From Propionibacterium sp. (GTDB lineage Bacteria; Actinomycetota; Actinomycetes; Propionibacteriales; Propionibacteriaceae), in assembly GCA_012517965.1 (NCBI GenBank), contig JAAYTZ010000028.1, positions 1 through 36,575 on the forward strand: a stretch of DNA of 36,575 nt, read 5' to 3'. A program made the position numbers and the translations under genes. The notes below the pieces were generated by a model. The model was given only the letters and a program-made list of their open reading frames with translations. It was not told the DNA's origin and did no database searches. Positions 1 to 36,575 of the stretch are shown piece after piece. How positions within the stretch are numbered: position 1 is the first letter of the stretch; every line of letters begins with the position of its first letter.

Positions 1-380
1 CACCCAAGGATCGTGGAAATCCCGCTCAACCGGAGCGCCAACCCGGGAAACTGTCACACCCACCCGGCAGAATCAGACCTGCACGACGGTTTCAGCCCGC
101 CCCAACAACCACGTGGACCAAGCGCGAAACATCGAGGCTCATCCGCCGGATCGTCGCGTACCGGGTCGCCCAGCAACGCGACAAGCCCGCGCGCAGGCCG
201 CGATGAACACGCGCCGTAGCGCGTCGAATCCCCGGACATCTGCCGGCCTGTTGGTGAGGTCACGCCCTGCCGGGCCGTCAGGGGCCGAGGCGTGCGAGGG
301 GACGACGGCGATGCCGTCGGGGCAGCGGTGGCTCCCGGCCGCTCCCGAAGGCCCAACGGGGTAACCTGACCTGGACCGAC
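1..380. other. Left-edge stretch without a convincing gene
   Basis: No complete gene is supported here. One plus-strand frame is open from base 3 to a TGA at 204-206 and ends in a basic, protein-like stretch (TKRETSRLIRRIVAYRVAQQ and a short basic tail). It could be the C-terminal end of a gene that begins outside the window, for example a mobile-element protein, but it shows no diagnostic motif. The other short frames in the stretch have the biased composition of high-GC shadow reading frames. Nothing else is recognisable up to the methyltransferase remnant. Confidence 0.3.
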
Positions 381-387
381 GGCCGAA

Positions 388-563
388 GTGGAGGCCCGAT
401 GCGCCTCCTACGCCCGGCGCAAGGGGTGGCCGGTCGATCTCGTCCTCGGTAACGGCGAGCAACTCCCGTTCGCCGAGACTCCTTCGACCTCGTGTTCCAC
501 ATCGGCGGGATCAACTTCTTCGACGACAAGGCTGCCGCGCTGGAGGACCTGCGCTGCGGATGA
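388..563 (+). pseudogene. Frameshifted remnant of a SAM-dependent methyltransferase
   Basis: The frame from the GTG at 388 encodes an internal piece of a class I methyltransferase (UbiE-like), including GNGEQLPFAE, the acidic-loop region that follows the SAM-binding fold. At about 478 the frame breaks: GAGACTCC appears where GAGGACTCC would give the usual E-D-S-F-D. In the +1 frame the protein continues as SFDLVFHIGGINFFDDKA and stops at TGA 561-563. The N-terminal glycine-rich SAM motif and the C-terminal third are absent. This is what a one-base deletion in an already truncated gene would look like. The reading is direct from the sequence; the family call rests on the D-S-F-D-V/L-V-F-H-x-G-G-I-N-F pattern. 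A functional product is unlikely. Confidence 0.6.
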
Positions 564-597
564 TGGGTCATCCCATTCATCGTGACAGGCTGGGCTC

Positions 598-1269
598 ATG
601 GCCACTCTGGAGGAGATCTTCCCCCCATTCGGGCTGGCGATCAGGTGTGGACCCGTCGAGTTACGGGTGCTGCGGGACGAGGACATTCCCGGGCTCGTCG
701 ACGTGGTTGCGTTGGGGGTGGTCGACCCGCAGCTCCCAACGCCATTCCCGGAGGCCTGGCACGAACTGCCCTACGATCCCGAGAATCCGGACGCCTTCCC
801 GGCGACCTCGTTGAAGTGGTGGTGGTCGCAACGTGCCGTCTTCGGACGCGACCAGTGGCGCCTGGTCTTGGTGGTCCGCGCTGAGGGTGAGATCGTCGGC
901 GTGCAGGACCTGTCCGCCGAGCGATTCCCGCTCACCCGCTCGATCACTACCGGATCGTGGCTCGGTCTCGCACATCAGCGGAAGGGGACGGGAACCCTGA
1001 TGAGACAGGCGGTGGTGGGTTTCGCCTTCGACCACCTCGGCGCACTGGAGTGCCACTCGGCCTATATCGACGGCAACGCGGCTTCGGCAGCGGTTAGCCG
1101 GAAGACCGGTTACCAGCCGAATGGCAGGCGGCGCATCGCCCAGGCCGGACAGCGCGGCGTGGATGAGATCGCGGTTCGGGTGACCCCGGACACGTATATC
1201 CGTCCCGAGCACCCCATCCAGATCAGGGGCCTCGAGCCATTCAAGCGGTTCATGGGCATCGAGGACTGA
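598..1269 (+). CDS. GNAT family N-acetyltransferase (RimJ/RimL-like)
   Basis: A 223-residue protein with the features of the RimJ/RimL branch of GNAT acyltransferases. These transfer an acetyl group from acetyl-CoA to an amine, often a protein N-terminus or a drug. An N-terminal LRVLRDEDIPGL motif is the usual strand 1/helix 1 of the fold. The central part (about 95-125) reads GEIVGVQDLSAERF and then GSWLGLAHQRKGTGTLM, which is the acetyl-CoA pyrophosphate loop (Q/R-x-x-G-x-G/A). The segment ALECHSAYIDGNAASAAVSRKTGY is the typical motif B region in which N and Y contact CoA. The start at 598 has only a weak purine stretch upstream. It lies 34 bp after the methyltransferase remnant, in accessory-looking DNA. 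The substrate cannot be deduced. Confidence 0.85.
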   Translation: MATLEEIFPPFGLAIRCGPVELRVLRDEDIPGLVDVVALGVVDPQLPTPFPEAWHELPYDPENPDAFPATSLKWWWSQRAVFGRDQWRLVLVVRAEGEIVGVQDLSAERFPLTRSITTGSWLGLAHQRKGTGTLMRQAVVGFAFDHLGALECHSAYIDGNAASAAVSRKTGYQPNGRRRIAQAGQRGVDEIAVRVTPDTYIRPEHPIQIRGLEPFKRFMGIED

Positions 1270-1316
1270 CTCACGACACCAGGGGCAGAACCGATCCCAG
1301 CGCGGCAATTGAGGAT

Positions 1317-1362
1317 GTCAAGATGGCCTTGACGGAGTGGTGGTTGTCAAGGCATCCTTGAC
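1317..1362 (+). promoter_or_regulatory. Promoter with two 17-bp palindromic operators upstream of the TA-like pair
   Basis: Two inverted repeats with the same half-sites and the same length stand in tandem: GTCAAG-ATGGC-CTTGAC at 1317-1333 and GTCAAGG-CAT-CCTTGAC at 1346-1362. Their centres are 29 bp apart, close to three helical turns. A -35-like TTGACG (1329-1334) overlaps the right half of site 1. With an 18-bp spacer, a -10-like CATCCT (1353-1358) lies inside site 2. The -10 is followed by 6 nt and then the GTG at 1365, which would be a leaderless start. Bound repressor would therefore cover the whole promoter. The sites are seen directly; their use as operators, and their reading by the downstream HTH protein, is inference. 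Confidence 0.6.
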
Positions 1363-1364
1363 GT

Positions 1365-1601
1365 GTGGAGATCCGCGATTCGGCGCGCAAGCACGGGATC
1401 ACGGACGCCGACATCGACCACGCGTGGCGCAATGCCATCCGGCTCGTCGAGTACGAGTACGCCGGACAGGAGCGCCTCCTCGTGATTGGAGCCGATCGAC
1501 AAGGCCGGCTGCTGGAATTGGTCGCCGTGCCAGCCGGGGAACCGACCCGGATCATCCATGCAGATCTCCTGCGACCCAAGTTCTACGACTACCTGAGGTG
1601 A
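1365..1601 (+). CDS. Small toxin-like protein, first gene of a TA-like pair
   Basis: A 78-residue protein starting at a GTG. It opens with an [18 protein letters not shown] helix, followed by beta-rich sequence ([20 protein letters not shown], then a conserved-looking [16 protein letters not shown] end). Short proteins of this pattern recur in actinobacteria next to a small HTH protein. The compact strand-rich layout and the terminal I-I-H-A-x-x-x-R-P-K-F-Y motif resemble RelE/BrnT-type RNase toxins, though I cannot assign the family with confidence. It is followed 10 bp after its stop by the probable ATG of the partner gene (or 1 bp after, if the GTG at 1603 is used). The promoter carries twin palindromes. 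No Shine-Dalgarno is evident and the TAnnnT-like box sits 6 nt upstream, which suggests leaderless translation. Confidence 0.6.
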
Positions 1602-1611
1602 GGTGAACACG

Positions 1612-1854
1612 ATGACGATCAAGACGCGCAACGACACCACCGGGCTGGACCAGCTCGATCCGACCACGCATCCGGCACGCGACGCAGTGCACTTTCGACG
1701 GATCCTCGCCGCCCGCAAGGCGATCGCGGATGCCGAGCAGGAACTGCGCGATGCCGTGAAGGCTGCCCGGGATGCCGGTGACTCCTGGACGGTCATCGGC
1801 GCGGCCCTGGACACCACCCGACAGGCCGCCTTCCAACGATTCGGCCGCGACTGA
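1612..1854 (+). CDS. Small HTH protein, candidate antitoxin/autorepressor
   Basis: An 80-residue protein if started at ATG 1612, which has a well placed AGGTGAGG at 1596-1603. A GTG at 1603 would add three residues. The N-terminal half is polar, and a central helix ([20 protein letters not shown]) is rich in A, E and R. The C-terminal segment [20 protein letters not shown] has the pattern of a helix-turn-helix: W/I core, G-A-A-L turn and a T-T-R-Q-A-A recognition helix. Together with the upstream toxin-like gene, this suggests a type II antitoxin with DNA-binding ability that represses its own operon. Pairing and role are inferred from size, spacing and the twin palindromes in the promoter; no antitoxin family signature is certain. 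Confidence 0.6.
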
Positions 1855-1860
1855 ACCCGC

Positions 1861-1924
1861 CCGGCAGGCGGCATAGATCGGATGTCGGATGGGTCGGTGG
1901 CCCTTGGTCCGTCTTGCCTGCCGG
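1861..1924. terminator. Long-loop inverted repeat between convergent genes
   Basis: CCGGCAGGC at 1861-1869 is the inverse complement of GCCTGCCGG at 1916-1924. The repeat lies in the 98-bp gap between the antitoxin-like gene (plus) and the alpha/beta hydrolase (minus). The loop is 46 nt and there is no T-run, so termination is only a possibility. Confidence 0.3.
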
Positions 1925-1952
1925 CGGTTGAGTGGAAGGCTCAGTGTGCTGT

Positions 1953-2717
1953 TTACGCCGATGTGGGAGCTTCCGCGTGCTCGAGAAGAGCGGTCAACTC
2001 AGCGACGAATTGCTGCGGGTGTTTGAGGATCTCGCCGTGGCCGTACCCGGGGAAGACCCGTTCGGTCAGCCGGGGGAAGGGCCGCCGCAACTCCCGGATC
2101 CCGCCGCCGACCAGGCGTGCTTCCTTCTCGCCGTACCAGCACGCGACCCGAACATCGTGCTGCACCGGCACGTGCCGCAGCATCGTGTAGACGCCGAAGC
2201 CCTCCACGAACCCGTTACGCAGCGACGTCTCCGACACCCCACCGTAGAGAAGGCTCGCGATGGTCGCCGGGGTCAGCCCGGCCAACTTGAGCAACCAGCC
2301 CCCTCGGCCGGCAACCACCGCGCGGCCCAGGCGGGCGGCCGGCCCGGCAAGACGTCGCGTGAACCGGCCGATCGGGAGCCGCACCAGACCATCCAGGACC
2401 AGGCTGTCGATCCGCACGAGCCCCGAGCACGCCAGCTCGACCGCGACCGCCCCACCCAGGGATGCGCCGAAGACACCGTGGACCCTCCCTGCTCGCTCTC
2501 GCCGGAGGTGGAGCACCACCTGGTGGGCGTCGCTCTCCCTGGACACGAAGTCGTCGGGATCGGTGCGGTCATGGCCGGACAGGCCCACCGCGACCACGTG
2601 ATACCGGGCCGACAACAAGGGGATGATCTCCCCGAAGCTCTGCTCCCACGTCGTCGCCAGCCCATGGATCAACACCACCGTGGGAAGGCCGGCCTCCCCG
2701 AAGCAATGAACCCTCAC
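1953..2717 (-). CDS. Alpha/beta-fold hydrolase
   Basis: A 254-residue protein of the alpha/beta hydrolase superfamily. The GTG start at 2717 is preceded by GGGAG six bases upstream. The N-terminal VVLIHGLATTW carries the HG oxyanion-hole motif. The segment GVFGASLGGAVAVELA contains the nucleophile elbow G-x-S-x-G with its serine. The stretch RVACWYGEKEARLV holds the expected acidic residue after strand 6, and PGYGHGEIL supplies the catalytic histidine. No signal peptide is visible, so the protein is probably cytosolic. The substrate is unknown; members of this group act on esters, lactones, epoxides or haloalkanes. It stands alone between the TA-like pair and the excisionase-like genes. Confidence 0.85.
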   Translation of the reverse strand: MRVHCFGEAGLPTVVLIHGLATTWEQSFGEIIPLLSARYHVVAVGLSGHDRTDPDDFVSRESDAHQVVLHLRRERAGRVHGVFGASLGGAVAVELACSGLVRIDSLVLDGLVRLPIGRFTRRLAGPAARLGRAVVAGRGGWLLKLAGLTPATIASLLYGGVSETSLRNGFVEGFGVYTMLRHVPVQHDVRVACWYGEKEARLVGGGIRELRRPFPRLTERVFPGYGHGEILKHPQQFVAELTALLEHAEAPTSA

Positions 2718-3036
2718 CCCGCCGCTCCCTTACGGAATGACGCCGTCGGCGACGTCGCCCAACCCCGAGTATCGCCCTCGTGCCCGTTCCCGCGCCCGCG
2801 CCGCGACGGCCCGCGTGGCGACACCACCGCCGGTGGAGAACTTGCGACGCGCCGTGCGCGGCAGACCCCGGCCCGACGTGGGGAGCGCCGGTGGCTCACG
2901 TCCCGCGTCACCTGCATCGGGTTGAGGCAGCCCAGACCGTTCGAGACGCCAACCAGGGTCGGCACTGCGGCGACGACGCCGGTGTTGGCCACCAACCCCC
3001 ACCCGCGGGGCCTCCTGTAGACGAGAGGAGACCACC
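2718..3036. other. 319-bp stretch without a gene
   Basis: No coding region with convincing composition or motif was found. It separates the divergent hydrolase and excisionase-like genes, so the promoters of both are expected here. A good Shine-Dalgarno, GAGAGGAG, lies just before 3037. I could not identify a clear -35/-10 pair. Confidence 0.4.
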
Positions 3037-3225
3037 ATGACCCCCCAACGAACCTACGAATCCCTCGCCCAAGCCGCCCAACGCACCCACGTCAGCGTCA
3101 AGACCCTCCGCCGCCGCATCTCCACCGGCCAACTCCGCGCCTACCGCTACGGCCCCCGCATCCTCCGCCTCCACCCCAACGACGTCGACAAACTCATGCG
3201 ACCCGTCCCCAACGCCCGCAGCTGA
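3037..3225 (+). CDS. Excisionase-like HTH protein (first of two)
   Basis: A 62-residue protein of the excisionase/MerR-type helix-turn-helix family. The pattern Y-x-S-L-A-Q-A-A-x-x-T-H-V-S-V-K-T-L-R-R-R-I is helix-turn-recognition helix, followed by the wing S-T-G-Q-L-R-A-Y-R-Y-G-P-R-I-L-R-L and a short helix with D-V-D-K-L. This is essentially the whole of a typical single-domain Xis or Xis-like regulator. The ATG at 3037 has GAGAGGAG eight bases upstream. A paralogue follows 8 bp after its stop. In integrated elements such proteins bend DNA at attachment sites and steer excision; others simply regulate transcription. The nearby tRNA-Ala favours a mobile-element origin, but no integrase gene is visible. 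Confidence 0.75.
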   Translation: MTPQRTYESLAQAAQRTHVSVKTLRRRISTGQLRAYRYGPRILRLHPNDVDKLMRPVPNARS

Positions 3226-3233
3226 AGACCCCC

Positions 3234-3452
3234 GTGAAGCCGGACATGCACCCCCAGGCTGAACCCGCCAAGGTCTACCTGACCCTCGACCGGGCCGCGC
3301 AGCGAACCGGCCTGAACCCCGCGACTCTCAAGAACCTCATCAGCACCGGCGAGATCACGGCGTACCACGTCGGACGCCGCATCCTCCGCCTCGACGGACG
3401 CGACGTCGAACGGATCACGCTCAGCGGCCCCCACTCCCACCAGCCCAGCTGA
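3234..3452 (+). CDS. Excisionase-like HTH protein (second of two)
   Basis: A 72-residue paralogue of the preceding gene, started at GTG 3234. Y-L-T-L-D-R-A-A-Q-R-T-G-L-N-P-A-T-L-K-N is the helix-turn-helix, and the wing S-T-G-E-I-T-A-Y-H-V-G-R-R-I-L-R-L is followed by D-G-R-D-V-E-R-I. It matches the neighbour position by position in the HTH and wing, but has a longer N-terminal arm and a different recognition helix. The pair may therefore recognise different sites or form heteromers; that is inference. The 8-bp spacing and the terminator-like hairpin right after it suggest one transcript of two genes. A role in excision or element regulation is plausible but unproven. Confidence 0.7.
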   Translation: MKPDMHPQAEPAKVYLTLDRAAQRTGLNPATLKNLISTGEITAYHVGRRILRLDGRDVERITLSGPHSHQPS

Positions 3453-3470
3453 ACACTCGACGCAGACCGA

Positions 3471-3498
3471 AGGGCCCCGGCCGCCTGGCCGGGGCCCT
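3471..3498 (+). terminator. Terminator-like hairpin after the excisionase-like pair
   Basis: A perfect 12-bp GC-rich stem, AGGGCCCCGGCC / GGCCGGGGCCCT, with a 4-nt loop (GCCT) lies 19 bp after the second excisionase-like gene. There is no long T-run, as is common for terminators in high-GC actinobacteria. Confidence 0.65.
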
Positions 3499-3683
3499 CT
3501 CGCGTCAGGGGGGCGCGGAGGGTCGCGTGTCGAGACTCGCTCTACAATCCCCATCGCATGGAGGCCCGGTGACGGCACGGCTCCTGGGCGGGGCGGCCTG
3601 GCTCAGACTCATCCATGCGCCCCACCGCTGGGGTCCGGATCGGAGCCGAGACACCGGGGACAGACATGCGAACCCACGAAACG

Positions 3684-3718
3684 TGATGGGCCCCAGCCAG
3701 GTCGGCTGGGGCCCATCA
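3684..3718. terminator. Strong 15-bp hairpin downstream of tRNA-Ala
   Basis: The arms 3684-3698 and 3704-3718 are perfectly complementary (core ATGGGCCCCAGCC / GGCTGGGGCCCAT) with a 5-nt loop. The hairpin lies 68 bp past the 3' end of the tRNA gene on its strand, and about 230 bp past the excisionase-like genes on the other. It can serve as a bidirectional terminator. Short T-containing stretches flank both sides. Confidence 0.6.
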
Positions 3719-3739
3719 TCGTGCTTTCGTCGAGACCAT

Positions 3740-3760
3740 GTTGCGCAAATGTTGTGCAAC
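3740..3760. repeat. Direct repeat GTTGYGCAA beside the tRNA 3' end
   Basis: GTTGCGCAA (3740-3748) and GTTGTGCAA (3751-3759) repeat with an 11-bp period, one helical turn. The first is also nearly palindromic. The repeat lies 26 bp outside the 3' end of the tRNA-Ala gene, where arm-type recombinase or Xis sites often lie in integrated elements. The function is inferred only from position. Confidence 0.35.
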
Positions 3761-3785
3761 GCTCCTGAATGTGGCTCTGACTAGG

Positions 3786-3858
3786 TGGAGCTAACGGGAT
3801 TCGAACCCGTGGCCTCTTCCATGCCATGGAAGCGCGCTACCAACTGCGCCATAGCCCC
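3786..3858 (-). tRNA. tRNA-Ala (anticodon GGC)
   Basis: A 73-nt cloverleaf on the minus strand. The acceptor arms GGGGCTA and TAGCTCC pair with a G3-U70 wobble, the classical alanine identity element, and the discriminator is A. The anticodon stem CTTCC/GGAAG encloses the loop ATGGCAT, giving anticodon GGC, which reads GCC alanine codons. The T-arm contains GGTTCGAATCC. CCA is not encoded. A -10-like TAGTAT (3886-3891, minus) would start transcription about 20 nt upstream. tRNA 3' ends are common integration targets, and the accessory-looking region lies on the 3' side of this gene. Confidence 0.95.
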
Positions 3859-3885
3859 GCGTGTTCCCATCGGAACGCACGGACG

Positions 3886-3891
3886 ATACTA
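3886..3891 (-). promoter_or_regulatory. -10 box of the tRNA-Ala gene
   Basis: TAGTAT on the minus strand fits TAnnnT and lies 27 bp upstream of the mature tRNA 5' end, leaving a leader of about 20 nt. The matching -35 (TTCGTA, 17 bp further upstream) is weak. Confidence 0.45.
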
Positions 3892-4044
3892 GCCCAACTC
3901 CGAGCAGATACGAAATCGAAGCGGCCCCCGCCCATCCGACCCGGCGCCGCGCCGGGATCGTGGGCGACGGCGTCCTGTGGTGGAATGGGGACGCCGCGGC
4001 CGCCGATCCCGCCGCCCGGCACCGACCGTCCCACGAGGAGCACC

Positions 4045-4758
4045 ATGCCCACACCGCACATCTCCGCCGAGAACGGCGAGATCGCCCCGCTCGTCCTCAT
4101 GCCCGGCGACCCCAAGCGCGCCGAACGCATCGCCCGCGACCTCCTGGACGACCTGCGCCTGGTCTCGGATGTGCGCGGTATCGGCGCCTGGACCGGCACC
4201 TACGCCGGGACCCCGATGAGCGTCATGGCGTCCGGCATGGGCATCCCGAGCCTCGGCATCTACGCCACCGAGCTCTACCGCTTCTACGGGGTGAAGAAGA
4301 TCATCCGGGTCGGCACCTGCGGCGCGATGAGCCCCCGCGTGAAGGTCCGCGACGTGATCGTCGCCACGGCCGCCCACACGAACTCCTCGGTCGCCCAACT
4401 GCTCGTCCCGGGCGTGTCGCTGTCGCTGGCGCCCTCCTACGACCTGTTGCACGCGGCCGGCCATGCCGCCAAGAAGCTGCCGGACGTCACCGTCCACTAC
4501 GGGCCCGTCTACTGCAGCGACCACTTCTACCTCGCCCGCCCCGCAGTCACCGAGGGCCTGGTCAAGCTGGGCACGCTGGCCGTCGAGATGGAGTCCGCCG
4601 GGCTGTACGCCACCGCCCTGCAGGAGGGCGCCGAGGCACTGACGATCCTGACGGCGTCCGATCACCTGTTCGACAGCAGCCAGGACATGACCTCGGCCGA
4701 GCGGGAGACCTCCTACCAGGCCATGGTGCGGATCGCCGCCCAAGCCCTGATCGGCTGA
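4045..4758 (+). CDS. deoD: Purine nucleoside phosphorylase, DeoD (hexameric) type
   Basis: A 237-residue enzyme that cleaves purine (deoxy)nucleosides with phosphate to give the free base and (deoxy)ribose 1-phosphate, for purine salvage in the cytosol. H5 and the phosphate-binding GDPKRAERIA at 21-30 match the N-terminal signature of hexameric PNPs. RVGTCGAM (near 88) is the second phosphate/ribose loop. VEMESAG carries the ribose-binding M-E-S, and SDHL contains the aspartate that protonates the base N7. The length is as expected for the family (about 235-240). The ATG at 4045 has GAGGAG seven bases upstream; in-frame extension further upstream would run into the tRNA gene and is rejected. 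The SDR gene follows 3 bp after the stop and is probably cotranscribed. Confidence 0.93.
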   Translation: MPTPHISAENGEIAPLVLMPGDPKRAERIARDLLDDLRLVSDVRGIGAWTGTYAGTPMSVMASGMGIPSLGIYATELYRFYGVKKIIRVGTCGAMSPRVKVRDVIVATAAHTNSSVAQLLVPGVSLSLAPSYDLLHAAGHAAKKLPDVTVHYGPVYCSDHFYLARPAVTEGLVKLGTLAVEMESAGLYATALQEGAEALTILTASDHLFDSSQDMTSAERETSYQAMVRIAAQALIG

Positions 4759-4761
4759 GCC

Positions 4762-5541
4762 GTGCCCGACACCCGTGGCCGCGGCGCCGTCCTGATCACC
4801 GGGGTCGGACGCCGCCGCGGCATCGGCGCGGCCATCGCCACCGGGCTCGCCGCGGACGGGTTCGACCTGCTCCTCAACCACTGGGCACCCTACGACGACC
4901 GGCTGGGTCTCGAGCGCGGTGCCGACGACACCAACGAGGTCGCCGCCGAGTGCCGAGCGCTCGGCGTCCGCACCGAGGTGGTGTCGGCCGACCTCGGCGA
5001 CCCGGAGGTGCCGGAGTTCCTCGTCGCCGCCACGGCGGCCGTCGGCCCGGTGCGGGGTGCTGTCCTGTCCCACTGTGAGAGCGTCGACAGCCACACGCTC
5101 GACACCACGATCGAGTCCTGGGACCGGCACTTCGCCGTCAACGCCCGGGCGACCTGGCTGCTGATCCGCGCGCTGGCCGCCCACCTGCCCACCGCGCCCA
5201 CCACCGAGGCCGTGCTGCGCGTCGTCGCGCTCACCAGCGACCACACCGCGTTCAACCTGCCCTACGGGGCGTCCAAGGGGGCCCTCGACCGGACGGTCCT
5301 CGCGGCCGCGATCGAACTGGGCGGCCGGGGCCTGCGCGCGAACGTGCTGAACCCGGGCCCGATCGACACCGGCTGGATGACCCCCGAGTTGGCCCGCGAG
5401 CTGACGGCCCTCACCCCGGTCGGACGCCTCGGCGTCCCGTCCGACATCGCGCACCTCGTCCGGTTCCTGTTCTCCGACGCCGGCGACTGGATCACCGGCC
5501 AACTGCTGCACAGCAACGGCGGCTTCCACGCCGCCGGCTGA
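4762..5541 (+). CDS. SDR family NAD(P)-dependent oxidoreductase
   Basis: A 259-residue classical short-chain dehydrogenase/reductase. The N-terminal TGVGRRRGIG (13-22) is the T-G-x-x-x-G-x-G dinucleotide motif. The catalytic serine is S159 and the YxxxK pair is Y168/K172 (YGASK). The segment NPGPIDTGWM is the P-G motif after strand 6, and the C-terminal ITGQLLHSNGG matches the usual I-T-G-x-x-L-x-x-x-G-G end. It resembles FabG-like 3-oxoacyl reductases and sugar dehydrogenases, but the substrate cannot be told. The expected N-A-G motif after strand 4 reads L-S-H-C-E-S here, a deviation seen in divergent SDRs. The GTG start at 4762 directly follows deoD. Confidence 0.88.
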   Translation: MPDTRGRGAVLITGVGRRRGIGAAIATGLAADGFDLLLNHWAPYDDRLGLERGADDTNEVAAECRALGVRTEVVSADLGDPEVPEFLVAATAAVGPVRGAVLSHCESVDSHTLDTTIESWDRHFAVNARATWLLIRALAAHLPTAPTTEAVLRVVALTSDHTAFNLPYGASKGALDRTVLAAAIELGGRGLRANVLNPGPIDTGWMTPELARELTALTPVGRLGVPSDIAHLVRFLFSDAGDWITGQLLHSNGGFHAAG

Positions 5542-5554
5542 CGCTCAGGCCGGC
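5533..5554. terminator. Bidirectional hairpin at the convergent SDR/phosphatase junction
   Basis: GCCGG and CCGGC arms plus an inner CTGA/TCAG stem (loop CGC, one bulged G) span both stop codons of the convergent genes, which are only 3 bp apart. It is symmetric, so it could terminate both transcripts. It has no T-run. Confidence 0.45.
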
Positions 5555-6156
5555 TCGGGCGCGACGTTGTTGTAGGACAGGATCCGCCACCGCTCGCGGC
5601 GTTCGAGGACCGTCCAACTACCGTTCCACAGGCCGGAGAGCCCCAGCCCGGTCGGCAGGTCCCAGCCCACCAACCGGAGCACCGCCATCCGCAGCGCGAG
5701 CCCGTGGCCCACGACCGCCACGGTGCGATCGGGGGACTCGGCGGCGAGCTCGAGCAGCACCTCCGCCACGCGCGTGCCGGCCTCGACGGCCGTCTCCCCG
5801 GAAGGCGAGCGTCTGAAGTCGCGCCCCTCGCGCAACGCGTCGTGCAGGTCCGGCATCTCGGCGGCGGCGTCCTCGATGGTGCGGCCCGACCAGGAGCCCA
5901 CGTCGATCTCCTGCAGGCGGGCGTCCAGCCGCACCGGCAGCCCGGTGACGGACGCCAGCGCGTCCGCCGTCTGCCGCGCCCGCAGCAGGTCGGACGAGAC
6001 GATCGCCGCCGGCATCAGGTTGGACACGTGAACAGCCATCCGGCCGGCCTGGGCCCGGCCGTGCTCGTCCAGCGGGATGTCGGCGCGCCCCTGGAACCGG
6101 CCCTCGTGGTTCCAGGCCGTCCGGCCGTGCCGGATCAGGACCAGCCGGGTGCTCAC
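5545..6156 (-). CDS. Histidine phosphatase, GpgP-like
   Basis: A 203-residue member of the histidine phosphatase (phosphoglycerate mutase-like) superfamily. LIRHGRTAWNHEGRFQG contains the R-H-G motif (catalytic H10), and VVGHGLALRM contains the second catalytic histidine. The acidic E-I-D-V-G-S-W segment in between is also typical. The start is GTG 6156, overlapping the rsfS stop by 4 bp (GTGA); longer in-frame extension would lie inside rsfS and is rejected. In M. tuberculosis the gene in the same position after nadD and the rsfS homologue (Rv2419c) is glucosyl-3-phosphoglycerate phosphatase, which acts in methylglucose lipopolysaccharide synthesis. Orthology by position is likely, but the substrate here is unproven. 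Confidence 0.85.
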   Translation of the reverse strand: MSTRLVLIRHGRTAWNHEGRFQGRADIPLDEHGRAQAGRMAVHVSNLMPAAIVSSDLLRARQTADALASVTGLPVRLDARLQEIDVGSWSGRTIEDAAAEMPDLHDALREGRDFRRSPSGETAVEAGTRVAEVLLELAAESPDRTVAVVGHGLALRMAVLRLVGWDLPTGLGLSGLWNGSWTVLERRERWRILSYNNVAPEPA

Positions 6157-6542
6157 GCGGGCGGGGTGGCGTCCGCAGGCGGGGCCTGCAGGTCGAGCGG
6201 GATGGTCGGGCAGTCGCGCCACAGCCGCTCCAGCGAGTAGAGCCGCCGCTCCTCGCTGTGCTGCACGTGGACGACCAGATCCAAGAAGTCCAGCAGCACC
6301 CAGCGGGCCTCGCGGTCGCCCTCACGCCGCACCGCCTTCACCCCGTGCCGGTAGAGCGCCTCCTCGACGGCGTCCACGATCGCGCCGACCTGACGCTCGT
6401 TGCGGGCGGTGACGATGAGGAACACGTCGGTGATCGCGAGCCGTTCGCTGACATCGAAGGCGACGATGTCGCCCCCCAGCTTGTCGGCCGCCGCCTGGGC
6501 GGCGATCCGGGTGATGGTCTGGGCGTGCTCGGTGGCCGGCAT
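6153..6542 (-). CDS. rsfS: Ribosome silencing factor RsfS
   Basis: A 129-residue protein of the RsfS/Iojap family. It binds ribosomal protein uL14 on the 50S subunit and blocks subunit joining under starvation. The core reads DIVAFDVSERLAITDVFLIV, then TARNERQVGAIVDAVEEAL. The C-terminal G-D-R-E-A-R-W-V-L-L-D-F-L-D-L-V-V-H-V segment, followed by Y-S-L-E-R-L-W, is the diagnostic family signature. A proline-rich tail of about 20 residues follows. The ATG at 6542 lies 38 bp after nadD, and the end overlaps the phosphatase start. The order nadD-rsfS-phosphatase is conserved in actinobacteria. Confidence 0.93.
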   Translation of the reverse strand: MPATEHAQTITRIAAQAAADKLGGDIVAFDVSERLAITDVFLIVTARNERQVGAIVDAVEEALYRHGVKAVRREGDREARWVLLDFLDLVVHVQHSEERRLYSLERLWRDCPTIPLDLQAPPADATPPA

Positions 6543-6580
6543 CTGGCTCCTCGGTGGACGGTGGCTGAACCAGCCCCAGG

Positions 6581-7339
6581 CTAGCGGGCGGGGCCGTCGG
6601 GGATCGCCACGGCCGGCGTCTCCCGGCTGGCGGACGCCCCCGGCGCCGGTTCCGGGTCGGTCGGGGCGTCCGCGCGGTACAGGCCACGCTTGTTGATGTG
6701 CTGCACGATGCCGTCGGGGACCAGGTACCAGATCGGCAGCCCCGCCGCGACCCGCTGCCGGCAGTCGGTCGACGAGATCGCCAGCGCCGGGATCTCCAGG
6801 AGGGTGACCTTGTCCGAGGGAAGATGCGCGATGTCGGTCTCGTTGAGCGGCACCCCCGGCCGCGAACAACCCACGAAGTGGGCCAGGTCGAACAGATCCT
6901 CCGCCCCACGCCAGGTGAGGATCGACTCGAGGGCGTCCGCGCCGGTGATGAAGAACAGCTCGGTCTCGGGTCCACGGCGGGCCCGCAGGTCCCGGAGCGT
7001 GTCGACGGTGTAGGTGTCGCCGCCCCGTTCGATGTCGACGCGGCTCACCGAGAACTTCGGGTTGGACGCCGTGGCGATGACCGTCATCAGGTAACGATCC
7101 TCGGCGGGCGACACCTTTCGGTCGCGCTTCTGCCACGGCGTGCCGGTCGGCACGAACACCACCTCGTTGAGGTTGAAGCGGGCCGCCACCTCGCTGCCGG
7201 CCACCAGGTGGCCGTGGTGAATCGGGTCGAACGTTCCGCCCATGACGCCCAGGCGCCAGGGCCGCCCCGGCCGGTGCGACGCCAGCGGGCCGGGATCGCC
7301 CGCCGCCACCTGTGGCTGCGCGGGCTCGCCGAGGTTCAT
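6581..7339 (-). CDS. nadD: Nicotinate-nucleotide adenylyltransferase
   Basis: A 252-residue enzyme that joins nicotinate mononucleotide and ATP to give deamido-NAD. [12 protein letters not shown] near residue 34 is the nucleotidyltransferase G-x-F-x-P-x-H-x-G-H motif. The C-terminal [10 protein letters not shown] matches the I-S-S-T-x-x-R signature. The first 28 residues and a proline-rich C-terminal tail (from about 220) are extra to the catalytic fold. The ATG at 7339 overlaps the stop of the upstream small membrane gene by one base (TGATG), which suggests coupled translation. nadE, for the next and final step of NAD synthesis, is also in this window at 18237. Confidence 0.94.
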
Positions 7340-7479
7340 CAGCTGTGCGGCCGGCCGGCCCCGAAGCCGTGCAGGATGGCCATCGCGGCGACGAGGATGA
7401 GGAACACGACGACGCCGATGGCGATGTTGACGGGCAGCGGGCCGTTCGCGTGATGCACGGTCTCCAGGAGGTACCTCAT
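7339..7479 (-). CDS. Small single-pass membrane protein
   Basis: A 46-residue protein starting [11 protein letters not shown] hydrophobic helix of about 20 residues (from [20 protein letters not shown]) is followed by the short polar tail [10 protein letters not shown]. The ATG at 7479 has AGGAG-type sequence downstream rather than upstream, so the start is not certain. Coding is supported by its fit between proA (64 bp away) and nadD (one-base TGATG overlap) and by the well formed transmembrane segment. The function is unknown. Small membrane proteins of this size are easily missed by gene finders. Confidence 0.65.
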
Positions 7480-7543
7480 GGGCGGAGCATAGCGACCGCG
7501 CTCCGCGCTGGGCAGCGGTCGCCGCCGAGGGGAACGTGCGCCG

Positions 7544-8785
7544 TCAGCCGCGCACCTGCCCCGACCCGGTCACCACGTACTTCGTCGACGTCATCTCCGG
7601 CAGCGCCATCGGCCCACGTGCGTGCAGCTTCTGCGTCGAGATGCCGATCTCGGCCCCGAACCCGAACTCGCCCCCATCGACGAACCGCGACGACGCGTTC
7701 ACCAGGACGGCGGCGGCGTCCACCTCGGCGACGAACCGGTCGGCGGCCGCCAGCGACGTCGTCACGATCGTCTCCGAGTGGCCGGTAGTGTGCGCGCGGA
7801 TGTGCTCGATGGCCTCCTCCAGCGAGTCCACGACCCGGCAGGCCAGGTCGAGGGAGAGGTACTCGCCGTCGAACTCGTCGGGGCCGGCCGGCACCACGGC
7901 GTCCGAGACGGCGCACACCTCGGGGGTGCCGTGGACGGTCACGCCGGCGGCCGCCAGCGCGGCCAGGGCGCGCGGCAGGAAGCTGTCCGCGATGGCGGCG
8001 TGCACGAGCAGCGTCTCGCAGGCGTTGCAGACCGACGGCCGCTGCACCTTGGCGTTCAGCAGGATCGCCAGCGCCATCTCCTCGTCGGCGGTGGCGTCCA
8101 CGTACAGGTGGCAGTTCCCGGTGCCCGTCTCGATGACCGGCACCCTGGCGCCCTCCACGACGGCTTTGATGAGCCCGGCGCCACCCCGCGGGATCAACAC
8201 GTCGACCAGCCCTCGGGCTGCCATGAGTTCGCCGGTGACCTCCCGGTCCCCCTCGACCAGTTGCACGGACGCCCGAGGCAGGCCCGCGGCCGCCAGGCCG
8301 TCCTGGAGAGCCGCCACCACGGCGCGGTTGGACCGCAGCGCCGACGACGAACCGCGCAGCAACGCCGCGTTGCCGGACTTCACGCAGATCCCCGCGGCGT
8401 CGGCGGTGACGTTGGGCCGAGCCTCGTAGATGATGCCGACGACGCCGAACGGCACCCGCACCTGACGCACCTGGACGCCGTTGGGGTTCGTCCAGCCGCG
8501 CACCACGTCGCCGACCGGGTCGGGCAGCGCCGCCAGGTCGCGCAGGCCCCCCACCATGCCGGCGATCCGCGCCGGCGTGAGCGCCAGGCGGTCCAGCAGC
8601 GCGCCGGGGGTGCCGGACGCCCGGGCGGCGGCGAGATCCGCGGCGTTCGCCTCGAGCACGGACGCCTCGGCCGCGCCGAGGGCGTCCGCCATGGACTGCA
8701 GGGCGGCGTCCTTGAGCGAGCGCCGCGCCGTGGCGAGCGTCCGGGACGCCGACCGCGCGGCCTGGGCCTGGTCGGTGAAGGTCAT
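7544..8785 (-). CDS. proA: Gamma-glutamyl phosphate reductase
   Basis: A 413-residue NADPH-dependent enzyme that reduces gamma-glutamyl phosphate to glutamate semialdehyde in proline synthesis. It has the aldehyde dehydrogenase-like fold: [18 protein letters not shown] near 110-130, then [11 protein letters not shown]. The catalytic cysteine is in [29 protein letters not shown] is the C-terminal signature. Length is normal. Start: ATG 8785 lies exactly 6 nt after a TACCAT box, so the mRNA is probably leaderless; an in-frame ATG at 8793 inside the box is less likely. It is separated from proB by a lipoprotein gene of opposite strand, so proBA is split here. Confidence 0.95.
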
Positions 8786-8791
8786 GAAGGC

Positions 8792-8819
8792 ATGGTACGG
8801 CGGGGCGCACCGATACCCT
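8792..8819. promoter_or_regulatory. Divergent promoters of proA and the lipoprotein gene
   Basis: On the minus strand TACCAT (8792-8797) stands 6 nt before the proA ATG, the spacing of a leaderless start. On the plus strand TACCCT (8814-8819) would start a transcript about 20 nt before the lipoprotein ATG, leaving room for its GAGGAG ribosome site. Clear -35 boxes were not found. Confidence 0.5.
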
Positions 8820-8845
8820 GGACCCATCCAGCGCGAGGAGGGCCC

Positions 8846-9493
8846 ATGAGGATGCACCCGACGGCCCTGGCCGCACTGTTCCTGCTCAGCGCCTGCGCCC
8901 CGGCGCCCGCCTCCACCCCGCCGGCCGCCAGCACGTCCGACGCACCGAGCGCCACGGCCCCGGTCGCGCCACCCACGCCCACGACCGTCCCGTCCTCGCC
9001 CGGCGAGACGTCGGCGTCTCCCGCGCGGCCCACGGGACTGCCCACCCCCCACGCCCCCACCCCGGACGCCCCCACCCCGGGCCCCGAGGACAGTCTGGAG
9101 GCGGCCTTCGCCCAGCCGGAGCGCGGCGGCATCGGCGCCTTCCTGAACCGGCACCCCGACTATCTGCCGGGCACCGTGGTGATCGGGGAGGTCATCGTGT
9201 CGGGGTCGGCGCGCGGCCCGCTCGAGCTCACGTTGACCGGCGTGCCCGCCGGCACCACCCGGATGTTCATGACGATCGCCTGCGTCGACAGCCGCCCCTA
9301 CCGGATGGAGTTGTCGCGGGCCGACGGCACCCTGGTCGGCGCGAGCTGGGCCGACTCGTGCGGCTACTGGGGCGGGCTCAACGGCTACACCACCACCCCG
9401 TTCGCGGCGACCGCCCCGCCGACGCGGTTCACGATCACCGTCGACTCCGGCACCCGGTACAGCTACGTGCTCTACGCCTCGCCGGGGCGCTGA
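8846..9493 (+). CDS. Lipoprotein with Pro/Thr/Ser-rich linker
   Basis: A 215-residue secreted lipoprotein of unknown function. A short signal peptide ends in the lipobox L-L-S-A-C with the lipidated C17. About 80 residues of Ala/Pro/Thr/Ser linker follow (to about residue 95, including repeated A-P-T-P-D-A-P-T-P), as in cell-wall-spanning tethers. The globular C-terminal part (about 105-215) has a beta-sandwich look: [25 protein letters not shown], and two cysteines that could form a disulphide (A-C-V-D-S and D-S-C-G-Y). I do not recognise the domain. The ATG at 8846 has GAGGAG upstream. Its last 22 bp overlap the 3' end of proB on the opposite strand. Confidence 0.85.
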
Positions 9494-10617
9494 TCCTCGA
9501 CGACCACCCGCCGTTTCACGATGAGCTGGTCCCGGTGCACCAACTCGCGGTCGAACTCGGCCCCGTGCTCGGCGACCAAGGCACGGGTCGACCGGCCCAT
9601 GAGCCGCGGGATATCGGCGGAGTCGTAGTTGACGATGCCGCGGGCGACGATGGCGCCCGCCCGGTCGACGAGCCGCACCGGGTCTCCGGCCTGGAATTCC
9701 CCACGACACTCGACGACCCCCGCCGGCAGCAGCGACGCCTTGCGTTGGGTCAGCGCCGTCACCGCCCCGTCGTCGATCACGAGTTCGCCCCGGACCTTCG
9801 AGGCGTAGGCGAGCCACAACAGCTTCCGGGACCGCGACTTGCCGGTCGGCAGGAACAGCGTGCCGACGTCGCGGCCGGCCAGGGCATCCGCCACGTGATC
9901 GGTGGCCGCGAGCAGCACCGGAATGCCGGAGTCGGTGGCGATGCGCGCCGCCTCGATCTTCGTCGCCATGCCGCCGGTGCCCACCGCCGACCCGGCCCGC
10001 GAGGTGTCCACCTCGAGCATCGACACGTCCTCCACGAGGTCGATGCGTTCCGCGCCCGGGTCGTTCGGATGGGCGGTGTACAGGGCGTCCACGTCGCTGA
10101 GCAGGATCAGGGCGTCGGCCCGCACCAGGTGCGCCACCAGGGCCGCGAGCCGGTCGTTGTCGCCGAAGCGGATCTCGTGGGTGGCCACCGTGTCGTTCTC
10201 GTTGACGATCGGCAGCACGCCCAACTCCAGCAGCCGCGTGAAGGTGCGCAGCGCGTTGGAATAGGTCGTCTTGCGGGTGACGTCGTCGACGGTGAGCAGC
10301 ACCTGGCCGACCAGGACGCCGCGGGCGTTGAAAAGCTGGGAGTACTTCTCCAGCAGGACGCCCTGGCCCACGGACGCGGCGGCCTGCTGCGACGCCAGGT
10401 CGCGCGGCCGCGTACGCATCTGCAGCGGGCCCATGCCGGCCGCGATGGCACCCGACGACACCAGCACCACCTGGCGCCCCTGCTCGCGGGCCGTCGCCAG
10501 GGCGTCCACGAGGGCGAACAGGTGGCGACCGTCGAGGCGCCCGCCGGGGCCGGTGATGGACGACGAGCCGACCTTGACGACGATGCGCCGGGCGTTGCCG
10601 ATGTGGGTGCGCTTCAC
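9472..10617 (-). CDS. proB: Glutamate 5-kinase
   Basis: A 381-residue enzyme that phosphorylates glutamate on its gamma-carboxyl, the first and feedback-controlled step of proline synthesis. The amino acid kinase domain starts [13 protein letters not shown] and continues [11 protein letters not shown]. It then has V-N-E-N-D-T-V and [12 protein letters not shown], and ends with the [15 protein letters not shown] motif. The C-terminal third (from about 285) is the PUA domain, which includes [15 protein letters not shown]. The GTG start at 10617 overlaps the obgE stop by 4 bp (GTGA), as in the usual obgE-proB pair. proA lies beyond a convergent lipoprotein gene. Confidence 0.95.
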
Positions 10618-12119
10618 TCGTCCCAGCCCTCGCCCTCGTCGAGGCCGTAGGAGGCGATCCGGGTGGCCCGTTCGGCCTCCGTCTCGGCCTTCCGGGCGTG
10701 GTACTCGGCGTCCAGTTCGCGCCGGCGGCGCACCGACTCGCGCTCGGTGTGCAGGCGCTGATCGTCGCCCCGCCGGGCGAGGATCTCGGCCCCCGCCTCG
10801 ATCTGGGGGGCGAAGTCGAAGACCACCGGATGCTCGCCGGCCCCGATGGCGACGGCGTCGCCGGGCCGGGCGCCGAGCCGCAACAGTTCCTCCTCGATGC
10901 CGAGGCGGGTGAACCGGTCCGCGAGGTAGCCGACCGCCTCGGGGTTGGCGAAGTCGGTCTGCTTGACCCAGCGTTCCGGCTTCTCGCCACGGACGCGCCA
11001 CACGAACCCGCCCTCACCGTCGCCCATGCGCCGGATCGTGAACTCGGGGGCGCCTTGGACCGGCTTGGGCCGGAGCACGATGCGGGCGGGCGCGGGAGGC
11101 GGCGCCTCGCGCCGTCGCTGCGCCACCAGGTCGGCGAGGTGGAAGGTCAGCGCCCGCAGCCCCTCGCCGGTCTTCGTCGACACCGCGAACACCGGCAGGC
11201 CGCGGGCCTCGAGGTCGGGGCGCACGATCTCGGCCAGTTCGCGGGCGTCCGGGATGTCGATCTTGTTGAGCACCACGAGCCGGGGGCGGTCCTCGAGCCC
11301 ACCGTGCGCGGCCAGTTCGCGCTCGATGACGTCGAGATCGGTCAGCGGATCCCGGCCCGGCTCGTACGTGGCGCAGTCGATGACGTGGGCGATGGCCAGG
11401 CACCGTTCGATGTGCCGCAGGAACGCGTGGCCGAGGCCGCGGCCCTCCGAGGCGCCCTCGATGAGCCCGGGCACGTCGGCGACGGTGTACGTTACGGCCC
11501 CCGCCACCACCACCCCCAGGTTCGGCACCAGCGTGGTGAAGGGGTAGTCGGCGATCTTGGGCCGGGCCCGGCTGATCGCGGCGATCAGCGACGACTTGCC
11601 GGCCGAGGGGAAACCCACCAGCCCGACGTCCGCCAGCACCTTGAGTTCGAGCCGGACGGTCCGCGACTCGCCCTCCTCGCCCAGCAGGGCGAAGCCGGGC
11701 GCCTTCCGGGTGCTGGACGCCAGCGCCGCGTTCCCCAGCCCGCCGCGGCCGCCCGCGGCGACGACGACCTCGGCGCCGGCCCCCACCAGGTCGGCCAGCA
11801 CCTCGCCGGTGTCGGCGTCGGAGACGATGGTGCCATCGGGCACGCTCAACACGACGTCGGCACCGTCGGCCCCGGCCCGGAAGTCGCCCTGGCCGGGCTG
11901 GCCGTTCTCCGCACGCCGCCACGACTGGCGGTGGTACTCCACGAGGGTGGTCAGCCCGGGATCGACCCGCAGGATCACCGAGCCGCCGTTGCCGCCGTTG
12001 CCGCCGTCGGGGCCGCCGAGCGGCTTGAACTTCTCGCGGTGCACCGAGGCGCAGCCGTGCCCCCCGTTGCCGCCGGCGACGTGCAGGGTCGCGGAATCGA
12101 CGAAGGAGGGAATGGCCAT
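10614..12119 (-). CDS. obgE: GTPase ObgE
   Basis: A 501-residue Obg GTPase that binds the 50S subunit and links ribosome assembly to growth state. The N-terminal Obg fold (1-160) has the glycine-rich loops (G-G-N-G-G-H-G-C and G-G-N-G-G-N-G-G). The G domain carries G-F-P-S-A-G-K-S-S (G1), Y-P-F-T-T-L (G2), D-V-P-G-L-I-E-G-A (G3) and N-K-I-D (G4). The C-terminal OCT domain contains [15 protein letters not shown] charged tail of about 60 residues (R/E/A-rich) follows, as in other actinobacterial Obg proteins. The ATG at 12119 starts M-A-I-P-S-F-V-D. proB overlaps its end. Confidence 0.95.
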
Positions 12120-12151
12120 GCGGGCGAGTCTATCCGCCGGTGCTGCGGGCC

Positions 12152-12547
12152 TCAGTCGCCGTACGTGCTCTGGTCGAGGCCCGGGAAGCCGCGGAGAGCC
12201 TCCAGCGCGCGCCGCTCCTTCTTGGTGGGCCGGCCCGTTCCGCGCTCCCGGACCGCGATGCGGCCCGCCATCGCGGGGATCGGCGGGGGCTTCTCCGGCG
12301 TCCGGTCGACGTAGGCCTTGACGGCCAGCGACGCGCCGACGCGCTTGGTCAGGCTGGGGTCGACGACCTCGACGATGCGCACGTCGTCGTCCCGCCAGAC
12401 CCGGACGATGTCCCCCGGCTTGATCTCGGCCGCCGGCTTCACGGCCTCGTCGTTGACCTTGACGTGTCCCCCGCGGACGCCCGCGGTCGCGGCAGAGCGC
12501 GTCTTGTACAGCCGCACCGCCCACAGCCACGAGTCGAGGCGCGCCAT
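12152..12547 (-). CDS. S4-domain RNA-binding protein (Hsp15-like)
   Basis: A 131-residue protein. The first 60 residues form an S4 RNA-binding domain: [18 protein letters not shown], then [11 protein letters not shown] strand follows with G-D-I-V-R-V-W, and the rest is a basic, proline-containing tail (R-P-T-K-K-E-R-R). The layout and length match the Hsp15/HslR group, which in E. coli recognises stalled 50S subunits carrying peptidyl-tRNA. It begins 1 bp after the GH3 stop and is followed 32 bp later by obgE. The location beside obgE suggests a ribosome-related role; the exact target is not shown. Confidence 0.88.
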
Positions 12548-12548
12548 C

Positions 12549-14651
12549 TCACCCCGCGTAGCTCAGCCCGTGGCCGAGCCGGTAGACGTTCCCGTCGACG
12601 TCCGTGTAGGCGTAGGTGACCCCCTCCGGCATGTACTGCTCCTTGGCGAACCCCGGCACGTCGTTGGGCGAGACGCACAGCCCGTCGGCGTCCACCGCGA
12701 TGACCGCCTCGGAGGCGGGCAGGGTGATGGGCAGCCGCCCCGCCGGGGGGAACGCGCCGCTGATCACGTCGTACTGGGCGTCGTAGAACGTCGAGAAGCC
12801 GGCCAGCAGGCCGTCCGCGAGCGGCTCGATCCCGTCCAGGATCCAAGGAAGCGACACGTTCACGCTGACGATGACCTTCTGGCCCTTCGCCCGCGCGGCC
12901 ACGCACAGGTCACGGAACCGTTGGATGCCGGTGACGGTGGTCTCCGGGTACCAGTCCCCGTTCAGACCGCGCACCGGCTTGTCCTCGCAGAGGGTGAGCT
13001 CGAGCAGCCCCGCGGTGGCGCTGAAGTAGTTGCCCGACTGCGGGTCGAGGAACAGCACGAGGGCGTCCGCCGCCTCCGGCACCTCCACGAGCTCCAGGCC
13101 GGACGCCGCCCGCGCCTGCTCGCGCGCCTCCCGCGTCTTCTTGCCCGACTGGCGCGGGTCCTTGTGGAAGACCTCCACGTAGACCGACGTGCCGGCGGCC
13201 AGCGGCAACGCGCCGTCGCGGTTCTTGAGCAGGATGACCGACTTGCGGTGCGTCTCGTCGGCCAGCGCCCACCCGCCGGAGGCTCGGACGGTGGCGTCCG
13301 CGGCGGCGGCGTCCACGTAGGTCTTGTCGTCGAACAGGCCCAGGGTGAACATCTCGACCAGCAGGCGCTGGCAGGCCTCGTCGAGGCGGGCCCGACTGAT
13401 CCAGCCGTTGGTGACGGCCGCCTTCAGGTCCTCGATGTTGTTGCTGTCGGCGATGAGGTCGGTGCCCGCCATCACGGCCTTCGCGAAGCGCTCGGCGCGG
13501 CTCAGGTCTTCGACGCCCCAGCACATGTTGTCGGTGATGCCCGAGTCGGAGTTGACGTAGCCGGTGAAGCCCAGTTGGCCGCGCAGCACGTCGTTGAGGA
13601 AGTAGTGGTTGAAGGCGAAGCCGACCTCCTCGTAGGGCACGTCGACGCCGTCGACGGCCTGCACCACCGAGCGCTTGATCGAAGGCGCCGAGTAGTACGG
13701 CATGAACGAGGACGCCTTCACGGCGGCCTTGAACGGCGGCAGGTGGAATGCGTCGAGGCTGCCCGGCGTCGGGTAGCAGTTCCACTTGCCTTCCTTGTAG
13801 TGCGGATCGAAGCCGTTCTCGCGCGGACCGCCCCCCGGGAAGTGCTTGATCGTGGTGGCGAGGGAGTCCGGGCCCAGTTCGTCGCCCTGCAGGCCGCGCA
13901 CGAGGCGTCCGACGATCTCGGCGACCAGCTCGGGGGACTCGCCGAACGTGCCGTAGATGCGCTGCCAGCGCGGGTCGGTGACGACGTCGGCCATGTACAG
14001 ATAGCCCTTGCGCAGGCCGCAGGCCAGCCACTCGGTGCGCACCGCTTCGGCGAACCCGTCGACCAGGGACGCGTCGCCCCCCTTGGCCTGGTCGCCGAGG
14101 ACGGCGGCGGCGATGCCCATCGTCGCGGGGAAGGTCGAGAAGATGCCGACGGCGTCGTTCATGCCGAAGACCATCTCGCCGTTCTCGTTGCGCGAGTTGG
14201 ACGCGATGATGCACGGGATGCCCAGCCGGGTCTGCTCGCAGACCTCGTTCATCGCGTTGACCCAAGCAGCCAGCCGGCTGGGGGGCTCGTTCTCACGCAG
14301 GATGAAGTGCCGCAGGTGCATCTGCTGGATCGTGTGCGTGGTCGGGAAGACCTTGCGGGTGGCGAAGATCGAGGTGCCCGCCTCGATCACCCGCTCGTCG
14401 AGGATGCCGTCGTGCGACGTCGGTTCGCCCTCGGCCAGCTGATACCCCGTGAACCGGGTGTTGATCAGCATGAGACCGACCTTCTCGTCGACGTCCATGC
14501 GGCCGACGAGATCGGCCGCCCGCTCGGCGGGGGTGAGCCGCCAGTCCTCGTACGGGTCCAGCCGGCCGTTGCCGTTGAGATCCTTGAACAGGAGGCCGTC
14601 CGCCTCCACGAGCTGCTTGGACCGGACTTCGAGCTTCTTCTGCTGGGGCAT
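12549..14651 (-). CDS. Cytosolic glycoside hydrolase family 3 enzyme
   Basis: A 700-residue GH3 glycosidase. Enzymes of this family hydrolyse beta-glucosides, xylosides or related linkages from the non-reducing end. The TIM-barrel domain carries T-I-K-H-F-P-G-G and, at G-Y-V-N-S-D-S-G, the probable nucleophile D369. A second alpha/beta domain follows, recognisable from S-V-I-L-L-K-N...L-P-L. The protein ends right at G-H-G-L-S-Y-A-G, so the C-terminal FnIII domain common in GH3 is missing. Residues 24-35 (DLNGNGRLDPYE) make a perfect EF-hand-type calcium loop. No signal peptide is present. ATG 14651 is chosen over an upstream ATG at 14684 because AAGAGGT lies seven bases before it. The substrate is unknown. 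Confidence 0.9.
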   Translation of the reverse strand: MPQQKKLEVRSKQLVEADGLLFKDLNGNGRLDPYEDWRLTPAERAADLVGRMDVDEKVGLMLINTRFTGYQLAEGEPTSHDGILDERVIEAGTSIFATRKVFPTTHTIQQMHLRHFILRENEPPSRLAAWVNAMNEVCEQTRLGIPCIIASNSRNENGEMVFGMNDAVGIFSTFPATMGIAAAVLGDQAKGGDASLVDGFAEAVRTEWLACGLRKGYLYMADVVTDPRWQRIYGTFGESPELVAEIVGRLVRGLQGDELGPDSLATTIKHFPGGGPRENGFDPHYKEGKWNCYPTPGSLDAFHLPPFKAAVKASSFMPYYSAPSIKRSVVQAVDGVDVPYEEVGFAFNHYFLNDVLRGQLGFTGYVNSDSGITDNMCWGVEDLSRAERFAKAVMAGTDLIADSNNIEDLKAAVTNGWISRARLDEACQRLLVEMFTLGLFDDKTYVDAAAADATVRASGGWALADETHRKSVILLKNRDGALPLAAGTSVYVEVFHKDPRQSGKKTREAREQARAASGLELVEVPEAADALVLFLDPQSGNYFSATAGLLELTLCEDKPVRGLNGDWYPETTVTGIQRFRDLCVAARAKGQKVIVSVNVSLPWILDGIEPLADGLLAGFSTFYDAQYDVISGAFPPAGRLPITLPASEAVIAVDADGLCVSPNDVPGFAKEQYMPEGVTYAYTDVDGNVYRLGHGLSYAG

Positions 14652-14748
14652 GTGTCGACCTCTTTGTCGCCGCGGGTTGTTCACCGGAGACTACGACAGG
14701 CCCCCGACAATCCGCCCGAGGTTGGGGCCGGTTGCCCGGGTCGCCCCC

Positions 14749-15060
14749 CTAACTCGAGAAGAACAGGCTCGCGATGCCGCCCCGGCGCTTGTGCGGGTGG
14801 CCCCAGCCGGGCGCGTACGGCTGGGGCGGGTACTGCTGCGGCGGGTATTGCTGCGCGTACGGCTGGTACTCGGGCTGGCGAGGCTCCCCGGGCCGCCGCT
14901 CGGGCTGCCGGGGCTCGGCCGGCAGCGGCTGGGTGGCGCGCACGATCGCCTCCAGCTCCCCCAGGTCGAGGAAGATCCCCCGACACGACTCGCACTGGTC
15001 GACGTGGACGCCGTTGCGTTCGTAGGTGCGCATGGCGGCCCCGCACTTGGGGCAGGTCAT
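14749..15060 (-). CDS. Zinc-ribbon (TFIIB-type) protein with Q/Y/P-rich tail
   Basis: A 103-residue protein. The first 45 residues hold a zinc ribbon, M-T-C-P-K-C-G-A-A-M then Q-C-E-S-C-R-G-I-F-L-D-L-G-E-L, with two C-x-x-C pairs; this is the zf-TFIIB-like family. The rest is a low-complexity Pro/Gln/Tyr tail (Y-A-Q-Q-Y-P-P-Q-Q-Y-P-P-Q-P-Y) ending with K-R-R-G-G-I-A-S-L-F-F-S-S. The start is ATG 15060; a GTG at 15069, which overlaps the stop of the upstream kinase gene by 4 bp (GTGA), is equally possible. The function of the family is unclear. Confidence 0.8.
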   Translation of the reverse strand: MTCPKCGAAMRTYERNGVHVDQCESCRGIFLDLGELEAIVRATQPLPAEPRQPERRPGEPRQPEYQPYAQQYPPQQYPPQPYAPGWGHPHKRRGGIASLFFSS

Positions 15061-15065
15061 GGTGT

Positions 15066-15839
15066 TCACAGCCGCCACTGTGCCATGCGGGCGCAAGCCG
15101 CCAGCAGTGCCCCGGCTGTGTCGTCGCTGTGACCGGACGCCTCCCGCACGGCACCGATGACGACGGCCGCCCGGGCGGCGTGGTCCAGCGGCGACCCGGC
15201 CCCTCCCGCCGGCCATCGGCCGCCGCCGCGCGTGTAACCCGCCACGAAGGCGGCCCAGTCCCGGTCGGGGAGGATCCCGGCGGCGTGGAATCCGGCCAGC
15301 CGGCCCAGGTCCCAGGCCGGGTGACCGAGGCCCAGGTCGTCGAGGTCGAACAGGACCAGGGCGCCCGTCGGCGTCCGGCCCAGCTGCCCCAGGTGGAAGT
15401 CGCCGTGCACCAGCCGATCGGACGCCGTCGGCGCCGGCCAGCGTCGCAGCAGCTCGGACGCCAGCGGCCGGAGCAGGGCGGCGGCGTCCGCGGGCAGCGC
15501 GGCCGCCGCCCGCAGGGCGCGGGCCAGTCGGGCGGCCCCGCCGTGCGGCTGGAGCGGGGGGACGGGCAGGGTGTGCAGCCGGGCCAGGATCTCCCCCGCC
15601 TCCGCCCACGGCAGGTCGGGATCCCCCGGGGCGAGCGCCGCCACCCGGGGCCAGAGGGTGAGCAGGTCGCCCGAGGGGGCGGCGACAGGGCTTGGGGCCA
15701 GGGGCGCCAGCAGCACCGTCGACCACGGCTCGGCTCCGGCGACCGCCAACTGGGCGGCGAGGAGGGCGGCGTCCGAACCGGGGGCGTGCCGCTTGAGCAC
15801 CACGTCCCCCGCGATCGTCACCACCGCCCGGCCGCTCAT
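15066..15839 (-). CDS. APH-family small-molecule kinase
   Basis: A 257-residue member of the aminoglycoside phosphotransferase-like kinase family. The catalytic loop L-V-H-G-D-F-H-L-G-Q contains H-G-D, with Q in place of the more common N. F-D-L-D-D-L-G-L-G-H-P-A-W-D-L-G supplies the metal-binding aspartate and the D-L motif. The N-terminal V-V-L-K-R-H region gives the ATP-binding lysine, although the N-lobe is short. The substrate may be a sugar, choline-like compound or aminoglycoside; nothing in the sequence decides. It starts at ATG 15839, 22 bp inside the region after the rpmA terminator, and overlaps the next gene by 4 bp if that one uses its GTG. Confidence 0.82.
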   Translation of the reverse strand: MSGRAVVTIAGDVVLKRHAPGSDAALLAAQLAVAGAEPWSTVLLAPLAPSPVAAPSGDLLTLWPRVAALAPGDPDLPWAEAGEILARLHTLPVPPLQPHGGAARLARALRAAAALPADAAALLRPLASELLRRWPAPTASDRLVHGDFHLGQLGRTPTGALVLFDLDDLGLGHPAWDLGRLAGFHAAGILPDRDWAAFVAGYTRGGGRWPAGGAGSPLDHAARAAVVIGAVREASGHSDDTAGALLAACARMAQWRL

Positions 15840-15860
15840 CGGCGTCCGGCCCGGAAAGAC

Positions 15861-15890
15861 CAGAAGGGCGGCCGGTGGGCCGCCCTTCTG
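15861..15890 (-). terminator. Terminator of rplU-rpmA
   Basis: A perfect 13-bp stem, CAGAAGGGCGGCC / GGCCGCCCTTCTG, with loop GGTG lies 17 bp after the rpmA stop. On the minus strand it is followed by GTCTTTCC, a short T-containing run. It separates the ribosomal protein operon from the following kinase gene. Confidence 0.8.
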
Positions 15891-15906
15891 CTCGATTGGT
15901 GTCGCG

Positions 15907-16167
15907 TCACGCCTCGTCGGCGACGGCCACGTTGACCACGCGGCGGCCGCGGCGGGTGCCGAACTCGACTGCGCCCTCGCGCAGGGCGAACAGCGTGTCG
16001 TCCTTGCCCCGGCCGACGCCCTCGCCCGGGTGGAAGTGGGTGCCGCGCTGCCGGACGATGATCTCGCCGGCGTTGACGATCTCGCCGCCGAAGCGCTTCA
16101 CGCCGAGGCGCTGCGCGTTCGAATCGCGACCGTTACGGGAGCTGGACGCGCCCTTCTTGTGTGCCAT
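15907..16167 (-). CDS. rpmA: 50S ribosomal protein bL27
   Basis: An 86-residue ribosomal protein of the large subunit whose N-terminus reaches the peptidyl transferase centre. It starts directly [16 protein letters not shown] and continues with R-L-G-V-K-R-F-G-G, then I-I-V-R-Q-R-G-T-x-F-H-P-G. The last is the family signature. No N-terminal cleavage extension is present, as expected outside Firmicutes. GGGAGG is well placed before ATG 16167. It lies 14 bp after rplU and is followed by a strong terminator. Confidence 0.97.
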
Positions 16168-16181
16168 CTCGTCTACCTCCC

Positions 16182-16490
16182 TCAGGCCTTGATGTCCGTG
16201 ACCTTGACCTGGGTGTAGCGCTGGCGGTGCCCCTGGCGCTTCTTGTACCCGGTCTTGTTCTTGTACTTGAGGATGTGGATCTTCGGACCCTTGGTCTCGG
16301 CCAGCACCTCGGCCTTGACGGCCACGTTCCCCAGCTTCTCGGCCTCGGCGGTCACCTTGTCGCCGTCGACCAGGAGCAGCGGGGTGAGGTCCACCGTGGA
16401 CCCGACCTCGGCATCGAGCCTGTCGATCTCCAGGACGTCGCCCACGGCCACCTTGTGCTGGCGTCCGCCACTGCGCACGATCGCGTACAC
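16182..16490 (-). CDS. rplU: 50S ribosomal protein bL21
   Basis: A 102-residue large-subunit protein. The GTG start at 16490 gives [14 protein letters not shown], the normal N-terminus of bL21; upstream in-frame extension would add a non-homologous segment and is rejected. The C-terminal [21 protein letters not shown] is the rRNA-binding signature. AGAGAGTAGG lies ahead of the start. A good promoter stands about 80 bp upstream. In most actinobacteria obgE follows rpmA directly; here four genes intervene. Confidence 0.97.
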
Positions 16491-16572
16491 GCCTGACCTA
16501 CTCTCTGTGATTTCGCAACGAACACGGTGCGTCGGCGACAACGAGGGCCGGCCGGACAGGCACCGAAGGTCA

Positions 16573-16602
16573 AGAATACGGTGCGCCTCTTCCGACGGTC
16601 AA
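16573..16602 (-). promoter_or_regulatory. Promoter of rplU-rpmA
   Basis: On the minus strand TTGACC (16597-16602) and TATTCT (16573-16578) are separated by 18 bp. Both are close to the housekeeping sigma consensus, and the -10 fits TAnnnT. The transcript would start near 16566, giving a leader of about 76 nt before the GTG. Confidence 0.75.
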
Positions 16603-16627
16603 ACCGAACACGCGACCGGGGGGCCGC

Positions 16628-17299
16628 TCAGGCCAGGTGGGCCACGAAGGACGCCACCGCCGCCACGACGGCGTCCCCGGTGGGCGTGCCCGTGCCCGAC
16701 CGAGGTTCGGTGAACGTGTGCGCCGACCCGGGAACGAGCACCAGCTCCCGCTCCCCCCGCTGCCCGGACGCCACCGCCGCCCGCAGCTCGTCCGGACTGC
16801 CGAACGGGTCCCGGTCCCCCGACACCAGGAGCACCGGGGCCGGCACGTCCGCGAGCTCGGCGGCCCGGGACTTCTCGGGGCGGCCCGGGGGGTGCAGCGG
16901 GTAACTGAGGGCCACCACGCCCACCGCGGGGGGCGCGAACGTCCGGCACGCCACCCGGGCGCCGGCCGACCGGCCGCCGACCACGAGCGGCGTCCCCGGG
17001 AAACGCGCGGCGACGACCGCCACGGCCGGCCGCCAGGCGGCGTCCAGGGACGCCGGCGGCCCGGCCACGCGGCGTCCCGCCACCCGCCAGGGCTGCTCGT
17101 ACCGGGCCACCGCGATCCCGGACGCGGGCAGTCCCCCGGCGAGCGCGGCCAGATCGAGGGCATCGATCCCCCCTCCGGCGCCGTGGCCCAGCAGGACCAC
17201 CGCCCGGGGGGCGTCCGGAGGCAGGGACAGGGTGAGCCGCCCGGGCCCGTGGGGGCCGGGGGCGGCGACCTCGACGACGAGGGGAGCCGATGCGTGCAC
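16628..17299 (-). CDS. Alpha/beta hydrolase of the dienelactone hydrolase/KANL3-like group
   Basis: A 223-residue hydrolase. V-V-L-L-G-H-G-A-G-G-G gives the oxyanion loop. V-V-G-G-R-S-A-G-A-R-V-A is the nucleophile elbow with its serine. L-V-S-G-D-R-D-P-F-G holds the acid and V-P-G-S-A-H-T-F the histidine. The pattern G-H-G-A-G plus G-G-R-S-A-G/S-G is typical of the small COG3571/KANL3-Tex30-like hydrolases, whose substrates are mostly unknown. The start is GTG 17299, with AGGA upstream; further in-frame extension would cross into the divergent tetR gene. It shares a 108-bp intergenic region with that regulator and may be its target. Confidence 0.85.
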   Translation of the reverse strand: MHASAPLVVEVAAPGPHGPGRLTLSLPPDAPRAVVLLGHGAGGGIDALDLAALAGGLPASGIAVARYEQPWRVAGRRVAGPPASLDAAWRPAVAVVAARFPGTPLVVGGRSAGARVACRTFAPPAVGVVALSYPLHPPGRPEKSRAAELADVPAPVLLVSGDRDPFGSPDELRAAVASGQRGERELVLVPGSAHTFTEPRSGTGTPTGDAVVAAVASFVAHLA

Positions 17300-17343
17300 G
17301 GGTCCATCCTGGCAGCCGGCCCCGGGCGGGGCAGCGCCGATGG

Positions 17344-17380
17344 TAGCCTCGGCCACCGTGCCCGAGCGTCGCCGGGGCAC
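17344..17380 (+). promoter_or_regulatory. Candidate promoter and operator of the tetR gene
   Basis: TAGCCT (17344-17349) fits TAnnnT. Just downstream, GTGCCC (17358-17363) and GGGCAC (17375-17380) form an inverted repeat with 11 bp between the arms, the size of a TetR-dimer site. Its place between promoter and start would allow autorepression. Only position and symmetry support this. Confidence 0.35.
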
Positions 17381-17407
17381 GCCACCGGGGGGTGGATGGA
17401 GGCACTG

Positions 17408-18232
17408 ATGGAGGGACGGCCGACCACCGTCCGGCGCCGCAGGTTGTCCGATGCGGAGACCGAGCGGCTGATGCTCGACACCGCCGTCGAGGAGGTCCTC
17501 ACCCGCGGGCTCCCCGTGGGCCTCGACAGGCTCGGCTTCGAGGAGATCATCCGGCGCGCCGGCGTGTCCCGCACCGCGGTCTACCGCAAGTGGCGCACGC
17601 GGGAGGACTTCTACGCGCGGCTGCTCCTCGAGCTGGCCGGCCACGATCAACACGGGGTGCGGGCGTTCAGCGCCGAGCGATTGCCCCAGTTCCTGGCCTT
17701 CCTCGCGACCGATCCGGACTGGCGACGCACCCCCGAGGGTCGCCGGGCCACCTTCGTCGAGCTCTGCCGGCGCGGTGTCGAGGCCAACCTCGACCACCGC
17801 GCCGGGTCGGCGGGAGTCGGCCTCCTGGTCGCCCTCGTCGCGCTGCTGCAGTCGACGGAACGGCTGCACGACGAGATCCTCGCCGCACTGACGGTCGCCG
17901 AGGACGACTTCCGCCGCACCATGGGCGGGCTCTACGCGACGCTGGGCCGCGCCGCCGGCGTCCGGCCCCGCTACGGCGCCGACTGGGCGACGGTGGCGTC
18001 GCTCGGCAGCGCGCTGGTCGTCGGCGGAACGGTGCAGGGGGTCGGCAACGCCCTCCTGAGGTCCGAGTCCCGCCCCGGCGATCCCTTCGGCACCGGCCGC
18101 ACGGCCGACTGGACCACGCTCTCCCTGGGCTACACGGCCCTCCTGCTGTCCCTCACCGAGCCCGATCCGGACTTCGACCCGGACGCCACCCCGGCCAGCC
18201 TTGCCGCCCCTCGTCCGAACGCTGTTGAGTAG
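17408..18232 (+). CDS. TetR/AcrR family transcriptional regulator
   Basis: A 274-residue regulator. The N-terminal HTH reads [19 protein letters not shown], then [10 protein letters not shown]. This matches the TetR pattern of A-G-V-S-x-x-x-x-Y-x-x-F/W with a following K/R-E-x-L/F helix. The C-terminal ligand-binding part (from about residue 75) is alpha-helical and longer than the family average (about 200 residues in total). ATG 17408 is chosen because GGAGG lies six bases before it; an in-frame ATG at 17396 is possible. nadE starts 4 bp after the stop, so this gene is probably cotranscribed with nadE and the DUF445 gene, and divergent from a hydrolase. Confidence 0.85.
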
Positions 18233-18236
18233 CCCC

Positions 18237-19091
18237 ATGAACCGTGCACTGCAGCGGCGCATCGCCACCGAACTCGAGGTCGTCGACCCGGCCACCTTCG
18301 ACCCCGCCCGCGAGGTCCAGCGCCGCGTCGCGTTCCTGGCCGGGTACCTGTCCCGCACCGGGGCGAAGGGGTACGTGCTCGGCATCAGCGGCGGCGTGGA
18401 CAGTTCCCTCGGCGGACGCCTGGCCCAGCTGGCCTGCGAACGCGTCCGGGCCGCCGGCGGAGACGCCACCTTCGTCGCGATGCGCCTGCCCTACGGCGTC
18501 CAACGCGACGAGGAGGACGCCCGCCGCGCGCTGGCGTTCGTCCGCCCCGACGAAACCCTCACCGTCGACATCGCGCCCGCCGTCGACGCGACCTGGGACA
18601 GCCTGGCCGCCGCCGGGCTCACGGTGTCCCCGCAGTACGCCGAGTACGTCAAGGGCAACGTCAAGGCCCGCCAGCGCATGATCGCCCAGTTCACCGTGGC
18701 CGGCGCGCGCGGCCTGCTCGTGATCGGCACCGACCAGGCCGCCGAGGCCGTGGTCGGCTTCTACACCAAGTTCGGCGACGGGGCGGCCGACCTGACTCCG
18801 CTGACCGGGCTGCCCAAACGACGGGTGAAGCAACTCGCCCGCCACCTGGGCGCGGCGGAGTCCGTGATCGAGAAGGTGCCGACCGCCGACCTGGAGGACG
18901 ACAAGCCGCTGGTTCCGGACGAGGCGGCCCTGGGCGTCCGCTACGAGGTGGTGGACGACTACCTCGAGGGACGCGACGTGAGTCCCGCCGACGAACAGCG
19001 CATCACCGACTGGTACTTCCGCACCCAGCACAAGCGGCACCTGCCGGTCACCCCGGGCACCGACGTCGCGATCTGGCAGGACCGCGGCTAG
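18237..19091 (+). CDS. nadE: Ammonia-dependent NAD synthetase
   Basis: A 284-residue enzyme that amidates deamido-NAD to NAD using ammonia and ATP. It has the single-domain form without the N-terminal glutaminase (nitrilase) domain found in the mycobacterial enzyme. [11 protein letters not shown] is the PP-loop. [14 protein letters not shown] and [18 protein letters not shown] are the NaAD-binding and helix signatures. V-P-T-A-D-L and T-Q-H-K-R follow in their expected order. ATG 18237 lies 4 bp after the tetR gene. DUF445 follows 4 bp later. nadD is on the other side of the window. Confidence 0.94.
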
Positions 19092-19095
19092 CCCC

Positions 19096-20406
19096 GTGAA
19101 CGTCCAGCGCTCGGCCCCGATCACGGCGTCCCGCCGGGGCGCGGTCGACTTCTCGCTGTCCTCGGAGGCCGATCGTCTCCGGCTGCAGCGGCTCACCCAC
19201 ATGAAGCGCGTCTCGCTCGGCCTGCTGCTCATGGCCGCCGCCGTCTACCTGACCGTGGTGCTGCTGCGGCTCGACACCAGCGGTGTCTGGGGGTTCGTCA
19301 AGACCGGCGCCGAGGCGGCGATGGTGGGCGGCCTCGCCGACTGGTTCGCGGTCACGGCGCTGTTCCGGCACCCCCTCGGCCTACCGATTCCGCACACCGC
19401 GATCATCCCCCGCAAGAAGGACGACCTGGCCAACTCGCTCCAGGACTTCTTCGCCGAGAACTTCCTGACCGAGGACATCGTGCGCGGTCGCATCGCGGAC
19501 GCCCACCTCGCCCGCAAGTTCGGCGGCTGGCTGCAGGAGCCGTCGCACGCGAACCGCGTCGTCACCGAGGCGTCCCGGATCGGCCGCGCCGCGCTGGGCC
19601 GCATCCGCGACGAGGACGTGCGCTCGGTCACCACCGACTCGCTCGTGCCCCGCATCGCGCGCGAGCCGCTGGCCCCCGCCCTCGGCCGCCTCCTCGAACG
19701 GGTCGTCACCGACCGCACCCACACCGGCGCCGTGGACCTCCTCGTCAACGAGGTCGGGCGCTGGCTGATGGCCAACCCCACCCGGTTCGGCAACCTCATC
19801 GGAGACCAGGCCCCCCGCTGGGCGCCCCGCTTCGTCAACCAGCGGGTCGCCACGTGGAGTTACCAGCAGGCGGTGGAGTGGCTGGTCGAGGTGCGCAACA
19901 ACAAGAGCCATGCCGCCCGGCAGGCCCTCGACGACCTGCTGCTTCGGGTGGCCCGCGACCTGCAGAACGACACGGCCGTCCAGCGCCGCACCGAGGAACT
20001 GAAGGCCCGCCTGCTGACCCATCCCGCCGTCGGGGACGCCGCGGTCACCCTGTGGCGCACGCTGCACGCCAGCCTGACCGGCGCGCTCACCGACGAGAAC
20101 TCCTCGCTGTGGCTCCGCGCGACCGAGGCGCTCGGCCGTCTGGGCCGGTCGCTGGCCACCGAGGCCCGGACCCAGAGCCGCGTCGACGGGCTGATCGCGG
20201 ACGCGGCGTCCTGGGCCGTCAGGTCCTACGGCCGCGAGCTGTCCACGGTGATCTCGCACACGATCCAGGGCTGGGACGGCGAGCAGGCGTCCAGGAAGAT
20301 CGAGTTGCACGTGGGCCGCGACCTGCAGTTCATCCGGATCAACGGCACGATCGTCGGGGCGCTGGCCGGCCTGCTGATCCACACGGTCTCGGTGCTGATC
20401 GTGTGA
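19096..20406 (+). CDS. DUF445 family membrane protein (YjiN-like)
   Basis: A 436-residue protein of the DUF445 family. After a polar start of about 35 residues comes a transmembrane helix (V-S-L-G-L-L-L-M-A-A-A-V-Y-L-T-V-V-L-L). Then A-A-M-V-G-G-L-A-D-W-F-A-V-T-A-L-F-R-H-P-L, the strongest family signature, is followed by I-P-H-T-A-I-I-P-R-K-K-D. A long helical region leads to a second hydrophobic segment at the C-terminus (I-V-G-A-L-A-G-L-L-I-H-T-V-S-V-L). This gives two membrane anchors with a large soluble part between them. The function is unknown. The GTG start at 19096 follows nadE by 4 bp; a later start would remove only non-conserved residues. Confidence 0.9.
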   Translation: MNVQRSAPITASRRGAVDFSLSSEADRLRLQRLTHMKRVSLGLLLMAAAVYLTVVLLRLDTSGVWGFVKTGAEAAMVGGLADWFAVTALFRHPLGLPIPHTAIIPRKKDDLANSLQDFFAENFLTEDIVRGRIADAHLARKFGGWLQEPSHANRVVTEASRIGRAALGRIRDEDVRSVTTDSLVPRIAREPLAPALGRLLERVVTDRTHTGAVDLLVNEVGRWLMANPTRFGNLIGDQAPRWAPRFVNQRVATWSYQQAVEWLVEVRNNKSHAARQALDDLLLRVARDLQNDTAVQRRTEELKARLLTHPAVGDAAVTLWRTLHASLTGALTDENSSLWLRATEALGRLGRSLATEARTQSRVDGLIADAASWAVRSYGRELSTVISHTIQGWDGEQASRKIELHVGRDLQFIRINGTIVGALAGLLIHTVSVLIV

Positions 20407-20424
20407 CCGGACGCCGACCCGCGG

Positions 20425-21414
20425 TCAGGAACCCTTGCGGGCGATGAGCCAGGAAGCGGCCTCGAGGAACGGCTGGCCGCGCTCCGGCCAGCCCTGCTCC
20501 ATGAGGTAGAGCCCGGAACCGACGCGCTCGATGAAGGCCCACTGCCAGATCGCCTCGGCGTCCGTGCCGGTGAGGCTCGCCAGGGTCGCGCACCACCCGC
20601 GCACCTCGACCACCGGGTCCGCGGCGGCGAGCACCAGGCGGTTGAACCCGCGCAGCACGACCCCCAGGTCGTACTCGGGCTCGCAGACGATCCCGTCGGG
20701 GTCGACGAACACGTACCCGTCGGGGGCGCCCGGCCGGGGCGACAGCACCTCCAGCAAGTTGCCGAGGTGCGGGTCGCCGTGACACAGCACCTCCCGCGAC
20801 GCCGACCGCAGGTTCAGCCGGTGATCGGTGTAGACCAGCGCCCGGTCGACGGCGGCGCCGTACCGGTCGCGGACACCGAGTTCGTCGGCCAGGCGGTGAA
20901 TGAGGGCGTGCAGCACGGTCGCGCGATGGGCCACGTCGGCACCGGCGGCCACGGCGTCCGGGGGCAACCGCCACGCCTCCTGCAGGGAGCCGATCATCGG
21001 TTCGATCAGCACGTTGCCCTGAAGCAGCGGCGGCGCGAGTTCGGCCGGGACCGGCCGGAACAGCTCCTGCGCCCGGGCCTCCAGCGACCTGCCCAGCCGC
21101 TCCAGCAGCAGGGCGCCGTGCTCGTCGTCCCGGTCGAACAGGTGGACGTACCCGTACCCCCGCGCCGCAGCCAGCACGTCGGCCTGCCGGGCCAGTTCGG
21201 CACCCGGCCGGGCGAGCTTGAGGACCGCGTCCCGGCCGCGCACGCGCACGTCGTAGAGCGACGAGCCGACGCTGCGTGTGCGCAGCCCCAGGACCTCCAG
21301 GTTCCACTTCCGGCGAGTGAAGTCGAGCGCCCGCGGCACCTGGGACTGCCACTCGACCCAGCGCGGGGCGAGGCTGATCATGTGGGCGCGCATGGGCGGG
21401 GACAGGTCGGTCAT
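20425..21414 (-). CDS. Aminoglycoside/hydroxyurea-type kinase (APH(6)-like)
   Basis: A 329-residue kinase-like protein related to streptomycin 6-kinases (APH6_hur family). The N-lobe has V-R-G-R-D-A-V-L-K-L-A-R with the ATP lysine. The catalytic loop is L-C-H-G-D-P-H-L-G-N (H212, D214, N219). F-V-D-P-D-G then gives the metal-binding aspartate. The active site is therefore complete. ATG 21414 is chosen for the GGGAG eight bases upstream. It follows a degenerate paralogue by 31 bp and is convergent with the DUF445 gene. Genuine streptomycin resistance is not implied; the natural substrate is unknown. Confidence 0.82.
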   Translation of the reverse strand: MTDLSPPMRAHMISLAPRWVEWQSQVPRALDFTRRKWNLEVLGLRTRSVGSSLYDVRVRGRDAVLKLARPGAELARQADVLAAARGYGYVHLFDRDDEHGALLLERLGRSLEARAQELFRPVPAELAPPLLQGNVLIEPMIGSLQEAWRLPPDAVAAGADVAHRATVLHALIHRLADELGVRDRYGAAVDRALVYTDHRLNLRSASREVLCHGDPHLGNLLEVLSPRPGAPDGYVFVDPDGIVCEPEYDLGVVLRGFNRLVLAAADPVVEVRGWCATLASLTGTDAEAIWQWAFIERVGSGLYLMEQGWPERGQPFLEAASWLIARKGS

Positions 21415-21445
21415 CGGCTCTCCCGAGGTTGGCACTCGGTCCACC

Positions 21446-22396
21446 CTACCTGCGCGTCCGATCGATGAGCGCCATCGCGGTCTGCAGGTAGATCCGCCCG
21501 GACAGCGGAGCGGGCCCGTTCACCAGCGCCAACCCGTGGGCCACCCGCTGCAGGTACCCCCACTGCCAGATCAGCTCGGCGTCGGCCCCGGTGAGTTCGG
21601 CCAGGTGGGCGCACCAGCCGCGCACCAGCACGACGGCGTCCTCGGCGTGGAGAAGGGGCCGGGTGCCCTCCCGGATCATGACGCCCAGGTCGCACTCTCG
21701 CTCCCCCCGCAGCCCGTGGGGCGAGATCAGCACGTGCCCGCTCTCCGCTCCCGGACGCAGGGTCCTGACCTGCCGGAAGGAGGACGGCACCGGGTCACCG
21801 TGCAACAGCACGTCGTCCTCGGGGCGGCTGTCGTCCAGGCGGTGCTGGGCGTAGAGCAGTGCCCGTTCGATGGCGGGCTGGCAGTCCGGCACGTCGACCG
21901 GCGGCGGATTCGCCTCGATCAGGCCCCGGAGCACCGCCGCGGGATGGGCGTCCGGCGCCGCGGCGGCCGACACCGGCACCGTCCAGGCCGCCATCAACGT
22001 GCGCGTCACCACCTCGAGGACGTGGGCGTCGGCGCCGGTCTCGGTCGGCGGCAGTTCGAGCGCCTCCCCGAGAGCCTCCAGCAACAGGGCGTTGCGGCTG
22101 GCGTCTGCCTCCAGCAGGAGGGCGTAGCCCCGCCCCTCGGCGGCCCGCAGCACCCGCTCCTCGGTGACGAACCGGTGCTGCTGGGGCCAGACCTTGATGA
22201 CCACCGGTTCGGTGCCGCGGCGACCGCGGACGACCAGCGCCTGGCTGAACGAGTCGACGGCGTAGCCCACCTCGACCCCCCACAGTTCAGCGCACTCCGC
22301 AACCAGGTGCGGGGCACGCTCCAGCCAGCCGGCGTACTGGGGACCCAACTGCGCGACCCGCTCCCGCACGGCGTCGGGAATGCTCACCCACTCCAT
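21446..22396 (-). CDS. Catalytically degenerate paralogue of the APH(6)-like kinase
   Basis: A 316-residue protein homologous along its length to the next gene, for example W-Q-W-x-x-x-x-R-V-x-x-G-L in the C-terminal part and V-x-V-R-G-W-C-A near 265. The catalytic loop reads L-L-H-G-D-P-V-P-S-S-F: H199 and D201 remain, but the Asn that binds metal is Ser206. The downstream D-P-D-G has become S-P-H-G, so the second metal ligand is lost. The N-lobe lysine (P-V-V-I-K-V-W) is kept. Phosphotransfer is therefore doubtful, while nucleotide binding may persist. ATG 22396 lies 13 bp after the rne stop; a GTG at 22387 is also possible. Loss of function by drift or a regulatory pseudokinase role are both open. 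Confidence 0.75.
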   Translation of the reverse strand: MEWVSIPDAVRERVAQLGPQYAGWLERAPHLVAECAELWGVEVGYAVDSFSQALVVRGRRGTEPVVIKVWPQQHRFVTEERVLRAAEGRGYALLLEADASRNALLLEALGEALELPPTETGADAHVLEVVTRTLMAAWTVPVSAAAAPDAHPAAVLRGLIEANPPPVDVPDCQPAIERALLYAQHRLDDSRPEDDVLLHGDPVPSSFRQVRTLRPGAESGHVLISPHGLRGERECDLGVMIREGTRPLLHAEDAVVLVRGWCAHLAELTGADAELIWQWGYLQRVAHGLALVNGPAPLSGRIYLQTAMALIDRTRR

Positions 22397-22409
22397 GACG
22401 TGGCCCGCG

Positions 22410-25037
22410 TCACTCGGACGCCGGCTGCCCCTGTCCCTGGCTGCGTGGCGAGTTCCGGCCCCGGCGGTGGTTCTGGTCCCGTTCGCCGCCGTCCGCCGGC
22501 GCCTGAGAACCGACCGGAGCGGCATGGATGTGATAGCCGCGTCCCTTGCACGTCTCGCAGGGCACGGTGAACGCCTCGAGCAGGCCGGTGCCGATCCTCT
22601 TCCGGGTCATCTGGACCAGGCCGAGGCTGGTCACCTCGGCGACCTGGTGCCGGGTCCGGTCCCGGCCCAGGCACTCGACGAGCCGGCGCAGCAGCAACTC
22701 CCGGTTGGCGGGCAGCACCATGTCGATGAAGTCGATCACGATGATGCCGCCGATGTCGCGCAGGCGGAGCTGACGCACGATCTCCTCGGCGGCCTCGAGG
22801 TTGTTGGACGTGACGGTGGCCTCCAGGTTGCCCTGCGTGCCGGTGAATTTGCCGGTGTTGACGTCGATGACCGTCATGGCCTCGGTGCGGTCGATGACCA
22901 GCGACCCGCCGGAAGGCAGGTGGACCTTGCGCTCCAGCGCCTTGGCCACCTGCTCGTCGATCCGGTAGTGCTCGAACAGGTCCCCGTCCGTCCAGCGGTT
23001 CCACTGGACGAGCCGCTCCTGCAGGTGCGGCGCCACGTGCGTGACATAGGCCTGGACCGTTTCGTAGGCGTCGGCGCCCTGGCCGTCGCTGTCGACGACC
23101 AGTTGCGAGAAGTCCTCGGTGAACAGGTCGCGAACGATCCGCACGGTCAGGTCGGGCTCGCTGTAGAGCAGCTGGGGGCTGTTGCCCTGGGCGACCTTCT
23201 TCTCGATGACCTCCCATTGGGCCTTGAGTCGGCTGACGTCGCGGACGAGTTCGTCCTCGGACGCCCCCTCCGCCGCGGTCCGCACGATCACCGACGCGTT
23301 CTCTCCCACCAGCGCGTCCAGGATGCCCTTGAGCCGGGCGCGCTCGTTCTCGGGCAGCTTCCGCGAGATTCCCGACAGTTGGCCGCCGGGGCTGTACACG
23401 ACGTAGCGACCCGGGATCGAGATGTGGCTCGTCAGGCGCGCACCCTTCGCGCCGACCGGGTCCTTGGTCACCTGAACCAGAACGGCCTGGCCGGACTTCA
23501 GCACCTTCTCGACCTTCCGGTCGGTTCCGGCGGCGCCGAACGAGTCCCAGTCGACCTCGCCCGCGTACAGGACGGCGTTGCGGCCGCGGCCGATGTCGAC
23601 GAAGGCGGCCTCCATGCTGGGCAGCACGTTCTGCACGCGGCCCAGGTAGATGTTGCCGATCATGGACGCCGACGAGTCCCGGTCGACGTAGTGCTCGACG
23701 AGGATGCCGTCCTCCAGCACGCCGATCTGCGTGTAGTCGTCGCGCTGCCGGATGACCATCTTCCGGTCCACCGACTCGCGGCGCGCGAGGAACTCGGCCT
23801 CCGAGAGGATGGGCGCCCGGCGGCGTCCGGCCGCGCGGCCCTCACGCCGCCGCTGCCGCTTGGCCTCCAGGCGGGTCGACCCCTCGATCCCGGTGATCTG
23901 GTCGGCCGCCTCGCCCCGGCCCGGCTCGCCGCCCGAGCGCGAGCGGCGCGGCTCGCGGACCCGGACGACGACGTCGACGCCATCCTCGACGGCCTCCTCA
24001 CCGCCGTCCTCGCCGCGACGGCGGCGACGACGACGGCGACGGCTCGCGGATTCCCCGACCTGCTCGGCCGCGCCCTCGGCCTCGGCCGGCAGGGCCTCCT
24101 CGTCCTCGGCGGCGCCCTCGGCCTCCTCGGCCTCCTCGGCCTCACCCTCGGTCCGGTCACCGACGCGACGACGCCGACGCCCGCCGCGCCGCCTGCGCCG
24201 GCGCCGGGCCAGCGCCTCGTCGGACTCGGTCTCCTCGGTCGCCTCCGACTCCTCGGGCTCCTCGGTCGCCTCGGTCTCCTCAGACTGCTCGGGCTCCTCC
24301 GACCGCTCGGTCGCGTCCGTGGCCGGTTCCTCCGGCGTCCCGGCCTCCTGAGGCAGCTCCTCCGGGACCTCCTCATCGGCCTCCGCGGCCGGTTCCCCGG
24401 TCGCCTCTCCGGGCAGGACCTCCTCGGCCACCGGACCTTCGGGCACCTCGTCGGCGGAGCCACGCCGGGACGCCAGGGCGGCGGCCAGGTTGTCGAGGGC
24501 GCCCGCCACGTCGGTGGCGCCCAGCGCCCCCTCGGGCGCCTGGCCCGCGCGGCGGGTGGTGCGGCGACGCCTGGCCGCCTCCAGAGCGGCCAGACTGGCG
24601 GCCACGTCCTCGGCCGGGACGGACGCGGCCGCGGTGTCCGCAGCCTCCTTCGTCGCGGAGGCGAGATCCGCCACTGGCTCCGGTGCGACCTCCTCGGGCG
24701 CGGTCGGCTCGGCACGTTCCACCGGCGGGCCGGCGGGCCGCGACGCGCGCTTGCGGGGCGTCCGGGCCGGTTTCTCGGCGGGGGCGGGGGGCGGCGGGGC
24801 GGCGTCCGCGATCTCGATGACCTCCGCCTCGACGAACGCGGGCTCGGTGCGCTCGATCGCCGCGGGCTCGGGGGCGGCGATCAGTTCCCGGGGCGGGACG
24901 GCCGCCGGGATCTCGGCCGGCGGCCCCGCGGGCCTGCTGGCCGACCGCCGCCGCCGGGGGGGTTGGGCCGCAGCGGCCTGATTCTCGTCCGCGACGTCGT
25001 CCGTCGTGGGGGTTTCGGGTGCGTCAGCGTCGAGCAT
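22410..25037 (-). CDS. rne: Ribonuclease E/G
   Basis: An 875-residue endoribonuclease that starts mRNA decay and matures rRNA. The first 400 residues are low-complexity and probably disordered: Ala/Pro/Glu-rich, then acidic repeats (E-E-P-E-Q-S-E-E-T-E) alternating with arginine blocks ([14 protein letters not shown]). The S1 domain lies near 455-550 (G-N-I-Y-L-G-R-V-Q-N-V-L-P-S-M-E-A-A-F-V-D-I-G). The catalytic D-V-N-T-G-K-F is near 725 and D-F-I-D-M near 770. C-E-T-C-K-G-R-G (near 833) is the Zn-link. A basic tail follows. ATG 25037 has GGAG upstream. N-terminal extension of this kind is typical of actinobacterial enzymes. Confidence 0.95.
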   Translation of the reverse strand: MLDADAPETPTTDDVADENQAAAAQPPRRRRSASRPAGPPAEIPAAVPPRELIAAPEPAAIERTEPAFVEAEVIEIADAAPPPPAPAEKPARTPRKRASRPAGPPVERAEPTAPEEVAPEPVADLASATKEAADTAAASVPAEDVAASLAALEAARRRRTTRRAGQAPEGALGATDVAGALDNLAAALASRRGSADEVPEGPVAEEVLPGEATGEPAAEADEEVPEELPQEAGTPEEPATDATERSEEPEQSEETEATEEPEESEATEETESDEALARRRRRRRGGRRRRRVGDRTEGEAEEAEEAEGAAEDEEALPAEAEGAAEQVGESASRRRRRRRRRGEDGGEEAVEDGVDVVVRVREPRRSRSGGEPGRGEAADQITGIEGSTRLEAKRQRRREGRAAGRRRAPILSEAEFLARRESVDRKMVIRQRDDYTQIGVLEDGILVEHYVDRDSSASMIGNIYLGRVQNVLPSMEAAFVDIGRGRNAVLYAGEVDWDSFGAAGTDRKVEKVLKSGQAVLVQVTKDPVGAKGARLTSHISIPGRYVVYSPGGQLSGISRKLPENERARLKGILDALVGENASVIVRTAAEGASEDELVRDVSRLKAQWEVIEKKVAQGNSPQLLYSEPDLTVRIVRDLFTEDFSQLVVDSDGQGADAYETVQAYVTHVAPHLQERLVQWNRWTDGDLFEHYRIDEQVAKALERKVHLPSGGSLVIDRTEAMTVIDVNTGKFTGTQGNLEATVTSNNLEAAEEIVRQLRLRDIGGIIVIDFIDMVLPANRELLLRRLVECLGRDRTRHQVAEVTSLGLVQMTRKRIGTGLLEAFTVPCETCKGRGYHIHAAPVGSQAPADGGERDQNHRRGRNSPRSQGQGQPASE

Positions 25038-25277
25038 GGGGCTCTCCTTCGGGCAGCCGGGGCTGCCGAATCCGTCGGTCGCACGGGGCGACAAAGCTTT
25101 CGGAACCGCTGGCCGTCGGCCCGGCCCCCGCGGTCGAGCGATTCGTCGCGGTCGGGTCCAGCCACAGCGCCCGGCTTCACACCCCGGGCTACCAGCGGTA
25201 CGAGGACCGGTAGTCCTCACCTAACCGCCAGTATCGCACGACTTCCCACGAGCGCCCACTCCCCCGAGGGCGTGCCG
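25038..25277 (-). promoter_or_regulatory. rne leader region
   Basis: A 240-bp gap between the DUF2344 gene and rne, both on the minus strand. A small hairpin, GAGGAC-CGGTA-GTCCTC, lies at 25202-25218. The region is free of coding sequence and long enough for a structured 5' untranslated region; RNase E genes are often autoregulated through such leaders. No convincing promoter could be fixed. Confidence 0.35.
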
Positions 25278-26018
25278 TCAGGACGCCGCCGGCGACGGGT
25301 CCGCAGCGGCGTCCTCGAACGGTCCGATCACCCGGCCGTCCCGCCAAACGCCCTGGGCCAGTCGGGTGTACAGCGCGGGAACCTCGGGGACGAATGCCGA
25401 CTCGACCGCCGCGAGCGCCTGAACGACGTCGTCGGGCCGCACGAGCGGCACCCGGTGAGCCAACCACAGGGCCAGCCCACCCTCCTCGGCCTCCAGCCGC
25501 AGCACCGGCTCGCGGGCGTCGAAGCGACGCACCCCGTTCTTGGTGAGCCGCTCGACCCACACCCGGTCGGCCGCCAGGAACGCGGCCACGGCGCCGGCCG
25601 ACGCCTCCCGGTCCGCGCCCGCGAGATCGATCCACCAGTGCGAGGCGGTGAGCCGCTCCCCCAGCCCGCGGCCGGTCGACTCCACCGCCTCGAGGACCGC
25701 CAGCCCGTCGGGCAGGGCAGCCGTCAGCGCCGCCGCCACGGCGGCGGGCTCCCGGCGCTCGGCCAGCCCGATCTCGAGGTAGTCGGCCTCGGTGGCCGCC
25801 CCGGTCGCGGACGCGTTCGCGTAGGAGATGCGCGGATGCGGGCTGAAGCCCGACGAGTAGGCCATCGGCACGTCGGCACGCCGCAGGGCGCGCTCGAAGG
25901 CGCGGCCGAAGTCCTGGTGCGACGTGAACCGGGCCCTCCCCCTCTTGCAGTACCGCAGGGCCAACCACTGCACCGGCGGCGGCTGCTGGGTCGGCTGTCG
26001 TCTCTTCGACTCCATCAC
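25278..26018 (-). CDS. DUF2344 (TIGR03936) radical-SAM-associated protein
   Basis: A 246-residue protein. L-A-L-R-Y-C-K-R-G-R-A-R-F-T-S-H-Q-D is followed by F-E-R-A-L-R-R-A-D-V-P-M-A-Y-S-S-G-F-S-P-H-P-R-I-S-Y-A. This is the hallmark of the TIGR03936/DUF2344 family. Its genes almost always stand beside a B12-binding-type radical SAM gene and near rne; the biochemical role is not settled. The first codon is GTG 26018, immediately followed by ATG 26015; AGGAGG lies six and nine bases upstream respectively, so either may be used. The HAD gene ends 22 bp upstream. Confidence 0.9.
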   Translation of the reverse strand: MMESKRRQPTQQPPPVQWLALRYCKRGRARFTSHQDFGRAFERALRRADVPMAYSSGFSPHPRISYANASATGAATEADYLEIGLAERREPAAVAAALTAALPDGLAVLEAVESTGRGLGERLTASHWWIDLAGADREASAGAVAAFLAADRVWVERLTKNGVRRFDAREPVLRLEAEEGGLALWLAHRVPLVRPDDVVQALAAVESAFVPEVPALYTRLAQGVWRDGRVIGPFEDAAADPSPAAS

Positions 26019-26040
26019 GTCTCTCCTCCTCTCGGGGCCG

Positions 26041-26709
26041 TTACCGGCTCGCCAGCAGGGCCGTCAGGTCGGCGACGCCGAGGCCGGACAGGCTCGGCCG
26101 GACCGCGAGGCGTCCCCCGGCGTCGAACGTGCCGACGGTGGGCACGGCCAGCACCGCACAGCCGGCCGCCAGGCCAGCCGCCACCCCGGGGGGCGAGTCC
26201 TCGATCACGACGCTGTCCCCGGGTCGGACGCCGAGGGCGTCGGCCGCCGTCAGGTAGGGCTCGGGGTGCGGCTTGCGGTGCCGGACCTCGTCGCCGGCGA
26301 TCACGAACCCGAAGCGCACCTCGGTGAGACGGACCAGGACGCTGTCCAGGTAGGAGCGCACCGAGGTCGACACGACGGCCTGGGGCACGCCAGCGTCCGC
26401 CAGTTCGAGGGCCAGCTCGCGGGCGCCCGCCGCCCAGGGGAGGGGGCCTTCCCGGAACGCGGCCGTCATCCGCCGCCACATCTCGGCCTCTACCTCGACG
26501 GGGTCGAGGTCCAGCCGGGCGACCGACCCGATGTAGGCGATGCTCTCGGCCATCGTCCGCCCCACCGTGTGCTGGTGGAAGTCCGCGGGCAGTTCGGCCC
26601 CCAACTCGAGGGCGAACGCGTGCTGCATGGCGGCCCACCGGGGTTCGGTGTCCATCAGCGAGCCGTCGAAGTCCCACAGGACGGCCGCGGGCAGGCGTCC
26701 GGCCGTCAT
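26041..26709 (-). CDS. HAD superfamily phosphatase (beta-phosphoglucomutase-like)
   Basis: A 222-residue HAD hydrolase. V-L-W-D-F-D-G-S-L-M-D-T-E gives motif I, with the nucleophile and acid/base aspartates. A helical cap follows. V-V-S-T-S is motif II. R-K-P-H-P-E-P-Y is motif III with the lysine, and V-I-E-D-S-P-P-G-V-A-A-G-L-A-A-G motif IV. This places it in the subfamily I group with phosphoglycolate phosphatase and beta-phosphoglucomutase; the substrate is unknown. The ATG overlaps the stop of the radical SAM gene by 4 bp (ATGA). It lies between two genes that are normally adjacent. Confidence 0.9.
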   Translation of the reverse strand: MTAGRLPAAVLWDFDGSLMDTEPRWAAMQHAFALELGAELPADFHQHTVGRTMAESIAYIGSVARLDLDPVEVEAEMWRRMTAAFREGPLPWAAGARELALELADAGVPQAVVSTSVRSYLDSVLVRLTEVRFGFVIAGDEVRHRKPHPEPYLTAADALGVRPGDSVVIEDSPPGVAAGLAAGCAVLAVPTVGTFDAGGRLAVRPSLSGLGVADLTALLASR

Positions 26710-28655
26710 GCCGGCCCCGGCGCCGCGGCGGGCGGCAGCAGGTGCCGTCCCGTGGGACCGACCTCGGTCCGGGTGCCCAGCGAGGTGCAGACGCCGCAGT
26801 CGTAACAGCCGTGCCAGCGGCAGTCGGCGGTGGCGTCCTCGGCCAGGGCGGCCTGCCAGTCGTCCCACAGCCAGTTCCGGTCGAGCCCCAGATCGAGGTG
26901 GTCCCAGGGCAGGACCTCGTCCCACCCGCGCTCCCGCGTGGTGTACCAGGCCACGTCGACGCCGGTGCCCGCCAGCCCCGACTCGGCGGCGGCCAGCCAG
27001 CGGTCGAGGTCGAAGTGCTCGCTCCAGCCGTCGAACCGGGCGCCCGCCCGGAACGCCGCCTCGATGACCGGACCCAGCCGCCGATCGCCCCGGGCCAGCA
27101 GGCCCTCGATCACGCCGGGGCGCCCGTCGCTGTACCGGACGCCGATGGCCCGGCCGTACCGCCGGTCGGCGCGGACCCGGTCGCGCAACAGCCGGAGCCG
27201 ACGGTCGATGGTCTCGATGTCGGCCTGCCCGGCCCACTGGAACGGGGTGTGCGGCTTGGGCACGAACGCGCCGATGCTCACGGTGCAGTGAATGTCGCGC
27301 TGGCCGGTCGCCCGTCGGCCGGCCTCGATCACCCGCGCCGCCAGGTCGGCGATGGCCACCACGTCCTCGTCGGTCTCCGTGGGCAGCCCGCACATGAAGT
27401 AGAGCTTGACACTGCGCCAGCCGCCGGTGAACGCGGTGGCCACCGTCTGGAGCAGATCCTCCTCGGTGACGCCCTTGTTGATGACGCGGCGCAGACGCTC
27501 CGAGCCGCCCTCCGGCGCGAAGGTCAGGCCGGCGCGGCGTCCGTTGCGGGCCAGTTCCTCGGCGAGTTCGACGTTGAAGGCGTCGACCCGCGTCGAGGGC
27601 AGCGACAGCGACACGTTGGTGCCGGCGTACCGGTCGGCGAGTTCGCGGGCGATGGACCCGATCTCGGAGTGGTCGGCGCTGGACAGGGAGAGCAGCCCCA
27701 CTTCCTCCAGCCCGGTGGCCGCCAGCCCGGCCTCGACCATGCGTCCGATGGTGTCGATGCTCCGTTCCCGGACGGGCCGGGTCACCATGCCGGCCTGACA
27801 GAAGCGGCATCCCTGCGTGCACCCGCGGAAGATCTCCACCGAGTAGCGCTCGTGCACGGTCTCGGCTAGGGGCACGAGGGGCGCCTTCGGGTAGGGCCAG
27901 TCGTCGAGGTCCTGCAGGGTGTACTTCTCGACGCGGGCGGGGATGCCGGGCCGGTTCGGCCGCACCGCTTCGATGCGGCCGTCGGGCAGGTAGCCGACGT
28001 CGTAGAAGCGGGGCACGTAGCAGCCGGCGGTGATCGCGAGCCGCTCGAGCAGCCCGTCCCGGCCCCCGGGTCGGCCGGCGGCCTTCCACGCCCGGAGCAC
28101 GCGGGAGACGGCCAGCACGGCCTCCTCGCCGTCGCCGAGCACGGCGGCGTCGATGAAGTCGGCGATCGGCTCGGGGTTGACGGCCCCGTGCCCGCCCACG
28201 ATGACGATCGGGTGGTCCCCGGTTCGGTCCGCGGCGTGCAGCGGAATACCCGCCAGGTCGAGGGCGGCCAGCAGGTTCGTGTACCCCAGCTCCGTCGACA
28301 GGCTGACCCCCAGCAGATCGAAGGCGCCGACCGGGCGGTGGTTCTCCAGCGTGAACTGCGGCAGCCGGTGCGCACTGAGCAGCTCGGCTAGGTCGGGCCA
28401 GACCGCGAAGGACCGCTCGGCGAGGATCCAGTCCTGCTCGTTGAGCACCTCGTACAGGATCGCCAGGCCCTGGTTGGGCTGGCCGACGGCGTAGGTGTCG
28501 GGGTACATCAGCACCCAGCGCACCTCGGCATCGGCCCAGTCCTTGCGGATCGAATTCACCTCGCCGCCCACGTACTGGATCGGTCGCGCCACGCTCGCCA
28601 GCAGTGGCTCGAGCCGGTCGTAGAGCGAGTGCGGCTCGCGGGTCACGTCAGTCAT
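26706..28655 (-). CDS. TIGR03960-type B12-binding radical SAM protein
   Basis: A 649-residue protein. An N-terminal B12-binding-like region (about 40-190) includes V-I-V-G-G-H-G-A-V-N-P-E-P. The radical SAM core follows with C-T-Q-G-C-R-F-C near 278 (C-x-x-x-C-x-x-C for the 4Fe-4S cluster) and continues with G-L-T-F-A-P-E-G-G-S-E-R-L-R-R-V-I-N-K. Near the C-terminus C-R-W-H-G-C-Y-D-C-G-V-C is an extra cysteine cluster, possibly for a second metal centre. The family is paired with DUF2344; the reaction is unknown. ATG 28655 is preceded by TAGGCT ending 9 nt upstream, so the transcript may have a leader of only about three bases. Confidence 0.92.
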   Translation of the reverse strand: MTDVTREPHSLYDRLEPLLASVARPIQYVGGEVNSIRKDWADAEVRWVLMYPDTYAVGQPNQGLAILYEVLNEQDWILAERSFAVWPDLAELLSAHRLPQFTLENHRPVGAFDLLGVSLSTELGYTNLLAALDLAGIPLHAADRTGDHPIVIVGGHGAVNPEPIADFIDAAVLGDGEEAVLAVSRVLRAWKAAGRPGGRDGLLERLAITAGCYVPRFYDVGYLPDGRIEAVRPNRPGIPARVEKYTLQDLDDWPYPKAPLVPLAETVHERYSVEIFRGCTQGCRFCQAGMVTRPVRERSIDTIGRMVEAGLAATGLEEVGLLSLSSADHSEIGSIARELADRYAGTNVSLSLPSTRVDAFNVELAEELARNGRRAGLTFAPEGGSERLRRVINKGVTEEDLLQTVATAFTGGWRSVKLYFMCGLPTETDEDVVAIADLAARVIEAGRRATGQRDIHCTVSIGAFVPKPHTPFQWAGQADIETIDRRLRLLRDRVRADRRYGRAIGVRYSDGRPGVIEGLLARGDRRLGPVIEAAFRAGARFDGWSEHFDLDRWLAAAESGLAGTGVDVAWYTTRERGWDEVLPWDHLDLGLDRNWLWDDWQAALAEDATADCRWHGCYDCGVCTSLGTRTEVGPTGRHLLPPAAAPGPA

Positions 28656-28701
28656 CGCTGCCCGAGCCTACCCCGCCCCGACGGTGCGGGGTCCGGGCCG
28701 G

Positions 28702-30549
28702 TCACCCGGGCTGATCGCCCGCGGGCGCCTCCTCCGGCGGCGGCGCGGCGCCCGCCTTCGCGGCCTGCCGCTTCGCCAAGCGCTCGGCGTACCGTCTGGC
28801 CTTCAGGTCGTCCTCATAGTCGCGCCAGTCCCCCTCCGGCAGGATGATCTCCGGGTACTGGGGCTGCCACATGGCCTCGTAGACCTCCTGGACGGGGTCC
28901 TCGAGCTTGATCTCCGAGAGCCCCTCGTTGTAAGCCGACTGGGCGACCTTGACGGCCACGACCCCGGACGCCATCCGCAGGTGGTTCACGCTGGGCAGCA
29001 GCGACTTGCCGCGCGGCACCACGCCCTGGATGTCCGCGACCGCCTCGGCGGCCGCCGCGATCATCCGGTCGGAGACCCGGGACGCCTTGCTCACGATGAC
29101 GCCCAGCCCAAGACCGGGGAACACCAGCGCGTTGTTGGCCTGGGCGATCTCGTAGGTGATGCCCTTGTACTCGACGGGCTTGAAGGGCGAACCGGTCGCG
29201 ACCAGCGCCCGGCCTTCGGTCCACTCGATGATGTCGGCCGGGACGGCCTCGGCCCGCGAGGTCGGGTTCGACAGCGGCATGATGATGGGACGCTCACAGT
29301 GAGCGGCCATCTCGCGGATGACCTCCTCGGAGAACGCCCCGGAGCGGGCCGACGTCCCGATCAGGATCGTGGGCTGGATGTTGCGGACCACCTCGAGGAG
29401 GTCGACGTTGTCGGGGTCCTGGACGCCCCAGTACTTGATCTCCTCGACCGAACGCGCGTAGGGCCGCTGGAAATCGCGCATCTGATCGCCGAGGCCGCCG
29501 TGGATGAGGCCGTGCGAGCCGAGGCACCAGAAGTTGCGGTTCGCCTCGTCCTTCGTCAGGCCCTCGCGCACCATCCGGTCGCGGAGCAGGTCGGCGATCC
29601 CGATGCCGGCCGTGCCGGCGCCGAAGATCACGACCCGCTGCTCGCGCAGCTTGTGGCCCACGGTCTTGACCCCGGACAGGACGGCCGCCATCACGACGGC
29701 GGCGGTGCCCTGGATGTCGTCGTTGAAGCTGCAGACCCTGTCGCGGTACTTCTCGAGCACCCGGTGGGCGTTGTTGGCGCCGAAGTCCTCCCAGTGGAGC
29801 AGCGCGTTGGGGTACATGCGGCTCACGGTCTCCACGAACTGATCCATGAAGTCGTCGTAGGCCTTGCCGCGGATCCGGCTGTGCCGCGCCCCCAAGTAGA
29901 ACTCGTCGTTCAGCAGCTCCATGTTGTCGGTGCCGACGTCGATCACGCAGGGGATGACGCGGTGCGGATCGATGCCGGCGGCCGCGGTGTAGATGCCCAG
30001 CTTGCCGATCGCGATCTGGACGCCGCCGATCCCCTGGTCGCCGATCCCCAGGATGCCCTCGGAGTCCGTGACGACGATCAGGTCGCACTCGTCGGACGCC
30101 AACCCGAAGTTCTCGAAGGACATCTGGATCTGCTCGGGGTAGTCCACCGAGGTGAACACGGCGCGCAGCTTGCTGAAGCCGTGGCTGAACCGCTGGATCA
30201 CCTCGCCGATCGTCGGTGTGTAGACGATCGGCATCATCTCCTCGATGTGTTCGCTGAACAGCCGGTAGAAGAGCACCTCGTTCCGGTCGCGCAGCCCGGA
30301 CAGGTAGGAGTACTTGGCCATGTTCCCGGACTGGGCGCAGAACTGCCCGTAGACCCGGCGCACCTGGGCCTCGATGGACGTCACACCGGGCGGCAGCAGG
30401 CCGGTGAGCTGCAGCGCGTGCCGTTCCGGCCAGGTGAAGGCCGTGCCCCGATTCACCATCGGGAAGTTGAGAACGTCGGCGCCGCGCGCCTGGATGCGCA
30501 CCTGGGGCCCGTGCGGCCCGGCGATGAACTCATAGGGAGGGTTGGCCAT
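28702..30549 (-). CDS. NAD-type malic enzyme, long form
   Basis: A 615-residue enzyme that decarboxylates malate to pyruvate with reduction of NAD(P). P-I-V-Y-T-P-T-I-G-E-V carries the conserved tyrosine. R-G-K-A-Y-D-D-F-M-D-Q-F-V holds the catalytic lysine. F-N-D-D-I-Q-G-T-A-A-V is the malic enzyme signature with metal ligands, and V-V-I-F-G-A-G-T-A-G-I-G-I-A the dinucleotide motif. It is of the MaeA/eukaryotic-like size class, unlike the short 400-residue bacterial form. A charged Ala/Pro-rich tail of about 35 residues ends it. ATG 30549 lies 6 nt after TACGTT, which points to a leaderless transcript. It is divergent from the trpD fusion gene. Confidence 0.93.
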   Translation of the reverse strand: MANPPYEFIAGPHGPQVRIQARGADVLNFPMVNRGTAFTWPERHALQLTGLLPPGVTSIEAQVRRVYGQFCAQSGNMAKYSYLSGLRDRNEVLFYRLFSEHIEEMMPIVYTPTIGEVIQRFSHGFSKLRAVFTSVDYPEQIQMSFENFGLASDECDLIVVTDSEGILGIGDQGIGGVQIAIGKLGIYTAAAGIDPHRVIPCVIDVGTDNMELLNDEFYLGARHSRIRGKAYDDFMDQFVETVSRMYPNALLHWEDFGANNAHRVLEKYRDRVCSFNDDIQGTAAVVMAAVLSGVKTVGHKLREQRVVIFGAGTAGIGIADLLRDRMVREGLTKDEANRNFWCLGSHGLIHGGLGDQMRDFQRPYARSVEEIKYWGVQDPDNVDLLEVVRNIQPTILIGTSARSGAFSEEVIREMAAHCERPIIMPLSNPTSRAEAVPADIIEWTEGRALVATGSPFKPVEYKGITYEIAQANNALVFPGLGLGVIVSKASRVSDRMIAAAAEAVADIQGVVPRGKSLLPSVNHLRMASGVVAVKVAQSAYNEGLSEIKLEDPVQEVYEAMWQPQYPEIILPEGDWRDYEDDLKARRYAERLAKRQAAKAGAAPPPEEAPAGDQPG

Positions 30550-30555
30550 GGAACG

Positions 30556-30561
30556 AACGTA
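30556..30561 (-). promoter_or_regulatory. -10 box of a leaderless malic enzyme transcript
   Basis: TACGTT on the minus strand fits TAnnnT and is followed by exactly 6 nt and the ATG. This places the transcription start on the start codon. No ribosome site is visible upstream, which agrees. Confidence 0.5.
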
Positions 30562-30718
30562 CGAGTTCTCGGCCGTCTGCCGCCACCGTTCGCACGAATT
30601 CGCCGGTAGTCGACCCTGCTTCCGCCAGGGTCTGGCTGGCCAGCAGGAGGCGGGGCGCTGGGCCGTCACCATGTGGTCGGGCCGCCGAGGCGCCGGTGAT
30701 GCGGGCAAGGATGGGCGG

Positions 30719-32074
30719 GTGATCACCGCAATGGTTTCGTTCAAGGTCAAGAAGGGCGCGCTCACCCGGGTGGCCACCGAGCTGAGCGCGATCGAGGAGG
30801 TGGCGGAGGTCTACTCGACGACCGGCCCCTTCGACCTGCTCGCCCACGTCCAGGTCCGCGAGTACGAGAACCTGTCCGACGTCGTCAACGACAAGATCGC
30901 CAGCCTGCCGGGCATCAAGGACACCATGACGGTGACGGCGTTCAAGCAGTACAAGTTCCGGCGGCTGGACGAGGGCGCCAGCCCGGGCTCGGTCGTGGCG
31001 CCTGGGGAGCCGGACGTCCCCGGCCCCACGGCGTCCGTGCGCGGCCGCACGGCGATCGCACCCGTGCTGGCCAAACTCGCCGACAACTTCAACCTGGACC
31101 GCGGCGAGGTGTTCTCGGTGGTCGACGCCATCAACTCCGGCGAGCTCTCGGACGTGCAGATCGCCGGCTTCCTGGTGGGCCTGACGAACAAGGGCCCCAC
31201 GGTCGCCGAGGTCGCCGCGATCGCCGACGCGATGCGCCGGGTTGCGGTGCCGATCCGGGTGACGGTCGACGGCGAGCTGTCGGACACGTGCGGGACGGGG
31301 GGTGGATTGACGACGTTCAACGTCAGCTCCGCGAACGCGATCCTGGCCGCAGCCGGGGGCGTCCGGGTCGCCAAGCACGGCAGCCGTTCGATCTCGTCGT
31401 CCTCGGGCAGCGCCGACGTGCTGGAAGCGCTCGGCATCGACATCGACCCGACCCCCGAGCAGGCGGCCCGCCTGATCGAGACCGTGGGGATCAGCTTCCT
31501 GAACGCCCCCACGTTCCACCCCATCATGGGGCGGGTGTTCGGCCCCGAGAACGAGCTGGGCATCAAGTCGATCTTCTTCACGATCATCGGCCCGCTGATC
31601 AACCCGGCCGGAGCCCGGAATCACTCGATGGGCGTGTACAAGCCGGAGTTGGTGTCGATGATGGCGCAGGTGGTCGCCGAGATGGACTTCAACCACGTGC
31701 TCATCGCGCACGGGGTGGACGGCCTGGACGAGCTCTCGCTCGTCGGGCGGACGATGATCGCGGACGTGTACCGCGGCAGCATCCGCTACGACGAGATCGC
31801 GCCGGAGGACTTCGGCCTGCGCCGCTGCACACCGGCGGAGATCGCGGGCGGCTCCCCCGAGCGGAACGCCCAGATCATCCGCGACCTCTTCACCGGTCGC
31901 GAGACGGGAGCGCGCCGGGACTTCCTGCTGCTCAACTCGGGCGCGACGCTGTACGTCAACGACAAGGCGGCCTCGATCGCCGACGGCATCGCCCTGGCCC
32001 GCGCCCTGCTCGACTCCGGGGCGGCGAACGCCAAGCTCGACGAGCTCATCGCCGCCTCGCGGGCCGCCGGATGA
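30719..32074 (+). CDS. trpD: Lrp/AsnC effector-binding (RAM) domain fused to anthranilate phosphoribosyltransferase TrpD
   Basis: A 451-residue two-domain protein in one uninterrupted frame. Residues 1-80 (from V-I-T-A-M-V-S-F-K-V) match a stand-alone Lrp/AsnC ligand-binding domain: V-A-E-V-Y-S-T-T-G-P-F-D-L-L-A and V-V-N-D-K-I-A-S-L-P-G-I. There is no DNA-binding HTH. After a Pro/Gly linker of about 25 residues the TrpD enzyme begins. It has S-D-T-C-G-T-G-G-G (PRPP site), N-V-S-S-A-N, V-A-K-H-G-S-R-S-I-S-S-S-S-G-S-A-D-V-L-E-A-L-G, and G-P-L-I-N-P-A. TrpD transfers phosphoribose to anthranilate. The GTG at 30719 has AAGGA upstream and gives the usual domain start; an in-frame ATG at 30671 has no ribosome site. 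trpC overlaps by ATGA. Confidence 0.92.
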   Translation: MITAMVSFKVKKGALTRVATELSAIEEVAEVYSTTGPFDLLAHVQVREYENLSDVVNDKIASLPGIKDTMTVTAFKQYKFRRLDEGASPGSVVAPGEPDVPGPTASVRGRTAIAPVLAKLADNFNLDRGEVFSVVDAINSGELSDVQIAGFLVGLTNKGPTVAEVAAIADAMRRVAVPIRVTVDGELSDTCGTGGGLTTFNVSSANAILAAAGGVRVAKHGSRSISSSSGSADVLEALGIDIDPTPEQAARLIETVGISFLNAPTFHPIMGRVFGPENELGIKSIFFTIIGPLINPAGARNHSMGVYKPELVSMMAQVVAEMDFNHVLIAHGVDGLDELSLVGRTMIADVYRGSIRYDEIAPEDFGLRRCTPAEIAGGSPERNAQIIRDLFTGRETGARRDFLLLNSGATLYVNDKAASIADGIALARALLDSGAANAKLDELIAASRAAG

Positions 32075-32775
32075 CCGGGTCGCTGGTCGCCTCGATCAGG
32101 GCCCGGCAGCGGGCGGGGATCTTCCCCGTCCTCGGCGAGGTGAAGGTGCGCTCCCCGAAGGAGGGCGACCTGCTGGCCGGACGCGATCCCGTCGCCTACG
32201 CGCGCCTGATGGCCGCCGCCGGCGTCGCCGGCATCAGCGTGGTGACCGAACCCGAGCACTTCGGCGGATCGCTGGACCTGCTTCGCACCGTCGCCGCCGC
32301 CGTCGGCGTCCCGGTGCTGGGCAAGGACTTCGTGACCACCCCCGCGCAGGTCGACGCGTTGGCGGACGCCGGGGCCGCCGCCGTGCTGTTGATCGCGGCC
32401 CACCTCACCCCCGCAGCGCTGGCCGACCTGGTCGCCCACGCCCACACCCGCGGCGTCGAGGCCCTGGTCGAGGCGCACACCGCCGAAGAAGTGCGCACGG
32501 TCGCGGACGTGCCGGCCGACCTGTTCGGGATCAACAACCGCGACATCACGCTCCTTGAGGTGGACGACGGCGACGTGACGCGGACCGGCCGGCTGGCCCG
32601 GCTGTACCCGCCGGGGCGTCCGGTCGTCAGCGAGAGCGCGATCGGTTCGCCGACCGACGTTCGCCGGGCCGCGGCGGCCGGAGCGGACGCCGTCCTCGTC
32701 GGCACGGCGGCGCTGCGCGCCCCCGACCCGGTGGCCTTCCTGCGCACGCTGGCGGGGGCGGGCTGGCCGGCATGA
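32071..32775 (+). CDS. trpC: Indole-3-glycerol phosphate synthase, short form
   Basis: A 234-residue TIM-barrel enzyme that closes the indole ring in tryptophan synthesis. The catalytic residues are all present: E and K in L-G-E-V-K-V-R-S-P-K-E-G, K in V-L-G-K-D-F, E in A-L-V-E-A-H-T, N in G-I-N-N-R-D, and S in V-S-E-S-A-I. The last reads S-E-S-G-I in most homologues, so a phosphate-loop glycine is alanine here. The protein is about 30 residues shorter than the usual form because the N-terminal helix is nearly absent. It overlaps trpD and trpF by 4 bp on each side, which implies coupled translation. Specificity for the tryptophan route is very likely but the divergence is worth noting. Confidence 0.9.
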   Translation: MTGSLVASIRARQRAGIFPVLGEVKVRSPKEGDLLAGRDPVAYARLMAAAGVAGISVVTEPEHFGGSLDLLRTVAAAVGVPVLGKDFVTTPAQVDALADAGAAAVLLIAAHLTPAALADLVAHAHTRGVEALVEAHTAEEVRTVADVPADLFGINNRDITLLEVDDGDVTRTGRLARLYPPGRPVVSESAIGSPTDVRRAAAAGADAVLVGTAALRAPDPVAFLRTLAGAGWPA

Positions 32776-33455
32776 CTTGGGCCAAGATCTGCGGGCTCTG
32801 CCGTCCCGACGACGTGGCGCTCTGCGCGGCGTCCGGCGCTGACGCGCTGGGCTTCGTCGTGGACTACCCCGCCGACGTGCCGTGGAACCTCACCCTGCCG
32901 CAGGCCCGCGCCCTGATGGCGCTCGTGCCCCGGGACGTCGAGCGGGTGGCCGTCGTCGGCGAGGACCCCGATCACATCCTCACGATCGCGGACGCCCTGG
33001 GCCCCGACCTCGTCCAGTTGCACGCCGACGAGGACCCGGCCACCACGGCCCTGCTGGTCGACGCGCTGCACGCCCGCGGCGTCCGGGTCGCGAAGGCCCT
33101 GCGCTTCGACGTGGCGTCCGGGGCGCTGCGGACCCGCCACGCCGTCGGGGACGACCCGGCCGCCGCCGCCCGGCGCTACGTCGACCTCGGCGTCGACGTG
33201 CTGCTGGTCGACTCGATGAGCGCCACCCGCCCCGCCGGCACGGGCCGCACGGTCGACCTCTCGGTGGCCCGGTCGATCCGGGACGGGGCCGGCGTGCCGG
33301 TCGTGCTGGCCGGTGGCCTGCGCCCCGACAACGTGGCCGCGGCGATCGCGGCCGTGGAACCCAACGGGGTCGACGTCATCAGCGGCGTCGAGCACCCGGT
33401 CGGCCGCAAGGACCCGGCCCAGGTCCGGGCGTTCCTGGCGGCCGTGCGAGGCTGA
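32772..33455 (+). CDS. trpF: Phosphoribosylanthranilate isomerase
   Basis: A 227-residue TIM-barrel enzyme that converts phosphoribosylanthranilate to its ribulose form, the step between TrpD and TrpC. The N-terminal W-A-K-I-C-G-L carries the general-base cysteine. L-V-Q-L-H-A-D-E, V-L-L-V-D-S with the acid aspartate, V-L-A-G-G-L-R-P-D-N-V and G-V-D-V-I-S-G-V-E are the further signatures. The usual V-D-x-S-S-G-V-E reads V-D-V-I-S-G-V-E. In many actinobacteria this gene is missing and PriA (HisA-like) does the job, so a dedicated TrpF is notable. The ATG overlaps trpC by 4 bp. Confidence 0.9.
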   Translation: MTWAKICGLCRPDDVALCAASGADALGFVVDYPADVPWNLTLPQARALMALVPRDVERVAVVGEDPDHILTIADALGPDLVQLHADEDPATTALLVDALHARGVRVAKALRFDVASGALRTRHAVGDDPAAAARRYVDLGVDVLLVDSMSATRPAGTGRTVDLSVARSIRDGAGVPVVLAGGLRPDNVAAAIAAVEPNGVDVISGVEHPVGRKDPAQVRAFLAAVRG

Positions 33456-33522
33456 CCGAGCGCATGCGCCGAACGCCACGTTCGCGCGCGCAGCAAGAGC
33501 CGACGGGAGGTCACCACGGGGT

Positions 33523-33528
33523 TACCCT
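33523..33528 (+). promoter_or_regulatory. -10 box of a leaderless MFS transcript
   Basis: TACCCT fits TAnnnT and is followed by 6 nt and the GTG at 33535, so transcription would start on the start codon. The trpF stop lies 67 bp upstream. Confidence 0.5.
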
Positions 33529-33534
33529 CGGTTC

Positions 33535-34764
33535 GTGAACCCGCACCCCGGCCCGTGGAGTCCTTGGCGCGTCGTGGTCGGCTTCGGCCTCGTCAGCCTC
33601 GCCGGGGACATGGTGTACGAGGGCGCCCGGTCGTTGTACGGTCCGGCGCTGCTGGCCCTGGGCGCCTCGGCCGCGATCGTCGGGTTGGTGACCGGGGTGG
33701 GTGAGGCCATGGCGCTCGTGCTGCGGCTGGTCGTCGGTCCCGTCGCGGACCGCCGCGGCAGCCACTGGTCGTTCACCATCGCGGGCTACGCCCTGACCGC
33801 CGTCTGTGTGCCGCTGCTGACACTGGCGCCCTGGTTCGGGGCCGCGGGGCTCATCGTCGCGGCGCTGCTGATCTGGTCGGAGCGCGCGGGCAAGGCCGTC
33901 CGCTCGCCGTCGAAGTCGGCGCTGCTGGCTCACGCCGCCCAGGGGGTGGGCCGGGGCAAGGGCTTCGGGATCCACAAGGCCCTGGACCAGGTCGGCGCCT
34001 TCCTCGGCCCGCTGCTCGTGGCCGCGGTCGTCGCAGCGACGGCGTCCCTGTGGCCGGGATTCGCGGTCCTGGCCGTTCCGGGGCTGCTGGCCATGGGGCT
34101 GCTGTTGTGGATCCGCCACCGGGTGCCCGACCTGACCGTGTACGACCCGCCCGGGGCGCCCACCGCACCGCGCGCGCCGGCGTCGTCGTGGTGGCGCGAG
34201 GCGCTCGGTGCGCGACTCCCCCCGGTCTTCTTCACGTACGCCTTCGCCGCGGCGCTCACCACGGGCGGGCTGGTGACCTTCGCGGTGATCTCCGTCCACC
34301 TGACGCGGGGCCTCGGCGTGCCGGTCGCGCTCGTGCCGGTGATCTATGCCGGGGCCATGGCGATCGAGGCGATCGCGGCCGTGCTGACCGGTTGGTTGTT
34401 CGACCGCGTCGGTCCCCGCGTGCTGCTGGTGGTGCCCGTGCTGGTGGCCCTGGTGCCCGTGTTGGCGTTCGGCACCCTGCTGCCGGTGGTGTTGGTCGGC
34501 GTGGCGTCGTGGGCCGCGGCCTACGGCGTCCAGGACTCGACGATCAAGGCGCTGGTGGCCGACCTGGTCCCGTCCGACGCACTCGCCGGCGCGTACGGGG
34601 TGTTCGCGGCCATCCAGGGCTTGTTCGCGATCGCCGGGGGATTCACGGCCGGCTACCTGTTGGACCGGTCCGTGCCGGTGCTGATCGCGGTGGTGGGTGC
34701 CGCCCAGGCGCTGGCCGTCGCCCTGTTGCTGCGCGCGTTGCGAAAGGCCGCCACGGCGACCTGA
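33535..34764 (+). CDS. MFS transporter
   Basis: A 409-residue inner-membrane protein with about 12 hydrophobic helices in two halves, typical of the major facilitator superfamily. G-P-V-A-D-R-R-G-S-H-W between helices 2 and 3 corresponds to motif A; G-W-L-F-D-R-V-G-P-R is its repeat in the second half. S-E-R-A-G-K-A-V-R-S-P-S-K-S-A-L-L-A and G-R-G-K-G-F-G-I-H-K-A-L-D-Q-V-G-A are characteristic of a bacterial MFS group whose substrates are mostly unknown. The longer loop with D-P-P-G-A-P-T-A-P lies between the halves. The start is GTG 33535, directly after a TAnnnT box with the spacing of a leaderless gene. It could export or import a metabolite linked to the neighbouring genes, but nothing shows it. 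Confidence 0.88.
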   Translation: MNPHPGPWSPWRVVVGFGLVSLAGDMVYEGARSLYGPALLALGASAAIVGLVTGVGEAMALVLRLVVGPVADRRGSHWSFTIAGYALTAVCVPLLTLAPWFGAAGLIVAALLIWSERAGKAVRSPSKSALLAHAAQGVGRGKGFGIHKALDQVGAFLGPLLVAAVVAATASLWPGFAVLAVPGLLAMGLLLWIRHRVPDLTVYDPPGAPTAPRAPASSWWREALGARLPPVFFTYAFAAALTTGGLVTFAVISVHLTRGLGVPVALVPVIYAGAMAIEAIAAVLTGWLFDRVGPRVLLVVPVLVALVPVLAFGTLLPVVLVGVASWAAAYGVQDSTIKALVADLVPSDALAGAYGVFAAIQGLFAIAGGFTAGYLLDRSVPVLIAVVGAAQALAVALLLRALRKAATAT

Positions 34765-34781
34765 TCGACCGTGACGGCTGC

Positions 34782-34787
34782 TAGGGT
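34782..34787 (+). promoter_or_regulatory. Possible -10 box upstream of the eno leader
   Basis: TAGGGT fits TAnnnT and would start a transcript near 34794, about 230 nt before eno. A -35 of good quality was not found. Confidence 0.3.
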
Positions 34788-34842
34788 CGAAACACGGGCG
34801 GTGGGGCTCGCCTGAACCAACTGTCGCTGCGGCGGCCAACAG

Positions 34843-34881
34843 TCCCTACCAGACACGACTTCGACGTGCGACGGGTAGGGA
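34843..34881 (+). promoter_or_regulatory. RBS-sequestering hairpin in the eno leader
   Basis: TCCCTACC (34843-34850) pairs perfectly with GGTAGGGA (34874-34881). An inner CACG/CGTG stem (34854-34857 with 34865-34868) caps it. The 3' arm contains most of the Shine-Dalgarno GGGAGG (34878-34883) of a short ORF that starts at 34891. A weaker ACTGT/ACAGT stem (34820-34824 with 34839-34843) precedes and overlaps it by one base, so the two could be alternatives. This is seen in the sequence; regulation is inference. Confidence 0.5.
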
Positions 34882-34890
34882 GGTGCGGCG

Positions 34891-34980
34891 ATGGCCCCCA
34901 GCAACTCGAGGCCGAACGACTTGGCCGCTCTTCTCGACGCTCCGCGCGCCTGGGTACGTGCGCACACCGTGCGGCGTTAG
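34891..34980 (+). CDS. Candidate 29-codon leader ORF before eno
   Basis: A short frame of 29 residues beginning M-A-P-S-N-S-R-P-N-D-L-A-A-L-L-D and ending V-R-R before TAG at 34978. GGGAGG lies seven bases before the ATG, a good ribosome site that can be hidden in the upstream hairpin. The stop is 41 bp before the eno ATG. No homology can be claimed and the composition is not decisive. It may be a regulatory upstream ORF, a small protein, or chance. Confidence 0.35.
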   Translation: MAPSNSRPNDLAALLDAPRAWVRAHTVRR

Positions 34981-35021
34981 CCCAACCAGGGCGACGCCGA
35001 GCCACCGAGAGAGGACCCGCA

Positions 35022-36287
35022 ATGAGCTTCGAGATCGCCGGCGTGAGCGCGCTGGAAATCATGGATTCGCGTGGACGCCCCACGCTGAACGTCACCGTCA
35101 CCCTCGCCGATGGGACCGTCGCCGAGGCGGGCGTGCCGTCGGGGGCGTCCACCGGAACCCGGGAGGCCGTCGAACTGCGGGACGGCGACAAGAGCCGTTT
35201 CGGGGGGGCCGGCGTGACCCAGGCCCGCGACCACGTCAACCAGGAACTCAACGCCGGCCTCTGCGGCCGGGCGTGGGCCTCGCTCGCCGAGGTGGACCAG
35301 GCGATGCGCGACCTGGATGGGACCCCCAACAAGGCCCGCCTCGGCGCGAACGGCATCATCGGCACCTCGATGGCCGTGGCCCGAGCCCTGGCCGCCTCCG
35401 CCGGCCTGCCGCTGTACGCGTGGCTGCCGGGCTTCGGCCAGGCGCCCCGGATGCCCGTGCCCTGCTTCAACGTGCTCAACGGCGGCGCGCACGCCCCCAA
35501 TCCGCTCGACTTCCAGGAGTTCATGATCTCCCCGCTTGGCGCCCCGTCGATGGCCGAGTCCGTCCGGGCCGGCGCCGAGGTGTACGCCGCGCTCCGCAAG
35601 CGCCTCGCCGCAGCCGGTCACGCCACCGGACTGGGCGACGAGGGCGGATTCGCGCCCGACCTGGCCGAACCCGAGGAGGTGTTGGAGTTGATCGTCGCCG
35701 CGATCACCGACGCCGGCTACCCGGTGGGCACCGAAGGGATCGCGATCGCCCTCGACCCGGCCGCGTCGGAGTTCCACCAACCCGACGGCAGCTACCGGGT
35801 CAACGGGAAGTCCTTCACGAGCGACGACATGATCGCCCGGTACGCGGCGATGGCCGACGCCTTCCCGATCTGGAGCATCGAGGACGGGCTGGGCGAGGCC
35901 GACACCGAGGGCTGGAAGAAGCTGACCGCCACCCTGGGCGACCGCCTGCAACTGGTGGGCGACGACAACTTCTGCACCAACCCCGCGATCATCACCGAGG
36001 CGATCGCAAACGGCATCGCCAACGCCGCCCTGATCAAGGTCAATCAGATCGGCACCATCACCGAGACCCTGGAGGCCATGCGGATCTGCCATGAGGCCGG
36101 GTACGGCCAGATGGTGTCGCACCGCTCGGGCGAGACCCCCGACACGTTCATCGCCGACCTCGCCGTGGCCACCGGTTGCGGCCAGATCAAGACCGGCGCA
36201 CCGGCCCGCGGCGAGCGCGTCGCCAAGTACAACCGACTCATCCAGATCCAGGCGCAGGACCCCGACCTGCCTTACGGCAGGATCTGA
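35022..36287 (+). CDS. eno: Enolase, divergent form
   Basis: A 421-residue enzyme that dehydrates 2-phosphoglycerate to phosphoenolpyruvate. The catalytic set is kept: S-G-A-S-T-G loop, N-G-G-A-H with the histidine, G-D-E-G-G-F-A-P with the acid glutamate, A-L-D-P-A-A-S-E-F, S-I-E-D-G-L and V-G-D-D-N-F metal ligands, L-I-K-V-N-Q-I-G with the base lysine, and S-H-R-S-G-E-T. Several otherwise conserved positions differ: D-S-R-G-N-P-T reads D-S-R-G-R-P-T, H-A-D-N reads H-A-P-N, and the end R-I-E-E reads Q-I-Q-A. The ATG at 35022 has GAGAGAGGA upstream. The usual actinobacterial ftsB-like gene does not follow. This may be a second enolase. Confidence 0.88.
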   Translation: MSFEIAGVSALEIMDSRGRPTLNVTVTLADGTVAEAGVPSGASTGTREAVELRDGDKSRFGGAGVTQARDHVNQELNAGLCGRAWASLAEVDQAMRDLDGTPNKARLGANGIIGTSMAVARALAASAGLPLYAWLPGFGQAPRMPVPCFNVLNGGAHAPNPLDFQEFMISPLGAPSMAESVRAGAEVYAALRKRLAAAGHATGLGDEGGFAPDLAEPEEVLELIVAAITDAGYPVGTEGIAIALDPAASEFHQPDGSYRVNGKSFTSDDMIARYAAMADAFPIWSIEDGLGEADTEGWKKLTATLGDRLQLVGDDNFCTNPAIITEAIANGIANAALIKVNQIGTITETLEAMRICHEAGYGQMVSHRSGETPDTFIADLAVATGCGQIKTGAPARGERVAKYNRLIQIQAQDPDLPYGRI

Positions 36288-36295
36288 CGGACCGG

Positions 36296-36325
36296 GCCGG
36301 CCGGCCCACCGGTTGGCCGGCCGGC
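36296..36325 (+). terminator. Hairpin after eno
   Basis: GCCGGCCGGCC (36296-36306) and GGCCGGCCGGC (36315-36325) form an 11-bp stem with an 8-nt loop, 8 bp after the eno stop. No T-run follows. Confidence 0.6.
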
Positions 36326-36408
36326 ATGACCTGGGCCCAGACTGCCACCCGATCGCCGGGGCGGTGTTCGCCGCCGCTCGTCGCCTCTGAGCCGGGGACG
36401 ACGCACCG

Positions 36409-36575
36409 CTAGGAGGCTGCTGAAGAAGGCGCCAGTTGGCGTGTCGGCAGGCTGTGGATGGCGGAGTCCACGTGGGTGGCCTCGGCGACCTTGACGCCGT
36501 CACTGCGGCGCCTTCGCTCACCGGACCTGCTTTGGCCGGTGGAGCCGTGTCTGCTGCCTTGGTGAGGGCTCCGAG
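36409..36575 (-). CDS. Possible 3' end of a minus-strand gene cut by the window edge
   Basis: A minus-strand frame is open from the window edge to TAG (36409-36411). It encodes about 54 residues, including G-V-K-V-A-E-A-T-H-V-D-S-A-I-H-S-L-P-T-R-Q. The segment looks more protein-like than the other frames, but it has no recognised motif and the start is outside the window. It may be noncoding. Confidence 0.25.
   Translation of the reverse strand, partial: RSPHQGSRHGSTGQSRSGERRRRSDGVKVAEATHVDSAIHSLPTRQLAPSSAAS

Follow-up and report, generated by a model that had tools for sequence, protein, structure and literature searches.

The window, meaning the whole stretch of 36,575 nucleotides that was analysed, comes from a Propionibacterium genome (G000). 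On its forward strand it carries a gene in which a RAM domain, the ligand-binding domain of Lrp/AsnC regulators, is fused to a TrpD-type phosphoribosyltransferase (Table 1). A single stop-free frame of 451 codons plus stop runs from GTG 30719 to the TGA ending at 32074. An AAGGA sequence can be seen by eye 7 bases upstream of the GTG, and homologues of the fusion start at the same residue. The four Pfam matches of the protein, which begins at the RAM domain, include AsnC_trans_reg, Glycos_trans_3N (PF02885, residues 115–175, 3.3e-16) and Glycos_transf_3 (PF00591, residues 186–436, 3e-79), and no HTH family is among them. On the NCBIfam equivalog TIGR01245 (trpD) the fusion scores 346 bits against a cut-off of 199.05, and its TrpD half shares about 36–41% identity with canonical TrpD. 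An AlphaFold2 model built on a 29-row alignment has a mean pLDDT of 87; in blocks of 10 residues, residues 1–70 lie at 77–92 and the TrpD region mostly at 87–99, and residues 76–99 fall below 50. All of the best 50 Foldseek hits listed for this model were TrpD chains, so that the structure search is silent on the RAM part; the closest solved relative of the RAM half was the stand-alone RAM protein 2djw (1.8e-14). Frame, Pfam, NCBIfam and AlphaFold2 thus confirm the initial annotation, which described an HTH-less RAM domain joined through a linker to a complete TrpD fold in one frame. In the sequence as assembled the linker has no stop, and recurrence of the architecture in other genomes (below) argues against a sequencing fault there. 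It had also envisaged translation restarting at an internal GTG. Between 30951 and 31100 there are just three ATG, GTG or TTG codons, all of them in-frame GTGs (30995, 31037 and 31064), and no Shine–Dalgarno-like sequence was seen in the 16 bases before any of these linker starts, which disfavours a restart in the linker. Elsewhere in the window, the only Rfam match was a tRNA, and the reverse strand encodes a radical SAM protein with a Radical_SAM_N2 domain (26706–28655) and a protein with a weak match to APH_6_hur, an aminoglycoside/hydroxyurea kinase family (21446–22525; 31.5 bits against a cut-off of 27).

Table 1. Positions in the window of the fusion gene, its domains, the two genes that follow it and the codons discussed in the text.
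Feature	Position	Strand	Basis
RAM-TrpD fusion gene (451 aa plus stop)	30719..32074	+	Frame, Pfam and NCBIfam
RAM (Lrp/AsnC ligand-binding) domain, residues 1–80	30719..30958	+	PF01037 at residues 7–76, 8.2e-17
Variable linker, residues 81–108	30959..31042	+	Low pLDDT and pairwise variability
TrpD-type phosphoribosyltransferase, residues 109–451	31043..32071	+	TIGR01245, 2.3e-103; best Foldseek hits
Codon Ser222, Asn138 position of M. tuberculosis TrpD (KHGN to KHGS)	31382..31384	+	Alignment
Codon Glu277, Arg193 position (anthranilate-carboxylate residue)	31547..31549	+	Alignment
Divergent trpC	32071..32775	+	PF00218 from profile position 43
Codon Lys30 of divergent TrpC, Ser58 of S. solfataricus IGPS	32158..32160	+	Alignment
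Divergent trpF	32772..33455	+	PF00697, 5.3e-27
Codon Trp38 of divergent TrpF, Arg36 of T. maritima TrpF	32883..32885	+	Alignment

The fusion gene heads a trpD-trpC-trpF set, all three proteins of which diverge from their canonical counterparts. The ATG of trpC overlaps the stop codon of the fusion gene, and the ATG of trpF that of trpC (ATGA in each case), so the three genes are very likely translated together. The divergent TrpC lacks the N-terminal part of IGPS, which is taken to be the lid helix described in excerpts of PMC7681013. Its score on the best NCBIfam TrpC model is 214 bits against a cut-off of 284, and the divergent proteins of G579, L033 and L039 are likewise below (199, 215 and 207 bits); both canonical TrpC controls pass. 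The divergent TrpF also falls below the cut-off of the best NCBIfam TrpF model, with 140 bits against 215 in the window and 92 against 216 in G579. One of the two canonical TrpF controls passes; for the other, as for L033 and L039, no row appeared within the limit of 1e-60.

A scan of GTDB genomes with two peptide patterns, an approach that picks up close relatives only, returned 16 loci. These lie in Raineyella antarctica LZ-22 (82%), a Propionibacterium MAG (G013; 66%) and 14 Desulfobacterota-type records, whose titles read Deltaproteobacteria, Desulfobacterales, Desulfobacteraceae, Syntrophaceae and similar, and which include the isolate Desulfatitalea alkaliphila. RAM and TrpD occur together in 15 of the 16 loci, namely in R. 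antarctica, the Propionibacterium MAG and 13 Desulfobacterota-type records. One locus (L045) is cut by the end of its contig, so that its protein begins with residue 8, and an internal gap in it leaves the frame intact. In the exception, a Syntrophobacterales MAG (L046, 8007–8756), TrpD is present from residue 200 only, the RAM domain and TrpD N-terminus being gone, and trpA lies just upstream of the shortened gene; this is either a true truncation or an assembly fault. Among 57 genomes searched, of which 33 belong to the window's family (G000, 12 of the same genus and 20 others), a full-length match was found in G000 and G013 alone. In the phylum of D. alkaliphila, 3/395 genomes match at E < 1e-110, all three already among the scan loci; in Actinomycetota the figure is 3/396, made up of G000 together with G579 and G535, whose TrpD of this type is RAM-less; and in the class of G579 it is 2/40 (G579 and G535). 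These low counts indicate that the fusion type is rare and patchy. None of the 114 plasmid records with a match reached 80% query coverage.

In six pairs of fusion genes, the RAM part had dN/dS values of 0.22, 0.02, 0 (no residue changed), 0.04 and 0.05, and saturation prevented a value for the last pair; for the TrpD part of the same pairs, in order, the values were 0.20, 0.09, 0.03, 0.03, 0.07 and 0.14. The linker gave dN/dS values of 0.03–0.55, with amino-acid identities of 0.38–0.92. The RAM half is under purifying selection, like the TrpD half, and both are kept. Since both halves are conserved and under selection, the fusion of a sensor to an enzyme, as first proposed, is the natural reading. 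What that proposal did not foresee is that the enzyme is a second, divergent TrpD with its anthranilate residues replaced. The accompanying idea of allosteric control was reasonable, yet it omits the more unusual fact, which is the divergent three-gene set that the fusion heads.

The fusion is not the ordinary TrpD of the cell. The set is carried by 17 distinct genomes, and 11 of them also contain canonical TrpD (in G064 a fragment only); no canonical TrpD was matched in G013, G059, G060, G063, G068 and G071. Two TrpC matches occur in 13/17 genomes, one of those in G062 being a fragment. Canonical TrpE, TrpD, TrpC and TrpF matches adjoin one another in seven (G061, G062, G065, G066, G069, G070 and G072), and TrpB is above its cut-off in all 17, once in each except for two in G071. 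The trpB-trpA pair is located directly upstream of the fused gene in 7 of the 16 loci, including the shortened L046. At two loci (L041, 1311–4093, and L045, 4829–8382) the set was seen by eye near hemA-like and sirohaem/uroporphyrin-like genes.

The set was transferred horizontally into the Propionibacteriaceae. In a maximum-likelihood tree of 44 TrpD rows (midpoint-rooted, with some long branches and with L045 left out), the 15 fused rows form one group (100/99), which joins the two RAM-less rows from G579 and G535 (100/99). Three Propionibacteriaceae rows (98/99) fall inside a 13-row group (98/98) that excludes only L041 and L042; the records behind the ‘Myxococcota’ labels in this tree bear no title beyond Deltaproteobacteria. 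Between the window and the R. antarctica locus only positions 30705–33455 are shared, at 80% identity, and no alignment extends into the 8 kb before the set or the 6.6 kb after it. A shared stretch confined to the set, together with nesting among Desulfobacterota-type rows, argues that the three genes moved as a unit into this family. Local fusion of an actinobacterial stand-alone RAM gene with trpD is not favoured, since in the TrpD tree the fused rows are a single lineage, which reached the Propionibacteriaceae from within the Desulfobacterota-type rows. Such a stand-alone gene (G000:C51, L089 and in other genomes) lies within 12 kb of canonical trpD in at least 44 of the 57 genomes, and within 300 bp in at least seven; R. 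antarctica also encodes a stand-alone RAM protein near trpD. An association of RAM with trpD may have existed before the fusion arose.

We compared active-site residues, in M. tuberculosis numbering, between 16 fused and 26 canonical TrpD rows; L046 was excluded and TrpD hits of the fetched loci beyond those put into the alignment were not used. The residues counted as the PRPP and metal set (G107, G110, S119, S142, S143, D251 and E252) are kept in 16/16 fused rows, as are H136 and R139. N138 is Ser in 16/16 (canonical rows, Asn 25/26 and Gly 1/26), R193 is Glu in 16/16 (canonical rows, Arg 26/26), and the Asp of GTGGD, present in 26/26 canonical rows, is missing from 16/16. By eye, the RAM-less sisters in G579 and G535 also have KHGS, and Glu at the Arg position. 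According to excerpts of PMC9835598, R193 holds the carboxylate of anthranilate and N138 contacts it, and substitutions at ‘N139 and R193’ impaired catalysis and raised the Km; GTGGD is termed a TrpD signature in the available part of PMC5537072. Replacement of the anthranilate-holding residues puts the substrate of the fused TrpD itself in doubt. R300, N301 and H302 are new invariant residues of the fused TrpD and could be alternative holders of a carboxylate.

The two following enzymes were compared using 15 divergent rows, comprising 13 plus the two RAM-less cases. L002 (which shares its record with L032), L038 and L043 (almost identical to L034) and L036 and L041 (truncated or absent at contig ends) were excluded, and the canonical TrpC L004 was dropped before counting. 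Arg36 of TrpF is Trp in 15/15 divergent rows (canonical Arg 9/9), and the catalytic C7 and D126 are kept in 15/15, as is E184. In simulations of TrpF, R36 shields the substrate carboxylate from E184 and makes little direct contact with the substrate (PMC9088769, in excerpt). In TrpC, Ser58 is Lys in 15/15 (canonical Ser 12/12), and catalytic K53, K110, E159, N180, R182 and S211 are all kept in 15/15. The counterpart of R182 contacts the carboxylate in some IGPS chains, and ring closure in the absence of a carboxylate is weak, about 1000 times slower (excerpts of PMC7681013); the intact R182 speaks against a simple ‘no carboxylate’ substrate. The apparent loss of carboxylate contacts in two successive enzymes forms the core of the argument for a changed acceptor.

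The RAM-less genomes G579 and G535 (98% and 94% complete) have the divergent type as their only TrpD match, in the gene order trpB-trpA-trpD-trpC-trpF, and no TrpD-TrpC-TrpF type other than this RAM-less set was seen in them. Each encodes two PF00425 proteins. The first belongs to a gene row that looks, by eye, like pabA-pabB-pabC; it passes the PabB cut-off of 328.4 (329.4 in G579 and 337.9 in G535) and fails the TrpE cut-off of 517.7 (385.7 and 379.6), its raw bits being still higher than on PabB. The second adjoins a menD-like gene, and only this context was used to assign it. The TrpE controls, taken from G557 and G483, pass TrpE (552 and 532) and fail PabB (276 and 280), and they carry PIAGT where the PabB-type proteins of G579 and G535 carry PIKGT. 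Judged by profile scores and context, no recognisable TrpE is encoded in these two near-complete genomes, and the set there would work without one; it is possible that the PabB-type enzyme serves in both roles. No kynU-like gene was seen by eye on two contig stretches of G579 and G535. TrpA of these genomes (L101, 830–1621, and L102, 329–1189) has AEG where 12 other TrpA rows have DG, a position that we take to be Asp60, which binds the indole nitrogen.

The explanation that we tentatively prefer, and to which we give close to an even chance, is that a second trpD-trpC-trpF branch, acquired by horizontal transfer and independent of anthranilate synthase (TrpE), begins with the fusion, the acceptor site being remodelled and the RAM domain giving the branch a separate point of control by an amino acid. 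We infer that the acceptor has changed, and likewise what is made, what the RAM domain binds and in which direction control runs. The catalytic half would have kept the PRPP and metal machinery of TrpD and rebuilt the aryl-amine pocket, so that the acceptor it phosphoribosylates is most likely not anthranilate, or is bound differently. From the resulting product, the divergent TrpF and TrpC would go on to make indole-glycerol phosphate, or an analogue of it, for the TrpAB of the cell. A branch that enters below TrpE would also escape TrpE feedback. FLLES, which we take to mark tryptophan feedback in TrpE, occurs in 11/11 PIAGT-type proteins examined from Desulfobacterota-type genomes; the canonical branch there is thus probably controlled at TrpE, and a lower-entering branch would need its own control. 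FLLES was not matched in the PIAGT-type (TrpE-type) proteins of G000 (L060) and R. antarctica (L059), so the feedback argument applies to the Desulfobacterota and is weaker for the genome of the window. In RAM domains, amino acids are bound between dimers and alter the assembly state, though some of these domains seem to bind none (excerpts of PMC2995911). In the fusion, the domain would probably bind an amino acid at the interfaces between RAM domains and thereby alter how the TrpD dimer assembles or how active it is.

Several observations argue for this TrpE-independent branch: the purifying selection on both halves of the fusion; N138S and R193E in every fused row, with the PRPP and metal residues kept; the change of TrpF Arg36 to Trp in every divergent row, with E184 kept; the presence of canonical TrpD beside the set in most hosts and of a full canonical E-D-C-F cluster in seven; the position of trpB-trpA upstream in seven loci and in both RAM-less relatives; the absence of canonical TrpD or recognisable TrpE from G579 and G535; and the transfer itself, seen in a stretch shared with R. 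antarctica that is confined to the set and in the nesting of the three Propionibacteriaceae rows. Against it, the TrpD half passes the equivalog cut-off, the catalytic residues of TrpC including R182 are intact, R36 had little direct substrate contact in the TrpF simulations, and linkage to trpBA fits plain tryptophan synthesis. Moreover, the TrpE-less case consists of two genomes, in one of which the PabB protein passes by 1 bit, and R300, N301 and H302 could hold the carboxylate instead. A bolder form of the proposal is possible, if doubtful: that the set is an undescribed branch which starts from a non-anthranilate aryl amine, perhaps lacking the ortho-carboxylate, arrives at indole-glycerol phosphate or an analogue without TrpE and has the RAM domain as its gate, its RAM-less form being the sole route to tryptophan or an analogue in the TrpE-less relatives. 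Among the titles and abstracts listed in searches of the open-licence literature, none describes the RAM-TrpD fusion or the divergent set, and no paper came up for anthranilate phosphoribosyltransferase together with the RAM domain.

Alternatively, the fusion could be an ordinary feedback-controlled TrpD isoenzyme that uses anthranilate, whether made or scavenged, holds its carboxylate through, for example, the invariant R300-N301-H302, and senses tryptophan through the RAM domain. Such an isoenzyme would pass TIGR01245, sit in a trp-like operon with TrpC and TrpF that adjoins trpBA in 7/16 loci, and be followed by enzymes with their catalytic residues kept, all as observed; moreover, kynurenine-derived anthranilate has been proposed to feed TrpE-less D-C-F-B-A sets in Chlamydia pecorum (excerpts of PMC3932018). 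We nevertheless regard it as unlikely, given the negative charge placed at the carboxylate site in 16/16 rows, the loss of TrpF Arg36 in the same set and the canonical TrpD that most of the host genomes (11/17) already have.

It is less probable again, and we think improbable, that the RAM domain is mainly structural, serving to dimerise or tether the enzyme (by itself or together with stand-alone RAM proteins) and sensing no amino acid. RAM is indeed an oligomerisation module, sometimes apparently ligand-free, and mixed assemblies are possible (PMC2995911, in excerpt); stand-alone partners are encoded in G000 (C51) and, near trpD, in R. antarctica. However, the RAM half is as conserved as the enzyme in close pairs even though TrpD dimerises through its own N-terminal helices (excerpts of PMC5537072), and the RAM-less sisters imply that the fold does not need it. 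That the fused TrpD has given up transferase catalysis and now serves in regulation or binding, the role proposed for YbiB-type TrpD2, would accord with the lost acceptor residues and GTGGD Asp; it seems very improbable in view of the PRPP and metal residues kept in 16/16 rows, the YbiB model score far below its cut-off and the gene order with trpC and trpF. An artefact is scarcely credible: the genome is a draft with 1.67% contamination, a second enolase on the window contig (35019–36287, forward strand) is 57% identical to the genus-type enolase on G000:C103 and 12/12 same-genus genomes lack a full-length match, but a sequencing error or two separate proteins are rejected because the architecture recurs in 15/16 loci, two of them from isolates (R. 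antarctica and D. alkaliphila), and because the linker GTGs lack a ribosome-site-like sequence. Mis-binning is rejected because the window (GC 0.721) resembles two other G000 stretches in GC (0.722 and 0.737) and in tetranucleotide correlation, which is 0.84 and 0.82 with these stretches and 0.76 from one of them to the other, although an R. antarctica stretch also gives 0.82, so that composition is no proof of host.

The fusion resembles canonical TrpD (TIGR01245; structures from M. tuberculosis and S. solfataricus) in its fold, its PRPP and metal residues and its operon with trpC and trpF, and differs from it in the missing GTGGD Asp, N138S, R193E and the N-terminal RAM domain. It should be noted that the standard model names the enzyme at the head of this transferable set a plain TrpD although it has lost the contacts by which its substrate is defined. 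If the acceptor does differ, the set would open a new route into indole chemistry and would be nature's equivalent of laboratory studies on the specificity of TrpD, TrpF and IGPS. The fusion also has a TrpD-like fold in common with the YbiB-type ‘TrpD2’ DNA-binding proteins named in the references of PMC9835598 (in excerpt), but unlike them it keeps the PRPP residues, and it scores 42.4 bits on the YbiB model against a cut-off of 185. In Chlamydia, TrpE-less trpDCFBA operons (excerpts of PMC3932018) are comparable with the D-C-F-B-A genes of G579 and G535 that lack a recognisable TrpE; they differ in that their anthranilate is thought to be kynurenine-derived through kynU. If the set is overlooked, a genome that has it but lacks TrpE would be classed as a tryptophan auxotroph or an anthranilate scavenger. 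The RAM domain itself is common to Lrp/AsnC regulators and stand-alone RAM proteins (PF01037; 2djw), whereas in the fusion no HTH was found and the domain is placed before an enzyme. In this respect the closest parallels may be TyrA-ACT and TyrA-REG (excerpts of PMC1173090), in which a small regulatory domain is likewise fused to an enzyme of the aromatic pathway. Here the domain is RAM rather than ACT or the COG4937 REG domain, and the enzyme is TrpD rather than TyrA; the RAM domain would be a sensor that sits on its enzyme in the manner of ACT domains.
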